A DNA stretch of 64,000 nucleotides. Origin: Zhongshania marina (lineage in GTDB: Bacteria; Pseudomonadota; Gammaproteobacteria; Pseudomonadales; Spongiibacteraceae). Positions 1 through 64,000 of the stretch are shown one piece after another. Where the stretch lies: the NCBI RefSeq assembly GCF_002915595.1, contig NZ_PQGG01000012.1:124001-188000 (forward strand). The letters are read 5' to 3'. How positions within the stretch are numbered: position 1 is the stretch's first letter; the number at the start of each line of letters is the position of its first letter. A model generated the notes under the pieces. That model had not been told where the DNA came from. It was given only the letters and a program-made list of their open reading frames with translations, and made no database searches. The translations under genes were made by a program, and so were the position numbers.

Positions 1-309
1 CCACTGATCGAGATTACCGGCAATTTTATTTAGGTTTTCATCACCTACAAAATAGAAGAAGCGAATCAATCGATCTGGGCCGCTATGCGTTTTTACAAAT
101 TCATCAACTGCCGCCTCACCCCCGCGCTCATAAGCCTCGCTTAAATCAGACAGCTCGCTTTTAACAGAGTGATGCACTTCGGCAAAAAAGTCGTAGGCGA
201 TAAACGCATAAATCAGCGCCAGTACCATAAACACGGCCACGCTAAGCCATGCAACGTAACTGACCAAAAACCGAAAAGTGAAGCTGGTGAAAATTTTACT
301 GAGAATCAT
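1..309 (-). CDS. Two-component sensor histidine kinase, N-terminal part (cut by window start)
   Basis: The reading frame opens with ATG at 309 and runs off the left edge in frame (103 codons). The visible part has a short cytoplasmic N-terminus, a hydrophobic membrane helix at about residues 12-40 (contains SVAVFMVLALIYAFIAY), then a polar stretch rich in Glu, Lys and His that should be the start of the periplasmic sensor domain. The start codon lies inside the end of the response regulator gene (14-base overlap), so the two are translationally coupled. Function as the partner kinase is inferred from this overlap and topology; the catalytic domains are outside the window. Confidence 0.8.
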   Translation of the reverse strand, partial: MILSKIFTSFTFRFLVSYVAWLSVAVFMVLALIYAFIAYDFFAEVHHSVKSELSDLSEAYERGGEAAVDEFVKTHSGPDRLIRFFYFVGDENLNKIAGNLDQW

Positions 310-973
310 CCAACATATATCCAGCGCCGCGAACGGTGTTCAGCAGAGGTTTATCGAAGCCCTTGTCGATTTTCTGACGCAAACGACTGATGTGTACATC
401 TATGACGTTAGTTTGTGGATCAAAATGATAGTCCCACACGTTCTCTAGCAACATCGTGCGGGTAACAACCTGACCAGCGTGACGCATCAGATACTCTAGC
501 AATTTGTACTCTCTGGGCTGCAGATTAAAAGGCTGCCCCGCTCGGGTAACCTTGTGGGCAAGCAAATCCATTTCAAGATCGGCAACCTTCAAGCGAGTAA
601 CCGCAGAGCCAGCTTCTTGGCGCCGCAATATAACCTCAATACGGGCAAGCAACTCGGCAAAGGCAAAGGGCTTAACAAGATAATCGTCGCCACCCGCCTT
701 TAAACCTTTAACCCTGTCATCCACTTCACCCAATGCGCTCAAGATCAGGGCCGGCGTACTGTCATTTGAGGCCCGCAGAGTTTGAATAATAGTCAAACCG
801 TCCACATGGGGCAGCATGCGATCAACAATCAATGCATCGTACTGTTCGGTGGTCGCCTTAACCAAGCCTGTTTTACCGTCGGCGGCATGCTCGACTTGGT
901 AGCCGCTTTCACGCAAGCCCTTTACGATATATTCCGCTACGCTCGCATCATCTTCTATCAATAAGACCCGCAT
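296..973 (-). CDS. OmpR/PhoB-family response regulator
   Basis: A 225-residue two-domain response regulator. The receiver domain (about 1-115) has the acidic pair at E7-D8-D9, the predicted phospho-acceptor D51 and the conserved K101 before Pro. A winged-helix DNA-binding domain (about 125-222) follows, ending in the usual RxxGY motif. The sequence resembles the CopR/QseB-like subgroup, whose members often answer to metals or envelope signals, but the stimulus cannot be read from this sequence. It is the first gene of an operon with the overlapping kinase. A divergent intergenic region with a palindrome at 1081-1093 lies upstream. Confidence 0.92.
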   Translation of the reverse strand: MRVLLIEDDASVAEYIVKGLRESGYQVEHAADGKTGLVKATTEQYDALIVDRMLPHVDGLTIIQTLRASNDSTPALILSALGEVDDRVKGLKAGGDDYLVKPFAFAELLARIEVILRRQEAGSAVTRLKVADLEMDLLAHKVTRAGQPFNLQPREYKLLEYLMRHAGQVVTRTMLLENVWDYHFDPQTNVIDVHISRLRQKIDKGFDKPLLNTVRGAGYMLDDSQ

Positions 974-1080
974 CTACACTAATCCCTTCCGCTTTTATTA
1001 TAGTTTCGCCACTTTTGCCTTCCAAAGCGAAACCCCCATCGATGAAAGACCTAAGTTGGTGAGGTACATCTACTTATTCA

Positions 1081-1093
1081 CCCATAGTATGGG
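1081..1093. promoter_or_regulatory. 13-bp palindrome CCCATAGTATGGG between divergent genes
   Basis: A perfect 6-1-6 inverted repeat in the 174-base divergent spacer between the response regulator (minus) and the exported protein gene (plus). It is about 55 bases before the plus-strand start codon. Position and symmetry suit an operator; the binding protein is unknown. The same CATAGTATG core recurs at 54909-54917. Confidence 0.35.
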
Positions 1094-1147
1094 GGCGCGT
1101 ACACTTTTTTCCAACAGCTTCAGCTCCAGCAAGGGAGACTAGCAGCA

Positions 1148-1636
1148 ATGAATAATATAAAAAATGCCTACGCCTGTCTTAAACATTGTTTGAGCAAAAT
1201 ACACTATTTGCTCTTAGTCGCCTGTGGCCTATTGCCGTGCTCTGCATTTAGCAGCGACTGGGGCACAGATACCATGAATGATGTAACAGTAGCTAAATCC
1301 CAAAAACTGAACTACCGCCCTACCATTAGCTTCTGTATAGAGCGCGATGAAACCACGGGTAAATTCCATGCATTCAATACCGATCAAGCCCGCTTTAACC
1401 GCGTTTGGATGGAACAAAACTCTGCCAAACATGGCAGCCAAGCGACCAAAGAGCTGATCAAAATGGGCTTTAAGGCGATATATAAATCTTTTTATAAACG
1501 CAGTGCCGGCGCCAAACGCTTTCTTCCAGATGAAGAGGGTCGGGTTGCGGTGTCAAATTATAGTGATTACCAAACCGACTACAGCGTTCACCTTAGCAGT
1601 GATTCGCTTACCTTTGGGCTTGCTCTCGCCTTTTGA
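1148..1636 (+). CDS. Hypothetical exported protein
   Basis: A 162-residue protein I do not recognise. The N-terminus has a positively charged region followed by a hydrophobic core (residues about 19-33), then SAFSS, consistent with a Sec signal peptide. An LVAC tetrad inside the core could instead be read as a lipobox. The mature part is polar, with a Lys/Arg-rich middle (about 98-118) and a hydrophobic C-terminal end (LTFGLALAF) that resembles a terminal beta strand. The start at 1148 is supported by GGGAG about 15 bases upstream. It is divergent from the two-component operon, so regulation by that system is possible but unproven. Confidence 0.6.
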   Translation: MNNIKNAYACLKHCLSKIHYLLLVACGLLPCSAFSSDWGTDTMNDVTVAKSQKLNYRPTISFCIERDETTGKFHAFNTDQARFNRVWMEQNSAKHGSQATKELIKMGFKAIYKSFYKRSAGAKRFLPDEEGRVAVSNYSDYQTDYSVHLSSDSLTFGLALAF

Positions 1637-1712
1637 TTCCAAGCCAAGCTACACCCATTGAAGCCGCCCCTGTTACAATACCCGCCGTTTATAATATGCG
1701 GATTCATCGCCA

Positions 1713-2252
1713 ATGCCTTCAAAGCCCAAAACTGCGAGCAAAACACCTCCTGCCGATACGCCTGTGGACACCGCTGCTTATGAAGGGCCGCCAGGGGTAT
1801 TTAAACGTATTGCGGTGATTGTCTACGACGCCTTCTTATTGTTCGCCGTTCTCTTCGTCGCGACATTAATTCCTGCCTATTTTATTAGCCCCGAATCGTT
1901 TGTTGCGAACCCAGCCACCGATAGCGTGGTACATGAATTAGACATTCCCCTACAGGGATGGATCTACCGCATATACCTGCTGCTATTAATCATAATATTT
2001 TATAGCTGGTTCTGGCGGAAAAGCGGGCAAACACTGGGAATGCAAGCTTGGCGTATAAAGTTAGAAAGTACAGACGGCGACAAGCCAAGTTGGAAGCAAT
2101 GTATTGTTAGGGTAATCGTAGCCGGCGTATCACTCGCGGCGGGCGGATTAGGTTACTGGTGGATTTGGATTGATCGCGACCGCCGGTCTTGGCATGACCG
2201 CGCATCAAACACCGTATTACGTACCATTCCAAAAGCGAAGAAAAAAGCCTAA
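1713..2252 (+). CDS. RDD-family integral membrane protein
   Basis: A 179-residue protein with an N-terminal polar leader rich in Lys, Pro and Thr (1-30), a first membrane helix at about 35-58, a second at about 87-105, and a final hydrophobic segment near 135-150. It matches the RDD family layout, including the Arg near the start of helix one, the motif GQTLGMQAW after helix two and the closing RSWHDRASNT segment. RDD proteins are membrane proteins of mostly unknown role; some have been linked to ion exchange. It faces lptG tail to tail and shares a bidirectional terminator with it. Confidence 0.85.
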   Translation: MPSKPKTASKTPPADTPVDTAAYEGPPGVFKRIAVIVYDAFLLFAVLFVATLIPAYFISPESFVANPATDSVVHELDIPLQGWIYRIYLLLLIIIFYSWFWRKSGQTLGMQAWRIKLESTDGDKPSWKQCIVRVIVAGVSLAAGGLGYWWIWIDRDRRSWHDRASNTVLRTIPKAKKKA

Positions 2253-2272
2253 ATTATTCATCAGGCTTTTTT
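2241..2272. terminator. Bidirectional intrinsic terminator between RDD gene and lptG
   Basis: AAAAAAGCCT (2241-2250) pairs perfectly with AGGCTTTTTT (2263-2272) around a 12-base loop. A-tract and T-tract flank the GC part on both sides, so it can end transcription in either direction. It overlaps both stop codons. Confidence 0.8.
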
Positions 2273-3322
2273 CATTAACATATACGTTCCCGCAAGAAAA
2301 CAAACGCATATCGGCAGCAGACTGGCAAATATGGGATCAAAACCGTAGACCATACTCGACGGCCCAAGAATGTCCTGCAGTGTTCTAAACACAATACCGA
2401 CCATCACCCCAACAAATACCCTGAAGCCCATTGTGACATTGCGCAATGGGCCGAAAATAAATGAAATGGCAACCAACACCATCCCCATAATTGTGAGGGG
2501 TTGCAGTAATTTATTCCAAAATGCCAACTCATAGTCGCCTGCATTCAAACCCTGCTTATTTAGATACTGGGCGTATCGCCACAAGCCACTTATTGATAAA
2601 TCTTTAGGATCTAGCACGAGTATATTCAGCAATTCCGGCGACAAGCCAGTTTCCCAAGGCAGCTGGGGTATAAACTCAAATTGCGCGCCTTTTGGGGCGA
2701 GGGTAACTATTTTTGCGGCTTCTAAGGTCCACTTCCCTTCCGTGTAATAAGCTCGCTCCGCAAAAATATTCTCTTCTAGCTGCCGCTCTTCATCAAAGCG
2801 AAAAATGCTTACCCCGAACAAAACGCCATTCGGCTGTACAGCATTGAAATGCATAAACTGCTGTCCTTCTCTATGCCACATACCGTGCTGCGAATGTATG
2901 GCTGAGGTTTTTTGAAGGGCAACCGCACGCTGACTTTCTGCGATTTGCTGTGACACAGGTGCGACATATTCCGCAACGAGCAAACCCAACAAGGTGATGG
3001 CCAAGGTTGGCTTAATCACCGCAAACACTAATTTACTTGTAGAAACACCGGCGGCGCGCATAACAATTAATTCGCTGCTGCTCGCCAAGGTCCCCAAACC
3101 TGCTAAACATCCAACCAAGGCCGCAAAGGGCAGGTAGTCGTAAAAACTACCTGGGGCAGTTAAACCGACATATTGCAAAACCGACCAAAAGGTATAGTTG
3201 CCACGCACATCCTTTAAGCCGTCGATTAGCGCCGACAAAAGATCGATACCCACAATAACTAACAGCACCAAGATAATGGAGCCCGCTACAGTGCGGCCGA
3301 TATAACGATTTAATTTAATCAC
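2261..3322 (-). CDS. lptG: LPS export ABC transporter permease LptG
   Basis: A 353-residue member of the LptF/LptG permease family (E. coli LptG is 360). There are three N-terminal membrane segments (about 10-35, 55-80, 95-120), a large periplasmic beta-jellyroll-type domain (about 130-265) and three C-terminal helices (about 270-350). LptG pairs with LptF and the ATPase LptB to extract lipopolysaccharide from the inner membrane and pass it to LptC. Its start overlaps the end of lptF by 8 bases, which indicates a coupled lptF-lptG operon. The assignment as G rather than F rests on gene order and the N-terminal sequence. Confidence 0.93.
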   Translation of the reverse strand: MIKLNRYIGRTVAGSIILVLLVIVGIDLLSALIDGLKDVRGNYTFWSVLQYVGLTAPGSFYDYLPFAALVGCLAGLGTLASSSELIVMRAAGVSTSKLVFAVIKPTLAITLLGLLVAEYVAPVSQQIAESQRAVALQKTSAIHSQHGMWHREGQQFMHFNAVQPNGVLFGVSIFRFDEERQLEENIFAERAYYTEGKWTLEAAKIVTLAPKGAQFEFIPQLPWETGLSPELLNILVLDPKDLSISGLWRYAQYLNKQGLNAGDYELAFWNKLLQPLTIMGMVLVAISFIFGPLRNVTMGFRVFVGVMVGIVFRTLQDILGPSSMVYGFDPIFASLLPICVCFLAGTYMLMKKA

Positions 3323-4427
3323 GGCGGCGTCTCCAACTGAGCCACCAGTGTCGCAACATGCTGTCTCGATAAAGCAGTATTAAACCCAGCAGTAAAAACG
3401 CAGCGTGCACAATCCACATGCCGGGAAACACCGGCCAATCACCTTTAGCAATGGCGTCGCGAATTGCATTCAGGCATACCAGATACACCATATAAATCAT
3501 AAACGCCGGAAACATTTTTCCGTAGCGGCCGCGACGGTGATCGGTTTTACTCAGGGACACCGCAATAACCGCCGCAATTGGCACAAGCAAGCCCAATGAG
3601 ATACGCCATTGAATAGCCGCAATATCTTCCAGTTCAGTAGAGCCCCAAAGATCTAAGGTATCTTTGCCATCTAACTCTTGGCGATAGGTTTTAACCTCAG
3701 AATCCCTTATTAACTGATCAAGCCTAGCAAAGCTGGTTACCTGATAATCCATAAAGCCAGATTCACCGACATAGCGCACACCGTCATCTAGCACCAGATA
3801 GCGCTGCCCGGATTTTCTGTCGATTTCAAAACGACCCTGCGATGCGGTCACTACCGATATCAATGGCCGACCGCCGTCAACAATGGGCTCCGGCTGGGCA
3901 ATAAACACCCCCTGCATCGTCTGGTCATCGCGATCAGCTTTTTCGATATAGGTTACGCGACCACTGCCCCTGTCTAAGCGGAAGCGACCTTCTACCGCCG
4001 CCTTTACACCAATTTCAGAGCGGCTTTCCGCCAGCAATTCAACATAGGCTTGGATACCGGAGGGCGTCACTACCAGACTGATATACGCAACGATACCGGC
4101 GGTAAAAAAGGCAGGAATTAAGGTGTAACTCAACAAGCGCCGCCGACTCATACCGCAGGCACTCATCACCGTCATTTCGCTGTCAACGTACAAGCGACCG
4201 TAGGAAAGCAGGATGCCAATAAATAAACCGAGCGGGAGTACTACCTCGAGGAAATTAGGCAGACGATACATCATGACCCAAAACAAAACTTCCGGCGCAA
4301 AATCTCCAGACGCGACCTGACCTAGGTATTTCACAAATCGCCCGCTCATAATAATCACGAGCAATGTCAGCGTGACAGCAAACACTGTCTTTAGCATTTC
4401 GCTAGCGAGGTACCTAAATAAAATCAA
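3315..4427 (-). CDS. lptF: LPS export ABC transporter permease LptF
   Basis: A 370-residue permease (E. coli LptF is 366). The N-terminal membrane region has the family's characteristic pattern of a first helix followed by the RFVKYLGQ region, and LPNFLEVVLPLGLFIGILLSYGRL near residues 55-78, then a periplasmic jellyroll domain and three C-terminal helices. It is the first gene of the lptF-lptG operon on the minus strand, divergent from pepA. This lptF/pepA head-to-head arrangement with holC and valS following is conserved in many gammaproteobacteria. LPS export is essential in most of them. Confidence 0.95.
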   Translation of the reverse strand: MILFRYLASEMLKTVFAVTLTLLVIIMSGRFVKYLGQVASGDFAPEVLFWVMMYRLPNFLEVVLPLGLFIGILLSYGRLYVDSEMTVMSACGMSRRRLLSYTLIPAFFTAGIVAYISLVVTPSGIQAYVELLAESRSEIGVKAAVEGRFRLDRGSGRVTYIEKADRDDQTMQGVFIAQPEPIVDGGRPLISVVTASQGRFEIDRKSGQRYLVLDDGVRYVGESGFMDYQVTSFARLDQLIRDSEVKTYRQELDGKDTLDLWGSTELEDIAAIQWRISLGLLVPIAAVIAVSLSKTDHRRGRYGKMFPAFMIYMVYLVCLNAIRDAIAKGDWPVFPGMWIVHAAFLLLGLILLYRDSMLRHWWLSWRRRRD

Positions 4428-4787
4428 ACAACCATATCTCCACCGCCCTTGTCGGCGCTAATTCCCAATGCGAGCGCCAAGTCTTTACGCCTTAAAAGGC
4501 TCAGCATAACGTATGGCGCGTCGCAAAAACGAGGCAAAAAACAGCGCTAAAGCAGTACTCACAATAGTAGACGAGCAATTTAAGCTGATTTTTAACACTA
4601 TTTTGGCGAGTGCAATCCTTATGCTAAGGCCTCTTACTATTTCACGCGCAGATAATACCCTTTACACTAAGGTCAGAATACAGCCTTATAATACATTGAT
4701 AGCGCAATGGCTTAATGTCCACGCTAAAAAGTCATAATATAACGGCGTGCATTATCACTAATCCGCCCATCGTCTGCGAGTAAATCC
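4428..4787. other. 360-base divergent intergenic region, lptF / pepA
   Basis: This stretch must hold the promoters for lptF (minus) and pepA (plus). A TATAAT hexamer at about 4687-4692 is a possible -10 for pepA, but no good -35 sits at the right distance, so I do not call it firmly. The only open frame inside (4513-4737) looks accidental. No repeats or RNA structures stand out. Confidence 0.5.
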
Positions 4788-6269
4788 ATGCAAATTAGTC
4801 TGAAGCCCATTAAAGATGTCTCTACCGTTAACACCAACTGCCTCATTCTCATCGTTGATCGCGCACTAAGTGCAGACATCGCTAAAGCAGTAGACTCCGC
4901 AATGGGCGGCGCTCTAAGCCAGATCATCAGCCGCGGTGACTTTAGCGCTAAAACAGCGGAAACACTTTATTTGCCAGCCATCAGCGGTTTAAAAGCCCAG
5001 CGCTTACTCGTCATTGGCAAGGGCGAAAATAGCGAATTGAAAGACGGCGAGTTTGATAAAATCATCAACGCCGCCATTAATACGGCGGGCAATGCCGGCT
5101 GCAAAGACATTAGCATCATGCTCGACAATATTAACGTCGCCGACCGCAAAGCCCCTTGGCAATATCAACGGGTAGCGCAATTAATTAACACCGCTGGCTA
5201 TCGCTACACCGCCACCGTCAGCAAACCAAAACCGGCGCTGTCAATTCGCCGAGTGACATTGCAAGGTGCCAATACCGACGCAAACCGCAGTGCAATTCAC
5301 GCCGGCGCCAGTATCGGCAAAGGCATAAACGTCGCCCGTAACTTGGGTGATTTGCCAGGCAATATCTGCACGCCGAACTATCTTGCCAGCGAGGCCCGCG
5401 CCTTGGGTCGCAAATTTGAGTCCATTAGCGTCAGCATTCTCGACGAAAAGAAAATGGCAGCATTAGGCATGCATTCTCTGCTTTCGGTTACCGCCGGCAG
5501 CGATCAGCCCGCCCGCCTCATCGTTATGGAATACAAGGGCGGCAAAAAATCTGACAATCCCCATGTAATAGTCGGCAAGGGAATTACCTTCGACACCGGC
5601 GGCATTAGCCTCAAACCCGGCGCGAAAATGGACGAAATGAAATACGATATGTGCGGCGCGGCTAGCGTTGTGGGCACGATGAACGCTATTGCCGATATCG
5701 GCATCAAGCTCAATGTTGTTGGCATAATCGCCGCCGCAGAAAATATGCCCAGCGGCAGCGCGACCAAACCCGGCGACGTAGTTACGAGTATGTCTGGGCA
5801 AACTATTGAGATTCTTAACACCGACGCGGAAGGTAGATTAGTTCTGTGCGATGCCCTCACCTTCGCGGGCAAATTTAAACCCGCCTCGGTAATCGACATC
5901 GCGACCCTGACCGGCGCCTGTGTTGTCGCATTGGGTAAGCACGCCACCGGCCTGTTCAGCAATAATGATGAACTAGCCGGCGAGCTACTTGAATGCGGCC
6001 AACTAGCCCAAGATCGCGCATGGCATATGCCGCTATGGGACGACTATCAAGCCCAGCTCGACAGCAACTTCGCGGACATGGCCAATATCGGCGGCCCCGA
6101 AGCGGGCAGCGTTACCGCAGCCTGTTTCCTATCACGGTTTACCAAAGACTACCGCTGGGCTCATCTTGATATCGCCGGTGCGGCGTGGAATAGCGGTGCC
6201 AATAAAGGTGCAACTGGCCGTCCAGTAGGTCTACTTTGCCAATACCTTGCTAGCAAGGCTGGCAACTAA
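4788..6269 (+). CDS. pepA: Leucyl aminopeptidase (cytosol aminopeptidase, M17)
   Basis: A 493-residue M17 peptidase (E. coli PepA is 503). The di-metal and catalytic residues line up with E. coli PepA at a constant offset of six: K264, D269, K276, D287, D346, E348 and R350, the last three within the M17 signature NTDAEGRL. PepA removes N-terminal residues from peptides in the cytoplasm as a hexamer; in E. coli it is also a DNA-binding accessory factor in site-specific recombination and carAB regulation. It is followed after 4 bases by holC, so they are probably co-transcribed. Confidence 0.96.
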   Translation: MQISLKPIKDVSTVNTNCLILIVDRALSADIAKAVDSAMGGALSQIISRGDFSAKTAETLYLPAISGLKAQRLLVIGKGENSELKDGEFDKIINAAINTAGNAGCKDISIMLDNINVADRKAPWQYQRVAQLINTAGYRYTATVSKPKPALSIRRVTLQGANTDANRSAIHAGASIGKGINVARNLGDLPGNICTPNYLASEARALGRKFESISVSILDEKKMAALGMHSLLSVTAGSDQPARLIVMEYKGGKKSDNPHVIVGKGITFDTGGISLKPGAKMDEMKYDMCGAASVVGTMNAIADIGIKLNVVGIIAAAENMPSGSATKPGDVVTSMSGQTIEILNTDAEGRLVLCDALTFAGKFKPASVIDIATLTGACVVALGKHATGLFSNNDELAGELLECGQLAQDRAWHMPLWDDYQAQLDSNFADMANIGGPEAGSVTAACFLSRFTKDYRWAHLDIAGAAWNSGANKGATGRPVGLLCQYLASKAGN

Positions 6270-6273
6270 ATCA

Positions 6274-6696
6274 ATGACGCTGATTGATTTCCACATTCTC
6301 GGTCACAGTGATAACAGCGCGGCAATGCACTACGCTTGCCGCCTGACTGAAAAAGCATGGCGCGCTGGTCATCAAGTATATTTACACTGCGAAGATGTCG
6401 ATGCGACGGAAGCCCTAGACGCCATGCTCTGGCAATATCGCGACGAAAGCTTTATCCCCCATAGCCGTCACCCAGCAGACAACAACCCCGTATTAGTCGG
6501 CTGCGGTGAGCACGCTGGCGAGCACTGCGATGTAATCGTAAATCTCGCCAAAGAAGTACCAGTATTTTTTAGCCGCTTTAAACGCTTGGCAGAAATCGTA
6601 ACCCAGCAAAACGACAGTCTCAGCGCCTCGCGGGAGCGGTATAGCTTCTATAAAAACCGCGGCTATCCCTTAAAAACCCACACCATCAAAGGTTGA
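6274..6696 (+). CDS. holC: DNA polymerase III subunit chi
   Basis: A 140-residue protein (E. coli HolC is 147) with the chi fold signature: an N-terminal strand with DFHIL, a helix with ACRLTEKAW, the strand VYLHCED, and the C-terminal basic YKNRGYPL segment. Chi links the clamp loader to single-strand-binding protein during replication. The frame is open further upstream into pepA, but the ATG at 6274, four bases after the pepA stop, gives the family N-terminus. Genome order pepA-holC-valS is classical. Confidence 0.93.
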   Translation: MTLIDFHILGHSDNSAAMHYACRLTEKAWRAGHQVYLHCEDVDATEALDAMLWQYRDESFIPHSRHPADNNPVLVGCGEHAGEHCDVIVNLAKEVPVFFSRFKRLAEIVTQQNDSLSASRERYSFYKNRGYPLKTHTIKG

Positions 6697-6702
6697 TATC
6701 TC

Positions 6703-7125
6703 ATGCCCGAGGACAAAGCCCCCTTATTAGGCGAACTCGAAGAACTAAAGGCGGTGCTGCGCGAGCAACGCGGGGTAGACTTGGCCGCCATCCCCCTCCT
6801 TGACGATATTATCGAAAACGAAACCAGCCCAGAATTTGCCGATATCGACCTAGCAAGCGGCAATACCTTCGACGAGGAATATCTCAGCATTGCGGACGAG
6901 CCGATACACGACGACAGCCATATAGACGACGATGATAGCGAAACGCCCGCAGACAATGCCGCTAGCCCTTACGCCGACGACGGCAACTTCGAACGCGAGA
7001 TTTTTATGCAGGAAGTTATCGACTCGATGATGCCAGAAATCGAAGCAGAACTGCGCAGCCGCCTTCTGGGTTTAGACGAATCGATTTTAGCGCGTTGGCA
7101 CGCCCAGCTTCACACCAAGAAATAA
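6703..7125 (+). CDS. Acidic hypothetical protein between holC and valS
   Basis: A 140-residue soluble protein of very acidic composition, with a low-complexity Asp/Glu region at about residues 60-95. The C-terminus (about 98-137) is more helical and conserved-looking, containing FMQEVIDSMMPEIEAELR. I do not know its function. Many gammaproteobacteria carry a similarly placed small acidic gene between holC and valS, often annotated as associated with the chi subunit; a role there is only inference. It starts 6 bases after holC and so is likely in its operon. Confidence 0.7.
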   Translation: MPEDKAPLLGELEELKAVLREQRGVDLAAIPLLDDIIENETSPEFADIDLASGNTFDEEYLSIADEPIHDDSHIDDDDSETPADNAASPYADDGNFEREIFMQEVIDSMMPEIEAELRSRLLGLDESILARWHAQLHTKK

Positions 7126-7294
7126 GCCGCTAAGATGATGAAAAATCGGACTTCTTTTTAGCCAGCCCGCCGAAAACTCAGTATACTTGACCACTTTTTA
7201 ATCGCCGCGCCTCCACGCTAAACGACAATATATTTAGCCTGCGCGGCGCCATTAACATTGCCTACACATCAGGCCAACACGCCACAGAGACACA

Positions 7295-10162
7295 ATGGAC
7301 AAGACATTTCAGCCCGCAGACATAGAAACCAAGTGGTACCAAAACTGGGAGGAAAAAGGCTATTTTTCACCCCAAGGCACAGGTGCTTCGTACAGCATCA
7401 TGATCCCGCCGCCAAATGTGACCGGCAGCTTGCACATGGGCCACGCCTTCCAAGATTCGATCATGGACGCCCTCACCCGCTATCACCGTATGAAGGGCCA
7501 TAACACACTATGGCAGGTCGGCACTGACCATGCCGGTATCGCCACCCAAATGCTGGTAGAGCGCAAAATCGCTGCGGAAACTGGTCAAACCCGACACGAC
7601 CTTGGCCGCGACGCCTTTTTAGATAAAGTCTGGGAGTGGAAAGAAGAATCCGGTGGCACAATTACCCGCCAGTTGCGCCGCCTAGGTGCCTCGGTAGATT
7701 GGAATCACGAACGCTTCACAATGGACGACGGTTTTTACAAAGCCGTACAAGAAGTCTTTGTTCGCCTCTACGACGACAAACTCATATACCGCGGCAAGCG
7801 CTTGGTAAACTGGGACCCAAAATTACACACCGCAATCTCTGACCTAGAAGTCGAAAACACCGACGAAAAAGGCTTTATGTGGCACCTTCGCTATCCGTTA
7901 GCCGATGGTGAGACCACCGCAGATGGCAAAGACTACTTAATTGTCGCCACCACCCGCCCAGAAACCATGCTCGGTGACACCGCTGTTGCGGTAAACCCCA
8001 AGGACGAACGCTACGCAGCACTCATTGGCAAATTTGTTGCGCTACCGTTAGTAAACCGCCTCATCCCCATCGTTGCCGATGACTATGTAGACCGTGAATT
8101 CGGCACCGGCTGTGTAAAAATCACCCCCGCCCACGACTTTAACGACTACGCGGTTGGCCAACGCCATAAATTGCCGATGATCAACATCCTCGACAAAGAC
8201 GCCGCCATCCGTGAAGAGGCAGAAATCTTTAATAGCGACAGCTCAGAAAATACCGACATCGATAAAGCCCTACCCGCACCGTATGCGAAACTAGATCGAT
8301 ACGCAGCACGTAAGGCGATTGTCAAAGATTTCGAAAAAGCCGGTTTGCTAGAAAAAGTAGACGACCACGCCTTAAAAGTGCCCCGTGGCGACCGCTCAGG
8401 CCTCGTCATTGAACCTATGCTCACCGATCAGTGGTTTGTTGCAACCGCCGCACTCGCCAAGCCGGCCATAGAAGCCGTTGAAGATGGTCGTATCGAATTT
8501 GTACCCAAACAGTACGAGAATATGTATTTCAGCTGGATGCGCGACATTCAAGACTGGTGTATTTCTCGGCAACTGTGGTGGGGCCACCGTATTCCCGCTT
8601 GGTACGACGCCGAAGGTAATATCTACGTCGCCCGCAATGAAGAAGAGGCCCGCGAAAAATACCAACTGCCCGCAGACCTTGAACTAAACCAAGACGACGA
8701 CGTACTCGACACTTGGTTCAGCTCAGCACTGTGGACATTCGGTACCCTTGGCTGGCCTGAACAAACCGAGCGACTAAAGAACTTCCACCCCACCGATGTT
8801 TTGGTGACAGGCTTCGACATCATTTTCTTCTGGGTTGCCCGAATGATTATGATGACGATGCATTTTAATAAAGACGAAAACGGCGAGGCTCAAGTGCCCT
8901 TCAAAACCGTTTACGTCACCGGCCTAATTCGCGATGAACAGGGCCAAAAAATGTCGAAGTCCAAGGGCAATGTTTTAGATCCCTTAGACATGATTGATGG
9001 CATCGAACTCGACAAGCTTTTAGAAAAGCGCTGCGGCAATATGATGCAGCCACAGCTAGCGGAAAAAATTGCCAAAGCTACCCGCGCCACCTTCCCAGAC
9101 GGCATTGGCGCCCACGGCACTGACGCACTGCGCTTTACCCTATTCTCTTTGGCCTCGACCGGCCGTGACATCAACTGGGATATGCGCCGCCTAGAAGGTT
9201 ACCGCAACTTCTGTAACAAAATTTGGAATGCCGCCCGCTACGTGCTCATGAATACTGAGGAGCAAGATTGTGGTGTAAACGGCGAAGCGTTTGAGCTTAG
9301 TTTGGCCGATCGCTGGATTATTTCTCGCCTGCAACAAACCGAACAAACCGTTGCCGACGCAATGGCGGCATACCGTCTTGATCACGCCTCTCAAGCTATC
9401 TATGAGTTTATTTGGAATGAATACTGCGATTGGTATTTAGAATTATCTAAACCGGTTCTGTGGGACGACAATGCCAGTGCCGAAATAAAACGCGGCACCC
9501 GCCGTACGCTAATTCGTGTATTAGAAGCCACACTGCGCATGGCCCACCCCTTTATGCCTTTCATCACCGAAGAAATTTGGCAGCAGGTCGCCCCCATTGC
9601 AGGGGTTGAATTCACTGCGGGCAATGACACTATTATGCTGCAGCCCTATCCGCTGGCCGCAAATGAAAAAATTGATACGGCCGCTATTGCCGATGTGGAA
9701 TGGCTAAAAAATGTCATTCTCGCCATCCGCAATATTCGCGGCGAGATGAACGTGCCGCCATCAAAAGCACTGAGCCTGCTGCTAAAAAATGGCAGTGACG
9801 AGGATTTACGCCGTCTCGACAGTACCCGTCAATCGCTAAGCAAACTCGCCAAGCTTGAGGATATCCAATGGCTGTCTGCTAACGACGAAGCGCCGATGTC
9901 TGCAACACAGCTGGTAGGTGCCATGGAAGTACTGGTACCTATGTCCGGATTGATCGATAAAGCTGCAGAAATTGCCCGCTTAGAGAAAGAAGTCCAAAAA
10001 TTAGACAAGGAAATTCAGCGCCTACAGGGCAAGCTCGGTAACGCTGGCTTTTTAGACAAGGCCCCCGCTGACGTTGTTGCCAAAGAGCAGGAAAAGCTCG
10101 CTGCGCAGCAAGCGGCGCTAGCAAAACTAAGCGAGCAAATTCAAACAATTAAAACTTTGTAA
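7295..10162 (+). CDS. valS: Valine--tRNA ligase
   Basis: A 955-residue class Ia aminoacyl-tRNA synthetase (E. coli ValS is 951). The HIGH-type motif is HMGH at residues 47-50 after PPPNVTGSL, and the KMSKS motif is at 552-556. The connective-peptide editing domain lies at about 190-420, followed by the anticodon-binding domain (about 660-810) and the C-terminal tRNA-binding coiled coil (about 888-953, rich in Lys, Glu and Leu). It charges tRNA-Val and edits mischarged threonine. It is preceded by a 169-base gap, so it may have its own promoter in addition to read-through from pepA-holC. Confidence 0.98.
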
Positions 10163-10177
10163 GCTTTAGGCAGCCAA

Positions 10178-10230
10178 TCTACTATAACGCGCTAAGGCAT
10201 AGACAAAATCGCCAAAGCCGTTATAGTAGA
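10178..10230. repeat. 12-bp perfect inverted repeat downstream of valS
   Basis: TCTACTATAACG (10178-10189) is matched by CGTTATAGTAGA (10219-10230) around 29 bases. It lies in the 293-base gap between valS and the cold-shock gene. It has no T-tract, so it is not a standard terminator; it could stabilise the valS 3' end or be a protein site. The rest of the gap shows nothing I can name, apart from pyrimidine runs before the cold-shock gene. Confidence 0.6.
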
Positions 10231-10455
10231 GCCACGATAGGCCCGATATCCGCCGTAATGTAATGGTTGCACGCAGATACAATGCGCTGACTCTCTCAGC
10301 GCCCACGCTCAGCAGAAGCTACTGCCTTGGCGTCAATCCCTCCCCCATTTCACCATCAAAGGCGCGCATTATCGCCGCTGACCGCATCAAATTCAGTAAT
10401 ACGCTTTTTACCCCCTTTTTTACTAATCTGTTTGACAACTCAATGAGGACGAGCG

Positions 10456-10665
10456 ATGAGTGACCGAGTTTCCGGTACGGTTAAGTGGTTTAATAATGCC
10501 AAGGGCTTTGGGTTTATCACCCACAACGAAGGCAGTGATGTGTTTGTGCATTTTCGCTCCATTCGCGGCGAGGGATACCGCACGCTGGACGAAGGGCAAA
10601 CTGTCGAGTTCACCCTAGTAGATGGACCAAAGGGTTTGCAGGCCGAAGACGTAACAAAAGTCTAA
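10456..10665 (+). CDS. Cold-shock-domain protein (CspA family)
   Basis: A 69-residue single cold-shock domain. RNP1 is KGFGFIT (about residues 16-22) and RNP2 is VFVHF (about 30-34), with the aromatic surface W11, F12, F18, F20, F31 and F34 used to bind single-stranded RNA or DNA. Such proteins act as RNA chaperones; not all are cold-induced. A GAGGA ribosome site precedes the start. The region C-terminal to RNP2 ([16 protein letters not shown]) is nearly the same as in the membrane-anchored cold-shock protein at 13577-13969, so the two are probably duplicates of each other or recruited to the same locus. Confidence 0.95.
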
Positions 10666-10693
10666 GCCTCTCACCGTAGCAATTGAGAGCTAG

Positions 10694-13312
10694 CTAGAGC
10701 TTCTCTAAGCTTAAGCGCTGCTGATACTCCACTGCCCTATGCAGAGCCGAGGGGAGCAGCGGGTTGCTATAGACTTTGCTCGAATCTAACGATGAGATAC
10801 GAACAGGCCGAGGGCTGACCGCAATCACCCGAACACCCTGTTTCTTACAGAAATTCAGCACCCCTCTGTCAGCCTCGCCCGCCGATATAAGCACGGTTTT
10901 CTCCGCATTATTTGCTGATAAGGCTGCAGATAAATCGCTCTCGCCTGTGACCCAATGTACGGTCTGACCATTCAGAGCCAAGGCCGCGTGTAGCGAGTCT
11001 TTTAACAAGCCCTCCGCTGCGCAGGCAAGCACCCTTACGCCTCCAGCGACACAGATACGCTTTGCGCTAGCGTCTATCGTAAATGGAATTGTGCAAACAA
11101 AACGACTACCTTGACGGTATTCGTCATCCAATGAAATCTCCCCCCCCATTAAGCCCAATAAGCGGGTAGTAATTGCCAGGCCTAAGCCCGTGCCGCCGAA
11201 GCGCCGTGCTCGACTATTTTCCTCGAGCATAAAGGGTTTAAATAACTGCTTGCGCATCTCCCCCGACACGCCGATGCCATTATCAATCACCTCAAATACA
11301 ATACGCTGACGCGGTTCCGACGCTTTGTTTTCCACGCCAACCCGCAACTGAACCACGCCGCCTCCGGTCACAGAATGGGTAAATTTCATAGCGTTATCTA
11401 ATAAATTAAACAACACTTTGCGTAAGCGTGCGGCATCAGCAAACACCCCAGCGGGCAAGTTGGGATCTATATGCAAAATAAATTGCAGTTTATTTTTTGC
11501 CGCACGCTCAGCAAATTCATCTGCAACGCCTTCAATAAATTCAGCAAGTTGAATGCTCTCAACTTGTAGCTCGAGGTCTGCGGCGTCTAATGCCGAGTAA
11601 TCCAAAATATTATCTAGCGTGCCCAGCAAACTCACCGATGAACGACGCACAGTGTCTACCATCATCCACTGCTCGCGGCTTAATTCGGTTTTACTGAGTA
11701 AATCAGTCATGCCAATTACACCGTTCATTGGCGTGCGAATTTCGTGCCCCATAACGGCCAAGAACGTCGCCTTGGCACGGTTCGCCCCTTCCGCTTGCAA
11801 AAGCGCAGTTTCAAGCTGCTGAGTACGCAATCGAACACGGTCCTCCAAATTTCTATTTAAGCGCCGCACTTCCCGCTCTGCCTCTTTAAAATGAGTGACG
11901 TCAGAATGCATACCCACAATGCGAACCACCTGCCCGCTAGAATCCCGCTGCGCACAAGCGCGGCATACCGCATCGCAAACACTGCCGTCGCGACGGCGTA
12001 AACGATGCTCGTCACGAAAAACGATGTCATCGCTTTTTATAAATTTTTGAATTGCTGCCTGAACCCGCTCACGGTCTTCCGGATAAATACTGTCGTCAAA
12101 CACCACTCGCCCGTCTAAAGGTTGGCCGCCCTGTATACCTATCATCTGCAGCCAAGCAGGGCTAAAGAATACCGAGTCGGTCGTCATATCCCAGTCCCAG
12201 AGGCCGTCACGCGAGGCCATCATGGCCATTTCAAAACGGCGCTGGGAATGTTGGTACTGCTGGAATAAATACCGACGCTCAGTAACGTCGTGTAAACACA
12301 CCACCAAAACCTCGCCATTCTGAGTAGCAAAATCGCCGAAATACAATTCAACGGGAACCTCTACCCCCTCGCCATTTATAACGAGTAATTCGCGGCCCTT
12401 AATCTGATGCTCGCCGCGCCCGCGATCAGAATCCAAATAGTTTTTACTAAACAACTGGTACTGCTGACGAAAGCGCTTTGGCAGCAGAGAAGACATTTCC
12501 ATTCCAGACAGCTGATCGTGGGAATACTGCAAAAACTCAGTAGCCGACTGACTGGCCGAAAAAATTCTCCCAGCACTGTCGGTTAACAAAACCAATCCGG
12601 GCAAGCTGTTTATTAGGCGATTAATATAATCCTGAGTATTGAGCTTGCTTTTGTGTTCCCGCGCTAATTTTCGCGACACATAGGCACCTGCCAACAGTGG
12701 TATCAAAAACGTTAGCGATATGATGAAGACAAACACCTGCTGACGACGTATGCCCACGCGCTGATCAAAGCTAGTATTGGCTATTCCCAATGCCAATTGA
12801 CGCTGATGCGCACTTAGCGTATTCAAGCCCTCAGTCAAGGCTTCACTGTCTTTCATAGGATTGAGCGGCACGGGAACCTCAACCAAATGCTCAATAGAAT
12901 TCGGCTGATAAGACAAATACACGCTTAGCAATCGCGTCAGATTTTGAACCGTCGTCTGTGGAAACAGCGCAGAAGCATCTCCATTTAATAGATCGCTCCC
13001 CGCTTTTAAGCGTGTGCGAATGACATCAATTTGAGGTAAATCGTTAATAAAGTAAGCGGACGCAAATTCGTGGAGAATAGCACCACGCGCTAGAGTAATA
13101 TCTAATTGCTGCAAAGCCGACTCCCGCGCATGAAACTGAGCGAGATCGAGCTCGGATAATGAGTTAACCGAATCAGTGCGATTAAGTAAGACTAGCTGAG
13201 ACAAAGCTAAAGTTAATACCAATGCGCAGAGCGCCGCCAACACTGTATTTAGCACGGCGCGGTGCTTGATAGCACTGTGCTTACTCTCTCTGGATTCTAT
13301 CCAGTCACGCAT
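10694..13312 (-). CDS. PAS-domain sensor histidine kinase with degenerate C-terminal receiver
   Basis: An 872-residue membrane kinase. Membrane helices at about 26-43 and 192-212 bracket a roughly 150-residue periplasmic helical domain. Two PAS domains follow (about 228-345 and 356-480), the second ending in a PAC-like segment, then HisKA with H523 in the HEIRTPMN box and a HATPase domain with N box NLLDNAMKF, G1 DNGIG and G2 GTGLGL. The last 130 residues look like a receiver fold, but the usual phospho-acceptor position reads LISAGEA with no Asp, so it is probably a pseudo-receiver. No response regulator is adjacent; the output partner is unknown. It lies between two cold-shock-domain genes. 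Confidence 0.9.
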   Translation of the reverse strand: MRDWIESRESKHSAIKHRAVLNTVLAALCALVLTLALSQLVLLNRTDSVNSLSELDLAQFHARESALQQLDITLARGAILHEFASAYFINDLPQIDVIRTRLKAGSDLLNGDASALFPQTTVQNLTRLLSVYLSYQPNSIEHLVEVPVPLNPMKDSEALTEGLNTLSAHQRQLALGIANTSFDQRVGIRRQQVFVFIISLTFLIPLLAGAYVSRKLAREHKSKLNTQDYINRLINSLPGLVLLTDSAGRIFSASQSATEFLQYSHDQLSGMEMSSLLPKRFRQQYQLFSKNYLDSDRGRGEHQIKGRELLVINGEGVEVPVELYFGDFATQNGEVLVVCLHDVTERRYLFQQYQHSQRRFEMAMMASRDGLWDWDMTTDSVFFSPAWLQMIGIQGGQPLDGRVVFDDSIYPEDRERVQAAIQKFIKSDDIVFRDEHRLRRRDGSVCDAVCRACAQRDSSGQVVRIVGMHSDVTHFKEAEREVRRLNRNLEDRVRLRTQQLETALLQAEGANRAKATFLAVMGHEIRTPMNGVIGMTDLLSKTELSREQWMMVDTVRRSSVSLLGTLDNILDYSALDAADLELQVESIQLAEFIEGVADEFAERAAKNKLQFILHIDPNLPAGVFADAARLRKVLFNLLDNAMKFTHSVTGGGVVQLRVGVENKASEPRQRIVFEVIDNGIGVSGEMRKQLFKPFMLEENSRARRFGGTGLGLAITTRLLGLMGGEISLDDEYRQGSRFVCTIPFTIDASAKRICVAGGVRVLACAAEGLLKDSLHAALALNGQTVHWVTGESDLSAALSANNAEKTVLISAGEADRGVLNFCKKQGVRVIAVSPRPVRISSLDSSKVYSNPLLPSALHRAVEYQQRLSLEKL

Positions 13313-13494
13313 TTAATTGCCCCATGCTAAGCTGGAGTGTGAACCGGACTGCCCCCACCTCCCTTACATCTACGCATAGTGCGGGCTATGGGGGTGGCGA
13401 ACTATTCGTAATTTCCCCTAACCGTCGTTATTATCGGCAAAAATTCGTCAACTAGGCCAGTAAACCCAGCTACCGCGACGTTAAGGTATACCAG

Positions 13495-13503
13495 TGCTAT
13501 AAT
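13495..13503 (+). promoter_or_regulatory. Extended -10 promoter for the membrane cold-shock gene
   Basis: TGCTATAAT is a perfect extended -10 element (TGnTATAAT); the -35 region 17 bases upstream is weak (GCGACG), as is common for extended -10 promoters. It predicts a start near 13510 and a leader of about 65 bases, which contains a small hairpin made of CGGAC and GTCCG. Confidence 0.6.
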
Positions 13504-13576
13504 TGCGCGCGGACAAAACAAGGCGTCCGTTAAATTTGAGCAATTTCTTTCTACTTTCAGCTATTTTTGGATTTTT

Positions 13577-13969
13577 ATGTTACTGATAATTAAAATTATA
13601 TTTTTGGCCATTCTAAGCTTTTTAAGCATTGCAGCACTCCAGTTCACGTGCGTAAACGCAAGCAGCCCACTCTCTGCGGCCATCATTACCATCGCAATAT
13701 TACTCGGCATGTTAATTTCACCCAGCCTTCCCGCACTGGCGGACAAGTTCAAAAGCCAGCGTGAACGCGGTACGGTAAAATGGTTTAACGTAAGTAAGGG
13801 ATACGGATTTATTACCCGTGATGCCGGTGGTGATGTTTTTGTGCATTTCCGCTCAATTCGCGGCCAAGGTCGGGGACGTCGCAGCCTAAACGAAGGTCAA
13901 GCCGTTGAGTTTGTTCTCACCGAAGGTGAAAAGGGACCACAGGCCGAAGAAGTCTCTATTATTAAGTAA
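13577..13969 (+). CDS. Membrane-anchored cold-shock-domain protein
   Basis: A 130-residue protein in which two hydrophobic helices (about residues 2-24 and 30-52) precede a complete cold-shock domain (about 62-130). RNP1 is KGYGFIT and RNP2 is VFVHF, and the conserved FRSIRG segment matches the soluble paralogue at 10456. The domain should be cytoplasmic with the hairpin of helices in the inner membrane. The role is unknown: tethering an RNA chaperone at the membrane is inference. Known related fusions have the reverse order (cold-shock domain then DUF1294 helices). An internal Met before the second helix's end could start a shorter form. The ribosome site is weak. Confidence 0.82.
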
Positions 13970-13976
13970 GACCCAC

Positions 13977-14018
13977 CCTAAAAAGAGCTATGGCAATCAT
14001 GCTAGATCTGCCATAGCT
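13977..14018 (-). terminator. Intrinsic terminator of slyX
   Basis: Read on the minus strand, AGCTATGGCA (14018-14009) and TGCCATAGCT (13995-13986) form a perfect 10-bp stem around 13 bases, followed by CTCTTTTTA. It is 25 bases after the slyX stop codon. On the plus strand the hairpin lies just after the membrane cold-shock gene but lacks a T-tract. Confidence 0.75.
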
Positions 14019-14042
14019 AGCCCAACTCCAGTAGACGGGGCA

Positions 14043-14261
14043 TCAATAATGCGGCGGGCGCTCCATCTCGTGTACTTGACCATCCTCGGCGGAGGCGTTT
14101 TTCTGCTTCATTTGTTCGTGCAATAGTTCAAGCGTACGTCGTAGATTCCGTATTTCTAGGTCTTGCGCGACAACGCGTTCATTCAACGCATTGAGCATAT
14201 CTTCTTGAAACGCCAATTGAGTTTGCACTTCCACAAGCTGGCTAGACACATCAATGGCCAT
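14043..14261 (-). CDS. slyX: SlyX family protein
   Basis: A 72-residue coiled-coil protein, the same length as E. coli SlyX. Heptad-like hydrophobic spacing runs through about residues 8-50, and the C-terminus ends in the family-typical RPPHY. Its biochemical function is unknown. It is a single-gene unit with its own terminator, divergent from the yciH gene at 14348. Confidence 0.9.
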   Translation of the reverse strand: MAIDVSSQLVEVQTQLAFQEDMLNALNERVVAQDLEIRNLRRTLELLHEQMKQKNASAEDGQVHEMERPPHY

Positions 14262-14347
14262 TCTCGACTCCCATAAAACTGGATTGCTATTCGCCCATAA
14301 GCGGGGGAAGCCATTATAATCGCCATAGCATGAAATAGGAGAAAATC

Positions 14348-14695
14348 GTGTCCAGACTTGTTTACTCTAGCGACGTAGGTCGTCGCTGCCCAGATTGCGG
14401 CCAAGCTAGCGCCGACTGTGTTTGCAAAAAAGCAAATACTGCCGCACCCACCGGCGACGGTATTGTCCGTATTAGACGGGAAACCAAGGGTCGTAAAGGC
14501 AAAGGGGTTACTATTGTTAGCGGTGTACTCCTTGATGCCGACGAACTCAAAAACCTTGGCAAAGAACTGCGTCAGAAGCTCAGCACCGGCGGCGCCATAA
14601 AGGATCACGAAATGGAGTTTCAAGGTGACCATCGCCAGGCCCTTAAAACCCTATTGGAAAACAAAGGCTATACCGTCAAACTTGCCGGCGGCTAG
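14348..14695 (+). CDS. yciH: SUI1/eIF1-like translation factor YciH
   Basis: A 115-residue protein with a short N-terminal segment holding CPDCGQ and CVC (possible metal ligands, common in gammaproteobacterial YciH) and a SUI1 domain at about 38-112, including the basic ETKGRKGKGVT loop and STGGAIKD. It is the bacterial relative of eukaryotic initiation factor 1 and can influence start-codon fidelity on the 30S subunit in vitro. It starts with GTG; AGGAG lies six bases upstream. It is divergent from slyX. Confidence 0.92.
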   Translation: MSRLVYSSDVGRRCPDCGQASADCVCKKANTAAPTGDGIVRIRRETKGRKGKGVTIVSGVLLDADELKNLGKELRQKLSTGGAIKDHEMEFQGDHRQALKTLLENKGYTVKLAGG

Positions 14696-14789
14696 GCACT
14701 CGTTTTATAAGTACCGAGATAACTCCAGAGTGTAAGCTGGTATCCACGAACTTACACTTACACCAAACACATAATAAAAAGGACTCAAT

Positions 14790-15191
14790 ATGCATCCACC
14801 ACTACTTAGCGACGCCGTTGAAATAGGGGTCGTCACCACAAATATGAATGACATGCGCCAGTTTTACGGCGAAACCTTGGGACTTAAGTATGAATCAGAG
14901 CTAGCTTTTCCCGGTGGAATTATGCATCGCTACCACCTTGGCGCCGCCATTATTAAGCTCGTGTCCTACGATCAAGCCCCCGAACACGGGGTTATCCCCG
15001 GCGGCGCCTTCAGTGCTAAAGGCTACCGATACATATCAATGGGTGTAAGCGGATTATCGGCGTGGTTTAAAGACCTAAAAGCATGCGGTGTTGAGATTCC
15101 TGTAGAGGTCACACCATTCGCTGACGGCATTGGTTTTGGTTTTATAGCCGACCCTGACGGTAACTGGATAGAAGTGTTTGGCGTCTTATAA
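14790..15191 (+). CDS. VOC-superfamily (glyoxalase/dioxygenase-like) protein
   Basis: A 133-residue protein with the vicinal-oxygen-chelate fold: a first beta-alpha-beta unit with the MRQFYGETLGLKYESE motif (about 21-36) and a second with the FIADPDGNWIEVFG ending (about 117-130), where the conserved Glu near the C-terminus is a typical metal ligand. Members include glyoxalase I, fosfomycin resistance enzymes and methylmalonyl-CoA epimerase; substrate cannot be assigned. It is preceded by AAAGGA and appears to be monocistronic. Confidence 0.85.
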   Translation: MHPPLLSDAVEIGVVTTNMNDMRQFYGETLGLKYESELAFPGGIMHRYHLGAAIIKLVSYDQAPEHGVIPGGAFSAKGYRYISMGVSGLSAWFKDLKACGVEIPVEVTPFADGIGFGFIADPDGNWIEVFGVL

Positions 15192-15193
15192 GA

Positions 15194-16534
15194 CTAGACT
15201 TTAATATCCAATTTCCGCATTTTTTCAATCAAAGTCGTACGCCGCAGCCCTAAATGTGTTGCGGCTTTGCTTATAACCCCAGCGTGGGCCTCTAATGCCT
15301 CTGCAATCCACTGGCGCTCCAAGATTTGAAAATACGCTTTCATGTCGATACCGCTCACCGGCAAACTAGGCACGCCATCCGCCCTAACTGCAGTATCCAC
15401 TGCCGACTGAGACGCTGGCCTCCAGCTGTCTCCCCCGTGTCGGTAGTTCTCAGGCAAATCTGCAAAACCAACTACCGTATCGGGGTACATAATGACTAAG
15501 CGCTCCAGCAAATTCGCCAATTCGCGGATATTCCCCGACCAGGCATGTGCCGATAAAGACCGCAGTGCCGAGTCAGCCAAACGCAGGCGCCCCAAGCCCT
15601 CCGCTTCTAGCTGCTTTGACAAAACACGAATTAAATGGGGAATATCTTCACGTCGCTCAGCCAGCGCGGGTACATTTAAGGGAAACACATTGATCCGGTA
15701 ATACAGATCTTCACGAAACTGCCCGGCGCTAATCATGGCTTCTAAATTGCGGTGGGTGGCGGCAATAATTCTCACATCTGCAGTACGGGTTTTATCAGAT
15801 CCCACCCGCTCAAACTGGCGTTCCTGAATAACCCGCAAAATTTTTACCTGCATTTCCAGCGGCATATCGCCAATTTCATCAAGAAATAAGGTTCCACCCT
15901 CTGCCAGCTCAAAACGCCCTGCTCGGCTAGAAATAGCGCCGGTAAATGCGCCGCGCTCATGGCCAAACAATTCGCTTTCTAATAATTCTCGGGGAATAGC
16001 ACCGCAGTTAATTGGCACGAATGGCGCGTCGCGGCGAGATGATAAGTCGTGCAAAGAACGCGCAACCACCTCCTTTCCCGCACCCGATGGCCCGGTAATT
16101 AATACCGTCACCGCCTTATCGGCAACTTGCGCCGACAATCGCCGCAGCTCGGCAACCGCAGAGCTCACACCAACCAAAGGCTCATTAGCTAGCACCGCGC
16201 CACGCTCGCGGCCCAGCTGCAGGCGATACAGCACTTCGAGTACGTCTTGATAGTAAAAATCTGTTTTCAAAACCAAGCCATTCACTGGATTGGCCTGCGA
16301 CGTCGATGTATCCGACAAAGTCACCACTGGTGGAGTCGCAGCGCCCAGCCATTTTTTAAGTGCAGGGCTAAATTGGCCACTGCTAAATATTGCGTCGCAC
16401 TCCGCCGGCTTTAAATCCGTAAGATTGGTGTATACCCGACATTCCCCCAGCGAAAGCAGAACATGCTGCAAGCGCAAACTTTGCTCTACCGGGGCCGCTA
16501 TAAGAAATCGGGGAGATAATTTATGGTTATTCAC
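15194..16534 (-). CDS. Sigma-54-dependent transcriptional activator, FleQ-like
   Basis: A 446-residue enhancer-binding protein. Residues 1-115 form a divergent receiver-like N-terminal domain of the FleQ type, lacking an obvious phosphorylation site. An AAA+ domain (about 122-350) has Walker A GPSGAGKE at 148-155 and the sigma-54 contact loop GAFTGA at 195-200, and a Fis-type helix-turn-helix ends the protein (about 405-446). Pseudomonas FleQ controls flagellar and exopolysaccharide genes and binds cyclic-di-GMP. No flagellar or biofilm gene is visible nearby, so this may be a paralogue with another regulon. No sensor partner is adjacent. Confidence 0.9.
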   Translation of the reverse strand: MNNHKLSPRFLIAAPVEQSLRLQHVLLSLGECRVYTNLTDLKPAECDAIFSSGQFSPALKKWLGAATPPVVTLSDTSTSQANPVNGLVLKTDFYYQDVLEVLYRLQLGRERGAVLANEPLVGVSSAVAELRRLSAQVADKAVTVLITGPSGAGKEVVARSLHDLSSRRDAPFVPINCGAIPRELLESELFGHERGAFTGAISSRAGRFELAEGGTLFLDEIGDMPLEMQVKILRVIQERQFERVGSDKTRTADVRIIAATHRNLEAMISAGQFREDLYYRINVFPLNVPALAERREDIPHLIRVLSKQLEAEGLGRLRLADSALRSLSAHAWSGNIRELANLLERLVIMYPDTVVGFADLPENYRHGGDSWRPASQSAVDTAVRADGVPSLPVSGIDMKAYFQILERQWIAEALEAHAGVISKAATHLGLRRTTLIEKMRKLDIKV

Positions 16535-16744
16535 TATTCTTCATCACGCAGACTGTCATTTTATTGACTATAGCAACTATAAACCATTAAGCCTTAGTAA
16601 AACTTACTATCAAGTCAAAATTTTGACCACTCCGCCATATTGGATAGATTACTTCAGGCCCCAAACACACGCCTTAAACCTTGCGATGACGCGACCCATA
16701 CGGCACAATCTGCCACCTTTCACCTCCGCAGGAAGGCTTTTAGC

Positions 16745-17209
16745 ATGTCAGACGGCAATTACCCCGTTTACTATTTATCTTGGGATGAGCTGCACCGTGA
16801 CACCCGCGATCTAGCCCGCAAGCTCACCACCCAACCGTGGAAAGGCATTATCAGCATTGCCCGCGGTGGATTAGTTCCCGGCGCCATCCTAGCTAGAGAA
16901 TTAAATTTGCGAGTGGTGGATACCCTGTGTATCGCCAGCTACGACCACGACCAACAGGGCAAAATTAATATCCTCAAAACCGTCGAAGGTGACGGTGATG
17001 GCTACCTCCTTGTTGACGATTTAGTCGACACCGGCGGCACCGCAAAAATCGCCAAAGAACTACTCCCCAAAGCCTGCTTTGTCACCATTTACGCCAAGCC
17101 CAAAGCAATGGCGTTGGCAGAGCATTTCGTCAGAGAGTTTGCCCAAGACACTTGGATTCACTTCCCTTGGGATATTGAACCCACTTATAGCCAACCACTT
17201 GTACAATAA
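16745..17209 (+). CDS. gpt: Xanthine (guanine) phosphoribosyltransferase
   Basis: A 154-residue type I phosphoribosyltransferase (E. coli Gpt is 152). The PRPP-binding loop is LLVDDLVDTGGTA at about residues 83-95, and the N-terminal part has the IARGGLVPG motif that binds pyrophosphate. The C-terminal IHFPWDIE matches XGPRT enzymes, which salvage xanthine and guanine to XMP and GMP at the inner membrane face. The frame is open upstream, but the ATG at 16745 has AGGAAGG nearby and gives the family N-terminus. Confidence 0.93.
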   Translation: MSDGNYPVYYLSWDELHRDTRDLARKLTTQPWKGIISIARGGLVPGAILARELNLRVVDTLCIASYDHDQQGKINILKTVEGDGDGYLLVDDLVDTGGTAKIAKELLPKACFVTIYAKPKAMALAEHFVREFAQDTWIHFPWDIEPTYSQPLVQ

Positions 17210-17215
17210 GCCTTT

Positions 17216-17242
17216 TTGATTCGCGACGGCATTCACTATAAA
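17216..17242 (+). promoter_or_regulatory. Possible promoter of tRNA-Arg
   Basis: TTGATT (17216-17221) and TATAAA (17237-17242) with a 15-base spacer, about 42 bases before the tRNA. The short spacer makes this tentative. The leader contains an ATGCAG / CTGCAT hairpin (17258-17279). Confidence 0.4.
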
Positions 17243-17284
17243 ATCCGTCACGCTTTATGCAGGTCATTCTGATCTGCATCACAC

Positions 17285-17361
17285 GTCCCCGTGGCACAGC
17301 TGGATAGCGCGGCCCCCTCCTAAGGGGCAGGTCACAGGTTCGAATCCTGTCGGGGACACCA
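17285..17361 (+). tRNA. tRNA-Arg (anticodon CCT)
   Basis: A 77-base cloverleaf. The acceptor stem GTCCCCG pairs with CGGGGAC, followed by A and an encoded CCA. The anticodon stem GCCCC/GGGGC holds the loop CTCCTAA, so the anticodon is CCT, reading AGG codons. The T arm is ACAGG TTCGAAT CCTGT. A run of six T follows directly and may help termination. tRNA genes are frequent integration sites, but no integrase or displaced 3' copy is visible. Confidence 0.97.
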
Positions 17362-17438
17362 TTTTTTATATTTTTAGGCGCGCTACGCTAGCGATCTCCC
17401 TTACAATTACAATAACGGCACACTAGAGACTCCGCGGT

Positions 17439-18458
17439 ATGAGTAGTATTTCGTCAATGCGTAACATTTCAGTCGGAAACTATTTTATTCACGCGGTGCT
17501 GCGCAATGTTGAGGCCCACGGACTGGACAGAAATACCCTGCTGCAGGCAGCAGGAATTTCACCCGAGCTACTAAGCCAACACAACGCCCGTGTTTCTGCC
17601 GTGAATTTTGGTCGGCTGCAATCTATTGTAATGCGAGAAATGAAGGACGAATTTCTCGGCTATGGCCCCTCCCGCTATGTGATCGGCACATGGACAAATA
17701 TGTGTTATTCGGTCATCCACTGCACCACCCTTGGCCACGCAATGGCAAGGTATTGTCGTTTTTACCAAATGTTTGAGTGGGGCCTGCAGCCGCGATTTGA
17801 AATCAACGGCGACGAAGCAAAATTCGTTATTGAGCACGGCAATACTGACCACCCAATTGGTGAGTATGGCTTTGAGCTCATTATGTTTAATTTACATCGA
17901 TTTAGTAGCTGGATGGTCCGGCGCCATCTGCCGCTTATTGCCGTTAATTTGGAGTACCCTGCCCCCGCTCACGCCCAAGAATACCGCCATCTATTTCTAG
18001 GGCAGGCAGTGTTTTTTAACAAACCCAGAACTGAAATTATTTTTCATCGCAGCTTAACTGAGCTGCCTTTAGAGCAAACCGAACAATCGCTGCAGCGCTT
18101 TTTACAACACCCCGCCTTGGTGATGTTGATTCAGCAATACAAAGAGAAAAGCTGGACAGACCAAGTGCGTATGATCGTCAACAAGCACTTGATTGACACA
18201 CCTGGAATAAATGAAATTGCCGAGCTGCTGCACTTACATCCGCAAACATTGCGCCGGCGACTTGCGCAGGAAGGCACTACCTTTAACGAGGTAAAAACCC
18301 AGTGCCGCCACGACACCGCGCTATACCATCTTGGTCGCTCCAATCTCTCGATTGAAAGTATTTCGCAGCGCACGGGGTTTTCAGAATCTAGCGCATTTAC
18401 CCGCGCGTTTAAAAGCTGGACAGGGATGACGCCACAAGATTACCGCCGCCGTATGTGA
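17439..18458 (+). CDS. AraC-family transcriptional regulator (arabinose-binding-like N-terminus)
   Basis: A 339-residue regulator. The N-terminal ligand-sensing domain (about 25-215) resembles the Arabinose_bd type common beside fatty-acid and steroid catabolic genes; the C-terminal AraC domain (about 240-338) carries two helix-turn-helix units, with the signature ending in SSAFTRAFKSWTGMTPQDYR. It faces the thiolase-like gene tail to tail. The direct target is not evident; the acyl-CoA genes further right are candidates by general association only. Confidence 0.9.
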   Translation: MSSISSMRNISVGNYFIHAVLRNVEAHGLDRNTLLQAAGISPELLSQHNARVSAVNFGRLQSIVMREMKDEFLGYGPSRYVIGTWTNMCYSVIHCTTLGHAMARYCRFYQMFEWGLQPRFEINGDEAKFVIEHGNTDHPIGEYGFELIMFNLHRFSSWMVRRHLPLIAVNLEYPAPAHAQEYRHLFLGQAVFFNKPRTEIIFHRSLTELPLEQTEQSLQRFLQHPALVMLIQQYKEKSWTDQVRMIVNKHLIDTPGINEIAELLHLHPQTLRRRLAQEGTTFNEVKTQCRHDTALYHLGRSNLSIESISQRTGFSESSAFTRAFKSWTGMTPQDYRRRM

Positions 18459-18489
18459 CGCGCCTTATTCAAAATAAAGCGCGTCACAT
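18453..18489. terminator. Strong hairpin between converging AraC and thiolase-like genes
   Basis: ATGTGACGCGC (18453-18463) pairs with GCGCGTCACAT (18479-18489), perfect over 11 bp, with an inner TTATT/AATAA extension. It overlaps the AraC stop codon and lies just before the opposing gene's stop. No T-tract follows on either strand, so it may be a terminator or an RNA-end stabiliser. Confidence 0.6.
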
Positions 18490-18492
18490 GCA

Positions 18493-20022
18493 TTAGACAA
18501 AACGCACGATATTCTGCGGCGCCTTGTGAGCCACCTCAACACGTCGCCCGATTACCTCCTCGTCGCCTTGCAAGATTGCAAATGCAGCTTCGTCATCCGC
18601 AGCGGTATTTGCTAAGAAACGACAACCATCATCTAAGCGACCAATCACAATACCCAAACTCGGCTTGCCGCGCTTATAAACAAGCGTGTAGGTTTCAACA
18701 ACACCAATACCATTGGCTTCCTCCGCGAGCTCCGCCACTGGCAAGCTATCAAACTTCGCCTGCAAACTAGTATCAGCATTTTTACAGGGTGTTTCTGGCG
18801 GCAGTGCAGAATATAAACCCACCGATTGTTTTGACAAGAACCCGCCATTCGCCGTTACTAAACCAAAGCTCGACTGCGCCTGCCTTAGCTGATCGGTCAA
18901 ACTCGCAATAGCATGGGTACTGTAGTTATTTCCGGCTCCGCCAAAGAAAGGCAAACCACCAGTTACGGTTAGGGCCTCGTCGGTATTCCAGTCTAGACCC
19001 ATTGCCTCACATGCCGCCAAGACGGCAATGGGGAAGCAACTATAAATATCCATAACGTCAATATCTGCAATCGATTTCCCTGCAGCGCTTAATACGCTGT
19101 TTAAGGTCAATTTCATCGATTCGGACACCGCCAAATCTGGCCGCGAAGAAACAAAGCCATCATCGACATCAGCGTAGCTGTGTAAATAAACCCACTGCGA
19201 CTTAGGGATACCTAGCGCCAGCGCCTTGTCCACTGAACACATCAATAGCGCCGCACCTTGATTCACCGCATCCTGTGCCACCATCCACTTGGTATGTGGA
19301 TGGGCAACCCAGTAATTATCGTCAGATACGGTATTCAAAAACTCAGCGCTTCGAGCCTGCGGAAACTGCGAATAAGGATTGCTCGCGGCAACATCAGAAA
19401 ATTTAGAAAATAAGCGCGAAGCCAACTCACGATGCTCCGCAACACTTAGTTTGTGCCGCGCCCGCCAAGCGTGCTCAAGCAAAGGATAAACCTGTGTCGG
19501 AAAGGTAATACCATGTGCAACTTCATGCCGTGTAAACAACCAGTGGCAGCCTCGGTCGTCCAGATCGCCCTCAACGGTTTCACTCCAATCTAAGGCCAAA
19601 CCAGCTCGCCCAGCTTGCTTCATAATGCCGGTCGCCTCGGCGCCGGCAATCAAACCAAACTCCATTTCCCCCGCAGCGATTTTCTCCGCAAACTCATTAA
19701 CAAAGCGCTGTGGCGAATGACCTCCCTCACGCCCATAAATCGCCCGCTGCGGATTAGCGCCAATACGCTTGGCTAGCGAACGCGGAACATTATTACTGCC
19801 GCCGAAAGGCCCCTTACCACCAGGTACAGAATCGACAAAGCCGCGAACAAACGCAATGGTATCGATATGGGGGATGAGGTCTGTTTGTGCAGCCGCTGAG
19901 TCGATCGCGACTTTAGCCGCCTTAGCAGCAATATCGAGGGGCGACATTGCCGTTTCTGCTGTTACTTCATCACGAAAAACATATTGCCCAGACGCAACTA
20001 GGATGGGAGTTCTATTAGCCAC
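18493..20022 (-). CDS. Thiolase-like protein (TLP1 type, acetyl-CoA acetyltransferase family)
   Basis: A 509-residue protein of the thiolase superfamily with an additional C-terminal domain (about 420-505), the layout of type 1 thiolase-like proteins. The N-terminal part contains GGHSPQRFVNEFA at about 100-112, where classical thiolases have their nucleophilic Cys region; here that Cys is not evident. A later SCFP segment and GLPFFGGAGNNYSTHAI (about 352-368) are conserved. Such proteins bind CoA esters, and some lack thiolysis activity. The role is probably acyl-CoA metabolism, but a working thiolase is uncertain. Confidence 0.85.
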   Translation of the reverse strand: MANRTPILVASGQYVFRDEVTAETAMSPLDIAAKAAKVAIDSAAAQTDLIPHIDTIAFVRGFVDSVPGGKGPFGGSNNVPRSLAKRIGANPQRAIYGREGGHSPQRFVNEFAEKIAAGEMEFGLIAGAEATGIMKQAGRAGLALDWSETVEGDLDDRGCHWLFTRHEVAHGITFPTQVYPLLEHAWRARHKLSVAEHRELASRLFSKFSDVAASNPYSQFPQARSAEFLNTVSDDNYWVAHPHTKWMVAQDAVNQGAALLMCSVDKALALGIPKSQWVYLHSYADVDDGFVSSRPDLAVSESMKLTLNSVLSAAGKSIADIDVMDIYSCFPIAVLAACEAMGLDWNTDEALTVTGGLPFFGGAGNNYSTHAIASLTDQLRQAQSSFGLVTANGGFLSKQSVGLYSALPPETPCKNADTSLQAKFDSLPVAELAEEANGIGVVETYTLVYKRGKPSLGIVIGRLDDGCRFLANTAADDEAAFAILQGDEEVIGRRVEVAHKAPQNIVRFV

Positions 20023-20338
20023 AAAGCTTCCTTATTTACCGATATTTTTATGTAGTATAACTCGGCAGAAGCCAAATTGAATTGACAGCAATGACGGAAA
20101 CGCCGGAATTCTCGGTCGCCCCAAAATCGTCACTTGCCTATTGAGTTTCAGAAAAAAATTAGGCCGCCTTATTATCGCAACAAAATAAAGCGCGTAGAAA
20201 AGTCGTGCACCACACGCACCGTAAAACAGAAGCAGGTTTTACAATAACTTGGGGTATACCTTAATTATTGCAAAACCTGAATTTGGAACGCCCACATTAG
20301 CGAGCTGCTATTAAATATAGATACTGCGGGAACCATTT
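20023..20338. other. 316-base intergenic region with a long imperfect hairpin
   Basis: It holds the minus-strand promoter of the thiolase-like gene and the 3' trailer of the small exported protein gene at 20339. The notable element is an inverted repeat with arms CAGGTTTTACAATAA (20233-20247) and TTATTGCAAAACCTG (20265-20279), 14 of 15 matching. On the minus-strand RNA the mismatch becomes a G-U pair, so it probably forms in the trailer of the 20339 gene. Nothing else stands out. Confidence 0.55.
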
Positions 20339-20677
20339 TTACGGTTGTTGCACCTTCGCAACTCGCAATTCATCGCCCTGTGTTTTGGCTTGAAGTGACA
20401 CAACTTCCCATGCGCGGCCATCAACATCACAACTTACCTTAAATGAGTCTGCGTTGCGCGGGAGCACCTGCATCAAAAGACGCGGACTAACCTGATTTCC
20501 CATTGCCGCTTTAAATTTAACTCGCACGGCTTGGTCTGCACTTCCATACTTGTGCTGAATTTCAGACTTACATAATGCCGAAGCACGACTCACATAATCT
20601 GCAGAGGCTTGCCCAGCGCTGATTGACAGCGCAGTAAATAACACCGCTGACGATATGCTGATATGACGATTCTTCAT
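20339..20677 (-). CDS. Small exported protein, unknown function
   Basis: A 112-residue protein with a clear Sec signal peptide (Lys/Arg start, hydrophobic core about 9-22, cleavage near QASA-DY). The mature part of about 85 residues has two Cys (about positions 36 and 83) that could form a disulfide. I do not recognise the family. Layout and the segment around the first Cys resemble the next exported protein upstream on the same strand (20955-21320), suggesting distant paralogues. AGGAG precedes the start. Confidence 0.7.
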   Translation of the reverse strand: MKNRHISISSAVLFTALSISAGQASADYVSRASALCKSEIQHKYGSADQAVRVKFKAAMGNQVSPRLLMQVLPRNADSFKVSCDVDGRAWEVVSLQAKTQGDELRVAKVQQP

Positions 20678-20954
20678 GACCTTCTCCTTCCCTAAGTTTC
20701 AAAATACCGCATCGCTTGAATTGAATTACCTGACTACGGAAGCAAGTCTACCCTCGACATAAATGCACATAAATACCGATAAAATCACATTGATTGTGCT
20801 AATTTTAGCACCTTGAAATATCTCGACGGCAATGGAGAACATCAGTTTCAAAGCGAGGAATAACGGCATCGCAGGCCGAAACGATTACTAAATCGCACTG
20901 CTGCTAAACCGGCAAACATCCCTTACATGATGGTCAACAGCAGCACGATCTTCC

Positions 20955-21320
20955 TTAAAATCCGCTATCGGCGACCTGCTGAGATAGCGAATACGCGGTA
21001 TTAAAGGACCACGCGCCTTCGTCCACTGAGGCTACAGTCGCTTTAAAGCCATTTCCGTCACACACAGAACGAAAGGCTTTTGGCTCGGCCATATCAGGCG
21101 ATTTATAACTCACATTCATCAAATAATGCTTGCTGCCATCTTCCTGCTTGAGAATACCCACCTCTTTATCAAAGGTGGTGTAGTGAGCGACACCCAGCTT
21201 ATTGGTAATAATTTTTGCACATATAGCTAAAGCCGATTCATCTACCGATGCGCCACTATATGCCAACGGGGAAAGCGTCATTGCCGACCCCACAACACAA
21301 GCTAAGACTAGGTTTTTCAT
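20955..21320 (-). CDS. Small exported protein, unknown function
   Basis: A 121-residue protein. The frame opens earlier (21353), but the Met at 21320 has GGAG about eight bases upstream and yields a standard signal peptide (MKNLVLACVV..., cleavage near AYSG-AS). The mature part carries two Cys and a central DGSKHYLMNVSYKSPD segment. There is no recognised family. It shares with the 20339 protein a first Cys followed by a helix ending in Lys-x-Gly and a second Cys-Asp near the C-terminus. The 277-base gap to the neighbour suggests separate transcription. Confidence 0.65.
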   Translation of the reverse strand: MKNLVLACVVGSAMTLSPLAYSGASVDESALAICAKIITNKLGVAHYTTFDKEVGILKQEDGSKHYLMNVSYKSPDMAEPKAFRSVCDGNGFKATVASVDEGAWSFNTAYSLSQQVADSGF

Positions 21321-21667
21321 AATATTTCTCCACTCCTTGGCACTGCTGAACACTACTTCGGCTTAATAAATACGTTTGCCGCTAACAATTGCCGCCATTC
21401 AAGGCATAATTAGTGACTAACATTTGCTTGCTTTAAAAAGGCTACAGTCACCCCAAACAAACAAAGCTGCTAATTTCACCTTTGCGCAATTGCAGCAACA
21501 GCATGGAGGCAACATAAAGAAAACCGCGCTAGTACACATCACCAGTTCTGTTGAGTAATACAAAATTAATTCAATATAGAATGGGCTTGCCTAGCACCAC
21601 CGGCGCACTACAGGAGTAATGAGTCATTAAACCAAGGGATGAATCACGCCAAAAAACCCAAACCAGC
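21321..21667. other. 347-base divergent intergenic region with a likely kinase promoter
   Basis: For the plus strand, TTGAGT (21551-21556) and TATAGA (21575-21580) with an 18-base spacer form a plausible sigma-70 promoter 88 bases before the kinase start. An AGGAG followed directly by ATG-AGT-CAT-TAA near 21619 is too short to be a gene. No repeats seen. Confidence 0.45.
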
Positions 21668-23860
21668 ATGGATGCCCCCCAAACCACCCTGCTGCGCTAC
21701 GGCATAATCACATTACTGACCTCTATCGCGGTCATCACCTTGCTTTGCAATAATTACTGGTTGGGCGCTAGCTTTAAAAGTTACGACGATATTGACGGAA
21801 TATTTGTCGCCACGATTCATGAAAATGGCCCAGCATTTGCCGCCAATCTCGCCATAAATGACCACATTATCGCGGTAGAGTCTGCAAGCGGCAGCCCCTA
21901 CACATTTTTAACTAGCGATACTGTGGTAGATCCAGGTTTATTAGCGACCTATAAGCAATACCGGCATTTCTTTGAACGGCAAGCTAAGCTGCAAGAAATT
22001 CAGGCGGGCGGCGAGCTGATATTCACCTTAGCGAACGGAGATCAAGTCGTCGTCCAAACGCCGTCATTCCGTCCTATCAGCTCCTTGCCTTGGACACTTT
22101 GGTACCAACTAATTTGCGCCGCGATCGCCCTCCTCGCCTGCGCCATAGTCAGTGCATTTCAACGCAAAAATCCCGCCGCGTTTTATTATGGCTTTACCGG
22201 TATCGGCATCGCGATAGTTATCTATACAAATTGTTATTTTTCCGCCCGCGAACTGTCCTTCCCTAGCACTACTTTTTATATCTTATCCAAAATTAACTGG
22301 TTGGGTGTTTGCACCTTAGGCTGGGGCTTGATCTGCACACTCTGGTACTACCCTCGGCGCCTAGCCACGTTTCCGCTTGGGCCGGCAATGAGTGTAATGT
22401 TTACAAGCTGCCTGCTGTGGGACTGGCTAGAAATTCCCACTAGCTTAGAGATCGGCCAGCGCATTCCGCTCTATCTAGGTTTTACCGCTGCCTTACTACT
22501 TGCTGGGATTCAGTGGCATCGTCAATCAAGTGACCCTATAGCTCGCGCCGCGATGCGCTGGTTTTTTCTATCGTGGTTTAGCGGCACCGGCGCCTTCCTA
22601 TTTTTTGTGCTAATACCTATCACATTTAAAACCGACTGGGGAATCGATTATGTAAGCGCCACCGGCTTATTACCCTTGTTACAAATTGGTATCGCACTCG
22701 GGATTTTGCGCTATCGACTCTTCGACCTAGACCGCTGGGCAATGCGCATTTGGCTCTGGTTTCTCGGCGGTTCGCTAGTAATTTTAATGGACGCCATATT
22801 AGTCTATTGGCTGAATATTAACGCCTCAATATCCTTAACCTTTGCCTTAGTATGCGTCGGATGGCTGTATTTTCCATTGCGACAATTTTTGTGGCACCGA
22901 ATGGGGTGGAACCCTTTAAAAATCAATTTCCAAACCGTATTTCCAAACCTTCTGAAGTCTGTGCTCAACGTAGAGAGCCAAGAAGGCATAGGATCGCGCT
23001 GGCGCTCACTACTAAAGGATTTGTATCACCCGCTTTCAATCACCGAAATAGCAGAAGACCCTCCAGAAATCCAAAGAACCGAATACGGCTTAAGTATACT
23101 GATACCTGCTTTTCCAGGCGCACCGCCACTCAAGCTATCTGGAGCCAATCGCGGCGGTAGATTAATGGGGCCGGAAGACGAGCAGTTTATCGCCTCACTT
23201 TGGCAGCTTCACAACGGCGCGCAGGTGTTTCGCCAAGCATTTGAGCAAGGCGTTGCAAAGGAGCGCGAGCGCGTTGCCCGCGATCTGCATGACGACATCG
23301 CAAGTGATCTACTCGGGCTAATATATTCAGCGCCAGATAATGAATCTCGACAACGGGCACAAAATGCATTTCAAGATCTAAGGGTCATTATCCAAGGAAT
23401 GGAAAGTGACCACTTGCCCCTACTCTCAAATATCCAAGGCTGGTACATCGACACCGAGGAGCGATGTCGCGCGGCAAATATTACCTTGCATTGGCAACAA
23501 GCTGAGGAAATGGATCTCCACTTGCCATCGCGCCGAATTGTGAATTTACGCAGAGCTTTTAGAGAGGCTATTAGCAATGTGATAAAGCACAGCCAAGCCA
23601 CCGAGATGAACATATCTATACGTCGGATTAAAAATTATTCCACAAATTTGCTAATGATCGTCATCAAGGACAACGGCATTGGCATGGATGAAAATTCAAA
23701 CAATGGCCGAGGTATTCGCAATATCTCAAACCGCCTAGAGGAATTAGGCGGCTGTGCGAAATGGTCAGTAGCAAACCAGCTCGTGGGAACCGAGCTTATA
23801 TTGGAAGTACCACTTGGGATAGAAGTAAGTCGCAATGATTCTCAACATACATATCAATAG
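21668..23860 (+). CDS. PDZ-containing NarL-type sensor histidine kinase
   Basis: A 730-residue multi-pass kinase. Helix one (about 11-29) is followed by a periplasmic PDZ-like domain (about 40-130, with GIFVATIHENGPAFAANL and DHIIAV), then about seven further helices to about 410, a cytoplasmic linker, a HisKA_3 domain with H541 in ERVARDLHDDIA, and a HATPase with DNGIGMD and GRGIRNI. PDZ in a sensor suggests recognition of exposed C-termini or proteolytic signals; the stimulus is unknown. It is 8 bases before its response regulator gene. The ribosome site at 21668 is weak, and the start is the first usable Met. Confidence 0.9.
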   Translation: MDAPQTTLLRYGIITLLTSIAVITLLCNNYWLGASFKSYDDIDGIFVATIHENGPAFAANLAINDHIIAVESASGSPYTFLTSDTVVDPGLLATYKQYRHFFERQAKLQEIQAGGELIFTLANGDQVVVQTPSFRPISSLPWTLWYQLICAAIALLACAIVSAFQRKNPAAFYYGFTGIGIAIVIYTNCYFSARELSFPSTTFYILSKINWLGVCTLGWGLICTLWYYPRRLATFPLGPAMSVMFTSCLLWDWLEIPTSLEIGQRIPLYLGFTAALLLAGIQWHRQSSDPIARAAMRWFFLSWFSGTGAFLFFVLIPITFKTDWGIDYVSATGLLPLLQIGIALGILRYRLFDLDRWAMRIWLWFLGGSLVILMDAILVYWLNINASISLTFALVCVGWLYFPLRQFLWHRMGWNPLKINFQTVFPNLLKSVLNVESQEGIGSRWRSLLKDLYHPLSITEIAEDPPEIQRTEYGLSILIPAFPGAPPLKLSGANRGGRLMGPEDEQFIASLWQLHNGAQVFRQAFEQGVAKERERVARDLHDDIASDLLGLIYSAPDNESRQRAQNAFQDLRVIIQGMESDHLPLLSNIQGWYIDTEERCRAANITLHWQQAEEMDLHLPSRRIVNLRRAFREAISNVIKHSQATEMNISIRRIKNYSTNLLMIVIKDNGIGMDENSNNGRGIRNISNRLEELGGCAKWSVANQLVGTELILEVPLGIEVSRNDSQHTYQ

Positions 23861-23868
23861 GTTCACTT

Positions 23869-24516
23869 ATGACTGATGAGCGAATAAGCACTGCTTTCAT
23901 CTTGGAAGATTTTATCGAGGCTCAGCAATGGTTAATTGGTGCACTTGAAATAGCATTTCCTGGTATCTCCATCGAGCTTGCCGACAGCATTCAATCTGCC
24001 AAAAAAGTGCTTACAAATACAAAGATTGCCGACATTAATCTGATCGATCTAAAACTGCCGGATGGCAGCGGCTTGGAAATATTGCGGGATATAAAACAGC
24101 GTCGCCGTAGCGCCCGCTGTGTAATAACAACCATATATGATGATGACAAGCATCTATTCCCTGCCCTTGCAGCCGGCGCCGACGGCTATTTATTAAAGGA
24201 CCAAGACCAGCAATTACTCGCAGATGAAATGCAGCGAATACGACAAAACCAACCACCCTTGTCACCAATGATCGCGAAAAAAATAATGGGGTCTTTTGCC
24301 AGAGAAACAACACTAACTTTAGATGAATCTTTAACTCCTCGCCAACTCGAAGTGCTCAGAATGATCGTACAGGGAGATAGTATTCAAAATGTCGCCAATA
24401 AATTGAATATCAGCTATCACACTGCCGCCTCCCACGTTCGCGGCATATATGAAAAGTTAGGAGTGAGTAATCGCGCAGAAGTCGCTGCTAAAGCATTCGA
24501 TCTTGGCTTAAGCTGA
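23869..24516 (+). CDS. NarL/LuxR-family response regulator
   Basis: A 215-residue regulator. The receiver (about 5-125) has D60 in LIDLKLPDGSG as phospho-acceptor and K110 near LLKD; an LuxR-type helix-turn-helix (about 150-212) contains LTPRQLEVLRMIVQG and the closing GVSNRAEVAAKA. It follows the PDZ kinase by 8 bases, so the two form a cognate pair. Targets are unknown. The N-terminal acidic pocket is slightly unusual (LEDFIEA), but the residues needed for phosphorylation are present. Confidence 0.93.
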   Translation: MTDERISTAFILEDFIEAQQWLIGALEIAFPGISIELADSIQSAKKVLTNTKIADINLIDLKLPDGSGLEILRDIKQRRRSARCVITTIYDDDKHLFPALAAGADGYLLKDQDQQLLADEMQRIRQNQPPLSPMIAKKIMGSFARETTLTLDESLTPRQLEVLRMIVQGDSIQNVANKLNISYHTAASHVRGIYEKLGVSNRAEVAAKAFDLGLS

Positions 24517-24764
24517 TACTGCCCATCAGAAACAATCGGAAATCCAAAAGCGAAAATCGAAAATCTTCCGCCAAGCAATAGCAGCATAAATCCGATCACT
24601 GCGCATATTTTATCCTCCCCCCTCAACATTCTTTCTAAACCCATTTATCGGTATTGGCTTGCCCATTCCTGTCACGACACCTAATATCTATATCTGCGCA
24701 CAAGAAACACACTAAAGACCCACTCAATGTGCAAAAATGCTCATTTTAAATCAGGCTAGCTGTC

Positions 24765-25691
24765 ATGGACTCAATCAACTGGGACGATATTCGCTTTTGC
24801 CTTGCGGTAGTCACCGAGGGCTCGGTTACCGCAGCCGCTAAGAAGCTAGACGTAAATCACGCCACCGTGTCGCGGCGCATTAGCGGGCTCGAGGCGGCCT
24901 TGGGCGCAATCTTGTTTGATCGTTCTACCAGCGGCTGGTTGATTACCCCAGTGGGAGAAGCGGTACTAAAATCCGCTGAGCAGATAAATGAACAGGTGCT
25001 CGGCATCCAGCGCACAGTGCAAGTTGACCGTCAGGAATTGAGTGGCAAGCTCAGGGTCACAGCCTTAGATGTGTGCATACAACGTATATTAATGCCTGGG
25101 CTCAAGGCCTTTTCGGAGCGTTATCCCGACATCAACATTGAGCTTATTGCTTCTGAGAACACCTTTAATCTGGCCGGCCACGAAGCAGATATCGCTTTTC
25201 GGACGACGAATGAGCCACCGCCAAATGTACTTGGCACCAAGATCACTAAATTTGCCTATGCCATATACGGCAACAAAGCACTTTATGAAAGCTATTTGAA
25301 CGGCGAGCAAGGCATATGCGGAATCACCTGGATGGGCGACGGCCACACCGTACCGGCGTGGATGCAAAAGACCTTTCCAAATATGCTGGTTCGCTACCGT
25401 GTAAACTCGCTAAGCATTGCCTACGATTTGGTCGCACAGGGCTTTGGTTTTGCATTGCTGCCCTGTGGCCTAGGGGATTCAGATCCCAAGCTGACGCGAA
25501 TTGAGAGTGACTACATCGAGCCAGGTTTAGACTTCTGGTTGCTGTCTCATATAGATCTGCGCACCACGGCGCGAATCCGTATTTTTAGAGATTTTATGCT
25601 TGAGGCAATCCAACCGTATATTCCACTTATTGAGGGACGGATGAGTCAAGATGAGATAAACAAACTGCGAAAGCAAACGGGATTAGACTGA
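24765..25691 (+). CDS. LysR-family transcriptional regulator
   Basis: A 308-residue regulator with a winged helix-turn-helix at about 5-64 (SVTAAAKKLDVNHATVSRRI) and a periplasmic-binding-like effector domain (about 92-295). The N-terminal form DSINWDDIRFCLAV is that of the subgroup that includes many single-gene regulators of short-chain dehydrogenases. It faces the SDR gene tail to tail and shares the terminator at 25687-25724. Confidence 0.93.
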   Translation: MDSINWDDIRFCLAVVTEGSVTAAAKKLDVNHATVSRRISGLEAALGAILFDRSTSGWLITPVGEAVLKSAEQINEQVLGIQRTVQVDRQELSGKLRVTALDVCIQRILMPGLKAFSERYPDINIELIASENTFNLAGHEADIAFRTTNEPPPNVLGTKITKFAYAIYGNKALYESYLNGEQGICGITWMGDGHTVPAWMQKTFPNMLVRYRVNSLSIAYDLVAQGFGFALLPCGLGDSDPKLTRIESDYIEPGLDFWLLSHIDLRTTARIRIFRDFMLEAIQPYIPLIEGRMSQDEINKLRKQTGLD

Positions 25692-25724
25692 ACCCTAAAG
25701 CAGTGCTTCAGGGTTCAGTATTTT
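25687..25724 (+). terminator. Intrinsic terminator of the LysR gene
   Basis: ACTGAACCCT pairs with AGGGTTCAGT (10 bp, 25687-25696 and 25710-25719), with an inner AAGC/GCTT extension after one mismatch and a three-base loop, followed by ATTTTC. It overlaps the stop codon of the gene. Confidence 0.75.
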
Positions 25725-25726
25725 CA

Positions 25727-26506
25727 TTACAGCGATTGCACCAAATGACCGCCATCTACCGGCAGTGCGACACCACTGATAAACGACCCAGCCGAACTCG
25801 CAAGCATCAGCAAAGGCATGCTCAATTCGTCCATTTGCCCCAAGCGGCGCGGCTGTATTTTACTTAAGTACTGCTCACCTTTTTCAGACTTAAAAAAATC
25901 AGAATTAATTTCAGTTTCGAAATATCCGGGACACAAGGCATTGACCCGAATATTATGTCGCCACAATTCTTGAGCACTGTTTTTCGTAAGCTGAATAACA
26001 CCCGCCTTGGCGGTTGCATACAAGGTATTATTTGAACTTGGCTGCAAGCCAAGAATCGATGAAATATTAATAATGCTGCCGGCAGCGCCTGCTTGAATCA
26101 TTCGCTCCGACGCTTCCCGCGACACCCGCCACACCGCTTTTAAATTAGTATCGACGGTAAAGTCCCACTTTTCCTCGGTACTGTCGACAAAGCGGCTAGG
26201 GTCGGCAACACCCGCATTATTAACAAGAATGGTCACCGTACCAAGGCTAGCTTGAACTTGCGCAAATGCGGCAACGACAGAGCTGTTGTCATTTACATCC
26301 ATTGCCACCGCCATTGCCTTGCCCCCCGCCGCATCAATATCAGACACGAGGGTTTCAAGTCGATCAACGCGACGAGCGGCTGCCACAACAGTCGCCCCAG
26401 CCTGCGCCAAGACTTTTGCAAAATGCGCCCCTAAACCACCAGAGGCTCCCGTGACCAAGGCAATTTGCCCAGACAAATCGAGACTTTTCAACACTGCTTC
26501 ATTCAT
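25727..26506 (-). CDS. Short-chain dehydrogenase/reductase (FabG-like)
   Basis: A 259-residue classical SDR. The cofactor motif TGASGGLG is at 19-26, NNAG at 96-99, and the catalytic set is N121, S149/S150, Y163 and K167 (YATAK). Classical SDRs of this length reduce 3-keto or oxidise 3-hydroxy groups on acyl-CoA, sterols and similar substrates with NAD(P). It is the last gene of a minus-strand cluster with the phosphotransferase-like and acyl-CoA dehydrogenase genes, which suggests a beta-oxidation-type role. Confidence 0.92.
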   Translation of the reverse strand: MNEAVLKSLDLSGQIALVTGASGGLGAHFAKVLAQAGATVVAAARRVDRLETLVSDIDAAGGKAMAVAMDVNDNSSVVAAFAQVQASLGTVTILVNNAGVADPSRFVDSTEEKWDFTVDTNLKAVWRVSREASERMIQAGAAGSIINISSILGLQPSSNNTLYATAKAGVIQLTKNSAQELWRHNIRVNALCPGYFETEINSDFFKSEKGEQYLSKIQPRRLGQMDELSMPLLMLASSAGSFISGVALPVDGGHLVQSL

Positions 26507-26525
26507 ACATCAATTCTCTAAATTA

Positions 26526-27554
26526 CTATTCGCCCTTTTCGATCAAGGCCCAACCTAAATCAGCCAATGGCGCGGCTAGTGCACCATAATCCATCGCTTT
26601 TTTGCTGGACGCATTACCATCTAAAGCACGCTTGTAAACGCCTTGCAAAATGGCGCTCAAACGGAAAAAGGAAAATGCCAAATAGAATATCCAATTGTCG
26701 ATTTCGGCAATGCCGCGACGCTGACAATACTGCTGAACATAGGCTTTCTCAGACGGGATACCCAAGGCTTCGCGATCGACATCACCCAAGCCAGGAATGG
26801 CCGCATCGCTAGGAATACGCAGTTGCATACACTGGTATGCCAGATCCGCATAAGGATGACCAAGGGTAGACAACTCCCAATCAAGCAATGCCAAAACCTC
26901 ACTGCTGTCGTGGGCGAACATCATATTGTCTAGTCTGAAGTCACCGTGATTGATGCATACCAAACCATCATCTTCAGGTAGATTGTCGCTAAGCCATACC
27001 ATCATTTTTTCCATAGATGGGACGGTTTCGGTTTCACTCGCGCGGTACTGCTTTGTCCAGCGGCTTAGCTGACGTTCAAAATAATTACCGGGTTTACCGT
27101 AATCACTTAAACCTGCTTTTTCGATATCTACATTATGTAGATCAGCTAACACCTTATTCATGGCGTCGTAAATTGCGGTGCGCTCAGCAGGTGTTTGCTT
27201 TGGCAAAGCCGCATCCCACATGATGCGACCGTCTAGGAAATCCATCAGGTAAAACATCGAGCCGATAACGCTGTCGTCATCGCAGAGAACACGCATTTTA
27301 GGCACGGGCACCTCGGTTGAGGCCAAGGCCCGCATTACCCGAAACTCTCTGTCTACCGCATGAGCAGATTTAAGCAATTCACCTGGTGGCTTGCGCCGCA
27401 GCACATATTTACCACTGGCAGCCTCAATCAAATAAGTAGGATTAGACTGCCCACCCGCAAATTTCTCTGCAGTGAGTGGCCCTTTAAATCCGTCTACATT
27501 CGCTTCGAGATACGCCGTCAATGAGGCAATATCGAGCTCAAATTCGTTTGCCAT
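26526..27554 (-). CDS. Aminoglycoside-phosphotransferase-like kinase (ACAD10/11-type)
   Basis: A 342-residue APH-fold protein. The nucleotide-binding N-lobe has GGQSNPTYLIE (about 29-39), and the catalytic loop INHGDFRLDNMMF lies near 200-212, followed by LLDWELSTLG with the metal-binding Asp. It sits directly after an acyl-CoA dehydrogenase gene (11-base gap). In mammals the same pair is fused as ACAD10/ACAD11, where the kinase phosphorylates 4-hydroxyacyl-CoA so that the dehydrogenase domain can process it. A similar role here is well supported by family knowledge but not proven. Confidence 0.9.
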   Translation of the reverse strand: MANEFELDIASLTAYLEANVDGFKGPLTAEKFAGGQSNPTYLIEAASGKYVLRRKPPGELLKSAHAVDREFRVMRALASTEVPVPKMRVLCDDDSVIGSMFYLMDFLDGRIMWDAALPKQTPAERTAIYDAMNKVLADLHNVDIEKAGLSDYGKPGNYFERQLSRWTKQYRASETETVPSMEKMMVWLSDNLPEDDGLVCINHGDFRLDNMMFAHDSSEVLALLDWELSTLGHPYADLAYQCMQLRIPSDAAIPGLGDVDREALGIPSEKAYVQQYCQRRGIAEIDNWIFYLAFSFFRLSAILQGVYKRALDGNASSKKAMDYGALAAPLADLGWALIEKGE

Positions 27555-27565
27555 CGTGCTCTCCC

Positions 27566-28789
27566 TTAACCCGCGTAGCGGTCAATGATTTGTTTGCCCA
27601 GAGCCATCTGATGCACTTGATCTGGGCCATCGGCCTGACGGCACCAACGCGCGTAGTTAAAGGCTTCGGCCATGAAATAATCTTCGGTCAGACCGCCCGC
27701 ACCATGCAATTGCATGCAGCGATCAATCACGTTCTGCACCAGCAGCGGAACCGTCGTTTTCGTCGCCGCAATCATGTCGGTGGTTTGCATGGGGCCCTGC
27801 TCGTCAATTTGCTTACAGGTTTTCATGACCAACAAACGCGCCATTTCAATTTCAGAAAAACTGCGAGAAATTTCTTCGCGCACTGACTGGTGCTTGCTCA
27901 GCGGTTTCCCAAAAGTAGTACGTGACACGGCACGCTTGCAGGCTAATTCGAGGGAGCGCTGCGCCGCGCCAATCAAACGCATACAGTGATGCATACGTCC
28001 GGGAGCCAAACGGCCTTGGGCGATTTCAAAACCGCGACCTTCACCTAACAATACGTTTTCTAATGGCACCCGCACATTGTCGAATACAATTTCAGCGTGA
28101 CCGATGGGCGCGTCATCATAACCGAGAGTCGTTAAGGGCCGAATAATCGACAAACCAGCGGTTCCTTTGGGAACTAAAACCTGAGTCTGCTGCTTGTGGC
28201 GGCTTGGATTTTCAGGATCAGATTTACCCATCACAATAAAGATTTTGGTGCGTTCGTTCATCGCGCCGGTAATAAACCACTTGCGACCATTTAGTACCCA
28301 TTCGTCGCCTTCTTTAACAATGCTTAATTCAATATTGGTGGCATCGCTAGAGGCAACTTGAGGCTCAGTCATGGCGTAAGAAGAACGAATATCACCATTT
28401 AGCAGTGGCGTTAGCCACTTCTCGCGCTGGGCGTCAGTCGCGTATTTCATGAATACTTCCATATTCCCAGTGTCAGGTGCATTGCAGTTAAACACCTCAG
28501 GTGCCCACAACACGCGGCCCATCAATTCAGCCAACGGCGCGTAGTCAACAAAACTTAAACCGCCATGCTCACAGTACTGGGGGTATTCTTCTGGGCAGAA
28601 CAAATTCCACAAACCAGCCTGTTTTGCCTTATCTTTTAATTCATCCATTAGTGGCAGAATTGCAAAGCGGTCTTTAGCGCCGTGCAATTGTTCAGCGTAG
28701 GCTTTTTCGTTTGGATAAATATGCTCATCCATAAACACGCTGAGTTTCTTTAAGAGCGCTTGTCCTTTCAGGCTGGGAGTAAGATCCAT
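27566..28789 (-). CDS. Acyl-CoA dehydrogenase (ACAD10/11-like)
   Basis: A 407-residue flavoenzyme. The family signature region YAMTEPQVASSDATNIE (about 139-155) binds FAD and substrate, and the C-terminal helical domain has the motif RCMQLHGAGGLTEDY near 365-379. I start it at the ATG at 28789, which has GAGGA eight bases upstream; the frame also runs to a TTG at 28822. Together with the kinase next door it probably handles 4-hydroxy acids or other unusual fatty acyl-CoAs. It is preceded by the histidine phosphatase gene on the same strand. Confidence 0.93.
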   Translation of the reverse strand: MDLTPSLKGQALLKKLSVFMDEHIYPNEKAYAEQLHGAKDRFAILPLMDELKDKAKQAGLWNLFCPEEYPQYCEHGGLSFVDYAPLAELMGRVLWAPEVFNCNAPDTGNMEVFMKYATDAQREKWLTPLLNGDIRSSYAMTEPQVASSDATNIELSIVKEGDEWVLNGRKWFITGAMNERTKIFIVMGKSDPENPSRHKQQTQVLVPKGTAGLSIIRPLTTLGYDDAPIGHAEIVFDNVRVPLENVLLGEGRGFEIAQGRLAPGRMHHCMRLIGAAQRSLELACKRAVSRTTFGKPLSKHQSVREEISRSFSEIEMARLLVMKTCKQIDEQGPMQTTDMIAATKTTVPLLVQNVIDRCMQLHGAGGLTEDYFMAEAFNYARWCRQADGPDQVHQMALGKQIIDRYAG

Positions 28790-28830
28790 GATTAAATCCT
28801 CATTAGCGTTACGCGGCGACAAAGTGCCGG

Positions 28831-29517
28831 TTAAGTGTAAGTAATTAAATGACGCAGCCCTGAGCTTTCCAGATGCGGCACTGCATTAAACATATTCAAA
28901 CTAAAATTCATGCCACGGGTGAAATAGCGTGTCACCCCCGTGTTTTTTGCCTGTAGATTAGTGTTCACCATCGTTTCTACATCCAGCTTTAACACCTCTC
29001 TTAACAAGGCGCTAATAGGTCCACCTGATGTCACGACCAAAACGCGCCCCTTTACTGCCGACAAGGCCGCCAAGGTACTGCGAACCCGCTCTTCAAATTC
29101 CTGCCAAGGCTCTGCGACATTTATCAATTCATCACGGCTCCACGCCATCAGCGCTAGCCGTAAAATGCGATAGAACATCCGCGAATCGGACAGGTCGAGC
29201 TTCACCCCCTCGTAAACATCGCCATTCAGCGCAATGTAGGCGTCTACCAAGCTATGAAAGTCATACTCGTTTAACCCTGTCAGCTCCACAGCGTTAGGCG
29301 TCGCAATGTCAGCCTGCGCCAAAGCATCACGAATTCCCGCCAAGGTTTCACGATGACGCCGCATTGTGCCGGTAAATACCGCATCAAAATGCTGCTCAGC
29401 ACTGGCAAAATGCTCTCCTAGCAAGCGGGACTGTTCCCAGCCCACTTCCGTTAGACGATCATAATCATCTGTAGCAAAGGCGGCTTGCCCGTGCCGAACG
29501 ACTATCACTTCAGCCAC
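28831..29517 (-). CDS. Histidine phosphatase family protein
   Basis: A 228-residue phosphoglycerate-mutase-fold protein with the catalytic RHG motif at residues 8-10 (phospho-acceptor H9), an Arg near TMRRHRETL, the proton donor region around LNEYDFH (about 86-92) and the second-histidine segment replaced by VVTSGGPIS (about 162-170), where most members have a His. That substitution may alter activity. It is first in the acyl-CoA dehydrogenase cluster (about 41-base gap), so it may remove a phosphate produced by the neighbouring kinase step, but that is speculation. Confidence 0.85.
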   Translation of the reverse strand: MAEVIVVRHGQAAFATDDYDRLTEVGWEQSRLLGEHFASAEQHFDAVFTGTMRRHRETLAGIRDALAQADIATPNAVELTGLNEYDFHSLVDAYIALNGDVYEGVKLDLSDSRMFYRILRLALMAWSRDELINVAEPWQEFEERVRSTLAALSAVKGRVLVVTSGGPISALLREVLKLDVETMVNTNLQAKNTGVTRYFTRGMNFSLNMFNAVPHLESSGLRHLITYT

Positions 29518-29661
29518 AGCTGTCTCCTGCTATAAGTGCGCGCGATATTGCCGCCCGCGTCACCTTTGCCACAAATTCGGCTATCGGCGTGAATAATTTC
29601 ATACAGGCAACATCATAACGGCCATATCATCATTATTGAAATTTATTATTTTTATCAAGCA

Positions 29662-29701
29662 TAATAAGCTACACTTATTAAGAATCAAATGTATTACATT
29701 T
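29662..29701. promoter_or_regulatory. Two operator-like palindromes upstream of a LysR gene
   Basis: TAATAAG-CTACA-CTTATTA (29662-29680, perfect 7-5-7) contains a T-N11-A core typical of LysR binding sites. AAATGTA-T-TACATTT (29687-29701, perfect 7-1-7) follows six bases later and ends 13 bases before the LysR start codon. Both are in the divergent gap with the histidine phosphatase gene, so the regulator at 29715 could control itself and the acyl-CoA dehydrogenase cluster. Confidence 0.55.
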
Positions 29702-29714
29702 CAGGGCGGATTTT

Positions 29715-30602
29715 ATGAACACCTCAAAGATAGACCTAAATCTGTTTACTGTCTTTGACGCCATCTACTCTCAGCAAAGCCTGACCCGCGCCGCAGGTGT
29801 TCTGCATGTCAGCCAGCCCGCCGTCAGCAGTTCGCTTGCGAAATTGCGCAGTATTTTCGACGACCCACTGTTTGTCCGTACCAGCTCCGGCATGACACCA
29901 ACACCACTCGCGCGACAACTCGTCTCCACAGTGCGGGAATCCTTAAAGAGTTTGGATAATTGCATTGCCACGCGCATTCCCTTCGAGGCTAGCACCGCAA
30001 ACCGCACATTCCGATTACACGCCACCGAAAATGCCGAGCTAATTTTACTACCCACATTACTAAAGCAACTTAAGCAGCAGGCGCCGCATATTGATTTAGA
30101 AGTTGTATTTATAGACCGGAGAGAAGTTGCCTATGAAATGGCCAGTGGCAATATACACCTCGCCGTCGACGCGCCACTGCTTAGTCACCCTGAATTAATT
30201 AGCCAACCCCTACAGGCCGACGACTATGTCTGCGTGATGCGTGAAAGCCATCCTCTGACCGCCACCCAATTAAATTTAGACGACTTTTTAGAGCATGAGC
30301 ACATTCATGTTTCCAGCCGCATGAAAGGCTCGGGGCATATTGATTTAGCACTGCGATCTATTGGCCAAAAGCGCCGCATCGCGCTGCGACTGCAGCATTA
30401 TGCCGCATTGCCAGCACTACTTGCACAGTCTGATTTTATTGCCGCCGTACCTGCAACCGTCGCCAAACACTGGCAATTGGCGAGCCGCCCCCTGCCCTTC
30501 GAAACACCAAAACTAGAACTGCAATTGTTCTGGCATAAAAGCGTAGAGCACGACCCCGCAGTCTTATGGCTGCGGGAGTTCACGATGGCCGTCGGGCAGT
30601 AG
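29715..30602 (+). CDS. LysR-family transcriptional regulator
   Basis: A 295-residue regulator of the NodD/LeuO-like subgroup: the N-terminus KIDLNLFTVFDAIYSQQSLTRAAG leads into the winged helix-turn-helix (about 8-66), followed by an effector-binding domain. It is divergent from the histidine phosphatase / acyl-CoA dehydrogenase cluster with two palindromes between. By LysR convention it probably controls that cluster in response to a pathway intermediate. It faces the next AraC gene tail to tail with only 10 bases between. Confidence 0.93.
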   Translation: MNTSKIDLNLFTVFDAIYSQQSLTRAAGVLHVSQPAVSSSLAKLRSIFDDPLFVRTSSGMTPTPLARQLVSTVRESLKSLDNCIATRIPFEASTANRTFRLHATENAELILLPTLLKQLKQQAPHIDLEVVFIDRREVAYEMASGNIHLAVDAPLLSHPELISQPLQADDYVCVMRESHPLTATQLNLDDFLEHEHIHVSSRMKGSGHIDLALRSIGQKRRIALRLQHYAALPALLAQSDFIAAVPATVAKHWQLASRPLPFETPKLELQLFWHKSVEHDPAVLWLREFTMAVGQ

Positions 30603-30612
30603 CAATATAGAC

Positions 30613-31641
30613 TTAGCTGATAGAATTATTTGATAATTGCTGATTCATTCGATACCGACCTGGCGCCAATCCAAACCAGCGTTTAAAGGCTTTCTGAAAA
30701 GAACTTTGATCGCTAAAACCCAGCTCCGCTGAAATTTCCAGCAGCGCCAACTCCCCTTCATTCACCAACTGTTTAGATCGTTGTTTACGGGCATCGTCAA
30801 CGAGGCTTTTAAAATTTGTATCGGTATTGTTTAAACGCCGCTGCAGCGTGCGCGGCGCCATACCCAGTTCAGCGGCAACCTCTTCTAATTTGGGCACACC
30901 GCTAGGTAACTGCCGCACTACGCAAGCAATAACATCTTTCACAATGCGATCTTCCATTTGCAGCTTTGCCAGCTCAGAACGCGCAGTTTGCACCAAAGAA
31001 TTGTAAATGCCGGTATGGGGAAAGCGCGTTGGGCGCTCAAGAAAATGACGATCAAACTTCACCACATTACTATCGCTATTGTATTTTACCGGTGCCTCTA
31101 AGATACGTTCAATCTCGCCCTTTTCAGTCGGCCCAGAATGACTAAAATACACTTCACGCTGATTACACCAGCGATCTAAAATCACCTTATTCGCACGATA
31201 CCAACTTGTGAAAAAGAACTCTGTCAATTGCCGCGACACCGGCTTCCGCTCGGGCACCACCCAGGTCAAACAAGTCCACTCGTCTTCGGTCTCGCTGTAC
31301 ATCACATCGCCGTGATCGATTAACAAACGCGAAAAATTTGCTACCGCATCGAATGCCGCCCTAGAATTTGGCGCGCTCATTCCGATATAACTCACCATTC
31401 CCCAAGCAGTCGGCGACGAATCAGCGCCGGCGTGCGCACCTAAAAATGTATCATCTAACATGACACTCGCCACATCTAAAATGACTTCAAACAGACGCAG
31501 CGGAAACCGCCCCTGCACGGTCAAGTGCTGCTCGGGTGTAAACCCCACGGCAGAAATAAGGCTCTTGGCATCAATACCGTGATTTTCTATGTACTGGAGC
31601 AAATCCACCAGATATTCAGAACACACCGTCGGTGTACGCAC
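30613..31641 (-). CDS. AraC-family transcriptional regulator (arabinose-binding-like N-terminus)
   Basis: A 342-residue regulator of the same architecture as the protein at 17439: an N-terminal sensing domain (about 10-200) and a C-terminal double helix-turn-helix (about 235-332) ending in SSFQKAFKRWFGLAPGRYR. It is divergent from the acyl-CoA ligase gene at 31841 with a 199-base gap, which makes that gene the most likely target. Confidence 0.92.
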   Translation of the reverse strand: MRTPTVCSEYLVDLLQYIENHGIDAKSLISAVGFTPEQHLTVQGRFPLRLFEVILDVASVMLDDTFLGAHAGADSSPTAWGMVSYIGMSAPNSRAAFDAVANFSRLLIDHGDVMYSETEDEWTCLTWVVPERKPVSRQLTEFFFTSWYRANKVILDRWCNQREVYFSHSGPTEKGEIERILEAPVKYNSDSNVVKFDRHFLERPTRFPHTGIYNSLVQTARSELAKLQMEDRIVKDVIACVVRQLPSGVPKLEEVAAELGMAPRTLQRRLNNTDTNFKSLVDDARKQRSKQLVNEGELALLEISAELGFSDQSSFQKAFKRWFGLAPGRYRMNQQLSNNSIS

Positions 31642-31840
31642 GACACAACCCTCACCTGCTTAGTTTTATACAAAGATACTAGGGACATCTAGCATAGCCA
31701 AATAACTATGCCAGCATGCCACAGCGGCAACAATAAAACCGGAACACCAGACACAATAATCTATGCTGAGCTTGTCGACGTAAGTAATTACAGTACAATC
31801 AAGCAAACCATAAAAATAAAACACCGTGAGATGTTTATAA

Positions 31841-33406
31841 ATGCTAATTCATCAGTTCTTTGATTTTCACTGCCAGCGTAATCCCGACAATATATGCTTG
31901 ATATTTGCAGGACAGCATTACAGTTACCAAGACATCGCAAAACAATCACAACAACTCGCGCAAGCTCTGCTTGCAGAAGGAGTAAGCCACGGCGATCGAG
32001 TGGCGGTGCTATGCGAGAACTGCCCTGAATATTTAAGTTTAATGATGGCCTGTAGCCGTATCGGCGCAGTGCTAGTACCTATCAATTATCGGCTTGCACC
32101 CGCAGAGGTGCTGTATGTTATACGTGATGCCCAAGCCAAATTACTGCTCGCACCGGACGGCAAGCTCAACGAATTACTTGATGGCCTACGGCCATTAGTT
32201 AGCGAGTTAACAATTATTTCTAGTACAGAACAGGGGCGTCGCAACTGGCAGCATTGGCTACAAGAAAACGCTGCCCCCCAAGCTACTAGCATGACATCTG
32301 CATCCAACACCTACTCCGCGTTTCTGCAGTTATATACCAGCGGCACCACAGGTAATCCTAAGGGCGTTGTTATCAGTCATCACAATATTGTCGCCCTATA
32401 CACCATGAGCCAAACCTCGCTGCCAGTAAAGTCAGGCATCGGCACCCGCGACTTGGTCTGTGCACCCAATTTTCACATCGGCGGTTCTGGCACCTTATTA
32501 CTTCCCATTCTAGCTGGGGCTAGTGTGGTGTTACACAGCAGCTTTAATCCCCTCGCCATCGCCGACGATTTAGAACAGCTACAAATCGACAATATGTTTA
32601 TTGTGCCCGCCATGATCATGGCGATTATTGAATACGTGCCAAATATTGAACAGCGAGACTTTAGTCATCTAAAGCAATTACTGTACGGCGCATCTCCCAT
32701 TAGCACCGGCTTACTCCAAAAAGCAGCAAGCATTTTTAAATGTGATTTTTATCAATGCTATGGCATGACAGAAACCACCGGCACGGTTGTATCACTTTCC
32801 CCCGCCGACCACGCCTTAGCACTAAAAGCGAGACCCGAGCTATTACAATCCTGTGGCCGCCCGCTGGCTGGCGTAGAAGTCAAAGTAATTAATAAGCAAG
32901 GCGATGTGCTACCTAGCGGTGTTACCGGTGAGTTATTGATTCGCTCAGAGTCTAATATGCAAGGTTATTTCAATTTAGAGCAAGCCAGCCGCGAGACCGT
33001 AGTAGACGGCTGGGTACACACTGGCGACTCGGCCATGATCGATGAAGACGGCTATATTTTCCTGCGCGACAGAATGAAAGACATGATTGTCAGCGGCGGG
33101 GAAAATATTTACCCCATCGAAATCGAAAACGTATTGAGTAAACACCCCGCCATTACCGACGTCGCGGTGATTGGCATTCCCGATGATAAATACGGTGAAA
33201 CGCCACTTGCCTGTGTAGTTTGCGCGGCGGATCAAACCATAACTATTGAAGCGTTAATTGCGTTTTGCCGAGACAAACTCGCCGGTTTCAAAATACCGCG
33301 ACGCTTAGAGGTTTACGAAGCCTTGCCTCGCAACCCATCAGGAAAGATTCTGAAGAAAACCCTACGCGAACCCTATTGGAAAGACCGTGAGCGCAAGATT
33401 AACTAA
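31841..33406 (+). CDS. Acyl-CoA synthetase / long-chain fatty-acid--CoA ligase-like
   Basis: A 521-residue adenylate-forming ligase. The P-loop motif YTSGTTGNPKG is at about 165-175, YGMTETTG near 307-314, the hinge motif HTGDSAMIDEDGYIFLRDR at about 391-410, and the catalytic Lys lies in NPSGKILKK near the C-terminus. It activates a carboxylic acid to the acyl-CoA through an acyl-AMP; the chain type cannot be told from sequence. It is divergent from an AraC regulator and overlaps the end of the converging esterase gene by 4 bases. Confidence 0.92.
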   Translation: MLIHQFFDFHCQRNPDNICLIFAGQHYSYQDIAKQSQQLAQALLAEGVSHGDRVAVLCENCPEYLSLMMACSRIGAVLVPINYRLAPAEVLYVIRDAQAKLLLAPDGKLNELLDGLRPLVSELTIISSTEQGRRNWQHWLQENAAPQATSMTSASNTYSAFLQLYTSGTTGNPKGVVISHHNIVALYTMSQTSLPVKSGIGTRDLVCAPNFHIGGSGTLLLPILAGASVVLHSSFNPLAIADDLEQLQIDNMFIVPAMIMAIIEYVPNIEQRDFSHLKQLLYGASPISTGLLQKAASIFKCDFYQCYGMTETTGTVVSLSPADHALALKARPELLQSCGRPLAGVEVKVINKQGDVLPSGVTGELLIRSESNMQGYFNLEQASRETVVDGWVHTGDSAMIDEDGYIFLRDRMKDMIVSGGENIYPIEIENVLSKHPAITDVAVIGIPDDKYGETPLACVVCAADQTITIEALIAFCRDKLAGFKIPRRLEVYEALPRNPSGKILKKTLREPYWKDRERKIN

Positions 33407-34299
33407 ACGCCGAATAAGGCCGTCAGCCACGCGCTGATTTCATCCACGGCCTTGTTGTGATGCGGATTAGGCCCCTGCAAACCCACAAAGCCATGACAAG
33501 CACCGGCATATAAACTGTATTGCACCGTATTGTCATGCTGGCTCAGACGCGCCGCGTAATTAGCGCCATCATCCCTGAGCGGGTCGCGCTCGGCAGTGAT
33601 AAGCAAGGTCGGCGGTAAATTATCTAAATCACTTCGCATAAACGGCGTGGCGCGGGGGTGCCGCGTCTGCCCCATTTCTAACAGCGGGCTGTTTTGCAAA
33701 TACGTATCCCAGAACCACATCATTAATTTGCGCGTTAGCACCGGGCCGTTCGCATTTTCAATATATGACGGCGTACCCGGCTCGTAGTGGTCGGTGACCG
33801 GATAAATTAATACCTGCCCCTTCACCACACCAGGTAAGCACTCCCGCGCTTGCAGGCTCGTTACCGCCGCGAGATTACCACCGGCACTATCTCCCGCCAC
33901 TGCAATTGAGTTTGGCAAACCGCCATACAAGGCGATATGCTCGTAGGTCCATTTAAGTGCCGCCAAACAGTCCTCTGGCGCAGCGGGAAAAGGATGTTCA
34001 GGCGCCAAGCGATAATCAACCGCCACTACAATACAATCACTGCGGTCGCACAGATCCCTACACAGAGGGTCGTAAACGTCCAAATCACCAATTACCCAGC
34101 CACCACCGTGGTAATACATCACCACCGGAAAGGGCCCCTCACCAGGAGGTTGATAAATACGAAGCGGGATATCGCCGTGGGCAGTTTCAATATTCGATTT
34201 GCGAACGGCGATATGTTTGGCAGTTTTACCGAGCCAGCGCCGCCAAACATCTACTTTTATAACATTGCGTATCGCTACAGCTTTTATTTTTGTTTTCAT
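33403..34299 (-). CDS. Alpha/beta hydrolase, hormone-sensitive lipase (bacterial HSL) family
   Basis: A 298-residue esterase. The oxyanion motif HGGG is at 64-67 and the nucleophile elbow GDSAG places S138; the acid Asp lies in ITAERDPLRDDG and the catalytic His in YAGACHGF near the C-terminus. Family members cleave short to medium acyl esters and steroid or lipid esters. The gene ends inside the converging ligase gene (4-base overlap). A pathway link with the ligase (ester cleavage then CoA activation) is plausible. Confidence 0.92.
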   Translation of the reverse strand: MKTKIKAVAIRNVIKVDVWRRWLGKTAKHIAVRKSNIETAHGDIPLRIYQPPGEGPFPVVMYYHGGGWVIGDLDVYDPLCRDLCDRSDCIVVAVDYRLAPEHPFPAAPEDCLAALKWTYEHIALYGGLPNSIAVAGDSAGGNLAAVTSLQARECLPGVVKGQVLIYPVTDHYEPGTPSYIENANGPVLTRKLMMWFWDTYLQNSPLLEMGQTRHPRATPFMRSDLDNLPPTLLITAERDPLRDDGANYAARLSQHDNTVQYSLYAGACHGFVGLQGPNPHHNKAVDEISAWLTALFGV

Positions 34300-34352
34300 A
34301 TCGTTTTCTTATTATTGGAAATTTTATTCTTAGCCTAGCGTATTCAGGGCTC

Positions 34353-34868
34353 TTAGGCTGATTTTTTCTCAACACTTTCTTGCGATACATGCCCTTTATT
34401 TGTTGGCACAGCATACAGCGTCGTCACATTGCGACCATTGCCATCGGCGCGCAAATACGCCTTGCTATTCACCCATCCTGTAGGCGTATAAAAGCCCCAC
34501 TTCCGAATTTTTGGTCCGGTAATAAACAAGGTCAAACTGTCGGGTGTATGTAAAACCAAACGATGCGGCGCACGCCCCAAACGGGTTGTAAAACTGCCGG
34601 TTTCCAGTATCCGCTCCTTGGCAGGCATTTCTTCTAATATTTTGCCGCGCAACACCACCGACGAATTAAACACCCAAGGGTGGTCGTGCAAATTCGTGTC
34701 TGGATCATCACCTGTTACATGGTGAAGATACATATTAAACATTCGATTGCGGGGAATGACGTACCAACGGGTCAAATAATCTGTGCCAATGACTTTGCTG
34801 GGGGTGCGACGGGTAATTTCTTCAGCTTTCGCCTGCAGGCGACGTAATAAAAAAGCGGGCAAACGCAT
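34353..34868 (-). CDS. Hypothetical cupin-like protein
   Basis: A 171-residue soluble protein with a basic N-terminal helix. The centre has a LHDHPW motif (about 57-62) and later HRLVLHTPD (about 101-109), an arrangement of His and beta strands typical of small cupins. Its function is unknown, though related sequences are seen in phage and bacterial genomes as hypothetical proteins. It lies 53 bases from the esterase gene on the same strand; the next gene right is divergent. Confidence 0.65.
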   Translation of the reverse strand: MRLPAFLLRRLQAKAEEITRRTPSKVIGTDYLTRWYVIPRNRMFNMYLHHVTGDDPDTNLHDHPWVFNSSVVLRGKILEEMPAKERILETGSFTTRLGRAPHRLVLHTPDSLTLFITGPKIRKWGFYTPTGWVNSKAYLRADGNGRNVTTLYAVPTNKGHVSQESVEKKSA

Positions 34869-35008
34869 AAATACTTGTTCTCAATATCAACGGCGGCAGC
34901 TTTAAAGCTCACCTAAACTCTTTATTTCGCTCGCATAGTACCATTCCTCGGCGGGTAAACAATACGAATACCGGACATCGCTAAATCGCCAGTCACCAAA
35001 AACAAGAC

Positions 35009-35036
35009 CTGACTAATATACCCATAGGCGTATAAT
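35009..35036 (+). promoter_or_regulatory. Promoter with operator-like repeat for the CsoR-family gene
   Basis: CTGACT (35009-35014) and a perfect TATAAT (35031-35036) with a 16-base spacer form a good sigma-70 promoter. The imperfect palindrome ATACCCATAGGCGTAT (35018-35033) fills the spacer and covers the start of the -10; it resembles the AT-flanked G/C-tract sites used by the CsoR/RcnR family. A leader hairpin ATCGCC-ACGAC-GGCGAT (35063-35079) follows. Confidence 0.6.
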
Positions 35037-35119
35037 CATCAACAAATCGTATTCGCTAGGCCATCGCCACGACGGCGATAACCATTCGAGCCAATCACGA
35101 GCAAAACTCGGAGCCAGCT

Positions 35120-35392
35120 ATGGATAAGTGGGACAAAAAACGCAAAGATTTAAATAATCGCCTGCGCCGCATTGAAGGTCAGATTCGCGGCATTCAACGC
35201 CAACTTGAAAATGGCGAAGAATGCGAAGCCATCGCGGCGCAAATGTCCGCCGCTCGCAAAGCCATGGACAAGGCCTTTTTTACTATGATGTCCTGCGCGG
35301 TCACCCAAGAACTGGAGAAACATTCTGCGCTAACGGAGGACATGGAAAGCGGTGTAGAAGACATCACCCGCATTCTCGCAAAATACGCCTAA
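35120..35392 (+). CDS. CsoR/RcnR/FrmR-family transcriptional repressor
   Basis: A 90-residue all-helical repressor of the DUF156 family, with the DNA-binding first helices NRLRRIEGQIRGIQRQL (about 13-29). The conserved first ligand is C35. The usual second ligand (His 25 residues later in FrmR and CsoR) is A60 here, with a Cys one residue earlier (C59), and the third position is Glu rather than Cys. This is not a standard copper, nickel or formaldehyde site; a thiol pair sensing persulfide or another electrophile is possible. No transporter or sulfur gene lies next to it; the downstream gene is a YcaQ-like glycosylase 64 bases away. Confidence 0.9.
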   Translation: MDKWDKKRKDLNNRLRRIEGQIRGIQRQLENGEECEAIAAQMSAARKAMDKAFFTMMSCAVTQELEKHSALTEDMESGVEDITRILAKYA

Positions 35393-35456
35393 ATCCATAA
35401 AAGTGCGTTAATGACCTAAGCCTCTTATCAACGAGACTGTTTTAATACCACGTAAT

Positions 35457-36647
35457 ATGACTCATTCGCTCTCGCTTCAAGAAGCTCGAAAACTGGTATT
35501 ACACTCCCAGCGGCTACCTGCCACCAAACAAAGCGGTAATGCCACGGCAGCAACACTCGCTGCGATTGAGCATCTTGCCTATATTCAAATCGACACTATT
35601 TCGGCTATTCAGCGCGCCCACCACCACACCTTGTGGAATCGCAATCCCCGTTATGACGCTGAGCAACTAACCCAGCTCGTCGCCGACAGAAAGGTGTTTG
35701 AATACTGGTCACACGCGGCAGCTTATTTACCAACGTGCGACTACCGTTTTAGTCTGCCCCGTAAAAAGGCCATTGCGAGTGGCGAACTACGTCATTGGTA
35801 TGCGCCAGACAAAAAGCTGATGAATGCCGTACTAAAGCGCATCAGTGCCGAAGGCCCATTAATGGCCAAAGACTTTGAGCACAGCGGTAAAAAACTCGGT
35901 GAATGGACTAGCAAGCCCGCTAAACGCGCACTAGAAAGCCTGTTTATGCAGGGTGAGCTGATGATTTCAAGCAGGGTAAACTTCCATAAAGTATATGACC
36001 TAAGCGAACGAGTGCTACCGCCCAACATCAATACGACGACGCCATCACCAGAGGAATACGCCCGCTTTCTCATCACCCGCTATCTGCAGGCAAATGGTCT
36101 TGGACAAATCGCAGAAATCGGCTATTTACTTAAAAACATCAAACCATTGCTCACGGCGACTGCACGCGACATGAGCGCTAACGGTGAGCTATTAGACATT
36201 AATGTCGCGGGAAGCCATTACTACGCCCTAGCAGCCTCGCTCGATCTTCTCAATAAGCCCTTGGCGCGCAATAAGCTTGCCATATTATCGCCCTTCGACA
36301 ATCTGCTGATACAACGCAAACGCATGCAAACCCTATTCGATTTCGACTATTTGATAGAATGCTATGTGCCAGAAAAGAAGCGCCAATTCGGCTATTTCTC
36401 ACTACCAATTTTGTGGAATGGTCAGCTAGTGGCGAGAATGGATTGCAAGGCAGATCGACGGGCGTCACATCTACACATTCACCATTTGGCAGTAGAAGCC
36501 TCACTAAAAAAGATTGAGGAGTTCTCACAAGCGCTGTGCAAAGCACTCCCCGCCTTTATGAAATTCAATAATTGCGAACACCTATCCCTTCATAAAACCA
36601 CACCAAAAAATTTGCCGCCGCTAGCGACGATGATTGACCTCCCCTAA
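35457..36647 (+). CDS. YcaQ/AlkX-like DNA glycosylase (winged-helix, interstrand crosslink repair family)
   Basis: A 396-residue member of the HTH_42 family. E. coli YcaQ unhooks interstrand crosslinks and removes bulky N7-alkyl lesions. The catalytic QxD motif is Q44-I45-D46 in AYIQIDTISAI, three winged-helix domains are expected, and the aromatic segment FEYWSHAAAYLP (about 81-92) is conserved. The start ATG at 35457 is 64 bases after the CsoR-family gene, so the two could be co-transcribed, which would link an electrophile-type sensor with DNA alkylation repair; that is inference. Confidence 0.88.
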   Translation: MTHSLSLQEARKLVLHSQRLPATKQSGNATAATLAAIEHLAYIQIDTISAIQRAHHHTLWNRNPRYDAEQLTQLVADRKVFEYWSHAAAYLPTCDYRFSLPRKKAIASGELRHWYAPDKKLMNAVLKRISAEGPLMAKDFEHSGKKLGEWTSKPAKRALESLFMQGELMISSRVNFHKVYDLSERVLPPNINTTTPSPEEYARFLITRYLQANGLGQIAEIGYLLKNIKPLLTATARDMSANGELLDINVAGSHYYALAASLDLLNKPLARNKLAILSPFDNLLIQRKRMQTLFDFDYLIECYVPEKKRQFGYFSLPILWNGQLVARMDCKADRRASHLHIHHLAVEASLKKIEEFSQALCKALPAFMKFNNCEHLSLHKTTPKNLPPLATMIDLP

Positions 36648-36800
36648 AGCGAATAAATTTACAGGGCCGTCTCCCCGCCTTCAATTTGCATTACAATATA
36701 GCGCTCAAACCAACCCAAGGAGGAAGCAAGAAGGTCCAAAAAATGTAGAACGCCAATACCACGACCGCCCTAAAACAACGGCAATAACCAGGATTACTGA

Positions 36801-38537
36801 GTGACTATAGAGTTAATTTATCAATACATCTTTGGAGGCGCGCTGCTCGCCTTTTTATGTGTCATTGCGAGCGTTTTTTCACGCCGTATTGGCGCGCCAT
36901 TACTATTGGTGTTTCTCTTACTTGGGATGCTTGCCGGCGAAGATGGTTTTGGCGGAATAAAATTCGACGACTTTAGCCTCGCCTTTTTATTCGGCAACCT
37001 CGCACTGGCCGTTATTATATTTGACGGTGGACTAGGCACACGCAAAGACAGTTTTAGAGTCAGCCTTAAACCCGCGCTTTCCCTAGCCACCGTCGGTGTA
37101 TTTGCAACCGCCGCGATTACCGGCTTTGCCGCGCACTGGATATTAGACTTATCTTGGCAGGAAGGCCTTTTAATAGGCGCTATTGTCGGCTCCACCGATG
37201 CCGCAGCCGTGTTTGGGCTACTAAGAACAGCAGGTTTAGAGCTAAAGGAACGCACCGGCGCAACACTGGAAATAGAGTCGGGATCAAACGACCCAATGGC
37301 AATATTCCTCACCATTACCATGGTGCAAATACTGCAAATTAGTAATAGTGACGCGAGCCCAGGCTGGACGGTAGCCCAAGAATTAGTCAGCCAATTGGGA
37401 TTAGGCATCATCATTGGCCTTGCCGGCGGCTACTTACTGACTCGACTACTAAAGAACCTGCAGCTCACGCCATCGCTTTATCCCCTGCTTAGCCTTGCTG
37501 GAGGACTAAGTATATTCGGTGCAACCACCATAATTGACGGCAGCGGCTTTCTCGCTATCTTTATCGCCGGCGCCATGATTGGCAATGCCTCGCTGCCCTT
37601 TAGCAACGACGTTCACCGCTTTCACGACGGCATGGCCTGGCTAAGCCAGATTGGCATGTTCCTCATGCTGGGTTTACTTATCACGCCAAGCAATCTAATC
37701 CCTATCATTTTGCCCGCCCTCGGCATCGCCTTTGTACTTATCTTCGTGGCGCGGCCTATCGCGGTTTGGTTGTCTTTGCTGCCTTTCCACTTTCCTTGGC
37801 GAGAGCAGGTTTTCATTGGCTGGTGCGGCTTGCGGGGCGCGGTTCCCATCATTCTCGCCCTGTTCCCCTCATTGGCCGGACTTGAGCACACCCAGACCTA
37901 TTTTGAATTGGTATTTTTCGTCGTGCTAATTTCCCTTGTATTGCAGGGTTGGACCATTGCGCCAATGGCAAAATGGATGCAGATCGAGCTACCGCCATCA
38001 GACAAAGAACCAGATCATCAGCATCTAAAATTAAAGCATGATGAAGACAAAGAATTACTGATATACAGTGTTGTCCCAAACAGTCGCGCAGCCGGCTTAG
38101 CAACAAAAAATTTGCCCACAAAAGAAGGCAGCCAACTCGTTGGGGTTATTCGCAAGGGAATCCTAGTAGAGCAAACTGGGGGAACAACACTAACAAGTGA
38201 CGACCAGGTTGTGCTGCTGTCATCAAGCAGCGCGAAATCCGCGCTGAGTCGGGTGTTTGCAAAACAACTGCCTACGCCACCCATTGAAACCAGCTATTTC
38301 TTTGGCGAATTTGCCCTGAACCCAGACGCAAAATTATCTGATATCGCTCAAGCCTATGGCTTTGCAGTAGACCCTGCGGTAGGAGACAATTCAGTCGCTG
38401 AATTTATTATTCATCAATTTCACGGCAAGCCCGTTGTCGGCGACCACGTCCGACTAGGCACGATAAAACTTATCGTTAAAAATATAGAAGGCGAGCGAAT
38501 TGTATCCGTGGGTTTAAAACTTCAGACCTCTGAATAA
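36801..38537 (+). CDS. nhaP2: Potassium/proton antiporter NhaP2 (CvrA)
   Basis: A 578-residue CPA1 antiporter, the same length as E. coli CvrA. About twelve membrane helices (1-385) include the ion-site region GSTDAAAVFGLL (about 130-141) and GSNDPMA (about 161-167). A TrkA-C-like domain (about 405-485) and a C-terminal transporter-associated domain (about 495-575) follow in the cytoplasm. It exports potassium (and possibly sodium) in exchange for protons at the inner membrane. It starts with GTG. Confidence 0.93.
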   Translation: MTIELIYQYIFGGALLAFLCVIASVFSRRIGAPLLLVFLLLGMLAGEDGFGGIKFDDFSLAFLFGNLALAVIIFDGGLGTRKDSFRVSLKPALSLATVGVFATAAITGFAAHWILDLSWQEGLLIGAIVGSTDAAAVFGLLRTAGLELKERTGATLEIESGSNDPMAIFLTITMVQILQISNSDASPGWTVAQELVSQLGLGIIIGLAGGYLLTRLLKNLQLTPSLYPLLSLAGGLSIFGATTIIDGSGFLAIFIAGAMIGNASLPFSNDVHRFHDGMAWLSQIGMFLMLGLLITPSNLIPIILPALGIAFVLIFVARPIAVWLSLLPFHFPWREQVFIGWCGLRGAVPIILALFPSLAGLEHTQTYFELVFFVVLISLVLQGWTIAPMAKWMQIELPPSDKEPDHQHLKLKHDEDKELLIYSVVPNSRAAGLATKNLPTKEGSQLVGVIRKGILVEQTGGTTLTSDDQVVLLSSSSAKSALSRVFAKQLPTPPIETSYFFGEFALNPDAKLSDIAQAYGFAVDPAVGDNSVAEFIIHQFHGKPVVGDHVRLGTIKLIVKNIEGERIVSVGLKLQTSE

Positions 38538-38656
38538 GCCCTTTATACAAGACGCAGGAGCAGTAGTAAAAAGCAGCCTTTTAGGCTACTCGCATTTCTC
38601 GCCGAATTGAGGAATCATGACGACTTATCGACGAATTAAGACACTGGGGAATAACG

Positions 38657-39070
38657 ATGAAAATACCTCTTTTAATCAGCCTAGTCCTAAGTCTGTGTTT
38701 CACCGCACTCACACATGCAGATGAAACACAGGAAAACCCATATCGACAACTGGTGTCTGGCGAGCCGGAACGTTGCGTCAATCTGCGCCGAATAGAGCGC
38801 ATGGATGTTGTCGACAAACGCAGCATCCTGTTTTATATGAATGGGAAAGAAATTTATTTAAACGACCTCCCACACTCCTGCAACGGCTTATCTCGGCACA
38901 GAACCGTGATGTACCGAACCTCGCTAAGCGAGTTGTGTAACGTCGATGTGATTACGGTGTTAAATAGCGTCGGCTCTGGTTTTTTACCTGGCGCATCCTG
39001 CGGCCTAGGACACTTCTACCCTATCAGTAAAGAAAGCGCTGAGAAAATAAAACAACAAAGTCGTGAGTGA
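38657..39070 (+). CDS. DUF6491-like exported protein
   Basis: A 137-residue exported protein with a signal peptide (cleavage near THA-DE). The mature domain has the pattern RCVNLRRIERMDVVD, an aromatic MNGKEIYLNDLP and four Cys (in RCVN, HSCNG, ELCNV and ASCGLG), matching the DUF6491 layout of paired Cys around a small beta domain. Function is unknown. It follows nhaP2 by 119 bases, with a short imperfect hairpin between. Confidence 0.75.
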   Translation: MKIPLLISLVLSLCFTALTHADETQENPYRQLVSGEPERCVNLRRIERMDVVDKRSILFYMNGKEIYLNDLPHSCNGLSRHRTVMYRTSLSELCNVDVITVLNSVGSGFLPGASCGLGHFYPISKESAEKIKQQSRE

Positions 39071-39322
39071 TAAACACTCAATCATTTACCTCAGCAGTTT
39101 GCCAAAACCCACCGCAAGTCCGCTATACCAGCGCCTGTCTTTGACGGGTGCGTCATCGAGTTTCTGCAATTCATTCAGTTGATGTTCATCTTGAGCGCGT
39201 AGACTAATTCAACTTATCCATAACTAGCCAAAGATGAACTAAGCGTCATCTTTACGTCCAATAGGCTGTGCTATTCTGAGCCGGAATTTTGACCAACCCC
39301 TAATTATCTAGGTGCGACACAC

Positions 39323-39892
39323 ATGATAAATATTAAAAATATTGTACTCGGTCTTTCTCTTATTAGCGCTTCTGCTTTTTGTGCGGCGATAGAGCTAGGC
39401 GGCACTTTACCCAGCTTTGCCGTTCCATCTAAGGGTGAGTTAATTCTAGACGGAGACAAAGTCCGTCACCAAGCTTGGTCTACCGCGCAAATTAGCACTG
39501 GCAGCCCCGCCCTAATATTTCATGTCGCAGCACGCATGTCCTCAGATGGCATTATCGCCCCTCTCAAAGAGCGCTTAAATCAACGTGACTATGAGCCGGG
39601 CAGTTTCCAATCCATCAGCGTCGTTAACCTAAACGATGCGCTTTGGGGCACCGCTGGATTAGTCAGTAGCGAGCTGGAAAAAAACAAGCGTGAGCACCCC
39701 AAAGCTATTCTCGTAGCAGACGAAAAAGGCAGCGGCATTGAGGCCTGGCAACTAAAAAAGGGAACCGTCGCGTTTATCTTAGTGGATCACAACGGCAAGA
39801 TTCGCTACTTAAAAGAAGGGAAGTTATCTGCGGATGATGTGAATACGATTATCGCGCTACTAGACGAAGAAATAGCACGCAGTCAAAGTTAA
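39323..39892 (+). CDS. ytfJ: YtfJ-family periplasmic protein
   Basis: A 189-residue protein (E. coli YtfJ is 184) with a Sec signal peptide (cleavage near FCA-AI) and a thioredoxin-like fold lacking the CxxC active site. ALIFHVAARMSSD and the C-terminal GTVAFILVDHNGKIRYLKEGKLS are family hallmarks. The role in the periplasm is unknown. The 252-base gap before it shows no structure I can name. Confidence 0.85.
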   Translation: MINIKNIVLGLSLISASAFCAAIELGGTLPSFAVPSKGELILDGDKVRHQAWSTAQISTGSPALIFHVAARMSSDGIIAPLKERLNQRDYEPGSFQSISVVNLNDALWGTAGLVSSELEKNKREHPKAILVADEKGSGIEAWQLKKGTVAFILVDHNGKIRYLKEGKLSADDVNTIIALLDEEIARSQS

Positions 39893-39900
39893 GTCCTAGC

Positions 39901-39932
39901 GAGGGTCGTGCGCTTCAACAGCGTCGACCCTC
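39901..39932. terminator. Hairpin between converging ytfJ and SRPBCC genes
   Basis: GAGGGTCG (39901-39908) pairs with CGACCCTC (39925-39932), perfect over 8 bp. It overlaps the end of the opposing coding sequence. There is no T-tract, so termination strength is uncertain. Confidence 0.5.
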
Positions 39933-40415
39933 AACAATGCGGGCAAATTTGCGCAGCATCATTTTTACACCTAAATGCATCACGGGACTAAACACCGGTA
40001 AAAAATACTTGCTGAAGCCCTTTGGCTTCATTGCCATTGTCCAGCGTACTCGGCAGCGCTGCTCATCGATAAGATCAACTTCGTAACGTTCAGCAAATGA
40101 CTCAATATTGTCTTTGCTACCATGAGTAAAGCAAAAAGCCATTTCCCGACCACGCTCCCACGCGATAAACTCCTCATAGCCAACGAGACCGCCGACCATA
40201 CTCACCGTTCGCGTGGTGCCGATTCCAAATGGCTTTGGTGCTGTCCACTCCACTTTTTGAATGGGCATTGCCCAGCGCGGCCAATCGTCAGCATTTTCAA
40301 AAGACGCAAATACCGCCGCCGCACTAGCGTTCACTTCAACCTCCGCGATGTAGCGAAAGGGGGCAGAATCAAAAAATGTCATATCGACGGTTTTACAAGG
40401 ATACTTATTTGCCAC
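39915..40415 (-). CDS. SRPBCC-family protein (START-like)
   Basis: A 166-residue protein with the helix-grip fold: FRYIAEVEVNASAAAVFASFENADDWPRW at the N-terminus (about 16-48) and a C-terminal long helix (about 140-163). Such proteins bind hydrophobic ligands or act as cyclases or lipid carriers; the ligand is unknown. It is a monocistronic minus-strand gene that converges with ytfJ and is divergent from truC. Confidence 0.85.
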   Translation of the reverse strand: MANKYPCKTVDMTFFDSAPFRYIAEVEVNASAAAVFASFENADDWPRWAMPIQKVEWTAPKPFGIGTTRTVSMVGGLVGYEEFIAWERGREMAFCFTHGSKDNIESFAERYEVDLIDEQRCRVRWTMAMKPKGFSKYFLPVFSPVMHLGVKMMLRKFARIVEGRRC

Positions 40416-40549
40416 GCTGACTCTCCAATAAAGTGATCTCTCACTAGTCTGGCTTGATACCTATAGGCGGGAATCTAACACCGTCGATAATTCTCAAACA
40501 AGGTAAGAACGTGAATATGACAAAGTCTTCATCTAAGGCCATAAGATAA

Positions 40550-41338
40550 ATGCAATCTAGCGACACACCAACAGCGATACCTGAGACATTAGGGGTTCTG
40601 TACCAGGACGAACACATTATCGCCATCAACAAGCCCAGCGGCCTACTGGTTCACCGCAGCCCCATTGACCGCCACGAAACCCGCTTTGCCATTCAATTGC
40701 TCCGCGATCAAATCGGCCAATACGTCTACCCTGCCCATCGCTTAGACAAACCAACCTCTGGGGTTTTGTTATTTGGATTAAGTGCGCAGGTCGCCGCTGA
40801 ATTAGGGCAAACCTTTAGCAATCACAACATCAAAAAATCCTATATTGCGGTTGTTCGAGGCTACTGCCCAAGCCACGGCCATATTGACCACCCTTTAACC
40901 GAGGTCACCGATCAGCGCATTGTCAAAAGCCAAACTGCGGCGGCCCAAACCGCCGTCACCGACTTTCAGCTACTGGGCCAGCACCAACTCGATGTTGAGA
41001 TCGAAACCTACCCACAGTCTCGTTACTCACTGCTAGCCCTGCAGCCCCTTACTGGTCGTCGCCACCAACTGCGGCGGCACTTAAAGCACATTTCGCACCC
41101 CATTATCGGCGACGCAAAATACGGTCGCGGCCGCCATAATCGCTATTTTACTGAACAGCTTGAATGCCCAAGATTATTGCTACACGCCGCACAACAACGC
41201 TTTAAACACCCAGTAAGCGGCGCCGAGCTCTGCATCAATGCGCCTATAGATACCTGTTTTGCCGGTTTGCTACAGCGCTTTTCTTGGCAGGACGCACTCC
41301 CCGTGGAATGGCGCTCCAAAAAGGTTACAAAATTATAA
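40550..41338 (+). CDS. truC: tRNA pseudouridine(65) synthase TruC
   Basis: A 262-residue RluA-family synthase (E. coli TruC is 260). The catalytic Asp is D66 in AHRLDKPTSG. The C-terminal GRGRHNRYFTEQLECPRLLLHA segment is typical of TruC rather than RluC/D. It isomerises uridine 65 in certain tRNAs. Monocistronic. Confidence 0.88.
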   Translation: MQSSDTPTAIPETLGVLYQDEHIIAINKPSGLLVHRSPIDRHETRFAIQLLRDQIGQYVYPAHRLDKPTSGVLLFGLSAQVAAELGQTFSNHNIKKSYIAVVRGYCPSHGHIDHPLTEVTDQRIVKSQTAAAQTAVTDFQLLGQHQLDVEIETYPQSRYSLLALQPLTGRRHQLRRHLKHISHPIIGDAKYGRGRHNRYFTEQLECPRLLLHAAQQRFKHPVSGAELCINAPIDTCFAGLLQRFSWQDALPVEWRSKKVTKL

Positions 41339-41432
41339 CTTACATCTCTCTCCGCTGAATCGTATGGTAGGCGCAATAACAAGATTCCCGTAGCGCAGTC
41401 GCTGCCACACGGGCTAAAGCGGAAGATTAAGT

Positions 41433-43040
41433 ATGGCCACTCATTACGATTACATCATTGTTGGCGCGGGCTCTGCTGGCTGCGCCTTAGCCAGTCGCCT
41501 CACGGCAAGCGGTGAACACTCGGTACTGCTGCTAGAGGCCGGCGGCAAAGACAGCCACCCAATGGTTCACATTCCCCTCGGCTTTGTCTTCACCATGAAG
41601 AATCCGCAATTTAGCTGGTGCTATAAAAGCGAGCCTGAGCCACACATGAATAATCGTTGCATAGACCAGCCTAGAGGCAAGCTCTTAGGCGGCTCTAGCT
41701 CGATCAACGGCATGGTGTATATCCGCGGCCAACGTGAAGACTACGATCACTGGGCAGCCTTAGGTAACCGCGGTTGGGGCTATGACGACCTGCTCCCGAT
41801 CTTTAAGCGCTGCGAACACAATACCGGTGGTGAGAGCGATTACCACGGCAGTAAGGGGCAGCTCTGGGTTGATAATGTCGGCGATAAATACGATCTTTCG
41901 GATATGTATATTCAGGCGGCGATAGAATCCGGCATTCCCGCAAACAGTGATTTCAATGGCGAAAACCAAGAAGGTGCGGGCTTCTACCAGGTTAATATCC
42001 GCAATGGTCTGCGCCAAAGCACGGCTAAAACCTATCTAAAACCCGCCATGCAACGCCCCAATTTAACGGTACTTACCCGCGCCCTAGCGAGCCGAATTGA
42101 GTTTCAAGGGAATCGCGCTATTGCTCTGCGTTACACCCAGAACGGCAAGCAATTCACCGCTCGCTGCCGACATGAAATTATCTTATGTGGCGGCACAATT
42201 AACTCCCCGCAGTTATTAGAACTGTCGGGTATTGGCAATCCCGAAATACTACAAAAACACAGTATTAAGGTTCACACCGCACTAAAGGGAGTGGGCGAAA
42301 ATTTACAAGATCACCTCACGGTGAATACCCAGCGTTCCTTCGAGGGATTGAAAACTTTCTACGAAGATTCCCGCCCTCTCGCGATGCTAGCCACCTTCGC
42401 AAAGCTGGCGTTTAAACGCAAAGGCATGATGGTGCACCCCGCTTCACAGGTAGGTGTATTCTTTAAAACTGATCCTGCTGAAACCCGAGCCGACGCGCAA
42501 ATTCATTTCACCCCCGCCGCCGGCACCCAAGATGAAAAGGGGCGAATGATTACCGTCCCCGGCACCACCGCCACCGTGTGCTTTTTGCGTCCTAAAAGTC
42601 GTGGCTATGTGCATATTCACAGTAATGATCCCAATGACGCACCGGCATTTATCCACAATTATTTGGCAGAGGAAGAAGACCGCAAACGAATGATCGCTGC
42701 CGTGCGTAAAACCCGCGCTATTTTTGAGTCTCCGGTCTTTGATAATAACCGTCGCGAAGAACTCGTTCCTGGCGCCGAAGTACAGAGCGATGAGGATATT
42801 TTAGAATTTATTCGCAATACCGGAGAATCGGTTTATCACCCCGTCGGCACCTGCAAAATGGGTAATGACGACATGGCCGTTGTCGATGACCGTCTAAAAG
42901 TTCACGGCGTTGAGGGCTTGAGGGTCGCGGACGCATCCATTATGCCCACCCTTATATCGGGCAATACCAACGCAACGGCGGTGCTTATAGGCGAGCGCTG
43001 CGCAGATTTCATATTGGGTGAAAACGAGGCTCGGTCTTAA
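41433..43040 (+). CDS. GMC-family FAD oxidoreductase (choline dehydrogenase-like)
   Basis: A 535-residue flavoprotein. The dinucleotide motif VGAGSAGC lies at about 10-17, the first GMC signature is at about 81-104 (RGKLLGGSSSINGMVYIRG) and the second near 253-267 (GGTINSPQLLELSGIG). The C-terminal active-site His is in VYHPVGTCKMG and an Asn in GNTNATAVLIG. Related enzymes oxidise choline or primary alcohols; many homologues in lipid degraders oxidise alkanols. No betaine-aldehyde dehydrogenase or choline transporter is nearby, so an alcohol substrate is at least as likely. Confidence 0.9.
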   Translation: MATHYDYIIVGAGSAGCALASRLTASGEHSVLLLEAGGKDSHPMVHIPLGFVFTMKNPQFSWCYKSEPEPHMNNRCIDQPRGKLLGGSSSINGMVYIRGQREDYDHWAALGNRGWGYDDLLPIFKRCEHNTGGESDYHGSKGQLWVDNVGDKYDLSDMYIQAAIESGIPANSDFNGENQEGAGFYQVNIRNGLRQSTAKTYLKPAMQRPNLTVLTRALASRIEFQGNRAIALRYTQNGKQFTARCRHEIILCGGTINSPQLLELSGIGNPEILQKHSIKVHTALKGVGENLQDHLTVNTQRSFEGLKTFYEDSRPLAMLATFAKLAFKRKGMMVHPASQVGVFFKTDPAETRADAQIHFTPAAGTQDEKGRMITVPGTTATVCFLRPKSRGYVHIHSNDPNDAPAFIHNYLAEEEDRKRMIAAVRKTRAIFESPVFDNNRREELVPGAEVQSDEDILEFIRNTGESVYHPVGTCKMGNDDMAVVDDRLKVHGVEGLRVADASIMPTLISGNTNATAVLIGERCADFILGENEARS

Positions 43041-43064
43041 AAGTTCAAAAGAATAAGCCAAACG

Positions 43065-43931
43065 TTAATTTTGCCGATAGGGAATTTGGCAATACTCTAT
43101 GCCATTAGCAGGGCGAATATTATGTTTGGCTAAACACATTTTCATCGAGTTCATAGACAAACTAATATTGGGCGTCGGCCCCAAATAAACATGATCTAAA
43201 TCGACGGCGTCCTTATCCTCAGCAACAAGCGAAAACCGCATATAGGGTACCAGCATGCTGCGCCCCTCGCGGAAATTTACCCCAGCGTGGCGGTAGTCAG
43301 ACACCACCGGCGAAACTAAACGCCACTCCTGCTCCTCCTCAAAAGAAGGGTGTTTCAAAATCGCCGCCAAGCGGAGTAAATCACTTTCGAGATGTTCAAA
43401 AAGCTGATGATATATCGCCCGCTCAACTCCGTCCTCAATGGCCTCCGCCAACACTTCTACCGAATCAATGACTTGCGCAATTAAGGCCTGCTGTTCTACG
43501 CGATCGTATATACAGCGTCCCATTCTAAAGTGCTGCTTCTCGGCACAGGCGACAACCGTGCGGGGATTAAAGCCCAAACTCGCCCCCTTACCCACCGAGC
43601 TATAACCACGCCACTGGCTCAATAAATTGCCGTTAGCGCGAAACGAGGCGCCAAACAATATATGACCATTAGTAATACGGTGTTTTACCCAATCTAAAAA
43701 ACAGGTCAGTAAGTGCGGCCGCGAATGCCCTTCATTTATCCGTTTGGCGACCTCATTAGCGACGAGGTCAGCGGTATGGCGTAGCTCAGCGGAATCGTTC
43801 ATATAACGAATATCGCTGGCCCAAAGGGTGCGGCTACCAATAATACCCAGCACCCCGCTCAAGGAGGTGTAGTGATATAAGGTTTCTTGTGGCGGCTCAG
43901 AAAACAAGGCTTCAGTGATGGTGCTTATCAT
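43065..43931 (-). CDS. DUF2971 domain-containing protein
   Basis: A 288-residue soluble protein. The N-terminus has the DUF2971 hallmark LYHYTSLSGVLGIIGSRTLWASDIRYMNDSAEL (about 18-50), and the middle FRANGNLLSQWRGYSSVGKGASLGF segment is also typical. Function is unknown; family members occur widely and sometimes near defence or mobile loci, but this one stands alone between metabolic genes. It converges with the GMC gene. Confidence 0.85.
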   Translation of the reverse strand: MISTITEALFSEPPQETLYHYTSLSGVLGIIGSRTLWASDIRYMNDSAELRHTADLVANEVAKRINEGHSRPHLLTCFLDWVKHRITNGHILFGASFRANGNLLSQWRGYSSVGKGASLGFNPRTVVACAEKQHFRMGRCIYDRVEQQALIAQVIDSVEVLAEAIEDGVERAIYHQLFEHLESDLLRLAAILKHPSFEEEQEWRLVSPVVSDYRHAGVNFREGRSMLVPYMRFSLVAEDKDAVDLDHVYLGPTPNISLSMNSMKMCLAKHNIRPANGIEYCQIPYRQN

Positions 43932-44019
43932 AATAACTCCTCAACATCCGCCATATTTACCACAGCTCGATGACAATACGCCTTCATCGCAGCTATCTTA
44001 CCCCTATTTTCATCCCCTT

Positions 44020-44826
44020 TCAGACGCCCTGATCTGCCCGCAAAAACTCAGTTACTAAACTATTAAATATGCTTGGGTATTCTGCATGCAGCCAATGGCC
44101 AGCTTTGGGGATAGTTTCAAAATACATATCTGGAAATTGCCGCATCATGGGCGCGCGATTTTCATCGCGAATATAGCCGGAGGTTTCACCCCGAATAAAC
44201 AAAGTAGGCCCGCTGAAGGAGTCTGACGACGGCGCATCCCGAAGATTGTCGTAAAGCTCTGCAATCACCGCCAAGTTCATTCGCCAAGCCCAACCGTCTT
44301 TGCCGTCGCGCATTAGGTTTTTTAGAAGGAATTGGCGAATTGCGATTTCTGGCACCGCCTTCATTAGCAGTTGATCTGCCTGCTCGCGGCTCTTTAATGA
44401 GCGCAGCTCCAAACCTAATAAACCAGTAATAATAGCGTCGTGGCCACGCCCATAACGCACCGGTGCTATATCCGCCACAATTAAACGCTTAACCCGCTCA
44501 GGCTTAGTGATCGCAACTTGCATGGCAACTTTTCCACCAAGCGAGTGACCAAGCATATGTGCTTCAGCAACATTTAACTGATCCATAGCGGCGACAACAT
44601 CCTCCGCCATGACTGGAATATCCATTTGGTCGCTGTGGGCTGATTTGCCGTGGTTCCGTAGATCCATGCGAATCACAGTAAAGTGACTTTCTACGCTACG
44701 CGCCACCGACATTAAATTACTGGCGGAGCCAAACAAACCATGTAATAAAATCACGCTAACAGGCCCGCTACCGCTGACTTCAGTGTGCAATCTCACCGTT
44801 CTGGGCATATGTTTGCTTCTCATCAT
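44020..44826 (-). CDS. Alpha/beta-fold hydrolase (YbfF-like esterase)
   Basis: A 268-residue hydrolase. LLHGLFGSASN (about 28-38) forms the oxyanion region, the nucleophile elbow GHSLGG places S95, and the final His is in KAGHWLHAE (about 240-248). The RMDLRNHGKS motif (about 53-62) is shared with E. coli YbfF, an acyl-CoA or palmitoyl-type esterase. The start could be either of two adjacent Met codons, or a Met at residue 7. It is divergent from the lipoprotein gene with 51 bases between. Confidence 0.88.
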   Translation of the reverse strand: MMRSKHMPRTVRLHTEVSGSGPVSVILLHGLFGSASNLMSVARSVESHFTVIRMDLRNHGKSAHSDQMDIPVMAEDVVAAMDQLNVAEAHMLGHSLGGKVAMQVAITKPERVKRLIVADIAPVRYGRGHDAIITGLLGLELRSLKSREQADQLLMKAVPEIAIRQFLLKNLMRDGKDGWAWRMNLAVIAELYDNLRDAPSSDSFSGPTLFIRGETSGYIRDENRAPMMRQFPDMYFETIPKAGHWLHAEYPSIFNSLVTEFLRADQGV

Positions 44827-44877
44827 CTATAGCCGTTGCTAGAATGCGCAGGCATTTTCAATAAAAAAGGGGTTATT

Positions 44878-45693
44878 GTGCGACTTTCTCTGCTTATCTT
44901 GACGTTAATGGGGGCGGTACTCACTACTGCTTGTAGCTCAACAGACTACAACCCAACAACCTATGACTATTTTATCAGTCGTGAAGACATACAACAAAAG
45001 CCACTTAAAAAAGTCATTATAGCCACCGTGAATGTCAGCGGCGAACCCACCCGCTCAGTGCTGCGTGACAGTGTCGACAAAGTAGACGGTATGGTCGAGG
45101 ACTATTTAGAAGCAAACGGCATTTCTATTGCGCCAAATCATTTATTTAATAATGCCTGGCAGCAAGCTCTCCTGACTCACGGCAATTTTTACGATCCAAC
45201 CACCGGTAAGGTTGACCGAGTTGGCTGGCAAAAAGTCATGGCCCTGACGCTGTCGAGTCTGCAAGCTCAGAAAGATATCGATGCGGTGATCTTTACCGAC
45301 CTCATCGAACACGATGTGCAGCACAGCCCAGGCATGAAACATTATGCGCGCTGGTATGGTGTAACTCGTGAACCCGCTACCGAAGGCACAACCTCTAGCG
45401 TGCCAGCGGATTTCAACTGGACGCAAATTATTAAGGGTGCATCGCTGCTGGTCACAATCTACACCACTGAGGGTAAACCGCTATTCTCTAGCCGCGGCGG
45501 CATAGATACCTTACATGGTATTGATTCACGTAAATCTGATAATAGCTTCGTTAGACGCAAGAAAATTCTCAGCCGTGAAAACAATATTGAAGAAGGGATT
45601 GAGATCGCATTTCACCCGCTAATCAAAATGAAAAACTATCCCGGCAAGGCACCGTCTACGACGAAGGCTGCTGACGCGGAGCCCGTTCAGTAG
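44878..45693 (+). CDS. Lipoprotein of unknown function
   Basis: A 271-residue protein. I start it at the GTG at 44878, which has AAGGGG upstream and gives a clean lipoprotein signal with the lipobox LTTAC (lipidated Cys about residue 19). The frame also extends to a TTG at 44836, which would bury the signal peptide. The mature part is alpha/beta with no recognised domain; TYDYFISREDIQ, a central IDAVIFTDLIEHDV and a late YTTEGKPLFSSRGG are visible. Location is probably the outer membrane inner leaflet. Confidence 0.75.
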   Translation: MRLSLLILTLMGAVLTTACSSTDYNPTTYDYFISREDIQQKPLKKVIIATVNVSGEPTRSVLRDSVDKVDGMVEDYLEANGISIAPNHLFNNAWQQALLTHGNFYDPTTGKVDRVGWQKVMALTLSSLQAQKDIDAVIFTDLIEHDVQHSPGMKHYARWYGVTREPATEGTTSSVPADFNWTQIIKGASLLVTIYTTEGKPLFSSRGGIDTLHGIDSRKSDNSFVRRKKILSRENNIEEGIEIAFHPLIKMKNYPGKAPSTTKAADAEPVQ

Positions 45694-45695
45694 TT

Positions 45696-46709
45696 CTAGT
45701 ACACACCGCGAAACGTGGCCTCAAATAACGTGAGGCCACGATCAATCATCCAATACATCGATGCCGCGCCCATCACATAAATCGTTGCCGTGCGCGCCGC
45801 CAATAGGCAAGGTGCCCGCCAATTAGAACGCGTTGCCAATACGCGATTCACCGCCATTAGCAACAACACGATCATCGCAATAAAAAATATCTGCCCTAAT
45901 TCAATTCCAATATTAAAACCAAGCAGCGCCGGCAAAAGATTGCCTCTGGTCACCATAAGCTCATCTAAAACAGAGGCAAACCCTAAACCATGTAACAAAC
46001 CAAAAGCCGCCACCAAGACCACAAATGCCCTGCCCTGTACTCGCTGCCCCTGCCTATCTGCATATAGCGCCATAACCAATACACTGGCGGCGATTAATAA
46101 CTCTGCCAATGCAGGCCAGCGTGGAATCACACCAATACTCACTAACATCAGCGTAATACTGTGCCCCACGGTAAAAGCACTAATCCACACAAGCAGGCGA
46201 TTGCGGCTTGCCGCAATGAGCAACAAGCCTAAAACAAACAGCAAATGATCAACGCCAATCAAAATATGCTTAATACCCAAACCGGTAAATTGCAAAATAG
46301 CGCTTTGCCCATGTGCCTGCGCCCTTGGTGAAAAGATATCCTCATCCGAACTAAGCAAGACCTGCTGTTCACTACCGTCAACACCATACCAGCGCAGTAA
46401 TGCGACGGAGCGGGAAGCGCTTAAATTATTAAAAGACACATTTAATGTGTCCTCCACCCCCGCACATAATATGGAGTAGCGCTGCTCAATCGCCCCCTCT
46501 TGTACGGATTGCTCCAACTGACCTATCGCATGACAGCTTGCGGGGAATACCACAGTCGGCGGTATAGACGCTAACACCGGAGTTCGCCACATCACACTAA
46601 ACACACCGCTGGGTAATTCTCGTAGCTCTAGCAATGATGGCGCTAATTTATGGGCGCTGGCCACGCTACTCAGGCATAGCAATAGCAACAAGCTACTAAT
46701 TAGGCGCAT
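45696..46709 (-). CDS. HupE/UreJ-like membrane protein
   Basis: A 337-residue protein with a signal peptide (MRLISSLLLL..., cleavage near ASA-HK), a periplasmic beta domain (about 22-145) and then about six to seven helices (150-330). The start of the membrane part, GIKHILIGVDHLLFVLGLLLI, is the His-rich HupE/UreJ-2 signature; HupE proteins have been linked to nickel or cobalt uptake in hydrogenase and urease systems, but neither system is present. The Met at 46709 fits the signal peptide; a longer frame to 46796 exists. It overlaps the parvulin gene by 14 bases. Confidence 0.88.
   Translation of the reverse strand: MRLISSLLLLLCLSSVASAHKLAPSLLELRELPSGVFSVMWRTPVLASIPPTVVFPASCHAIGQLEQSVQEGAIEQRYSILCAGVEDTLNVSFNNLSASRSVALLRWYGVDGSEQQVLLSSDEDIFSPRAQAHGQSAILQFTGLGIKHILIGVDHLLFVLGLLLIAASRNRLLVWISAFTVGHSITLMLVSIGVIPRWPALAELLIAASVLVMALYADRQGQRVQGRAFVVLVAAFGLLHGLGFASVLDELMVTRGNLLPALLGFNIGIELGQIFFIAMIVLLLMAVNRVLATRSNWRAPCLLAARTATIYVMGAASMYWMIDRGLTLFEATFRGVY
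45714..45740. terminator. 10-bp hairpin inside the end of the HupE-like gene
   Basis: CGTGGCCTCA (45714-45723) pairs with TGAGGCCACG (45731-45740) around a 7-base loop. It lies in the last codons of the HupE-like gene, just after the converging lipoprotein gene (2-base gap). It lacks a T-tract but is the only structure that could separate the two transcripts. Confidence 0.45.
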
Positions 46710-47616
46710 GGCATTCCACCCGATATTGATGACGCAGGTCTTCAAGATAATCTTGCCAATGTTGCGCCTGCTGCTTCTTTTGCCAAATAGATTCAAGCTC
46801 TGGACCGAGTACAGCGACAGGCCGCCGGTAAGCCGCTTGCCTTTCTGTAAGACGAACTAAATGGAAACCGTAAGCCGATCGCAGCGGACCGAACCACTCC
46901 CCCATCGGCGCCTCTTTTTGATTCAGCGCCACACTAAAGTCATGCCCAAACTTCGAACTTAAAGAGCCTGGCGTTAGCGCAAAAAACTGATTTCCTTCTA
47001 AAAACACATCACCCGTAGACGCATCAAATAACTTCTCTTGCAAAGCGAATTCAGCACGCGCTTTGGCGTCAGTCTTTCCTACATCGAAAAAAATATGTTC
47101 AAAACTAAGGCGGGCGGGTACTGCACCAATATTTATATTTTCAGTATAGATCGCCTGTAATTGATCATCACTAGCGTCGATTTTGTCCTCAGCATTCGCA
47201 ATATTATGCTGCAATATTTGTATTAATCGACGCCGAATAACCTCATCACCCGCTGCAATATCCATTGCCAAAACCGCGTCGATTTTTTCGCGGGCACTGC
47301 CCTCAAATCCCAAAAACTCGGCATCTCGCAACAAGCGTTGAATAATGACGGGATCGGATTTATGCAGCCCCTGCAGCATGGCTTCTTTTACAATTCGCTG
47401 ATCATCTAATGCGGCATCCGCCAAACGACTTAACTCTATTGATGTTGCCACACGGCCAGTGCTGCGCGCCCAATCGGCTGCTAAAACCTGCAGCTCAGAC
47501 TGACTTAAACACGTTACAAAGCGTTGCTGATATTTGTCATAGCGCGCAGTAATGCCATACAGCATTAGGCCAAGCAAAAAGAAATGCAGCAGCCGCGACG
47601 ATAGAAAACGCCTCAA
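46696..47616 (-). CDS. Membrane-anchored parvulin-type peptidyl-prolyl isomerase
   Basis: A 306-residue protein. An N-terminal helix (about 9-25, LLHFFLLGLMLYGIT) anchors it in the inner membrane, a helical region (about 30-165) resembles the SurA/PpiD chaperone part, and a parvulin domain follows (about 168-285: LSFEHIFFDV, then GEWFGPLRSAYGFHLVRL). It should act on proteins in the periplasm. It overlaps its neighbours on both sides (4 bases with the DUF3604 gene, 14 with the HupE-like gene), so a dedicated role with those two is likely. Confidence 0.88.
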   Translation of the reverse strand: MRRFLSSRLLHFFLLGLMLYGITARYDKYQQRFVTCLSQSELQVLAADWARSTGRVATSIELSRLADAALDDQRIVKEAMLQGLHKSDPVIIQRLLRDAEFLGFEGSAREKIDAVLAMDIAAGDEVIRRRLIQILQHNIANAEDKIDASDDQLQAIYTENINIGAVPARLSFEHIFFDVGKTDAKARAEFALQEKLFDASTGDVFLEGNQFFALTPGSLSSKFGHDFSVALNQKEAPMGEWFGPLRSAYGFHLVRLTERQAAYRRPVAVLGPELESIWQKKQQAQHWQDYLEDLRHQYRVECHAPN

Positions 47617-49625
47617 GGTAAATGCCCGCCAATAGCATTAACGGCGGGAGAATACCAAATTGGTGATGACCAGGCCCGCTCCTGAATATTTGGCCGATGT
47701 GCCGCACTACAGCACTGCTCGTAGCCGGGCTTTATGGTTTCGGGGTTATCGCAATCAACCTTAGCCGCCACACAAATTTGCTGGCTCCAGCGACAGCTGG
47801 GGTTTTCTAATACCCGCGCGTAATAATAGGCGTGCTCCAGTGGATCAAACTGTGGGTCTTGCCAACGGCCACACAACTGCGGGTAACCGCTGCCGAAGGT
47901 TTCGCAGGTGTTTAGGTCTACCCCAGCTTCACTGTCTGAGTCGCCGGCGATATCAATGACTTTTTCAGCGCGCTTACCATTTTCGTCAACACTGCCTTTA
48001 ATAATTTGTATCCGCTGCAAAGGCATACCGGAATGACCGCTGCGCCCCCCATCCATTTTTGCAAACACCGTAAACACCGGCGAAGAGCCCTCTTCTTTAA
48101 GCGCTAAATCACCACCCATCGGCACCCCGTGTTCGTAACCCAGCGCCACATAATCTGTGCGCTCACAAATATCTTCAGGTAATGATTCATCGCCACCAAA
48201 AAAGCGTAGTGTAATACGCGGCCCACTGCTGCCGTAGGTTTCGCGGCGCTGCATCGCATCAAACAAGGCCGTGCGGTTATTTGCCTCCGCCCAAACTGCG
48301 GCCAGACCACCCGGATTAAATTCCAAATCATCAGGCAAACCTTCTGGCACCGTGTCACCAACTGGCACCCCTGCACCACCGTGTCCCAAAAACCCACTTT
48401 CAGATACCGCACCTGGCGCGCCAATATGGGTATCGGAACTAGCGATAAAACCCAATTTAAAGGGGTTTACACCAAGCTTCCGCTCTTGCTCCAGACCGTC
48501 GCGGAGGACATCGCGAATAAAACCCGACTTGGGCCCAGCGGGCTTGCTCATAAAGGGCAGAACCTTGCCGACAAATTTATCTGTAAAACTGCTATAGGGT
48601 AACTGTTCAAATCCGCACAATTCATCCGCACTATTCAATGGATCGTAAAAGCACTCCGAACTTCCCTTGTGCTGCATTACCTCGACCAATCTCTCTAATC
48701 TGGCGCGCTGACTTGCATCTTCTGCACTGATTGGCTCCCCATCATCCCGCGCCAAACTAAACATATAGCCATCGCTCAAATTTGAGTTATGGGGAATCAC
48801 CAGCACTTCACAACCGGTTCCAGCATTAACACAATTGCGATCTAGGGCATCCCACAATAACGGTGCCGACGGCGTCTCTATAAAACTAAGCGGCAATTTT
48901 GGCACTTGGGTATTTTTAAAAATGATATTCCGGTGCAGGTTCGCTAAGTTAGCGGCGGCCCCCGTCCACTCATAAGCAATAAACGTCGTAAACTCACAGT
49001 CACCCGTTCGATCATAGGCCTCTTCTGCGGCTTGCTGAATTTCCTGCCACGGCCGCAAACTTGCCTCTCGGCACAGCTCGCCATCGTCACCGCACATACC
49101 CAATCGCTTCGCCCGCGAAGACTGAGTATTGAACAAGAAGAACGCCGCGCGGGGAAGTTTGCGATAAATTTTACACTGCCACGTATCGTAGCCTTCCATG
49201 CCTGGTGTTTGACACATTTCCACTTCGCCAAACAATTCCGCGTGGTCTGTTACTACAGCAAAATCCAAGGGGCGATCTAGTCGTAAATGACGCAGCGGCT
49301 TACCGTCGGCGGTCCACGGCTGCACACCAATTTCAGCGCCGCGAGCAAAACGGTATGCATCAGCTGGTGAAGTGCGGGTGCCCTGAGTACTCGCGTCTAA
49401 GGAATATTTGGTATGAACATGGGTATCGCCAAAAAATACCTGGCGCTGGGAATTAGTATTTGCGCAGGGTTCCCGGTGCTCCTCAAAAACCGACTCTTTA
49501 AGAGCAGAAGCCTGTTCTGTAGCGGCATATACCGTGCTAGCAAGGACGAGGCAAAAAACACCGCCTAAGCCCTTCACAAGCACGGAAAAACACCGATTAA
49601 AATTCATATGGGCCACACGCTGCAT
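47613..49625 (-). CDS. DUF3604-domain exported protein (PHP-like metal motif)
   Basis: A 670-residue protein with a Sec signal peptide (cleavage near VYA-AT). The DUF3604 domain fills the rest, opening with FFGDTHVHTKYSLDAS, a PHP-phosphoesterase-like HxH metal site, with further His/Asp motifs (VVTDHAE, VIPHNSNLSDG, ASSDTHIGAPG) that complete a likely metal cluster. A C-terminal Cys-rich tail (about 600-650) suggests disulfides. The reaction is unknown. It is first of three overlapping genes with a parvulin and a HupE-like protein. AGGATGAG precedes the start. Confidence 0.9.
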   Translation of the reverse strand: MQRVAHMNFNRCFSVLVKGLGGVFCLVLASTVYAATEQASALKESVFEEHREPCANTNSQRQVFFGDTHVHTKYSLDASTQGTRTSPADAYRFARGAEIGVQPWTADGKPLRHLRLDRPLDFAVVTDHAELFGEVEMCQTPGMEGYDTWQCKIYRKLPRAAFFLFNTQSSRAKRLGMCGDDGELCREASLRPWQEIQQAAEEAYDRTGDCEFTTFIAYEWTGAAANLANLHRNIIFKNTQVPKLPLSFIETPSAPLLWDALDRNCVNAGTGCEVLVIPHNSNLSDGYMFSLARDDGEPISAEDASQRARLERLVEVMQHKGSSECFYDPLNSADELCGFEQLPYSSFTDKFVGKVLPFMSKPAGPKSGFIRDVLRDGLEQERKLGVNPFKLGFIASSDTHIGAPGAVSESGFLGHGGAGVPVGDTVPEGLPDDLEFNPGGLAAVWAEANNRTALFDAMQRRETYGSSGPRITLRFFGGDESLPEDICERTDYVALGYEHGVPMGGDLALKEEGSSPVFTVFAKMDGGRSGHSGMPLQRIQIIKGSVDENGKRAEKVIDIAGDSDSEAGVDLNTCETFGSGYPQLCGRWQDPQFDPLEHAYYYARVLENPSCRWSQQICVAAKVDCDNPETIKPGYEQCCSAAHRPNIQERAWSSPIWYSPAVNAIGGHLP

Positions 49626-49757
49626 GACGAACTCATCCTTATTTTTATAGCGTGACTATTATTACGAGCTAATCCCTTATTTACCATCCCCCATATTAAG
49701 GAGTCGTTCAGACTAGTCATGCAATTATGGCAGCGTATTCACTACAGGAGTGTCATC

Positions 49758-50066
49758 ATGAAACTGAGCAAAACCTTGATTCTACTCGCTTGTCTAGGCC
49801 TAGCAGCAAGCGGTGCTTATGCCGACCATCGCAGCGCGAAGCACGTCGACGCTCATTACTACAAGCACCACAATTCGCACCACGGCCATCACAAGCATTA
49901 TAAAAAACATCGGGACTACGACCGCTACTACAATAACTATTACACACGGCACGACAACAGGCATTACGAGCAGCATTATTATGTTCGTCATGTGCATGAT
50001 CGCCACTGCGGCCACCACTATCAGCCCGCGTTTAATACCCGTGTGAAGGTATTTCTTGGTCTGTAA
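49758..50066 (+). CDS. His/Tyr-rich exported small protein
   Basis: A 102-residue protein with a clear signal peptide (cleavage near AYA-DH). The mature chain of about 79 residues is extremely rich in His (about 19) and Tyr (about 12), arranged as HH, YY and HxH patterns with Lys/Arg/Asp spacers, and has one Cys. Composition suggests metal binding or a disordered, pH-dependent coating function; no family is recognised. CAGGAG lies seven bases before the ATG at 49758. A strong terminator follows the stop codon. Confidence 0.75.
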   Translation: MKLSKTLILLACLGLAASGAYADHRSAKHVDAHYYKHHNSHHGHHKHYKKHRDYDRYYNNYYTRHDNRHYEQHYYVRHVHDRHCGHHYQPAFNTRVKVFLGL

Positions 50067-50069
50067 AAT

Positions 50070-50101
50070 AAAAAGGCGAAGTCATAAGGCTTCGCCTTTT
50101 T
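50070..50101. terminator. Bidirectional intrinsic terminator
   Basis: AAAAAGGCGAAG (50070-50081) pairs with CTTCGCCTTTTT (50090-50101) around an 8-base loop. It serves the His/Tyr-rich gene on the plus strand and the GST gene on the minus strand. Confidence 0.85.
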
Positions 50102-50120
50102 AAAATGGTAGAACGTGAGC

Positions 50121-50744
50121 TTATTCGCCCATCGCTAATTTCATTGCATCGAACCAGCTCTGCAGTGCTGCGCATTCTTTTGGAATAGAGTGGCGAACCC
50201 AGCCACAAAATCCAAACACCACATATAAATCGATGTCGGCTTGAGACAGGCTATCGCCCACTAAAAATTGCTTGCCCGCCACTTCCGCATCCATCGCCTC
50301 ATAAAATGCCCGTATCCGCAAATTACCACGCTCAACCAACTCTGGAATTTGCGGCATTTTTAAGGGGCCAGGAATAGGACTGTCTTTGAATGCCTCACCT
50401 TTATTTCTAAGCACTTCAGCTACGGCGCTAAAGCCTTCAAAAAATATACGATGGCAATAGCCCATAATCTGCGCGCGCTCTAAAGCGGTCTTACCAAAAA
50501 CAGACTTATCAGGAAACATTTCATCTAAGTACACACAAATAGCAATGGTATCCGTTAGCATCGTCCCATCTGCCAAGACTAATGCGGGCAGGGTTAATCG
50601 CGGATTGATCGCACTAAACTCAGGGGAAAATTGCTCCTTGGCCGCCAAATCAATCTCTTGGGATTCTATTTCAATTCCCTTGTACTTCATCAACAGACCC
50701 ACCCGACGTGGGTTTGGCGCTACAGCATAGGTATATAATTTCAC
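50121..50744 (-). CDS. Glutathione S-transferase family protein
   Basis: A 207-residue GST. The thioredoxin-like N-domain (about 1-78) has APNPRRVGLLMKYKGI and the TLPALVLADGTMLTDTIAICVYLDE segment with the cis-Pro and glutathione-binding residues; the helical C-domain follows. Some bacterial GSTs of this type act in aromatic or lipid-peroxide metabolism; the substrate is unknown. Monocistronic with a strong shared terminator. Confidence 0.9.
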   Translation of the reverse strand: MKLYTYAVAPNPRRVGLLMKYKGIEIESQEIDLAAKEQFSPEFSAINPRLTLPALVLADGTMLTDTIAICVYLDEMFPDKSVFGKTALERAQIMGYCHRIFFEGFSAVAEVLRNKGEAFKDSPIPGPLKMPQIPELVERGNLRIRAFYEAMDAEVAGKQFLVGDSLSQADIDLYVVFGFCGWVRHSIPKECAALQSWFDAMKLAMGE

Positions 50745-50853
50745 CGAATTCTCCTCAAGCTTATTTAAATTATCGCGCCACTCACATGGTTCAGCTTTAG
50801 TTCAGGCACCAACTCATACACTAGATACTACCAATAGTTTAGGAGTATAAGCT

Positions 50854-51363
50854 ATGTTGAAACACGCCATATTACCGCTAGTACTGGCCTGCTCTTCGGC
50901 AACCTTTGCTGATCACCGTGGTGGCAGCTTTAGCCACACTCAGTATGCACGAGTCACCCATGTGCAACCTATTTACGAACGTATTGCCTTCAATACACCC
51001 GTAGAGCAGTGCTGGCAAGAAACCGTATCTCGCCAACGCAATAGCTCGGTGCCGGTATTTGGCGCCATCATTGGCGGCGCATTGGGGAACGAGCTTGGAC
51101 ATCGCAAAAGCAATAAGCGAGTCGGTACCGTGGTCGGTGCGGTACTTGGCGCAACTGTCGCCGCGGATATTTCTCGCCAACGCAGCTCCGGCCATTACGA
51201 AACGGTAAGTCGCTGCGAAGTGCAACAGCGACAAGAATGGCGCGATGAAGTGGTTGGCTATGATGTAAGCTATCGCTACCAAGGCGAGATTTATCACACT
51301 CGCTTGCCCTATAATCCGGGTAAAGAAATTGAAATTGAGGTCAACGTCACACCTCGTGGTTGA
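50854..51363 (+). CDS. Glycine-zipper 2TM-domain envelope protein
   Basis: A 169-residue exported protein (signal cleavage near TFA-DH). The glycine-zipper segment VFGAIIGGALGNELGHRKSNKRVGTVVGAVLGATVAADI lies at about 68-106 and is of the Rickettsia 17-kDa / SlyB type, thought to insert in the outer membrane. The rest is beta-rich with many Arg and Tyr. It is followed 20 bases later by a PepSY-like gene and then a PhoP/PhoQ-like pair; SlyB-type proteins are PhoP targets in enterobacteria, which suggests regulation by that pair. Confidence 0.88.
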   Translation: MLKHAILPLVLACSSATFADHRGGSFSHTQYARVTHVQPIYERIAFNTPVEQCWQETVSRQRNSSVPVFGAIIGGALGNELGHRKSNKRVGTVVGAVLGATVAADISRQRSSGHYETVSRCEVQQRQEWRDEVVGYDVSYRYQGEIYHTRLPYNPGKEIEIEVNVTPRG

Positions 51364-51383
51364 TACAGATTTTCGGGAGTTAT

Positions 51384-51710
51384 ATGAAGCTTACTTCGCA
51401 ATTTAGCGTCCTACTTCGAGTATTGATCTTAGTGTTCGCTACCGGCGTTGCAGTGCAGGGCCATGCTAACCCGTTAGGTAATTTATCTGGCGGACGCATC
51501 AGCCTGCCCGATCGTTCCCTGCCCGAACAGCGCTTAGATAACCGCGCCCGCAGCAACCTGAGTGTCAATGAAGCGATTTCTATCGCAGAGCGACGCTACG
51601 GCGGCCGCGCAGTAGGCGCAAAAAAAATTCGTAGTGGCAATGGCTCGGCTTACAGCGTGCGCATACTGCAAGACAACGGCAAAATTAAAAACGTCATTAT
51701 TAATGATTGA
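51384..51710 (+). CDS. PepSY-like periplasmic protein
   Basis: A 108-residue protein with a signal peptide (about 1-29, cleavage near GHA-NP). The C-terminal half (about 59-107) has the PepSY-type pattern LSVNEAISIAERRYGGRAVGAKK and a closing NGKIKNVIIN. The ATG at 51384 has GGGAG upstream. It ends 12 bases before the response regulator gene. Small PepSY proteins often occur in operons with two-component systems and may act as sensor modulators or protease inhibitors. Confidence 0.82.
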   Translation: MKLTSQFSVLLRVLILVFATGVAVQGHANPLGNLSGGRISLPDRSLPEQRLDNRARSNLSVNEAISIAERRYGGRAVGAKKIRSGNGSAYSVRILQDNGKIKNVIIND

Positions 51711-51722
51711 GCGAATTTCCCT

Positions 51723-52406
51723 ATGCGCATACTGCTAATTGAAGACGAAAGCCTTTTACTTGAGCAATTACATCGCAGTTTTAGCGAGTCAGGTTATGCA
51801 TGCGACACCGCGACCGACGGCCGCGAGGGCTTATACCTCGGCCAAGAAAACCCCTACGACCTCGCCGTCGTAGACTTAGGCTTACCCAGCCTTGACGGCA
51901 TTAGCATCATCAAACAATGGCGTAGCGAAGGTCGCAAGTTTCCCGTTTTAATACTTACGGCGCGCGACCGCTGGCAAGACAAGGTTGAAGGGCTCGAGGC
52001 CGGAGCAGACGACTACGTCGCCAAACCCTTTCAAATTGAAGAAGTCATGGCGCGGGCCAATGCCCTTATTCGCCGCTCAGCCGGTTTCGCCAGCCCACTC
52101 TTGCAGTTTGGATACGTCACCATCGACACCGGCGCAAAACGCGCCTTGCTGAACAGTAATCCAATCGATTTAACTGCCTACGAATACAATGCCCTCGAGT
52201 ACCTTGCCATGCGCAGCGGCCAAGTAGTGTCGAAAACTGATCTTACCGAACATCTTTACGATCAGGATTTTGATAGAGACAGCAATGTTATCGAAGTATT
52301 CATCGCCCGCTTACGCAAAAAGCTCGACCCTGAAAACAAGCTAAAACCCATCTCCACCTTGCGCGGCCGCGGCTACCGCTTTGAGTTAAGCGAAACCCAA
52401 CACTGA
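51723..52406 (+). CDS. PhoP-like response regulator (OmpR family)
   Basis: A 227-residue regulator. The receiver has D51 (VVDLGLP) and K101, and TARDRWQDKVEGLEAGADDYVAKPFQIEEVMAR closely resembles E. coli PhoP in the alpha4-beta5 region. The winged helix (about 130-223) ends in RGRGYRFEL. With the overlapping-style kinase gene (2-base gap) it forms a PhoP/PhoQ-type system. In enterobacteria this senses magnesium, pH and cationic peptides and controls envelope genes; here the upstream glycine-zipper and PepSY genes are plausible targets. Confidence 0.93.
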   Translation: MRILLIEDESLLLEQLHRSFSESGYACDTATDGREGLYLGQENPYDLAVVDLGLPSLDGISIIKQWRSEGRKFPVLILTARDRWQDKVEGLEAGADDYVAKPFQIEEVMARANALIRRSAGFASPLLQFGYVTIDTGAKRALLNSNPIDLTAYEYNALEYLAMRSGQVVSKTDLTEHLYDQDFDRDSNVIEVFIARLRKKLDPENKLKPISTLRGRGYRFELSETQH

Positions 52407-52408
52407 TT

Positions 52409-53740
52409 ATGCGAGCGCCGCGCAGCAAATCAATCACTAGGCGGCTCACCATCGCCAGCCTTAGCTTAATGGCACTGCTGTTAGCGGCAACGGGCATTGC
52501 GATTGACAAAGCACATACCTCAAGCCTCATCAGCGCCGAGCAAGACCAACTGCGCCTGCAGTTTTTTGGCCTACTAGGTGCAATGGAGTGGCAAGACGGC
52601 GGCGTTGATATGGGGGATCGTTTAAAAGAACCACGCTTCTGGCAATTTCGCTCGGGTTTATATGCCCAAATTCGACTGCGGAACGCTACGCCGCTGTGGC
52701 AGTCGGTATCCAGTGAAACCATACCACTGCCCATCCCCAAAAATACCCCCCGCGGCGGTCAGGAATTATTTAGCGAAATTAAGGTAGATAAGGAGCCCTT
52801 CTTTGTCTTTCAGTATCACGCCATATGGGAAACCGACGACGATAGAGAAATCCCCCTCATCTTTTCTTTATATTCTAGTCAAACCCCTCTTCTTAACGAG
52901 CTAAATAAGTTTCAACATCAACTTAGTCTGTGGCTAGGTTTAGTACTGACGATTTCACTTTTTGTTACCGCACTGATTTTATTTTGGGGATTACGGCCTC
53001 TGCGAGATCTGGCAAGTGATTTGGAACAATTAGAGCGCGGCGACACCGGCAAACTGCGCCCAGATTACCCCCGCGAACTACAGGGCATCACCCGCAATCT
53101 AAACCAACTTTTGGAAAAAGAAAAAAAGCAGCGCGAGCGATATAGAAATACGCTAGCCGACCTTGCCCATAGCCTAAAAACCCCACTTGCCATACTTAAA
53201 GGCAGTAGCACCGACGATATGGCGGTGGCAGAGCAAATCACCCGCATGGACAACATCATCAACTATCAGCTAAAACGAGCAGTAAGCAGCGGTAAACAGA
53301 ACCTTAATCAACGCATTCCCCTACAGGGAATCATTGAACGCTTATGTAATACGCTGAGCAAGGTATACCGCGACAAAGCTCTTGTTTTCGACATTTCGCT
53401 AAATGCCCAAGACCTCATCGCCATAGACGAGCAAGACGCGATGGAGCTGTTTGGAAACTTACTCGACAACGCCAGCAAAGCCTGTAAAAGTAAAATACGT
53501 ATCCGCGCAGAAAATAAGGAAAAACATTCCCTTATTTATATAGAAGACGACGGCCCCGGTATTTCGGCGGAAAGTCGTGAGCAACTTTTACAACGGGGAA
53601 TGCGCGGTGACCAATACGGACAAGGACAGGGATTAGGGCTAGCCATTGTCGGCGATATTATTCACAGCTATGACGGAGACATTCATTTTAAGGACTCGCC
53701 CCTTGGCGGAGTCTGCGCTGAGATTAGCCTTCCGCGATAA
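52409..53740 (+). CDS. PhoQ-like sensor histidine kinase
   Basis: A 443-residue kinase. Helix one (about 13-33), a periplasmic domain (about 34-170), helix two (about 172-194), a HAMP-like segment (about 195-240), then HisKA with H254 in LADLAHSLKTPLA, and a HATPase with LLDNASKA, DDGPGIS and GQGLGLAIV. The H-box matches the PhoQ subgroup. It is the last gene of the operon starting with the glycine-zipper gene and ends at a strong terminator. Confidence 0.92.
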   Translation: MRAPRSKSITRRLTIASLSLMALLLAATGIAIDKAHTSSLISAEQDQLRLQFFGLLGAMEWQDGGVDMGDRLKEPRFWQFRSGLYAQIRLRNATPLWQSVSSETIPLPIPKNTPRGGQELFSEIKVDKEPFFVFQYHAIWETDDDREIPLIFSLYSSQTPLLNELNKFQHQLSLWLGLVLTISLFVTALILFWGLRPLRDLASDLEQLERGDTGKLRPDYPRELQGITRNLNQLLEKEKKQRERYRNTLADLAHSLKTPLAILKGSSTDDMAVAEQITRMDNIINYQLKRAVSSGKQNLNQRIPLQGIIERLCNTLSKVYRDKALVFDISLNAQDLIAIDEQDAMELFGNLLDNASKACKSKIRIRAENKEKHSLIYIEDDGPGISAESREQLLQRGMRGDQYGQGQGLGLAIVGDIIHSYDGDIHFKDSPLGGVCAEISLPR

Positions 53741-53749
53741 TCAGATTCA

Positions 53750-53782
53750 AAAAAAGCCGAAGTAATTTACTCCGGCTTTTTT
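53750..53782. terminator. Bidirectional intrinsic terminator
   Basis: AAAAAAGCCG and CGGCTTTTTT form the outer stem (about 53750-53759 and 53773-53782) with an inner AGTAA/TTACT pairing. It ends the PhoP/PhoQ-like operon and probably the converging repeat-protein gene. Confidence 0.85.
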
Positions 53783-53816
53783 GCATGAACACACTTCGCT
53801 GTTTTAGCGCCAGTGA

Positions 53817-54353
53817 CTAAATTGGGATAAACGCCAGTATATCTACTGGAAACTCGCCACCACTAGGCAATAAGCCAAACAGCAAAGCCGGATTAGTAGG
53901 AACACCCGACAAACCACCACCCGCAATTAATGACAATGGGTTTATTGGCAGGGAGTTAACGTCCGCCAATCCGCCAATTTGCTCAACAAAAGAATTGAGG
54001 GGCAATACATCTAACAAATCTAATACGGGCTGCACAGGAAGCAGTTGAAATGCGCTGATTAAATCAAATGGCGAAACCGGTAAAGCGCTAAGACTAATAA
54101 GGTTGCCACTACCACCCATAACAGCAGATAGATTCACAGGCAATGCATCTAAGCCAGGCAAACCGCCCGACGACACTGAGCCGAGAGGAAGAGCATCTAA
54201 ACCGGGAATACCGCCACCAGCAACGCCGCCAATACTAGTGAACTGCACAAGAATGTTTGTAACAGGCTCTAAAGGGCCTTGAGCCGCACTTAACGAAGAC
54301 AAGGACAGCAGCGCCGCCGCTGCGACAAATTTCTTAACTTTATTCTTAATCAT
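53817..54353 (-). CDS. Exported Leu/Pro/Gly-rich repeat protein
   Basis: A 178-residue protein with a signal peptide (cleavage near SAAQ-GP). The mature part is built from degenerate repeats around LP followed by V, L or I, with two nearly exact copies of GLDALP and further copies SLSALPVSP, LLDVLPLNS and NSLPINPLS. Charge is very low (mostly Asp/Glu), so it is probably surface or outer-membrane associated. No family recognised. The ATG at 54353 has GGGG upstream; the frame also opens at a GTG at 54365. Confidence 0.7.
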   Translation of the reverse strand: MIKNKVKKFVAAAALLSLSSLSAAQGPLEPVTNILVQFTSIGGVAGGGIPGLDALPLGSVSSGGLPGLDALPVNLSAVMGGSGNLISLSALPVSPFDLISAFQLLPVQPVLDLLDVLPLNSFVEQIGGLADVNSLPINPLSLIAGGGLSGVPTNPALLFGLLPSGGEFPVDILAFIPI

Positions 54354-54609
54354 CACGTTCCCCACTGATTAATATTTGAATTTATGACTCCCGTGGCCAG
54401 TAAAGACTATTGACCGCTGAGATAGACATCATAATACACAACCTTGCATATAGTAAGCATGATTAACATCACATAAATCAAGACTCATGCCTTGCAATTC
54501 TTCATTAGCCCGCTAGTAAAATGCCTGCGAGGAAGACCATCAACCACAGCGCAGCGAATGCCGCTCAGCCCTGCTATAATCGCCAAAATCATCCAATGAG
54601 GACTCTCCC

Positions 54610-54888
54610 ATGACCGTCGCAAGTGCACGCCACATTCTGGTAAAAACCGAACAGCAAGCCCAAGACCTAAAAAATCAAATTGCGAAAGGCGCTGACTTTG
54701 GCGAATTAGCCAAAAAATTCTCTGACTGCCCATCAGGTAAAAAAGGCGGCGATCTCGGCGAATTTCGTCCTGGCCAAATGGTAAAACCCTTTGACGACGT
54801 GGTGTTTAAAGAATCGGTACTAGACGTTCACGGCCCAGTTAAAACCCAGTTTGGCTACCACCTGATTCAAACCATTTACCGTAACTAA
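54610..54888 (+). CDS. ppiC: Parvulin peptidyl-prolyl isomerase PpiC
   Basis: A 92-residue single-domain parvulin (E. coli PpiC is 93). [13 protein letters not shown] opens the domain, [20 protein letters not shown] (about 38-57) is the classical signature, and [13 protein letters not shown] closes it. It is cytoplasmic and isomerises prolyl bonds in hydrophobic contexts. Single gene; AGGAC precedes the start. Confidence 0.95.
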
Positions 54889-55173
54889 TCGGGTGTCGGG
54901 TGTCGGGTCATAGTATGACGCCAGCTTTACGCTAAATAATCACAGTTAGCGGCATATAATAGTTTTTATCCAGCACATCGCCTGCCAAGACACTTCATTC
55001 CCGACCACGGATCTAGGTGGGCGCGCGAATACCGTAATGTTCCCTCAAAGAACGGTGAACCGAGGCTCGAGGTATATAGATTCTCAATCGAGTTGAGGAC
55101 AACGGCCGAAGCTCAGCGTTTGAACTATCGTCAGCTTCCGACTCCCGACTTCCGACCCCGCACTTCCAGACAT
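54889..55173. other. Intergenic region downstream of ppiC with short repeats
   Basis: Directly after ppiC there are three tandem copies of TCGGGTG/C (54891-54911), then the 13-bp palindrome GTCATAGTATGAC (54907-54919). Near 55140-55160, inverted versions of the same G-rich unit occur (CTCCCGACTTCCGACCCCG). No open frame is credible. The remaining sequence (54920-55135) shows GC-rich pairs such as CCGAGGCTCGAGG but nothing I can name. Confidence 0.5.
54891..54911 (+). repeat. Three tandem copies of a 7-base unit (TCGGGTG)
   Basis: TCGGGTG-TCGGGTG-TCGGGTC starts one base after the ppiC stop region. Probably a simple slippage repeat; copy number may vary between strains. Confidence 0.6.
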
Positions 55174-55205
55174 AAAAAACCCCGCATTCACTGCTGAATG
55201 CGGGG
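55174..55205 (-). terminator. Strong intrinsic terminator (minus strand)
   Basis: Read on the minus strand, CCCCGCATTCA (55205-55195 complement) and TGAATGCGGGG form a perfect 11-bp stem around a 4-base loop, followed by TTTTTT (55179-55174). No T-tract exists on the plus side. It can end both the candidate small RNA and read-through from the pyruvate carboxylase genes. Confidence 0.9.
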
Positions 55206-55271
55206 CAAATCGGAGAGAATCAGGGAGGCACCGTGTAAATGGGGGCTCACAATGAGCACAGCCCTGACTTG
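55174..55271 (-). ncRNA. Candidate Fur-regulated small RNA (about 98 nt)
   Basis: A promoter with a Fur box (55278-55306) points toward an intrinsic terminator (55205-55174), enclosing about 98 bases with no gene on this strand. The predicted transcript has a small 5' hairpin (GCTCA-TTG-TGAGC, near 55257-55245), an unpaired pyrimidine-rich stretch complementary to 55212-55228 (CCUCCCUGAUUCUCUCC as RNA) that could pair with AGGAGG-type ribosome sites, and a GC-rich terminator ending in six U. Size, Fur control and seed type match RyhB/PrrF-class iron-sparing RNAs; UUGUGAGC recalls part of the RyhB core, but I cannot claim homology. Alternatively the terminator only serves the pyruvate carboxylase operon. 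Confidence 0.6.
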
Positions 55272-55277
55272 ATTTAA

Positions 55278-55306
55278 ATGATAATGATTATCAGTTAATT
55301 TTACAA
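55278..55306 (-). promoter_or_regulatory. Promoter overlapped by a perfect Fur box
   Basis: On the minus strand, -35 TTGTAA (55306-55301) and -10 TATCAT (55283-55278) are separated by exactly 17 bases. TGATAATGATTATCA (55279-55293) is a perfect 7-1-7 palindrome matching the Fur consensus and covers the -10 and spacer, the classical position for iron-dependent repression. Confidence 0.8.
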
Positions 55307-55337
55307 GCCATTTCCGCAAAAAAATTTTACCCTGTGC

Positions 55338-57158
55338 TTAGGCGCCCGCCTCAATTTCAACCAATACCTCGCCAGGTGTTACGCGGTCGCCCTTCTTCAC
55401 AAAAATCTCGACGATTTTACCGCTGATTGGCGCCTGCACTTCGGCCTCCATTTTCATCGCCTCGGTAACTAAAACGGCTTGGCCAGCAGTCACCGTATCG
55501 CCGACCGCCACCAATACTTCCACAATATTACCCGGCATATTAGTGCTGACATGGCCCGGTTTGCTGGCAGACTTACGCCCGCTTACGCCTTCGGCCTTGT
55601 ATTCGTTCAAGGCTTCGAACACCACTTCTTCTGGCATACCGTCTAAGGTCATATACACATGGCGTTTGCCCGCGCCCTTGATGCCGACCCCAGTAATCGC
55701 CACTTGGTAACTCTCACCATGCACGTCTATGACAAACTCGGTGGGAACCCCGCCCTCGCTAACAGGCCGTGCGGATTGCCCAATGGGTTCAAGAACTTCT
55801 GGAACCAAAGTGCCAGCCTCACGCTCGCTTAAAAACGCCCGCCCCAAATCTGGGAACATGGCATAGGTGAGCACATCTTCTTCTGATTTCGCCAGCTCAC
55901 CGACTTCCTTGCGAAGCTTGGCCAACTCCGGAGCTAATAAATCTGCTGGACGCACATCAATTACATCCTCAGTACCTATGGCACGTGCCCGCAAGTCTTT
56001 ATCTACCTCAGCGGGCGCGGCGCCGTAATGTCCTTGCAAATAACGCTTCACCTCATTGGTGATCGTTGTATAGCGCTTATCGGCAAGAATATTCATCACC
56101 GCCTGGGTGCCAACAATTTGTGAGGTTGGCGTCACCAAAGGGGGATAACCTAGATCTTTACGCACCGCAGGAATTTCAGCAAAAACATCGCCAATACGAT
56201 TCAGCGCGCCCTGCTCTTTTAACTGATTCGCAAGATTAGACATCATGCCGCCGGGCACTTGGTTAATCTGTACGCTCACGTCTTCGCGGGTAAATTCGCT
56301 TTCAAATTGGTGATATTTTTTACGCACTTCCCAGAGCTTCGCAGCAATGTCCTGCAGGGCTGGCAGGTCTAAGCCCGAATCTCTTGGCGTACCTTTAAGC
56401 GCCGCGACCATCGTTTCGGTCGCAGGATGGCTGGTGCCGTTAGCAAAAGCCGACATCGCCGTGTCGATAATATCAATACCTGCTTCTATCGCCTTCAACT
56501 GACACAGCCCCGCGAGACCAGAGGTCATATGGGAGTGCAATGCCAGTGGAACATCAACGCTATCTTTTAAAGCACTAACCAGCTCAGAGGTCGCCGTTGG
56601 CGTTAGCAAACCGGCCATATCTTTAATCGCGATGGAGTCTACACCCAGCGCCACCATGTCCTTGGCCTGCTGTACAAATTTAGCCGTGGTATGCACTGGG
56701 CTAGTGGTGTAACACAGTGTGCCCTGAGCATGTTTGCCCGATTTTTTCACCGCAGCAACCGCTGTTTGTAAATTGCGCACATCATTCATGGCGTCGAACA
56801 CACGGAAAATATCCATGCCGTTATCTGCAGACTTTTGAATAAACGCTTCGACCACATCGTCGGCGTAATGACGGTAGCCCAACAAATTTTGGCCCCGCAC
56901 CAACATTTGCAATTTGGTATTGGGTAGCGCCTCGCGCAGCTTGCGCAAACGCTCCCAAGGGTCTTCTTTTAGAAAACGCACACAGGCATCAAAGGTCGCG
57001 CCGCCCCACACTTCCAAAGACCAAAATCCGATCGCGTCGAGCTGGGCGCAAACCGGCAACATATCCTCGGTGCGCAGCCGTGTCGCAATCAGCGATTGGT
57101 GACCGTCGCGTAGGGCAACATCAGTAATCAGAACAGCTTTTTCTTGGCTCATCGTCAT
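55338..57158 (-). CDS. pycB: Pyruvate carboxylase subunit B / oxaloacetate decarboxylase alpha-type
   Basis: A 606-residue two-part enzyme: a carboxyltransferase TIM barrel (about 5-270, with TDVALRDGHQSLIATR and the metal-binding DMAGLLTPT), a conserved PYC/OADA middle domain (about 290-460), and a C-terminal biotinyl domain with the biotin-accepting K569 in EAMKMEA. It transfers CO2 between biotin and pyruvate/oxaloacetate. Often annotated oadA, but with a biotin carboxylase gene 9 bases upstream and no OadB/OadG sodium pump, it is more likely half of a two-subunit pyruvate carboxylase, as in Pseudomonas. Confidence 0.9.
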   Translation of the reverse strand: MTMSQEKAVLITDVALRDGHQSLIATRLRTEDMLPVCAQLDAIGFWSLEVWGGATFDACVRFLKEDPWERLRKLREALPNTKLQMLVRGQNLLGYRHYADDVVEAFIQKSADNGMDIFRVFDAMNDVRNLQTAVAAVKKSGKHAQGTLCYTTSPVHTTAKFVQQAKDMVALGVDSIAIKDMAGLLTPTATSELVSALKDSVDVPLALHSHMTSGLAGLCQLKAIEAGIDIIDTAMSAFANGTSHPATETMVAALKGTPRDSGLDLPALQDIAAKLWEVRKKYHQFESEFTREDVSVQINQVPGGMMSNLANQLKEQGALNRIGDVFAEIPAVRKDLGYPPLVTPTSQIVGTQAVMNILADKRYTTITNEVKRYLQGHYGAAPAEVDKDLRARAIGTEDVIDVRPADLLAPELAKLRKEVGELAKSEEDVLTYAMFPDLGRAFLSEREAGTLVPEVLEPIGQSARPVSEGGVPTEFVIDVHGESYQVAITGVGIKGAGKRHVYMTLDGMPEEVVFEALNEYKAEGVSGRKSASKPGHVSTNMPGNIVEVLVAVGDTVTAGQAVLVTEAMKMEAEVQAPISGKIVEIFVKKGDRVTPGEVLVEIEAGA

Positions 57159-57167
57159 ATCCTTTCT

Positions 57168-58583
57168 TTACAGGCCAGCGTGGGCGGCAATAGCAGCGGC
57201 CACCGCGAGCGCAATATCTTCGGGTCGGCTTTTATCCGAGTACTGGGTCAGTTCGGGGTGATTTTCTACAAAGCTGGTATCGAACTGGGCAGAGCGGAAA
57301 TCAGGGTGCTTTAAAATTTGCTGGTAATAGCTCGCGGTGGTTTTCACACCCTGCAAGCGCATATCGTTCAGCGCCCGAACGCCTCTATCTAGCACGTCTT
57401 CCCAGGTTAAGCCCCAAACAATTAATTTAAGACACATAGAGTCGAAATACGGCGGAATGGTGTAGCCCGTATAAATGGCTGTATCGACCCGTACGCCCGG
57501 GCCACCCGGCGCATAATAGCGACTAATTTTGCCAAAGCTGGGCAAGAAATCATTTTTAGGGTCTTCCGCATTCACCCTAAACTGCATGGCGTAACCGCGG
57601 TAGGAAATATCCTGTTGGCGATAACCCAGCGGCAAACCCGAGGCGATACGTATTTGTTCACGCACAATATCCACACCGGTAATTTGCTCGGTGATGGTGT
57701 GTTCTACCTGAACCCGCGTATTCATTTCCATGAAATAAATTTGATTATCGGCGAGCAAAAATTCCACTGTGCCGGCATTTTCATAGCCAACCGCCTCGGC
57801 GGCCCGCACCGACATCTCGCCGATATAGGCGCGCTGCTCTGGCGTTAATTGGGGCGACGGAGCAATTTCAATTAGCTTTTGGTTGCGGCGTTGAATCGAG
57901 CAATCGCGCTCAAATAGGTGAATCACATTGCCGTGGCTGTCGGCCAAAATCTGCGCTTCGATATGGCGTGGATTAACAATACACTTTTCAAGGAATACAT
58001 CAGCGCGACCAAAGGCCTTGGTTGCCTCAGATACCACCCGATCATACTGGCGTCGCAAATCTGCCTCGCTGTCGCAACGGCGAATACCGCGCCCACCACC
58101 GCCGGAGGTTGCCTTTAACATCACCGGATAGCCAATGCCCGCTGCCACGGTGACGGCGTCTTCAACGTCCTTCAAATTCTCTTCCGTGCCTGGCGTCACC
58201 GGCACGCCCGCCGCCGTCATGGCCCGGCGCGCTTCGGTTTTATCCCCCATGCGGCGAATAACCTCAGCGCTGGGGCCAATAAAGGTAATCCCACGCTGGG
58301 CACATATTTCCGCAAGCTCGGCGTTTTCAGACAAAAACCCATAGCCAGGATGCAGGCCATCACAACCGGTTTCGACTGCCAAAGCCACTAATTTGCGAGG
58401 GTTTAAATAGCCCTCCAAGGGATCGGCACCGACGTTATAAGCCTCGTCTGCACGTTTTACATGCAGCGAAAAGCGATCTGGCTCGGTGTAAACAGCCGCC
58501 GACCGAATGCCCATCTCAGCACAGGCCCGCACTATTCGCACCGCTATTTCACCGCGATTAGCGATTAGAATTTTTTTAAGCAT
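57168..58583 (-). CDS. pycA: Pyruvate carboxylase subunit A (biotin carboxylase)
   Basis: A 471-residue ATP-grasp biotin carboxylase. The start MLKKILIANRGEIAVRI at 58583 has GGAG upstream; the frame opens further to 58652. KATSGGGGRGIRRC (about 158-171) is the ATP lid, and the catalytic EMNTRVQVEH motif is at about 286-295. It carboxylates biotin on its partner subunit. Close in sequence to AccC, but it is cotranscribed with the carboxyltransferase-biotin subunit and divergent from a LysR gene, the layout of the Pseudomonas pyruvate carboxylase locus. Confidence 0.9.
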   Translation of the reverse strand: MLKKILIANRGEIAVRIVRACAEMGIRSAAVYTEPDRFSLHVKRADEAYNVGADPLEGYLNPRKLVALAVETGCDGLHPGYGFLSENAELAEICAQRGITFIGPSAEVIRRMGDKTEARRAMTAAGVPVTPGTEENLKDVEDAVTVAAGIGYPVMLKATSGGGGRGIRRCDSEADLRRQYDRVVSEATKAFGRADVFLEKCIVNPRHIEAQILADSHGNVIHLFERDCSIQRRNQKLIEIAPSPQLTPEQRAYIGEMSVRAAEAVGYENAGTVEFLLADNQIYFMEMNTRVQVEHTITEQITGVDIVREQIRIASGLPLGYRQQDISYRGYAMQFRVNAEDPKNDFLPSFGKISRYYAPGGPGVRVDTAIYTGYTIPPYFDSMCLKLIVWGLTWEDVLDRGVRALNDMRLQGVKTTASYYQQILKHPDFRSAQFDTSFVENHPELTQYSDKSRPEDIALAVAAAIAAHAGL

Positions 58584-58703
58584 CGATAACTCCATAAGGG
58601 GCAATATGCCCAGCTCCGCACAGGCCAACAGCCCGCCTACGTCACTCCGCAACCGTACCGAAAAAACACCTAGATAAAAAATTAATATTTATTTTAGTGA
58701 GAA

Positions 58704-58724
58704 TAAGGTATTACTTATACCTTA
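58704..58724. promoter_or_regulatory. 21-bp palindrome between pycA and the LysR gene
   Basis: TAAGGTAT-TACTT-ATACCTTA is a perfect 8-5-8 inverted repeat in the divergent spacer, 24 bases before the LysR start and 121 bases before the pycA start. It is the obvious candidate operator for the LysR-family regulator. Spacing is not the exact T-N11-A of typical LysR boxes. Confidence 0.65.
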
Positions 58725-58747
58725 CCAACAATGAGTTAAAATCGAGT

Positions 58748-59650
58748 ATGGAAGTCAGTTATTTAAACCGCCTCACCCTGCGCCAAATAGACGTGTTTCT
58801 TGCGGTATGCCTGCACCGCAGCTACTCCAAAGCCGCAGAACAGCTATCGCTAACCCAGCCTGCGGTTAGCTCACAAATACGCAGCCTAGAAGAGGTGGTT
58901 GGCCAAGCGCTGTTCGACTACATTGGCAAACAGCTTTTTCTTACCGCCGCCGGCGACGTGATGTTGCGGGCCGCCCGCGAGCTAAAGCAGCGCTTAGTTC
59001 ACCTAGAAATCGAACTCACCGACTTACACGGCCGCCTCCAAGGCAGCCTAAATATCGCCATTGAATCCAGCGCCGAACACCTGCTACCACCCTACATCAA
59101 CGCCTTTTGCGAGCAGCACCCCGACGTAGAGGTGATACTGCACGTCGTCAATCATCAGCGTTTACTAGAACGATTGCGGGATAATCTCGACGACCTTGCC
59201 ATCATGACCCAAGTACCCGATGGCCGCGCCCTCACCTACACTCCCTTTGCGGAACACAAGCTCTCACTCGTTGCGAACCCAAAGCACCCCCTGAGCCAAC
59301 AGCACAGCATCACACTAATCGAGCTATTGGAGTATCCGATTTTGCTGCGCGAAGCTGGCTCCGGCACCCGCCAAATATTCGAACGCTTTTGTCAGCAACA
59401 GAGCTGCGTCATTCAACATATTCGGCAAATGGGCAGTAATAGCGCCATTCAACACGCGCTGAACAGCGGCGCCAACTGCGCAGTTCTCCCGACCGCCATG
59501 GTGAATACGGCCGTGGCAAGCGGCACCCTAATCTCGCTACCTGTTCAAGGCTTTCCCATTCGGCGCTCATGGTGCACGGTTCACCCCCGCGGCAAACATC
59601 TCAACCCACTCACCAAGGCCTTTCACGACCTATTACATAGAGCGGACTAA
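58748..59650 (+). CDS. pycR: LysR-family regulator of pyruvate carboxylase (PycR-like)
   Basis: A 300-residue regulator. The N-terminal winged helix (about 7-66, LTLRQIDVFLAVCLHRSYSKAAEQL) is followed by a CbbR/CysB-type effector domain (about 95-295). In Pseudomonas aeruginosa a LysR regulator divergent from the pyruvate carboxylase genes is called PycR, and this gene has the same position. The ATG at 58748 gives a typical N-terminus; a GTG at 58697 would add 17 residues and lie over the palindrome. Confidence 0.85.
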   Translation: MEVSYLNRLTLRQIDVFLAVCLHRSYSKAAEQLSLTQPAVSSQIRSLEEVVGQALFDYIGKQLFLTAAGDVMLRAARELKQRLVHLEIELTDLHGRLQGSLNIAIESSAEHLLPPYINAFCEQHPDVEVILHVVNHQRLLERLRDNLDDLAIMTQVPDGRALTYTPFAEHKLSLVANPKHPLSQQHSITLIELLEYPILLREAGSGTRQIFERFCQQQSCVIQHIRQMGSNSAIQHALNSGANCAVLPTAMVNTAVASGTLISLPVQGFPIRRSWCTVHPRGKHLNPLTKAFHDLLHRAD

Positions 59651-59717
59651 CACCCAGCAATGAACCTCGGCGATAAGTACCGGTCAGAAAGCAGGCAATA
59701 CCGCTACCGAGGATACG

Positions 59718-60812
59718 ATGCAGCAACTACGACAAGGCCGTCTTAGCCCCCGCTTCCGCCTACTAATTTGCCTCACGCTGACATTACTAGCACCGTGGGT
59801 TATAGCAGCACCCCAAACGCAAACTAGTGTTAGCAATTACCATTACAGCGATGCCCATGTTCACGTTGTTGATTTCTTTCAAGAAGGCGGTCCACTGCCT
59901 GAATTAATTCGCGCCATGGACAAGGGCAATATTGATCACGCCATGATCAGCGGCATTCCGCTCATGAAAAAATGGCATGAGAACGAACCCAAACGGCCAC
60001 GTTACTACGCAGGCGACGACGCCGGCATGTATTGGTATAGCGCCACCGACAGCTATGTGGCCGAAGCCTATCGCAAACTCCCAAAAGACCAGCAGGCGCG
60101 GCTTCATCCCTTTTTATGCGGCTTTAATCCCACCGACAAAAATGCCGACAAACATTTGCGGCAAATGCTAGAAACCTACCCCGACGTTTGGCAGGGAATC
60201 GGCGAAGTATTAACTCGTCACGACGACCTCACCGCCCTCACCCAGGACGACACCCCAAGAGCCAATAACGAGGCCATGTACCGCGTTTATCGGGTAGCGG
60301 CAGAATTCGGTTTACCGGTGCTGCTACACAGCAATATCACCTCAAAACGAGAACGCAATCCGCTGTATATAAGCGAAATCAATGACGCCCTCGCCGCCCA
60401 CACTGATGTAAATTTTATTTGGGCACACGCCGGCACCAGCGCCACCCTCCACCGCTATCAAGACAAATTGGATTTTTTATTAGCAGAACTCAAAAAGCTC
60501 CTAGCAAACCACAAAAACCTCTATGTCGATTTATCGTGGACGGTGCTCGAATCCTATTTACTCAATAAAGACCATAAAGCCGTGGCCGGCTGGGTCGCGC
60601 TAGTAGAGCAATATCCAACAAGATTTATGATTGGCTCAGACGCCTTAGGCAGTTACGACAAAATGGGCAAGGCCCTAAAGGAATACACGCCTTTTTTGGA
60701 CGCTTTAAGCAAAGAAACCGCACGCAAAGTCGCCCGCGATAATTTCTTAGCGCTGCTACCACCCAAACCCATCAGCGACAAATTGGCTAAGTCCCAGCAA
60801 GATAAAGATTAA
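59718..60812 (+). CDS. Exported amidohydrolase-family protein
   Basis: A 364-residue protein with a signal peptide (hydrophobic core about 14-28, cleavage near IAA-AP). The mature part is an amidohydrolase-2-type barrel: DAHVHVVDF (about 45-53) supplies the HxH metal pair, LLHSN and WAHAGTS give further His ligands, and [13 protein letters not shown] gives the metal or proton Asp. Amidohydrolase-2 enzymes hydrolyse or decarboxylate small aromatic or lactone substrates. Export to the periplasm is unusual for this family. It converges with the methyltransferase gene and overlaps it by 26 bases. Confidence 0.87.
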
Positions 60813-61464
60813 CCCGAGAAAACTCCTCAGACTCGGCCAAGTCCGGCACCGTGGTGGCGCGCTGAAAAGCCAGCCAACGGTAGCCATCTACTTGAAAATC
60901 CTTCACCCGCGAATCCGCCACCAAGACCACCGGCGCGCGGCGTAAAAATGCGTCTAGCAAGGGCAAATTAGCGCGGTCATACAAGACGTCTGCCACTAAG
61001 ATCACATCGTATTGTTCGTCGTTGGCGAAAAAGTCCGCGCTATAAGCCAATTCCACATTATTTAACTGGGCGTTCGCTCGACTGGCTTTTATCGCGTCTT
61101 CATCAAGGTCGCAGGCAATCACCTCGGCAGCCCCCGCCAGTTTTGCCGCGATGGCCGCCACACCAGAACCGCAACCAAAATCCAAAACCCGCTTACCGCG
61201 AAGCAACTCCGGATTATCGAAAATATAGCGCGCCATGACCTGTCCGCTCGCCCAGCAAAAACACCAGTAAGCAGGGTAATTCATAATGCGCTGGGTTTGT
61301 TCGGGGCTTAAATCATGCTGGGGAAAATCGGCACTCAATAGAAATAACTGCATTTCCGGCACCAAGGGCAAGGCCGTATTCACCACCTTTGCCGACGGTA
61401 AAAATTCCTGCAATAAAAGACTTAAGGAATGTTCATACTCAATAGATGAAAGCACTTGCTGCAA
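60787..61464 (-). CDS. SAM-dependent methyltransferase (PrmA/METTL-like)
   Basis: A 225-residue class I methyltransferase. Motif I is VLDFGCGSG at 93-101, followed by the acidic ACDLDEDA (about 117-124) and the motif-IV-like [16 protein letters not shown] (about 152-167). It resembles the small protein-lysine methyltransferases of the ETFB-KMT and PrmA types. Substrate unknown; it sits beside the CULT-domain gene, divergently, with 96 bases between. Confidence 0.85.
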
Positions 61465-61560
61465 AGCCGGAACCCTTATATGTTAAAAGCGTGAAGCCAA
61501 GCATTTTACTGGATTTTTCGGCGCAGGCCCGCATTGCACCGAACAGAATCGGAGAAGCCT

Positions 61561-61938
61561 ATGAGTAATTTGCCTATTAAGCAGCTAGTACACGACGTTT
61601 TATTCCAGCTTGAAGATAGCGAGCCATCTGAACTTATCTCTTGCCTCAACTGCCGACAGGCTATTACCGCCACCAATTTTCGCACCCGCATTAACGACCA
61701 GCACCACCATCGCTTCGTGAATCCTGGCGGCATTATTTTCGATGTGTGCTGCTTTCACTCGGCCCCCGGCACCATCATCAATGGCGAAGCCACAGCACAA
61801 TACTGCTGGTTTCAAGGCTACCGCTGGCAATACGCCCACTGCGAACACTGCGCCGACCAGCTCGGCTGGTATTATGAAAATGACCGCAACGAGGCTTTTT
61901 TTGCCCTAATTCCCAGCGCATTAAGCAGTAAAAATTAA
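61561..61938 (+). CDS. CULT-domain protein (bacterial cereblon-like)
   Basis: A 125-residue soluble protein consisting of one CULT domain, the thalidomide-binding domain of cereblon. Zinc ligands are C28/C31 and C94/C97. The tryptophan cage is W83, W89 and W103 within CWFQGYRWQYAHCEHCADQLGW. This segment aligns with no gaps to human cereblon, where the matching residues are W380, W386, C391, C394 and W400; F402 is Y105 here. The late FFALIPSAL matches FWGLTRSAL. Free-standing bacterial CULT proteins of about this size are known (Magnetospirillum MsCI4) and bind cyclic imides, but their natural role is unknown. The start at 61561 gives the expected length. Confidence 0.93.
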   Translation: MSNLPIKQLVHDVLFQLEDSEPSELISCLNCRQAITATNFRTRINDQHHHRFVNPGGIIFDVCCFHSAPGTIINGEATAQYCWFQGYRWQYAHCEHCADQLGWYYENDRNEAFFALIPSALSSKN

Positions 61939-61993
61939 GGCGCAAATATCCGGTATACTTGCGCCCTACTATTGCCGCCGTAAAACAGCTTTT

Positions 61994-62692
61994 ATGTCAG
62001 ACCGCCCAGCAGACAAGTCGCCAAACAGCGGCGCAGATTTTATTGTGCCCTATTGCAGCGAAGCCATTGGCTATCTGCATTGCGACGAGGATTTGCTGAT
62101 CGTAAGCAAACCCGCAGGTCTGCTCTCTGTCCCCGGCCGCCATCCCGAGAATAAAGACTGTTTGATTAGCCGCATCAACGAAGACTACCCCGGCGCCAGC
62201 ATTGTTCACCGCCTAGACATGGCAACCTCAGGCCTGATGATTATCGCCCGTAACGCCGATAGCCACCGCGCCCTAAGCCGACTCTTCCAAGATCGCAAAG
62301 TCTATAAAGAATACCAAGCGGTGGTATTCGGTGAGGTTACTAGCAAAGAGGGCTTTATCGACCTACCCCTCGCCTGCGACTGGCCCAATCGACCCCGCCA
62401 AGAACTCAATTTTGACTACGGCAAACACGCCCAAACTCATTTTGAGAATTGCGGTCTGAGCGAAAATGGTCACAGCAAACTACGTTTAATTCCGATCACC
62501 GGCCGCTCCCACCAACTTAGGGTGCACACCGCCAGCATTGGCCACCCCATATTGGGCTGCGAATTTTACGCCCATCCCAAGGCGAAGGCCGCCGCCGACC
62601 GCCTCCTACTACACGCATCGCGCTTACGTTTTACCCACCCCGTCAGCAAAAACGAATTAGACATAAACTTAAATGCCTCATTCTGGTCGTAA
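61994..62692 (+). CDS. rluA: RluA-family pseudouridine synthase
   Basis: A 232-residue synthase (E. coli RluA is 219). The catalytic Asp is D75 in VHRLDMATSG, and the C-terminal LIPITGRSHQLRVHTASIGHPILG motif is typical. RluA modifies 23S rRNA U746 and some tRNAs at U32. The gene follows the CULT gene by 55 bases on the same strand. The assignment to RluA rather than a paralogue is based on length and lack of an S4 domain. Confidence 0.87.
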   Translation: MSDRPADKSPNSGADFIVPYCSEAIGYLHCDEDLLIVSKPAGLLSVPGRHPENKDCLISRINEDYPGASIVHRLDMATSGLMIIARNADSHRALSRLFQDRKVYKEYQAVVFGEVTSKEGFIDLPLACDWPNRPRQELNFDYGKHAQTHFENCGLSENGHSKLRLIPITGRSHQLRVHTASIGHPILGCEFYAHPKAKAAADRLLLHASRLRFTHPVSKNELDINLNASFWS

Positions 62693-62903
62693 ACCTAGGC
62701 GTGTGTGAATTACTACGCGAAGGCTCTATCAGTTTCACAATAGCGTCGTAATCGTGGTATACCTTTGTAACAAAGCGCGACACTTCTCAACCAAGCCCTA
62801 AACCAAACACAACACGCTCCCAATCCGACGACGCAAACGTAAAACCCAAGTCGAAATTGATATATACGGCTCTGCAAGCCGTTCATCCAACAGGAGTAGA
62901 CGT

Positions 62904-63707
62904 ATGTGGTTAAAAACGAGCTGCGATTTATCCTTTAATATCGAAGTCCCAACACCCTTTGTATTAATGCTTAGACCGCGCAGCGGCGCCCAACAGTGGA
63001 TTGCCAGCGAGCAGTACAAACTAGCGCCCAGCGTTCCCGCTTTTGAGTTCACCGACGGCTACGGCAATCTTTGCCAGCGACTCGTCGCCCAACCCGGCGA
63101 CTTTTCTATTCATACCCGCGCAGAAGCCAAAACCGCCGACTTTTTAGACCAAGCCCCCGGCGCGCCCTTTGTAGAAATTCAAAACCTGCCGGATTCGGTA
63201 CTTAATTATTTACTGCCTAGCCGCTACTGCGAATCCGACCGCTTCGGACAATTAGCGCTAGAAATCACCTACGGCCAATATTTGGGTTACGACCAAGTCG
63301 CCGCCATTGAAAACTGGTTGCGCAATACCATTAGCTACACCCCAGGCGCCAACGACGTGCAGGTTACCGCAATAGAAATCAACGCGAGACAATGGGGAGT
63401 CTGCCGCGACATGGCTCACCTCGGCATCGCCCTGTGTCGAAGCCTAAGCATTCCCGCCCGTATGGTGGTTGGATATTTATACGGCCTGCAACCTATGGAC
63501 TTACATGCGTGGTTTGAAGCCTATGTGGGCGATCGCTGGTATACCTTCGACGCAACACAGCCCAGCTTAAAAGGCGGATACGTCGCCATTGGCTACGGCC
63601 GAGATGCCGCCGACGTTGCGGTGTACAATCAATTTGGGCCGGGGGTTTACCCTTCCAGCCAAGTGATTAGCGTAGAGCAAATTAAGGAAAGTACCGTTGT
63701 AAATTAA
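62904..63707 (+). CDS. Transglutaminase-like cysteine peptidase fold protein
   Basis: A 267-residue protein with an N-terminal beta domain (about 1-95, Transglut_N-like) and a transglutaminase core. The catalytic triad candidates are the Cys in [10 protein letters not shown] (about residue 171), His in DLHAWFEAY (about 204) and Asp in YTFDATQP (about 219). Bacterial members are thought to cut or modify peptides or peptidoglycan-like substrates. It is followed 29 bases later by a second transglutaminase-like gene cut by the window end, as is common for these paired operons. AGGAG precedes the start. Confidence 0.88.
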
Positions 63708-63736
63708 CGGACACCCGTTTCATCACTGGAAGCACT

Positions 63737-64000
63737 ATGCAGCGCTACAAAATAATCCACCGCACATACTATAATTTTTCGTCCACGGTAACGCTTGGGC
63801 CACATTTTCTGCGTCTGCGACCACGCGAAGATTATGAGCTGCGTATAGAATCCTTTTCGCTCAATATCACACCCAACGCCACCCTACTCTGGCACCGCGA
63901 TGCCGAAGGCAACTCCGTCGCCACCGCAAGTTTTGCGCAAAAAACTCAGCAATTAATATTTGAAAGCGAAGTGATCATTCAACAATACAATGAAGCGCCG
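63737..64000 (+). CDS. Second transglutaminase-like protein, N-terminal part (cut by window end)
   Basis: The frame from ATG 63737 stays open to the window end (88 codons). The start MQRYKIIHRTYYNFSS and the following LGPHFLRLRPRED are the transglutaminase-family N-terminal beta domain. The catalytic core lies outside the window. Co-transcription with the preceding gene is likely. Confidence 0.85.
   Translation, partial: MQRYKIIHRTYYNFSSTVTLGPHFLRLRPREDYELRIESFSLNITPNATLLWHRDAEGNSVATASFAQKTQQLIFESEVIIQQYNEAP

Follow-up and report, generated by a model that had tools for sequence, protein, structure and literature searches.

Whether positions 55174–55306 of the window (the whole 64,000-nucleotide stretch of Zhongshania marina DNA analyzed here) encode a small RNA under Fur control, and which mRNAs such an RNA would act on, is the question raised by a Fur palindrome beside a pyruvate carboxylase operon. 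The interval is flanked by the following genes.

57168–58652, minus strand: biotin carboxylase subunit gene (NF005525, 939.4 bits)
55338–57158, minus strand: upstream gene of the pyruvate carboxylase subunit B / oxaloacetate decarboxylase alpha type, pycB (NF006761, 901.6 bits; TIGR01108, 826.7 bits; both above cut-off)
54610–54888, plus strand: convergent downstream gene for a PpiC-type peptidylprolyl isomerase (PF13616 and PF00639 above cut-off; NF011969 slightly below its cut-off)

A LysR-type regulator is encoded past the carboxylase genes on the opposite strand, and among the neighbors of 55174–55306 no protein gene was seen that the palindrome could control. The preliminary description had also placed no gene between the palindrome and the terminator, and this was borne out, as just mechanically called open reading frames of 34–43 codons overlap the interval. 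The genome holding the window comprises 4.13 Mb in 46 contigs, and related carboxylase loci place the window among Zhongshania, Spongiibacter, and Neomelitea (Spongiibacteraceae). In the same region, 53817–54365 encodes a 182-aa protein with a signal-peptide-like start and repeated Gly/Leu/Pro/Ala-rich segments (GLPGLDALP), for which no match was found in NCBIfam or Pfam.

A Fur-like palindrome over a promoter with its own terminator

The promoter, palindrome, and terminator first described on the minus strand were all confirmed, including the 17-base spacer and the hairpin with six T.

55301–55306, minus strand: −35 element TTGTAA, from the sequence reading and a consensus promoter scan
55278–55283, minus strand: −10 element TATCAT, overlapping the Fur box and separated from the −35 element by 17 bases
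55279–55293, strand-neutral: putative Fur box, a perfect 7-1-7 palindrome TGATAATCATTATCA (TGATAAT-C-ATTATCA) sitting over the −10 element
55174–55206, minus strand: intrinsic terminator, a 12-pair hairpin (one G-T pair) followed by six T at 55179–55174, the first T of the run being scored by the terminator scan as the G-T pair of the stem

Promoter and terminator of this unit both appeared in the consensus scan, with one promoter of this class found at the locus against 1.6 expected and two terminators against 1.9, neither of which is rarer than chance. Within the 64 kb, TGATAATNATTATCA had a single exact match, namely the palindrome on the −10 element. When up to three mismatches were allowed, the palindrome had 8 matches in the window against 2.94 expected, a count reached by 3 of 100 shuffles, and each of the seven further matches carried three mismatches. 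The conservation of the unit in relatives, described below, takes it beyond chance. A predicted Fur box over its own promoter is a feature that the unit shares with Fur-regulated iron-sparing sRNAs.

Conservation of the unit in the clade

The genus-level clade of Zhongshania, Spongiibacter, and Neomelitea was represented by 18 genomes, in which we searched for homologues by BLASTN, by a covariance model from six sequences, and by reading the pycB flank in all 18. The conservation check proposed in the preliminary description gave a positive result, as the RNA with a Fur-like box and a terminator was present in 13 of the 18 genomes. These fell into sequence class A (six genomes: G000, G002, G003, G005, G006, and G013) and class B (seven genomes: G008, G009, G010, G012, G015, G016, and G017). 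When 23 loci were searched with a model built from just four class B sequences, all 13 were recovered at E < 0.01; nine of these, including all six of class A, had not gone into the model, which indicates that A and B are one family. At the Neomelitea salexigens locus, the first 200 bases past the pycB match were identical to those of G009.

The promoter was retained throughout the 13 homologues (the window's copy counted), each having TTGNNN at the exact 17-base distance from a −10 element of the form TATCAT, TATCGT, TATTGT, or TACTAT. Around this −10 element, all 13 also had a Fur-like 15-base box matching the palindrome at 12–15 of the 15 positions, with the free central base counted. The unit directly follows pycB in 11 of the 18 genomes, which would suit a reading of the hairpin as the mere 3′ terminator of the pyc operon and of the palindrome as a chance or vestigial Fur site; the chance-level promoter and terminator scans point the same way. 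However, in two genomes (G002 and G005) approximately 1.9 kb separates pyc from the RNA and yet promoter, box, and terminator are all retained, indicating that the unit is not merely the 3′ end of pyc. The promoter kept in all 13 homologues, together with the two-sided covariation upstream of the terminator and the invariant UCUCUCC motif reported in the next section, also speaks against a mere pyc terminator, and we rejected this explanation as highly improbable.

The remaining five genomes lack an intact unit. G007 has a recognizable RNA and terminator at the same place and has lost the Fur box; this copy (L028, around 1501–1601), in which the basal stem is also changed, looks like a regulator after losing iron control. 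In G001 a terminator-like remnant is all that remains, and no RNA was found in G004, G011, or G014 with the covariance model or in the pycB flank. Joint loss of box, −10 element, and terminator in close relatives had been named beforehand as evidence against a small RNA. Such loss was seen in part, as the unit is lost or reduced in these five genomes and kept in the other 13; considering that the same five also lack the sdhC site described below, the pattern favors the small RNA. Three sister-genus genomes, whose pycB flank was also read (in G020, for 281 bases to the contig end), gave no RNA at E ≤ 0.1.

Predicted fold and covariation

With the 5′ end placed from the −10 element, the predicted RNA has the following parts.

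55174–55271, minus strand: predicted small RNA of about 98 nt
55262–55269, minus strand: 5′ arm of basal stem P1 (AGUCAGGG), from the fold and covariation
55234–55251, minus strand: predicted apical hairpin with the loop CCCCCA, its CCCCC stretch being kept in 13 of 13 homologues
55218–55225, minus strand: 3′ arm of basal stem P1 (CCCUGAUU), from the fold and covariation
55212–55218, minus strand: UCUCUCC, the same in 13 of 13 homologues and the proposed seed for predicted pairing with sodB and sdhC
55207–55217, minus strand: linker CUCUCCGAUUU, single-stranded in the predicted fold

The predicted fold of 55272–55174 had an energy of −41.5 kcal/mol; shuffled sequences averaged −26.1 (z = −4.4), and none of 200 was as good. 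MAFFT placed the basal stem out of register between classes A and B, and base changes were therefore counted on an alignment of the 13 sequences fitted to the covariance model, in which 94.8% of the cells pair. On this alignment, which leans towards the structure, two-sided changes were seen in 16 of the 20 modeled pairs and in 12 of the 13 pairs of the basal stem, whereas sliding the partner by 1–3 columns left 5–9 such pairs and the shuffled mean was 10.6. The single-sequence folds support the structure independently of the fitted alignment. Just after the basal stem, UCUCUCC did not vary in any homologue, and the CCCCC stretch, which lies within the first 50 bases of each RNA, was assigned no pairing partner.

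The pyrimidine-rich stretch complementary to 55212–55228 had been proposed to pair with purine-rich ribosome sites; it holds the invariant UCUCUCC, which is complementary to the sodB site. The accompanying suggestion that the 5′ TCAGGG masks this stretch by pairing with CCCTGA stood in part. That pairing is the basal stem of the predicted fold, but the stem hides just part of the stretch, and CUCUCCGAUUU is predicted to stay single-stranded. The run of T and the U-rich linker are compatible with possible help from Hfq.

The small open reading frames mentioned above might suggest that the unit is a short peptide gene under Fur control and not a non-coding RNA. Among relatives, however, the helix arms differ by gained and lost bases and by substitutions that preserve pairing, and the TTG frame at 55319 starts before the predicted RNA start; we rejected a peptide gene on these grounds and consider its probability next to negligible. 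As modeled, the unit is a short non-coding RNA with an intrinsic terminator and a conserved structure, and it is very likely that this small RNA gene is real.

Known RNA families and matches beyond the clade

RyhB is repressed by Fur, ends in a terminator, and acts on sodB and sdh, and the PrrF targets likewise include sodB and sdh; RyhB, PrrF, NrrF, and BrrF perform similar jobs with different sequences. The comparison with RyhB, PrrF, and NrrF models that the preliminary description called for yielded no family match. At the Rfam cut-off, the sole match in the window was a tRNA at 17285, and eight RNA-bearing loci of relatives likewise gave tRNA only. When 54889–55400 was searched up to E = 10, eight matches appeared, none at cut-off. 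The PrrF1/PrrF2 model (RF00444) scored 16.7 bits on the present RNA against a gathering cut-off of 90, so the RNA falls outside that family; a PrrF search of the window's own genome found none, and the same search also gave 0 of 14 in control genomes. The present RNA resembles PrrF of Pseudomonas as a Fur-controlled iron-sparing type of sRNA and differs in adjoining pyc. Neither RyhB of Enterobacteriaceae nor NrrF was among the matches at E ≤ 10 in 54889–55400, in a search run without a true RyhB or NrrF as positive control, and the RNA was assigned to neither; the likeness to RyhB lies in the proposed function, a Fur-repressed RNA ending in a terminator, with sodB and sdh as putative targets. 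The best sub-threshold match was anti-hemB, Burkholderia RNA 7 (RF02837; 23.5 bits, E = 0.0028, cut-off 49.5), and it spans 55172–55234, the 3′ part of the RNA with linker and terminator.

BrrF of Burkholderia is reported to be a low-iron RNA with sdhC and sodB as predicted targets, for which its authors find no sequence similarity to known Fur-regulated sRNAs; it seems to arise by processing of the hemP mRNA and stops short of the predicted terminator (PMC7377471). Compared with BrrF, the present RNA has its own predicted Fur-box promoter and terminator beside pyc and ppiC and was not placed with it. In the papers searched, judged by title and opening of the abstract, no such RNA was described for Zhongshania, Spongiibacter, Spongiibacteraceae, Cellvibrionales, or Marinobacter.

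An order-wide search of 390 genomes, with a model from all 13 sequences and stricter filters, gave matches at E ≤ 0.1 in 69 genomes, 14 in the genus and 55 outside. E values below 1e-10 were obtained in 12 genomes, all in the clade and all among the source sequences of the model, and the best values outside the clade were 8.2e-6 (G021) and 1.6e-4 (G065 and G172). In 15 loci read from the 55 outside genomes (L076, L079–L083, and L085–L093), no Fur box was found, the best agreement with a 19-base Fur consensus being 12 of 19. These loci resemble other hairpins or plain terminators, and the matches in them were rejected as relatives; beyond the clade, the order-wide search revealed no clear relative. 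The best reading of these comparisons is a lineage-restricted analogue of RyhB and PrrF, apparently unrelated in sequence and outside those sequence families. Two of the outside loci, L076 and L079 (around 1501–1590; G021 and G065, of another family), carry a common hairpin RNA that ends CUGUAUCUCCGCAUU, has a terminator, and lacks a Fur box; it may be an sRNA that is either distantly related or unrelated.

Predicted pairing with sodB

Two of the targets suggested at the outset, sodB and sdh, were compared as candidates. For sodB, the suggestion held well in class A and weakly in class B. UCUCUCC is complementary to the sodB ribosome site, which reads GGAGAGAATCACATG in the window's genome. 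In class A, sodB was found in five genomes, among them that of the window; in each of these the match covered 10–11 nt and none of 300 shuffles was as good, whereas in class B the pairing covered 7–9 nt and was equaled by shuffles in 0.3–50% of trials. Among genes of the window, all 47 controls paired less strongly than sodB, with each control begun at the first ATG/GTG/TTG of its open reading frame, so that some starts may be wrong.

Of the 13 RNA-bearing genomes, the 12 with an identified sodB all carry GGAGAGA ahead of it; the gene was not found in G013, an 84% complete genome. GGAGAGA also precedes sodB in four of the five genomes without the RNA and is missing in G011. The motif is widespread: GGAGAGA followed by ATG after 3–12 bases occurs 32 times in the window's genome, the sodB site included, against 25 for a reversed-pattern control. 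A survey of such sites in G000, G002, and G006, covering 54 predicted proteins with a minimum length of 40 aa, sodB and one G000 site left out, revealed no general enrichment of iron proteins. The sites common to the three genomes belong to one uncharacterized protein and to two proteins that we identify by eye as ribosomal L27 and S3, and GGAGAGA also stands ahead of genes unconnected with iron. In the window's genome, a rubredoxin (Pfam) is preceded by such a site; this protein was absent from the sets of the two other genomes. Another protein behind a GGAGAGA site was at first guessed to be a truncated hemoglobin, a guess that was dropped when it matched no Pfam family.

A site in the sdhC leader co-occurs with the RNA

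The naming of sdh as a target was also supported by sequence complementarity, with weak pairing in class B. Approximately 80 nt upstream of the inferred start codon, the sdhC 5′ untranslated region contains GGAGAG, complementary to the RNA, in all 13 genomes with the RNA and in none of the five without it. The one-tailed exact probability of this split, calculated by hand, is 1 in 8568; on the best tree, the RNA-less label requires three changes, two of them forced by well-supported branches, and with so few independent changes the effective sample for co-loss is small. GGAGAG was likewise absent within 260 nt upstream of sdhC in all four outside-clade genomes in which sdhC was found (two of the sister genus and two of another family). 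RNA and target site are present or absent together in an unusually clear pattern.

At least four of the six GGAGAG bases were unpaired in the predicted leader fold of 11 of the 13 genomes. The hairpin stem around them varies among genomes, and GGAGAG itself is fixed wherever the RNA occurs. In G007 the stem is retained with AGAGAA in the loop in place of GGAGAG; in G001 and G004 the complementary arms are still in the sequence, the GG is gone, and the predicted fold favors another pairing. Pairing with sdhC was matched by shuffles in 0–3.7% of trials in the six class A genomes; for class B the figure was 4–51%, and two of these genomes (G008 and G009) had their best duplex starting at −118, away from GGAGAG. 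Against the 47 control genes, sdhC ranked third, two pairing better, in a comparison of 180-nt controls with 170 nt for sdhC. From sequence, the complementarity to mRNAs of iron enzymes expected of an iron-sparing sRNA is seen for both sodB and sdhC and is weak in class B.

Proteins of the CsrA/RsmA type classically recognize GGA within a hairpin loop, and the loop of the sdhC leader could be such a protein site instead of a docking site for an sRNA, as might be suggested by a varying stem around a GGAGAG that is fixed in 13 genomes. However, the conserved block is the exact complement of CUCUCC in the RNA and is missing in the lineages without the RNA, and we regard a protein site as rather unlikely. 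Slightly less probable still is a real Fur-controlled sRNA whose main targets lie elsewhere, with sodB and sdhC incidental; it would reach those main targets through its C-rich apex, or UCUCUCC would serve as an anti-Shine-Dalgarno sequence of general use. The conserved CCCCC stretch without an assigned partner, the GGAGAGA sites ahead of many unrelated genes, and the short or weak class B pairing with both mRNAs would fit such an RNA, but the presence of the sdhC site in all 13 RNA-bearing genomes and its absence from all five others, and the G007 hairpin that keeps its stem with altered loop letters, do not.

Proposed role in iron sparing

According to the above results, it is highly probable that the unit encodes a trans-acting, Fur-repressed sRNA of about 98 nt that would pair with sodB and sdhC to spare iron. 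Three lines of evidence support the original proposal of an sRNA under Fur control that is functionally of the RyhB/PrrF type: the promoter and box conserved in 13 of 18 genomes, the two-sided base changes, and the complementarity to sodB and sdhC. An iron-sparing role through these two mRNAs appears likely. When iron is plentiful, Fur-Fe2+ would bind the palindrome over the −10 element and block transcription. When iron falls, the RNA would be made and stopped at its own terminator. The basal stem would hold the C-rich apical region and expose the single-stranded linker with UCUCUCC, which could pair both with GGAGAG of the sdhC leader hairpin and, at sodB, with the ribosome-binding site, whose sequence in class A is GGAGAGAAUCA. 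Covering the sodB ribosome site would block initiation, whereas the sdhC site is too distant from the start to act by simple occlusion; there, mRNA decay or a changed leader structure is more likely. The output of Fe-superoxide dismutase and succinate dehydrogenase would be lowered and iron spared; the direction and size of this control, like pairing in the cell, are what we infer.

A broader evolutionary reading, to which we give even chances, is that an iron-sparing sRNA evolved independently in one genus-level clade and acquired in sdhC a dedicated docking hairpin far upstream of the start, whose docking letters are kept while the RNA exists and drift after its loss, the pair having been dismantled about three times. 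If true, the drifting letters are a natural record of an sRNA-target pair being taken apart. The several lineages that lack both the RNA and the sdhC site make it possible to ask, by sequence comparison alone, which target is the most important. A further family beside RyhB, PrrF, NrrF, and BrrF would add a case of convergence and provide an entry point to iron regulation in the marine Spongiibacteraceae.

Near-perfect Fur palindromes were also seen elsewhere in several of the clade's genomes, ahead of an uncharacterized gene at L007 (1567–2040) and also at L010 and L012; in L007 its product, which matched no Pfam family, is a 158-aa protein that starts MTMRFLCETHRQQL.
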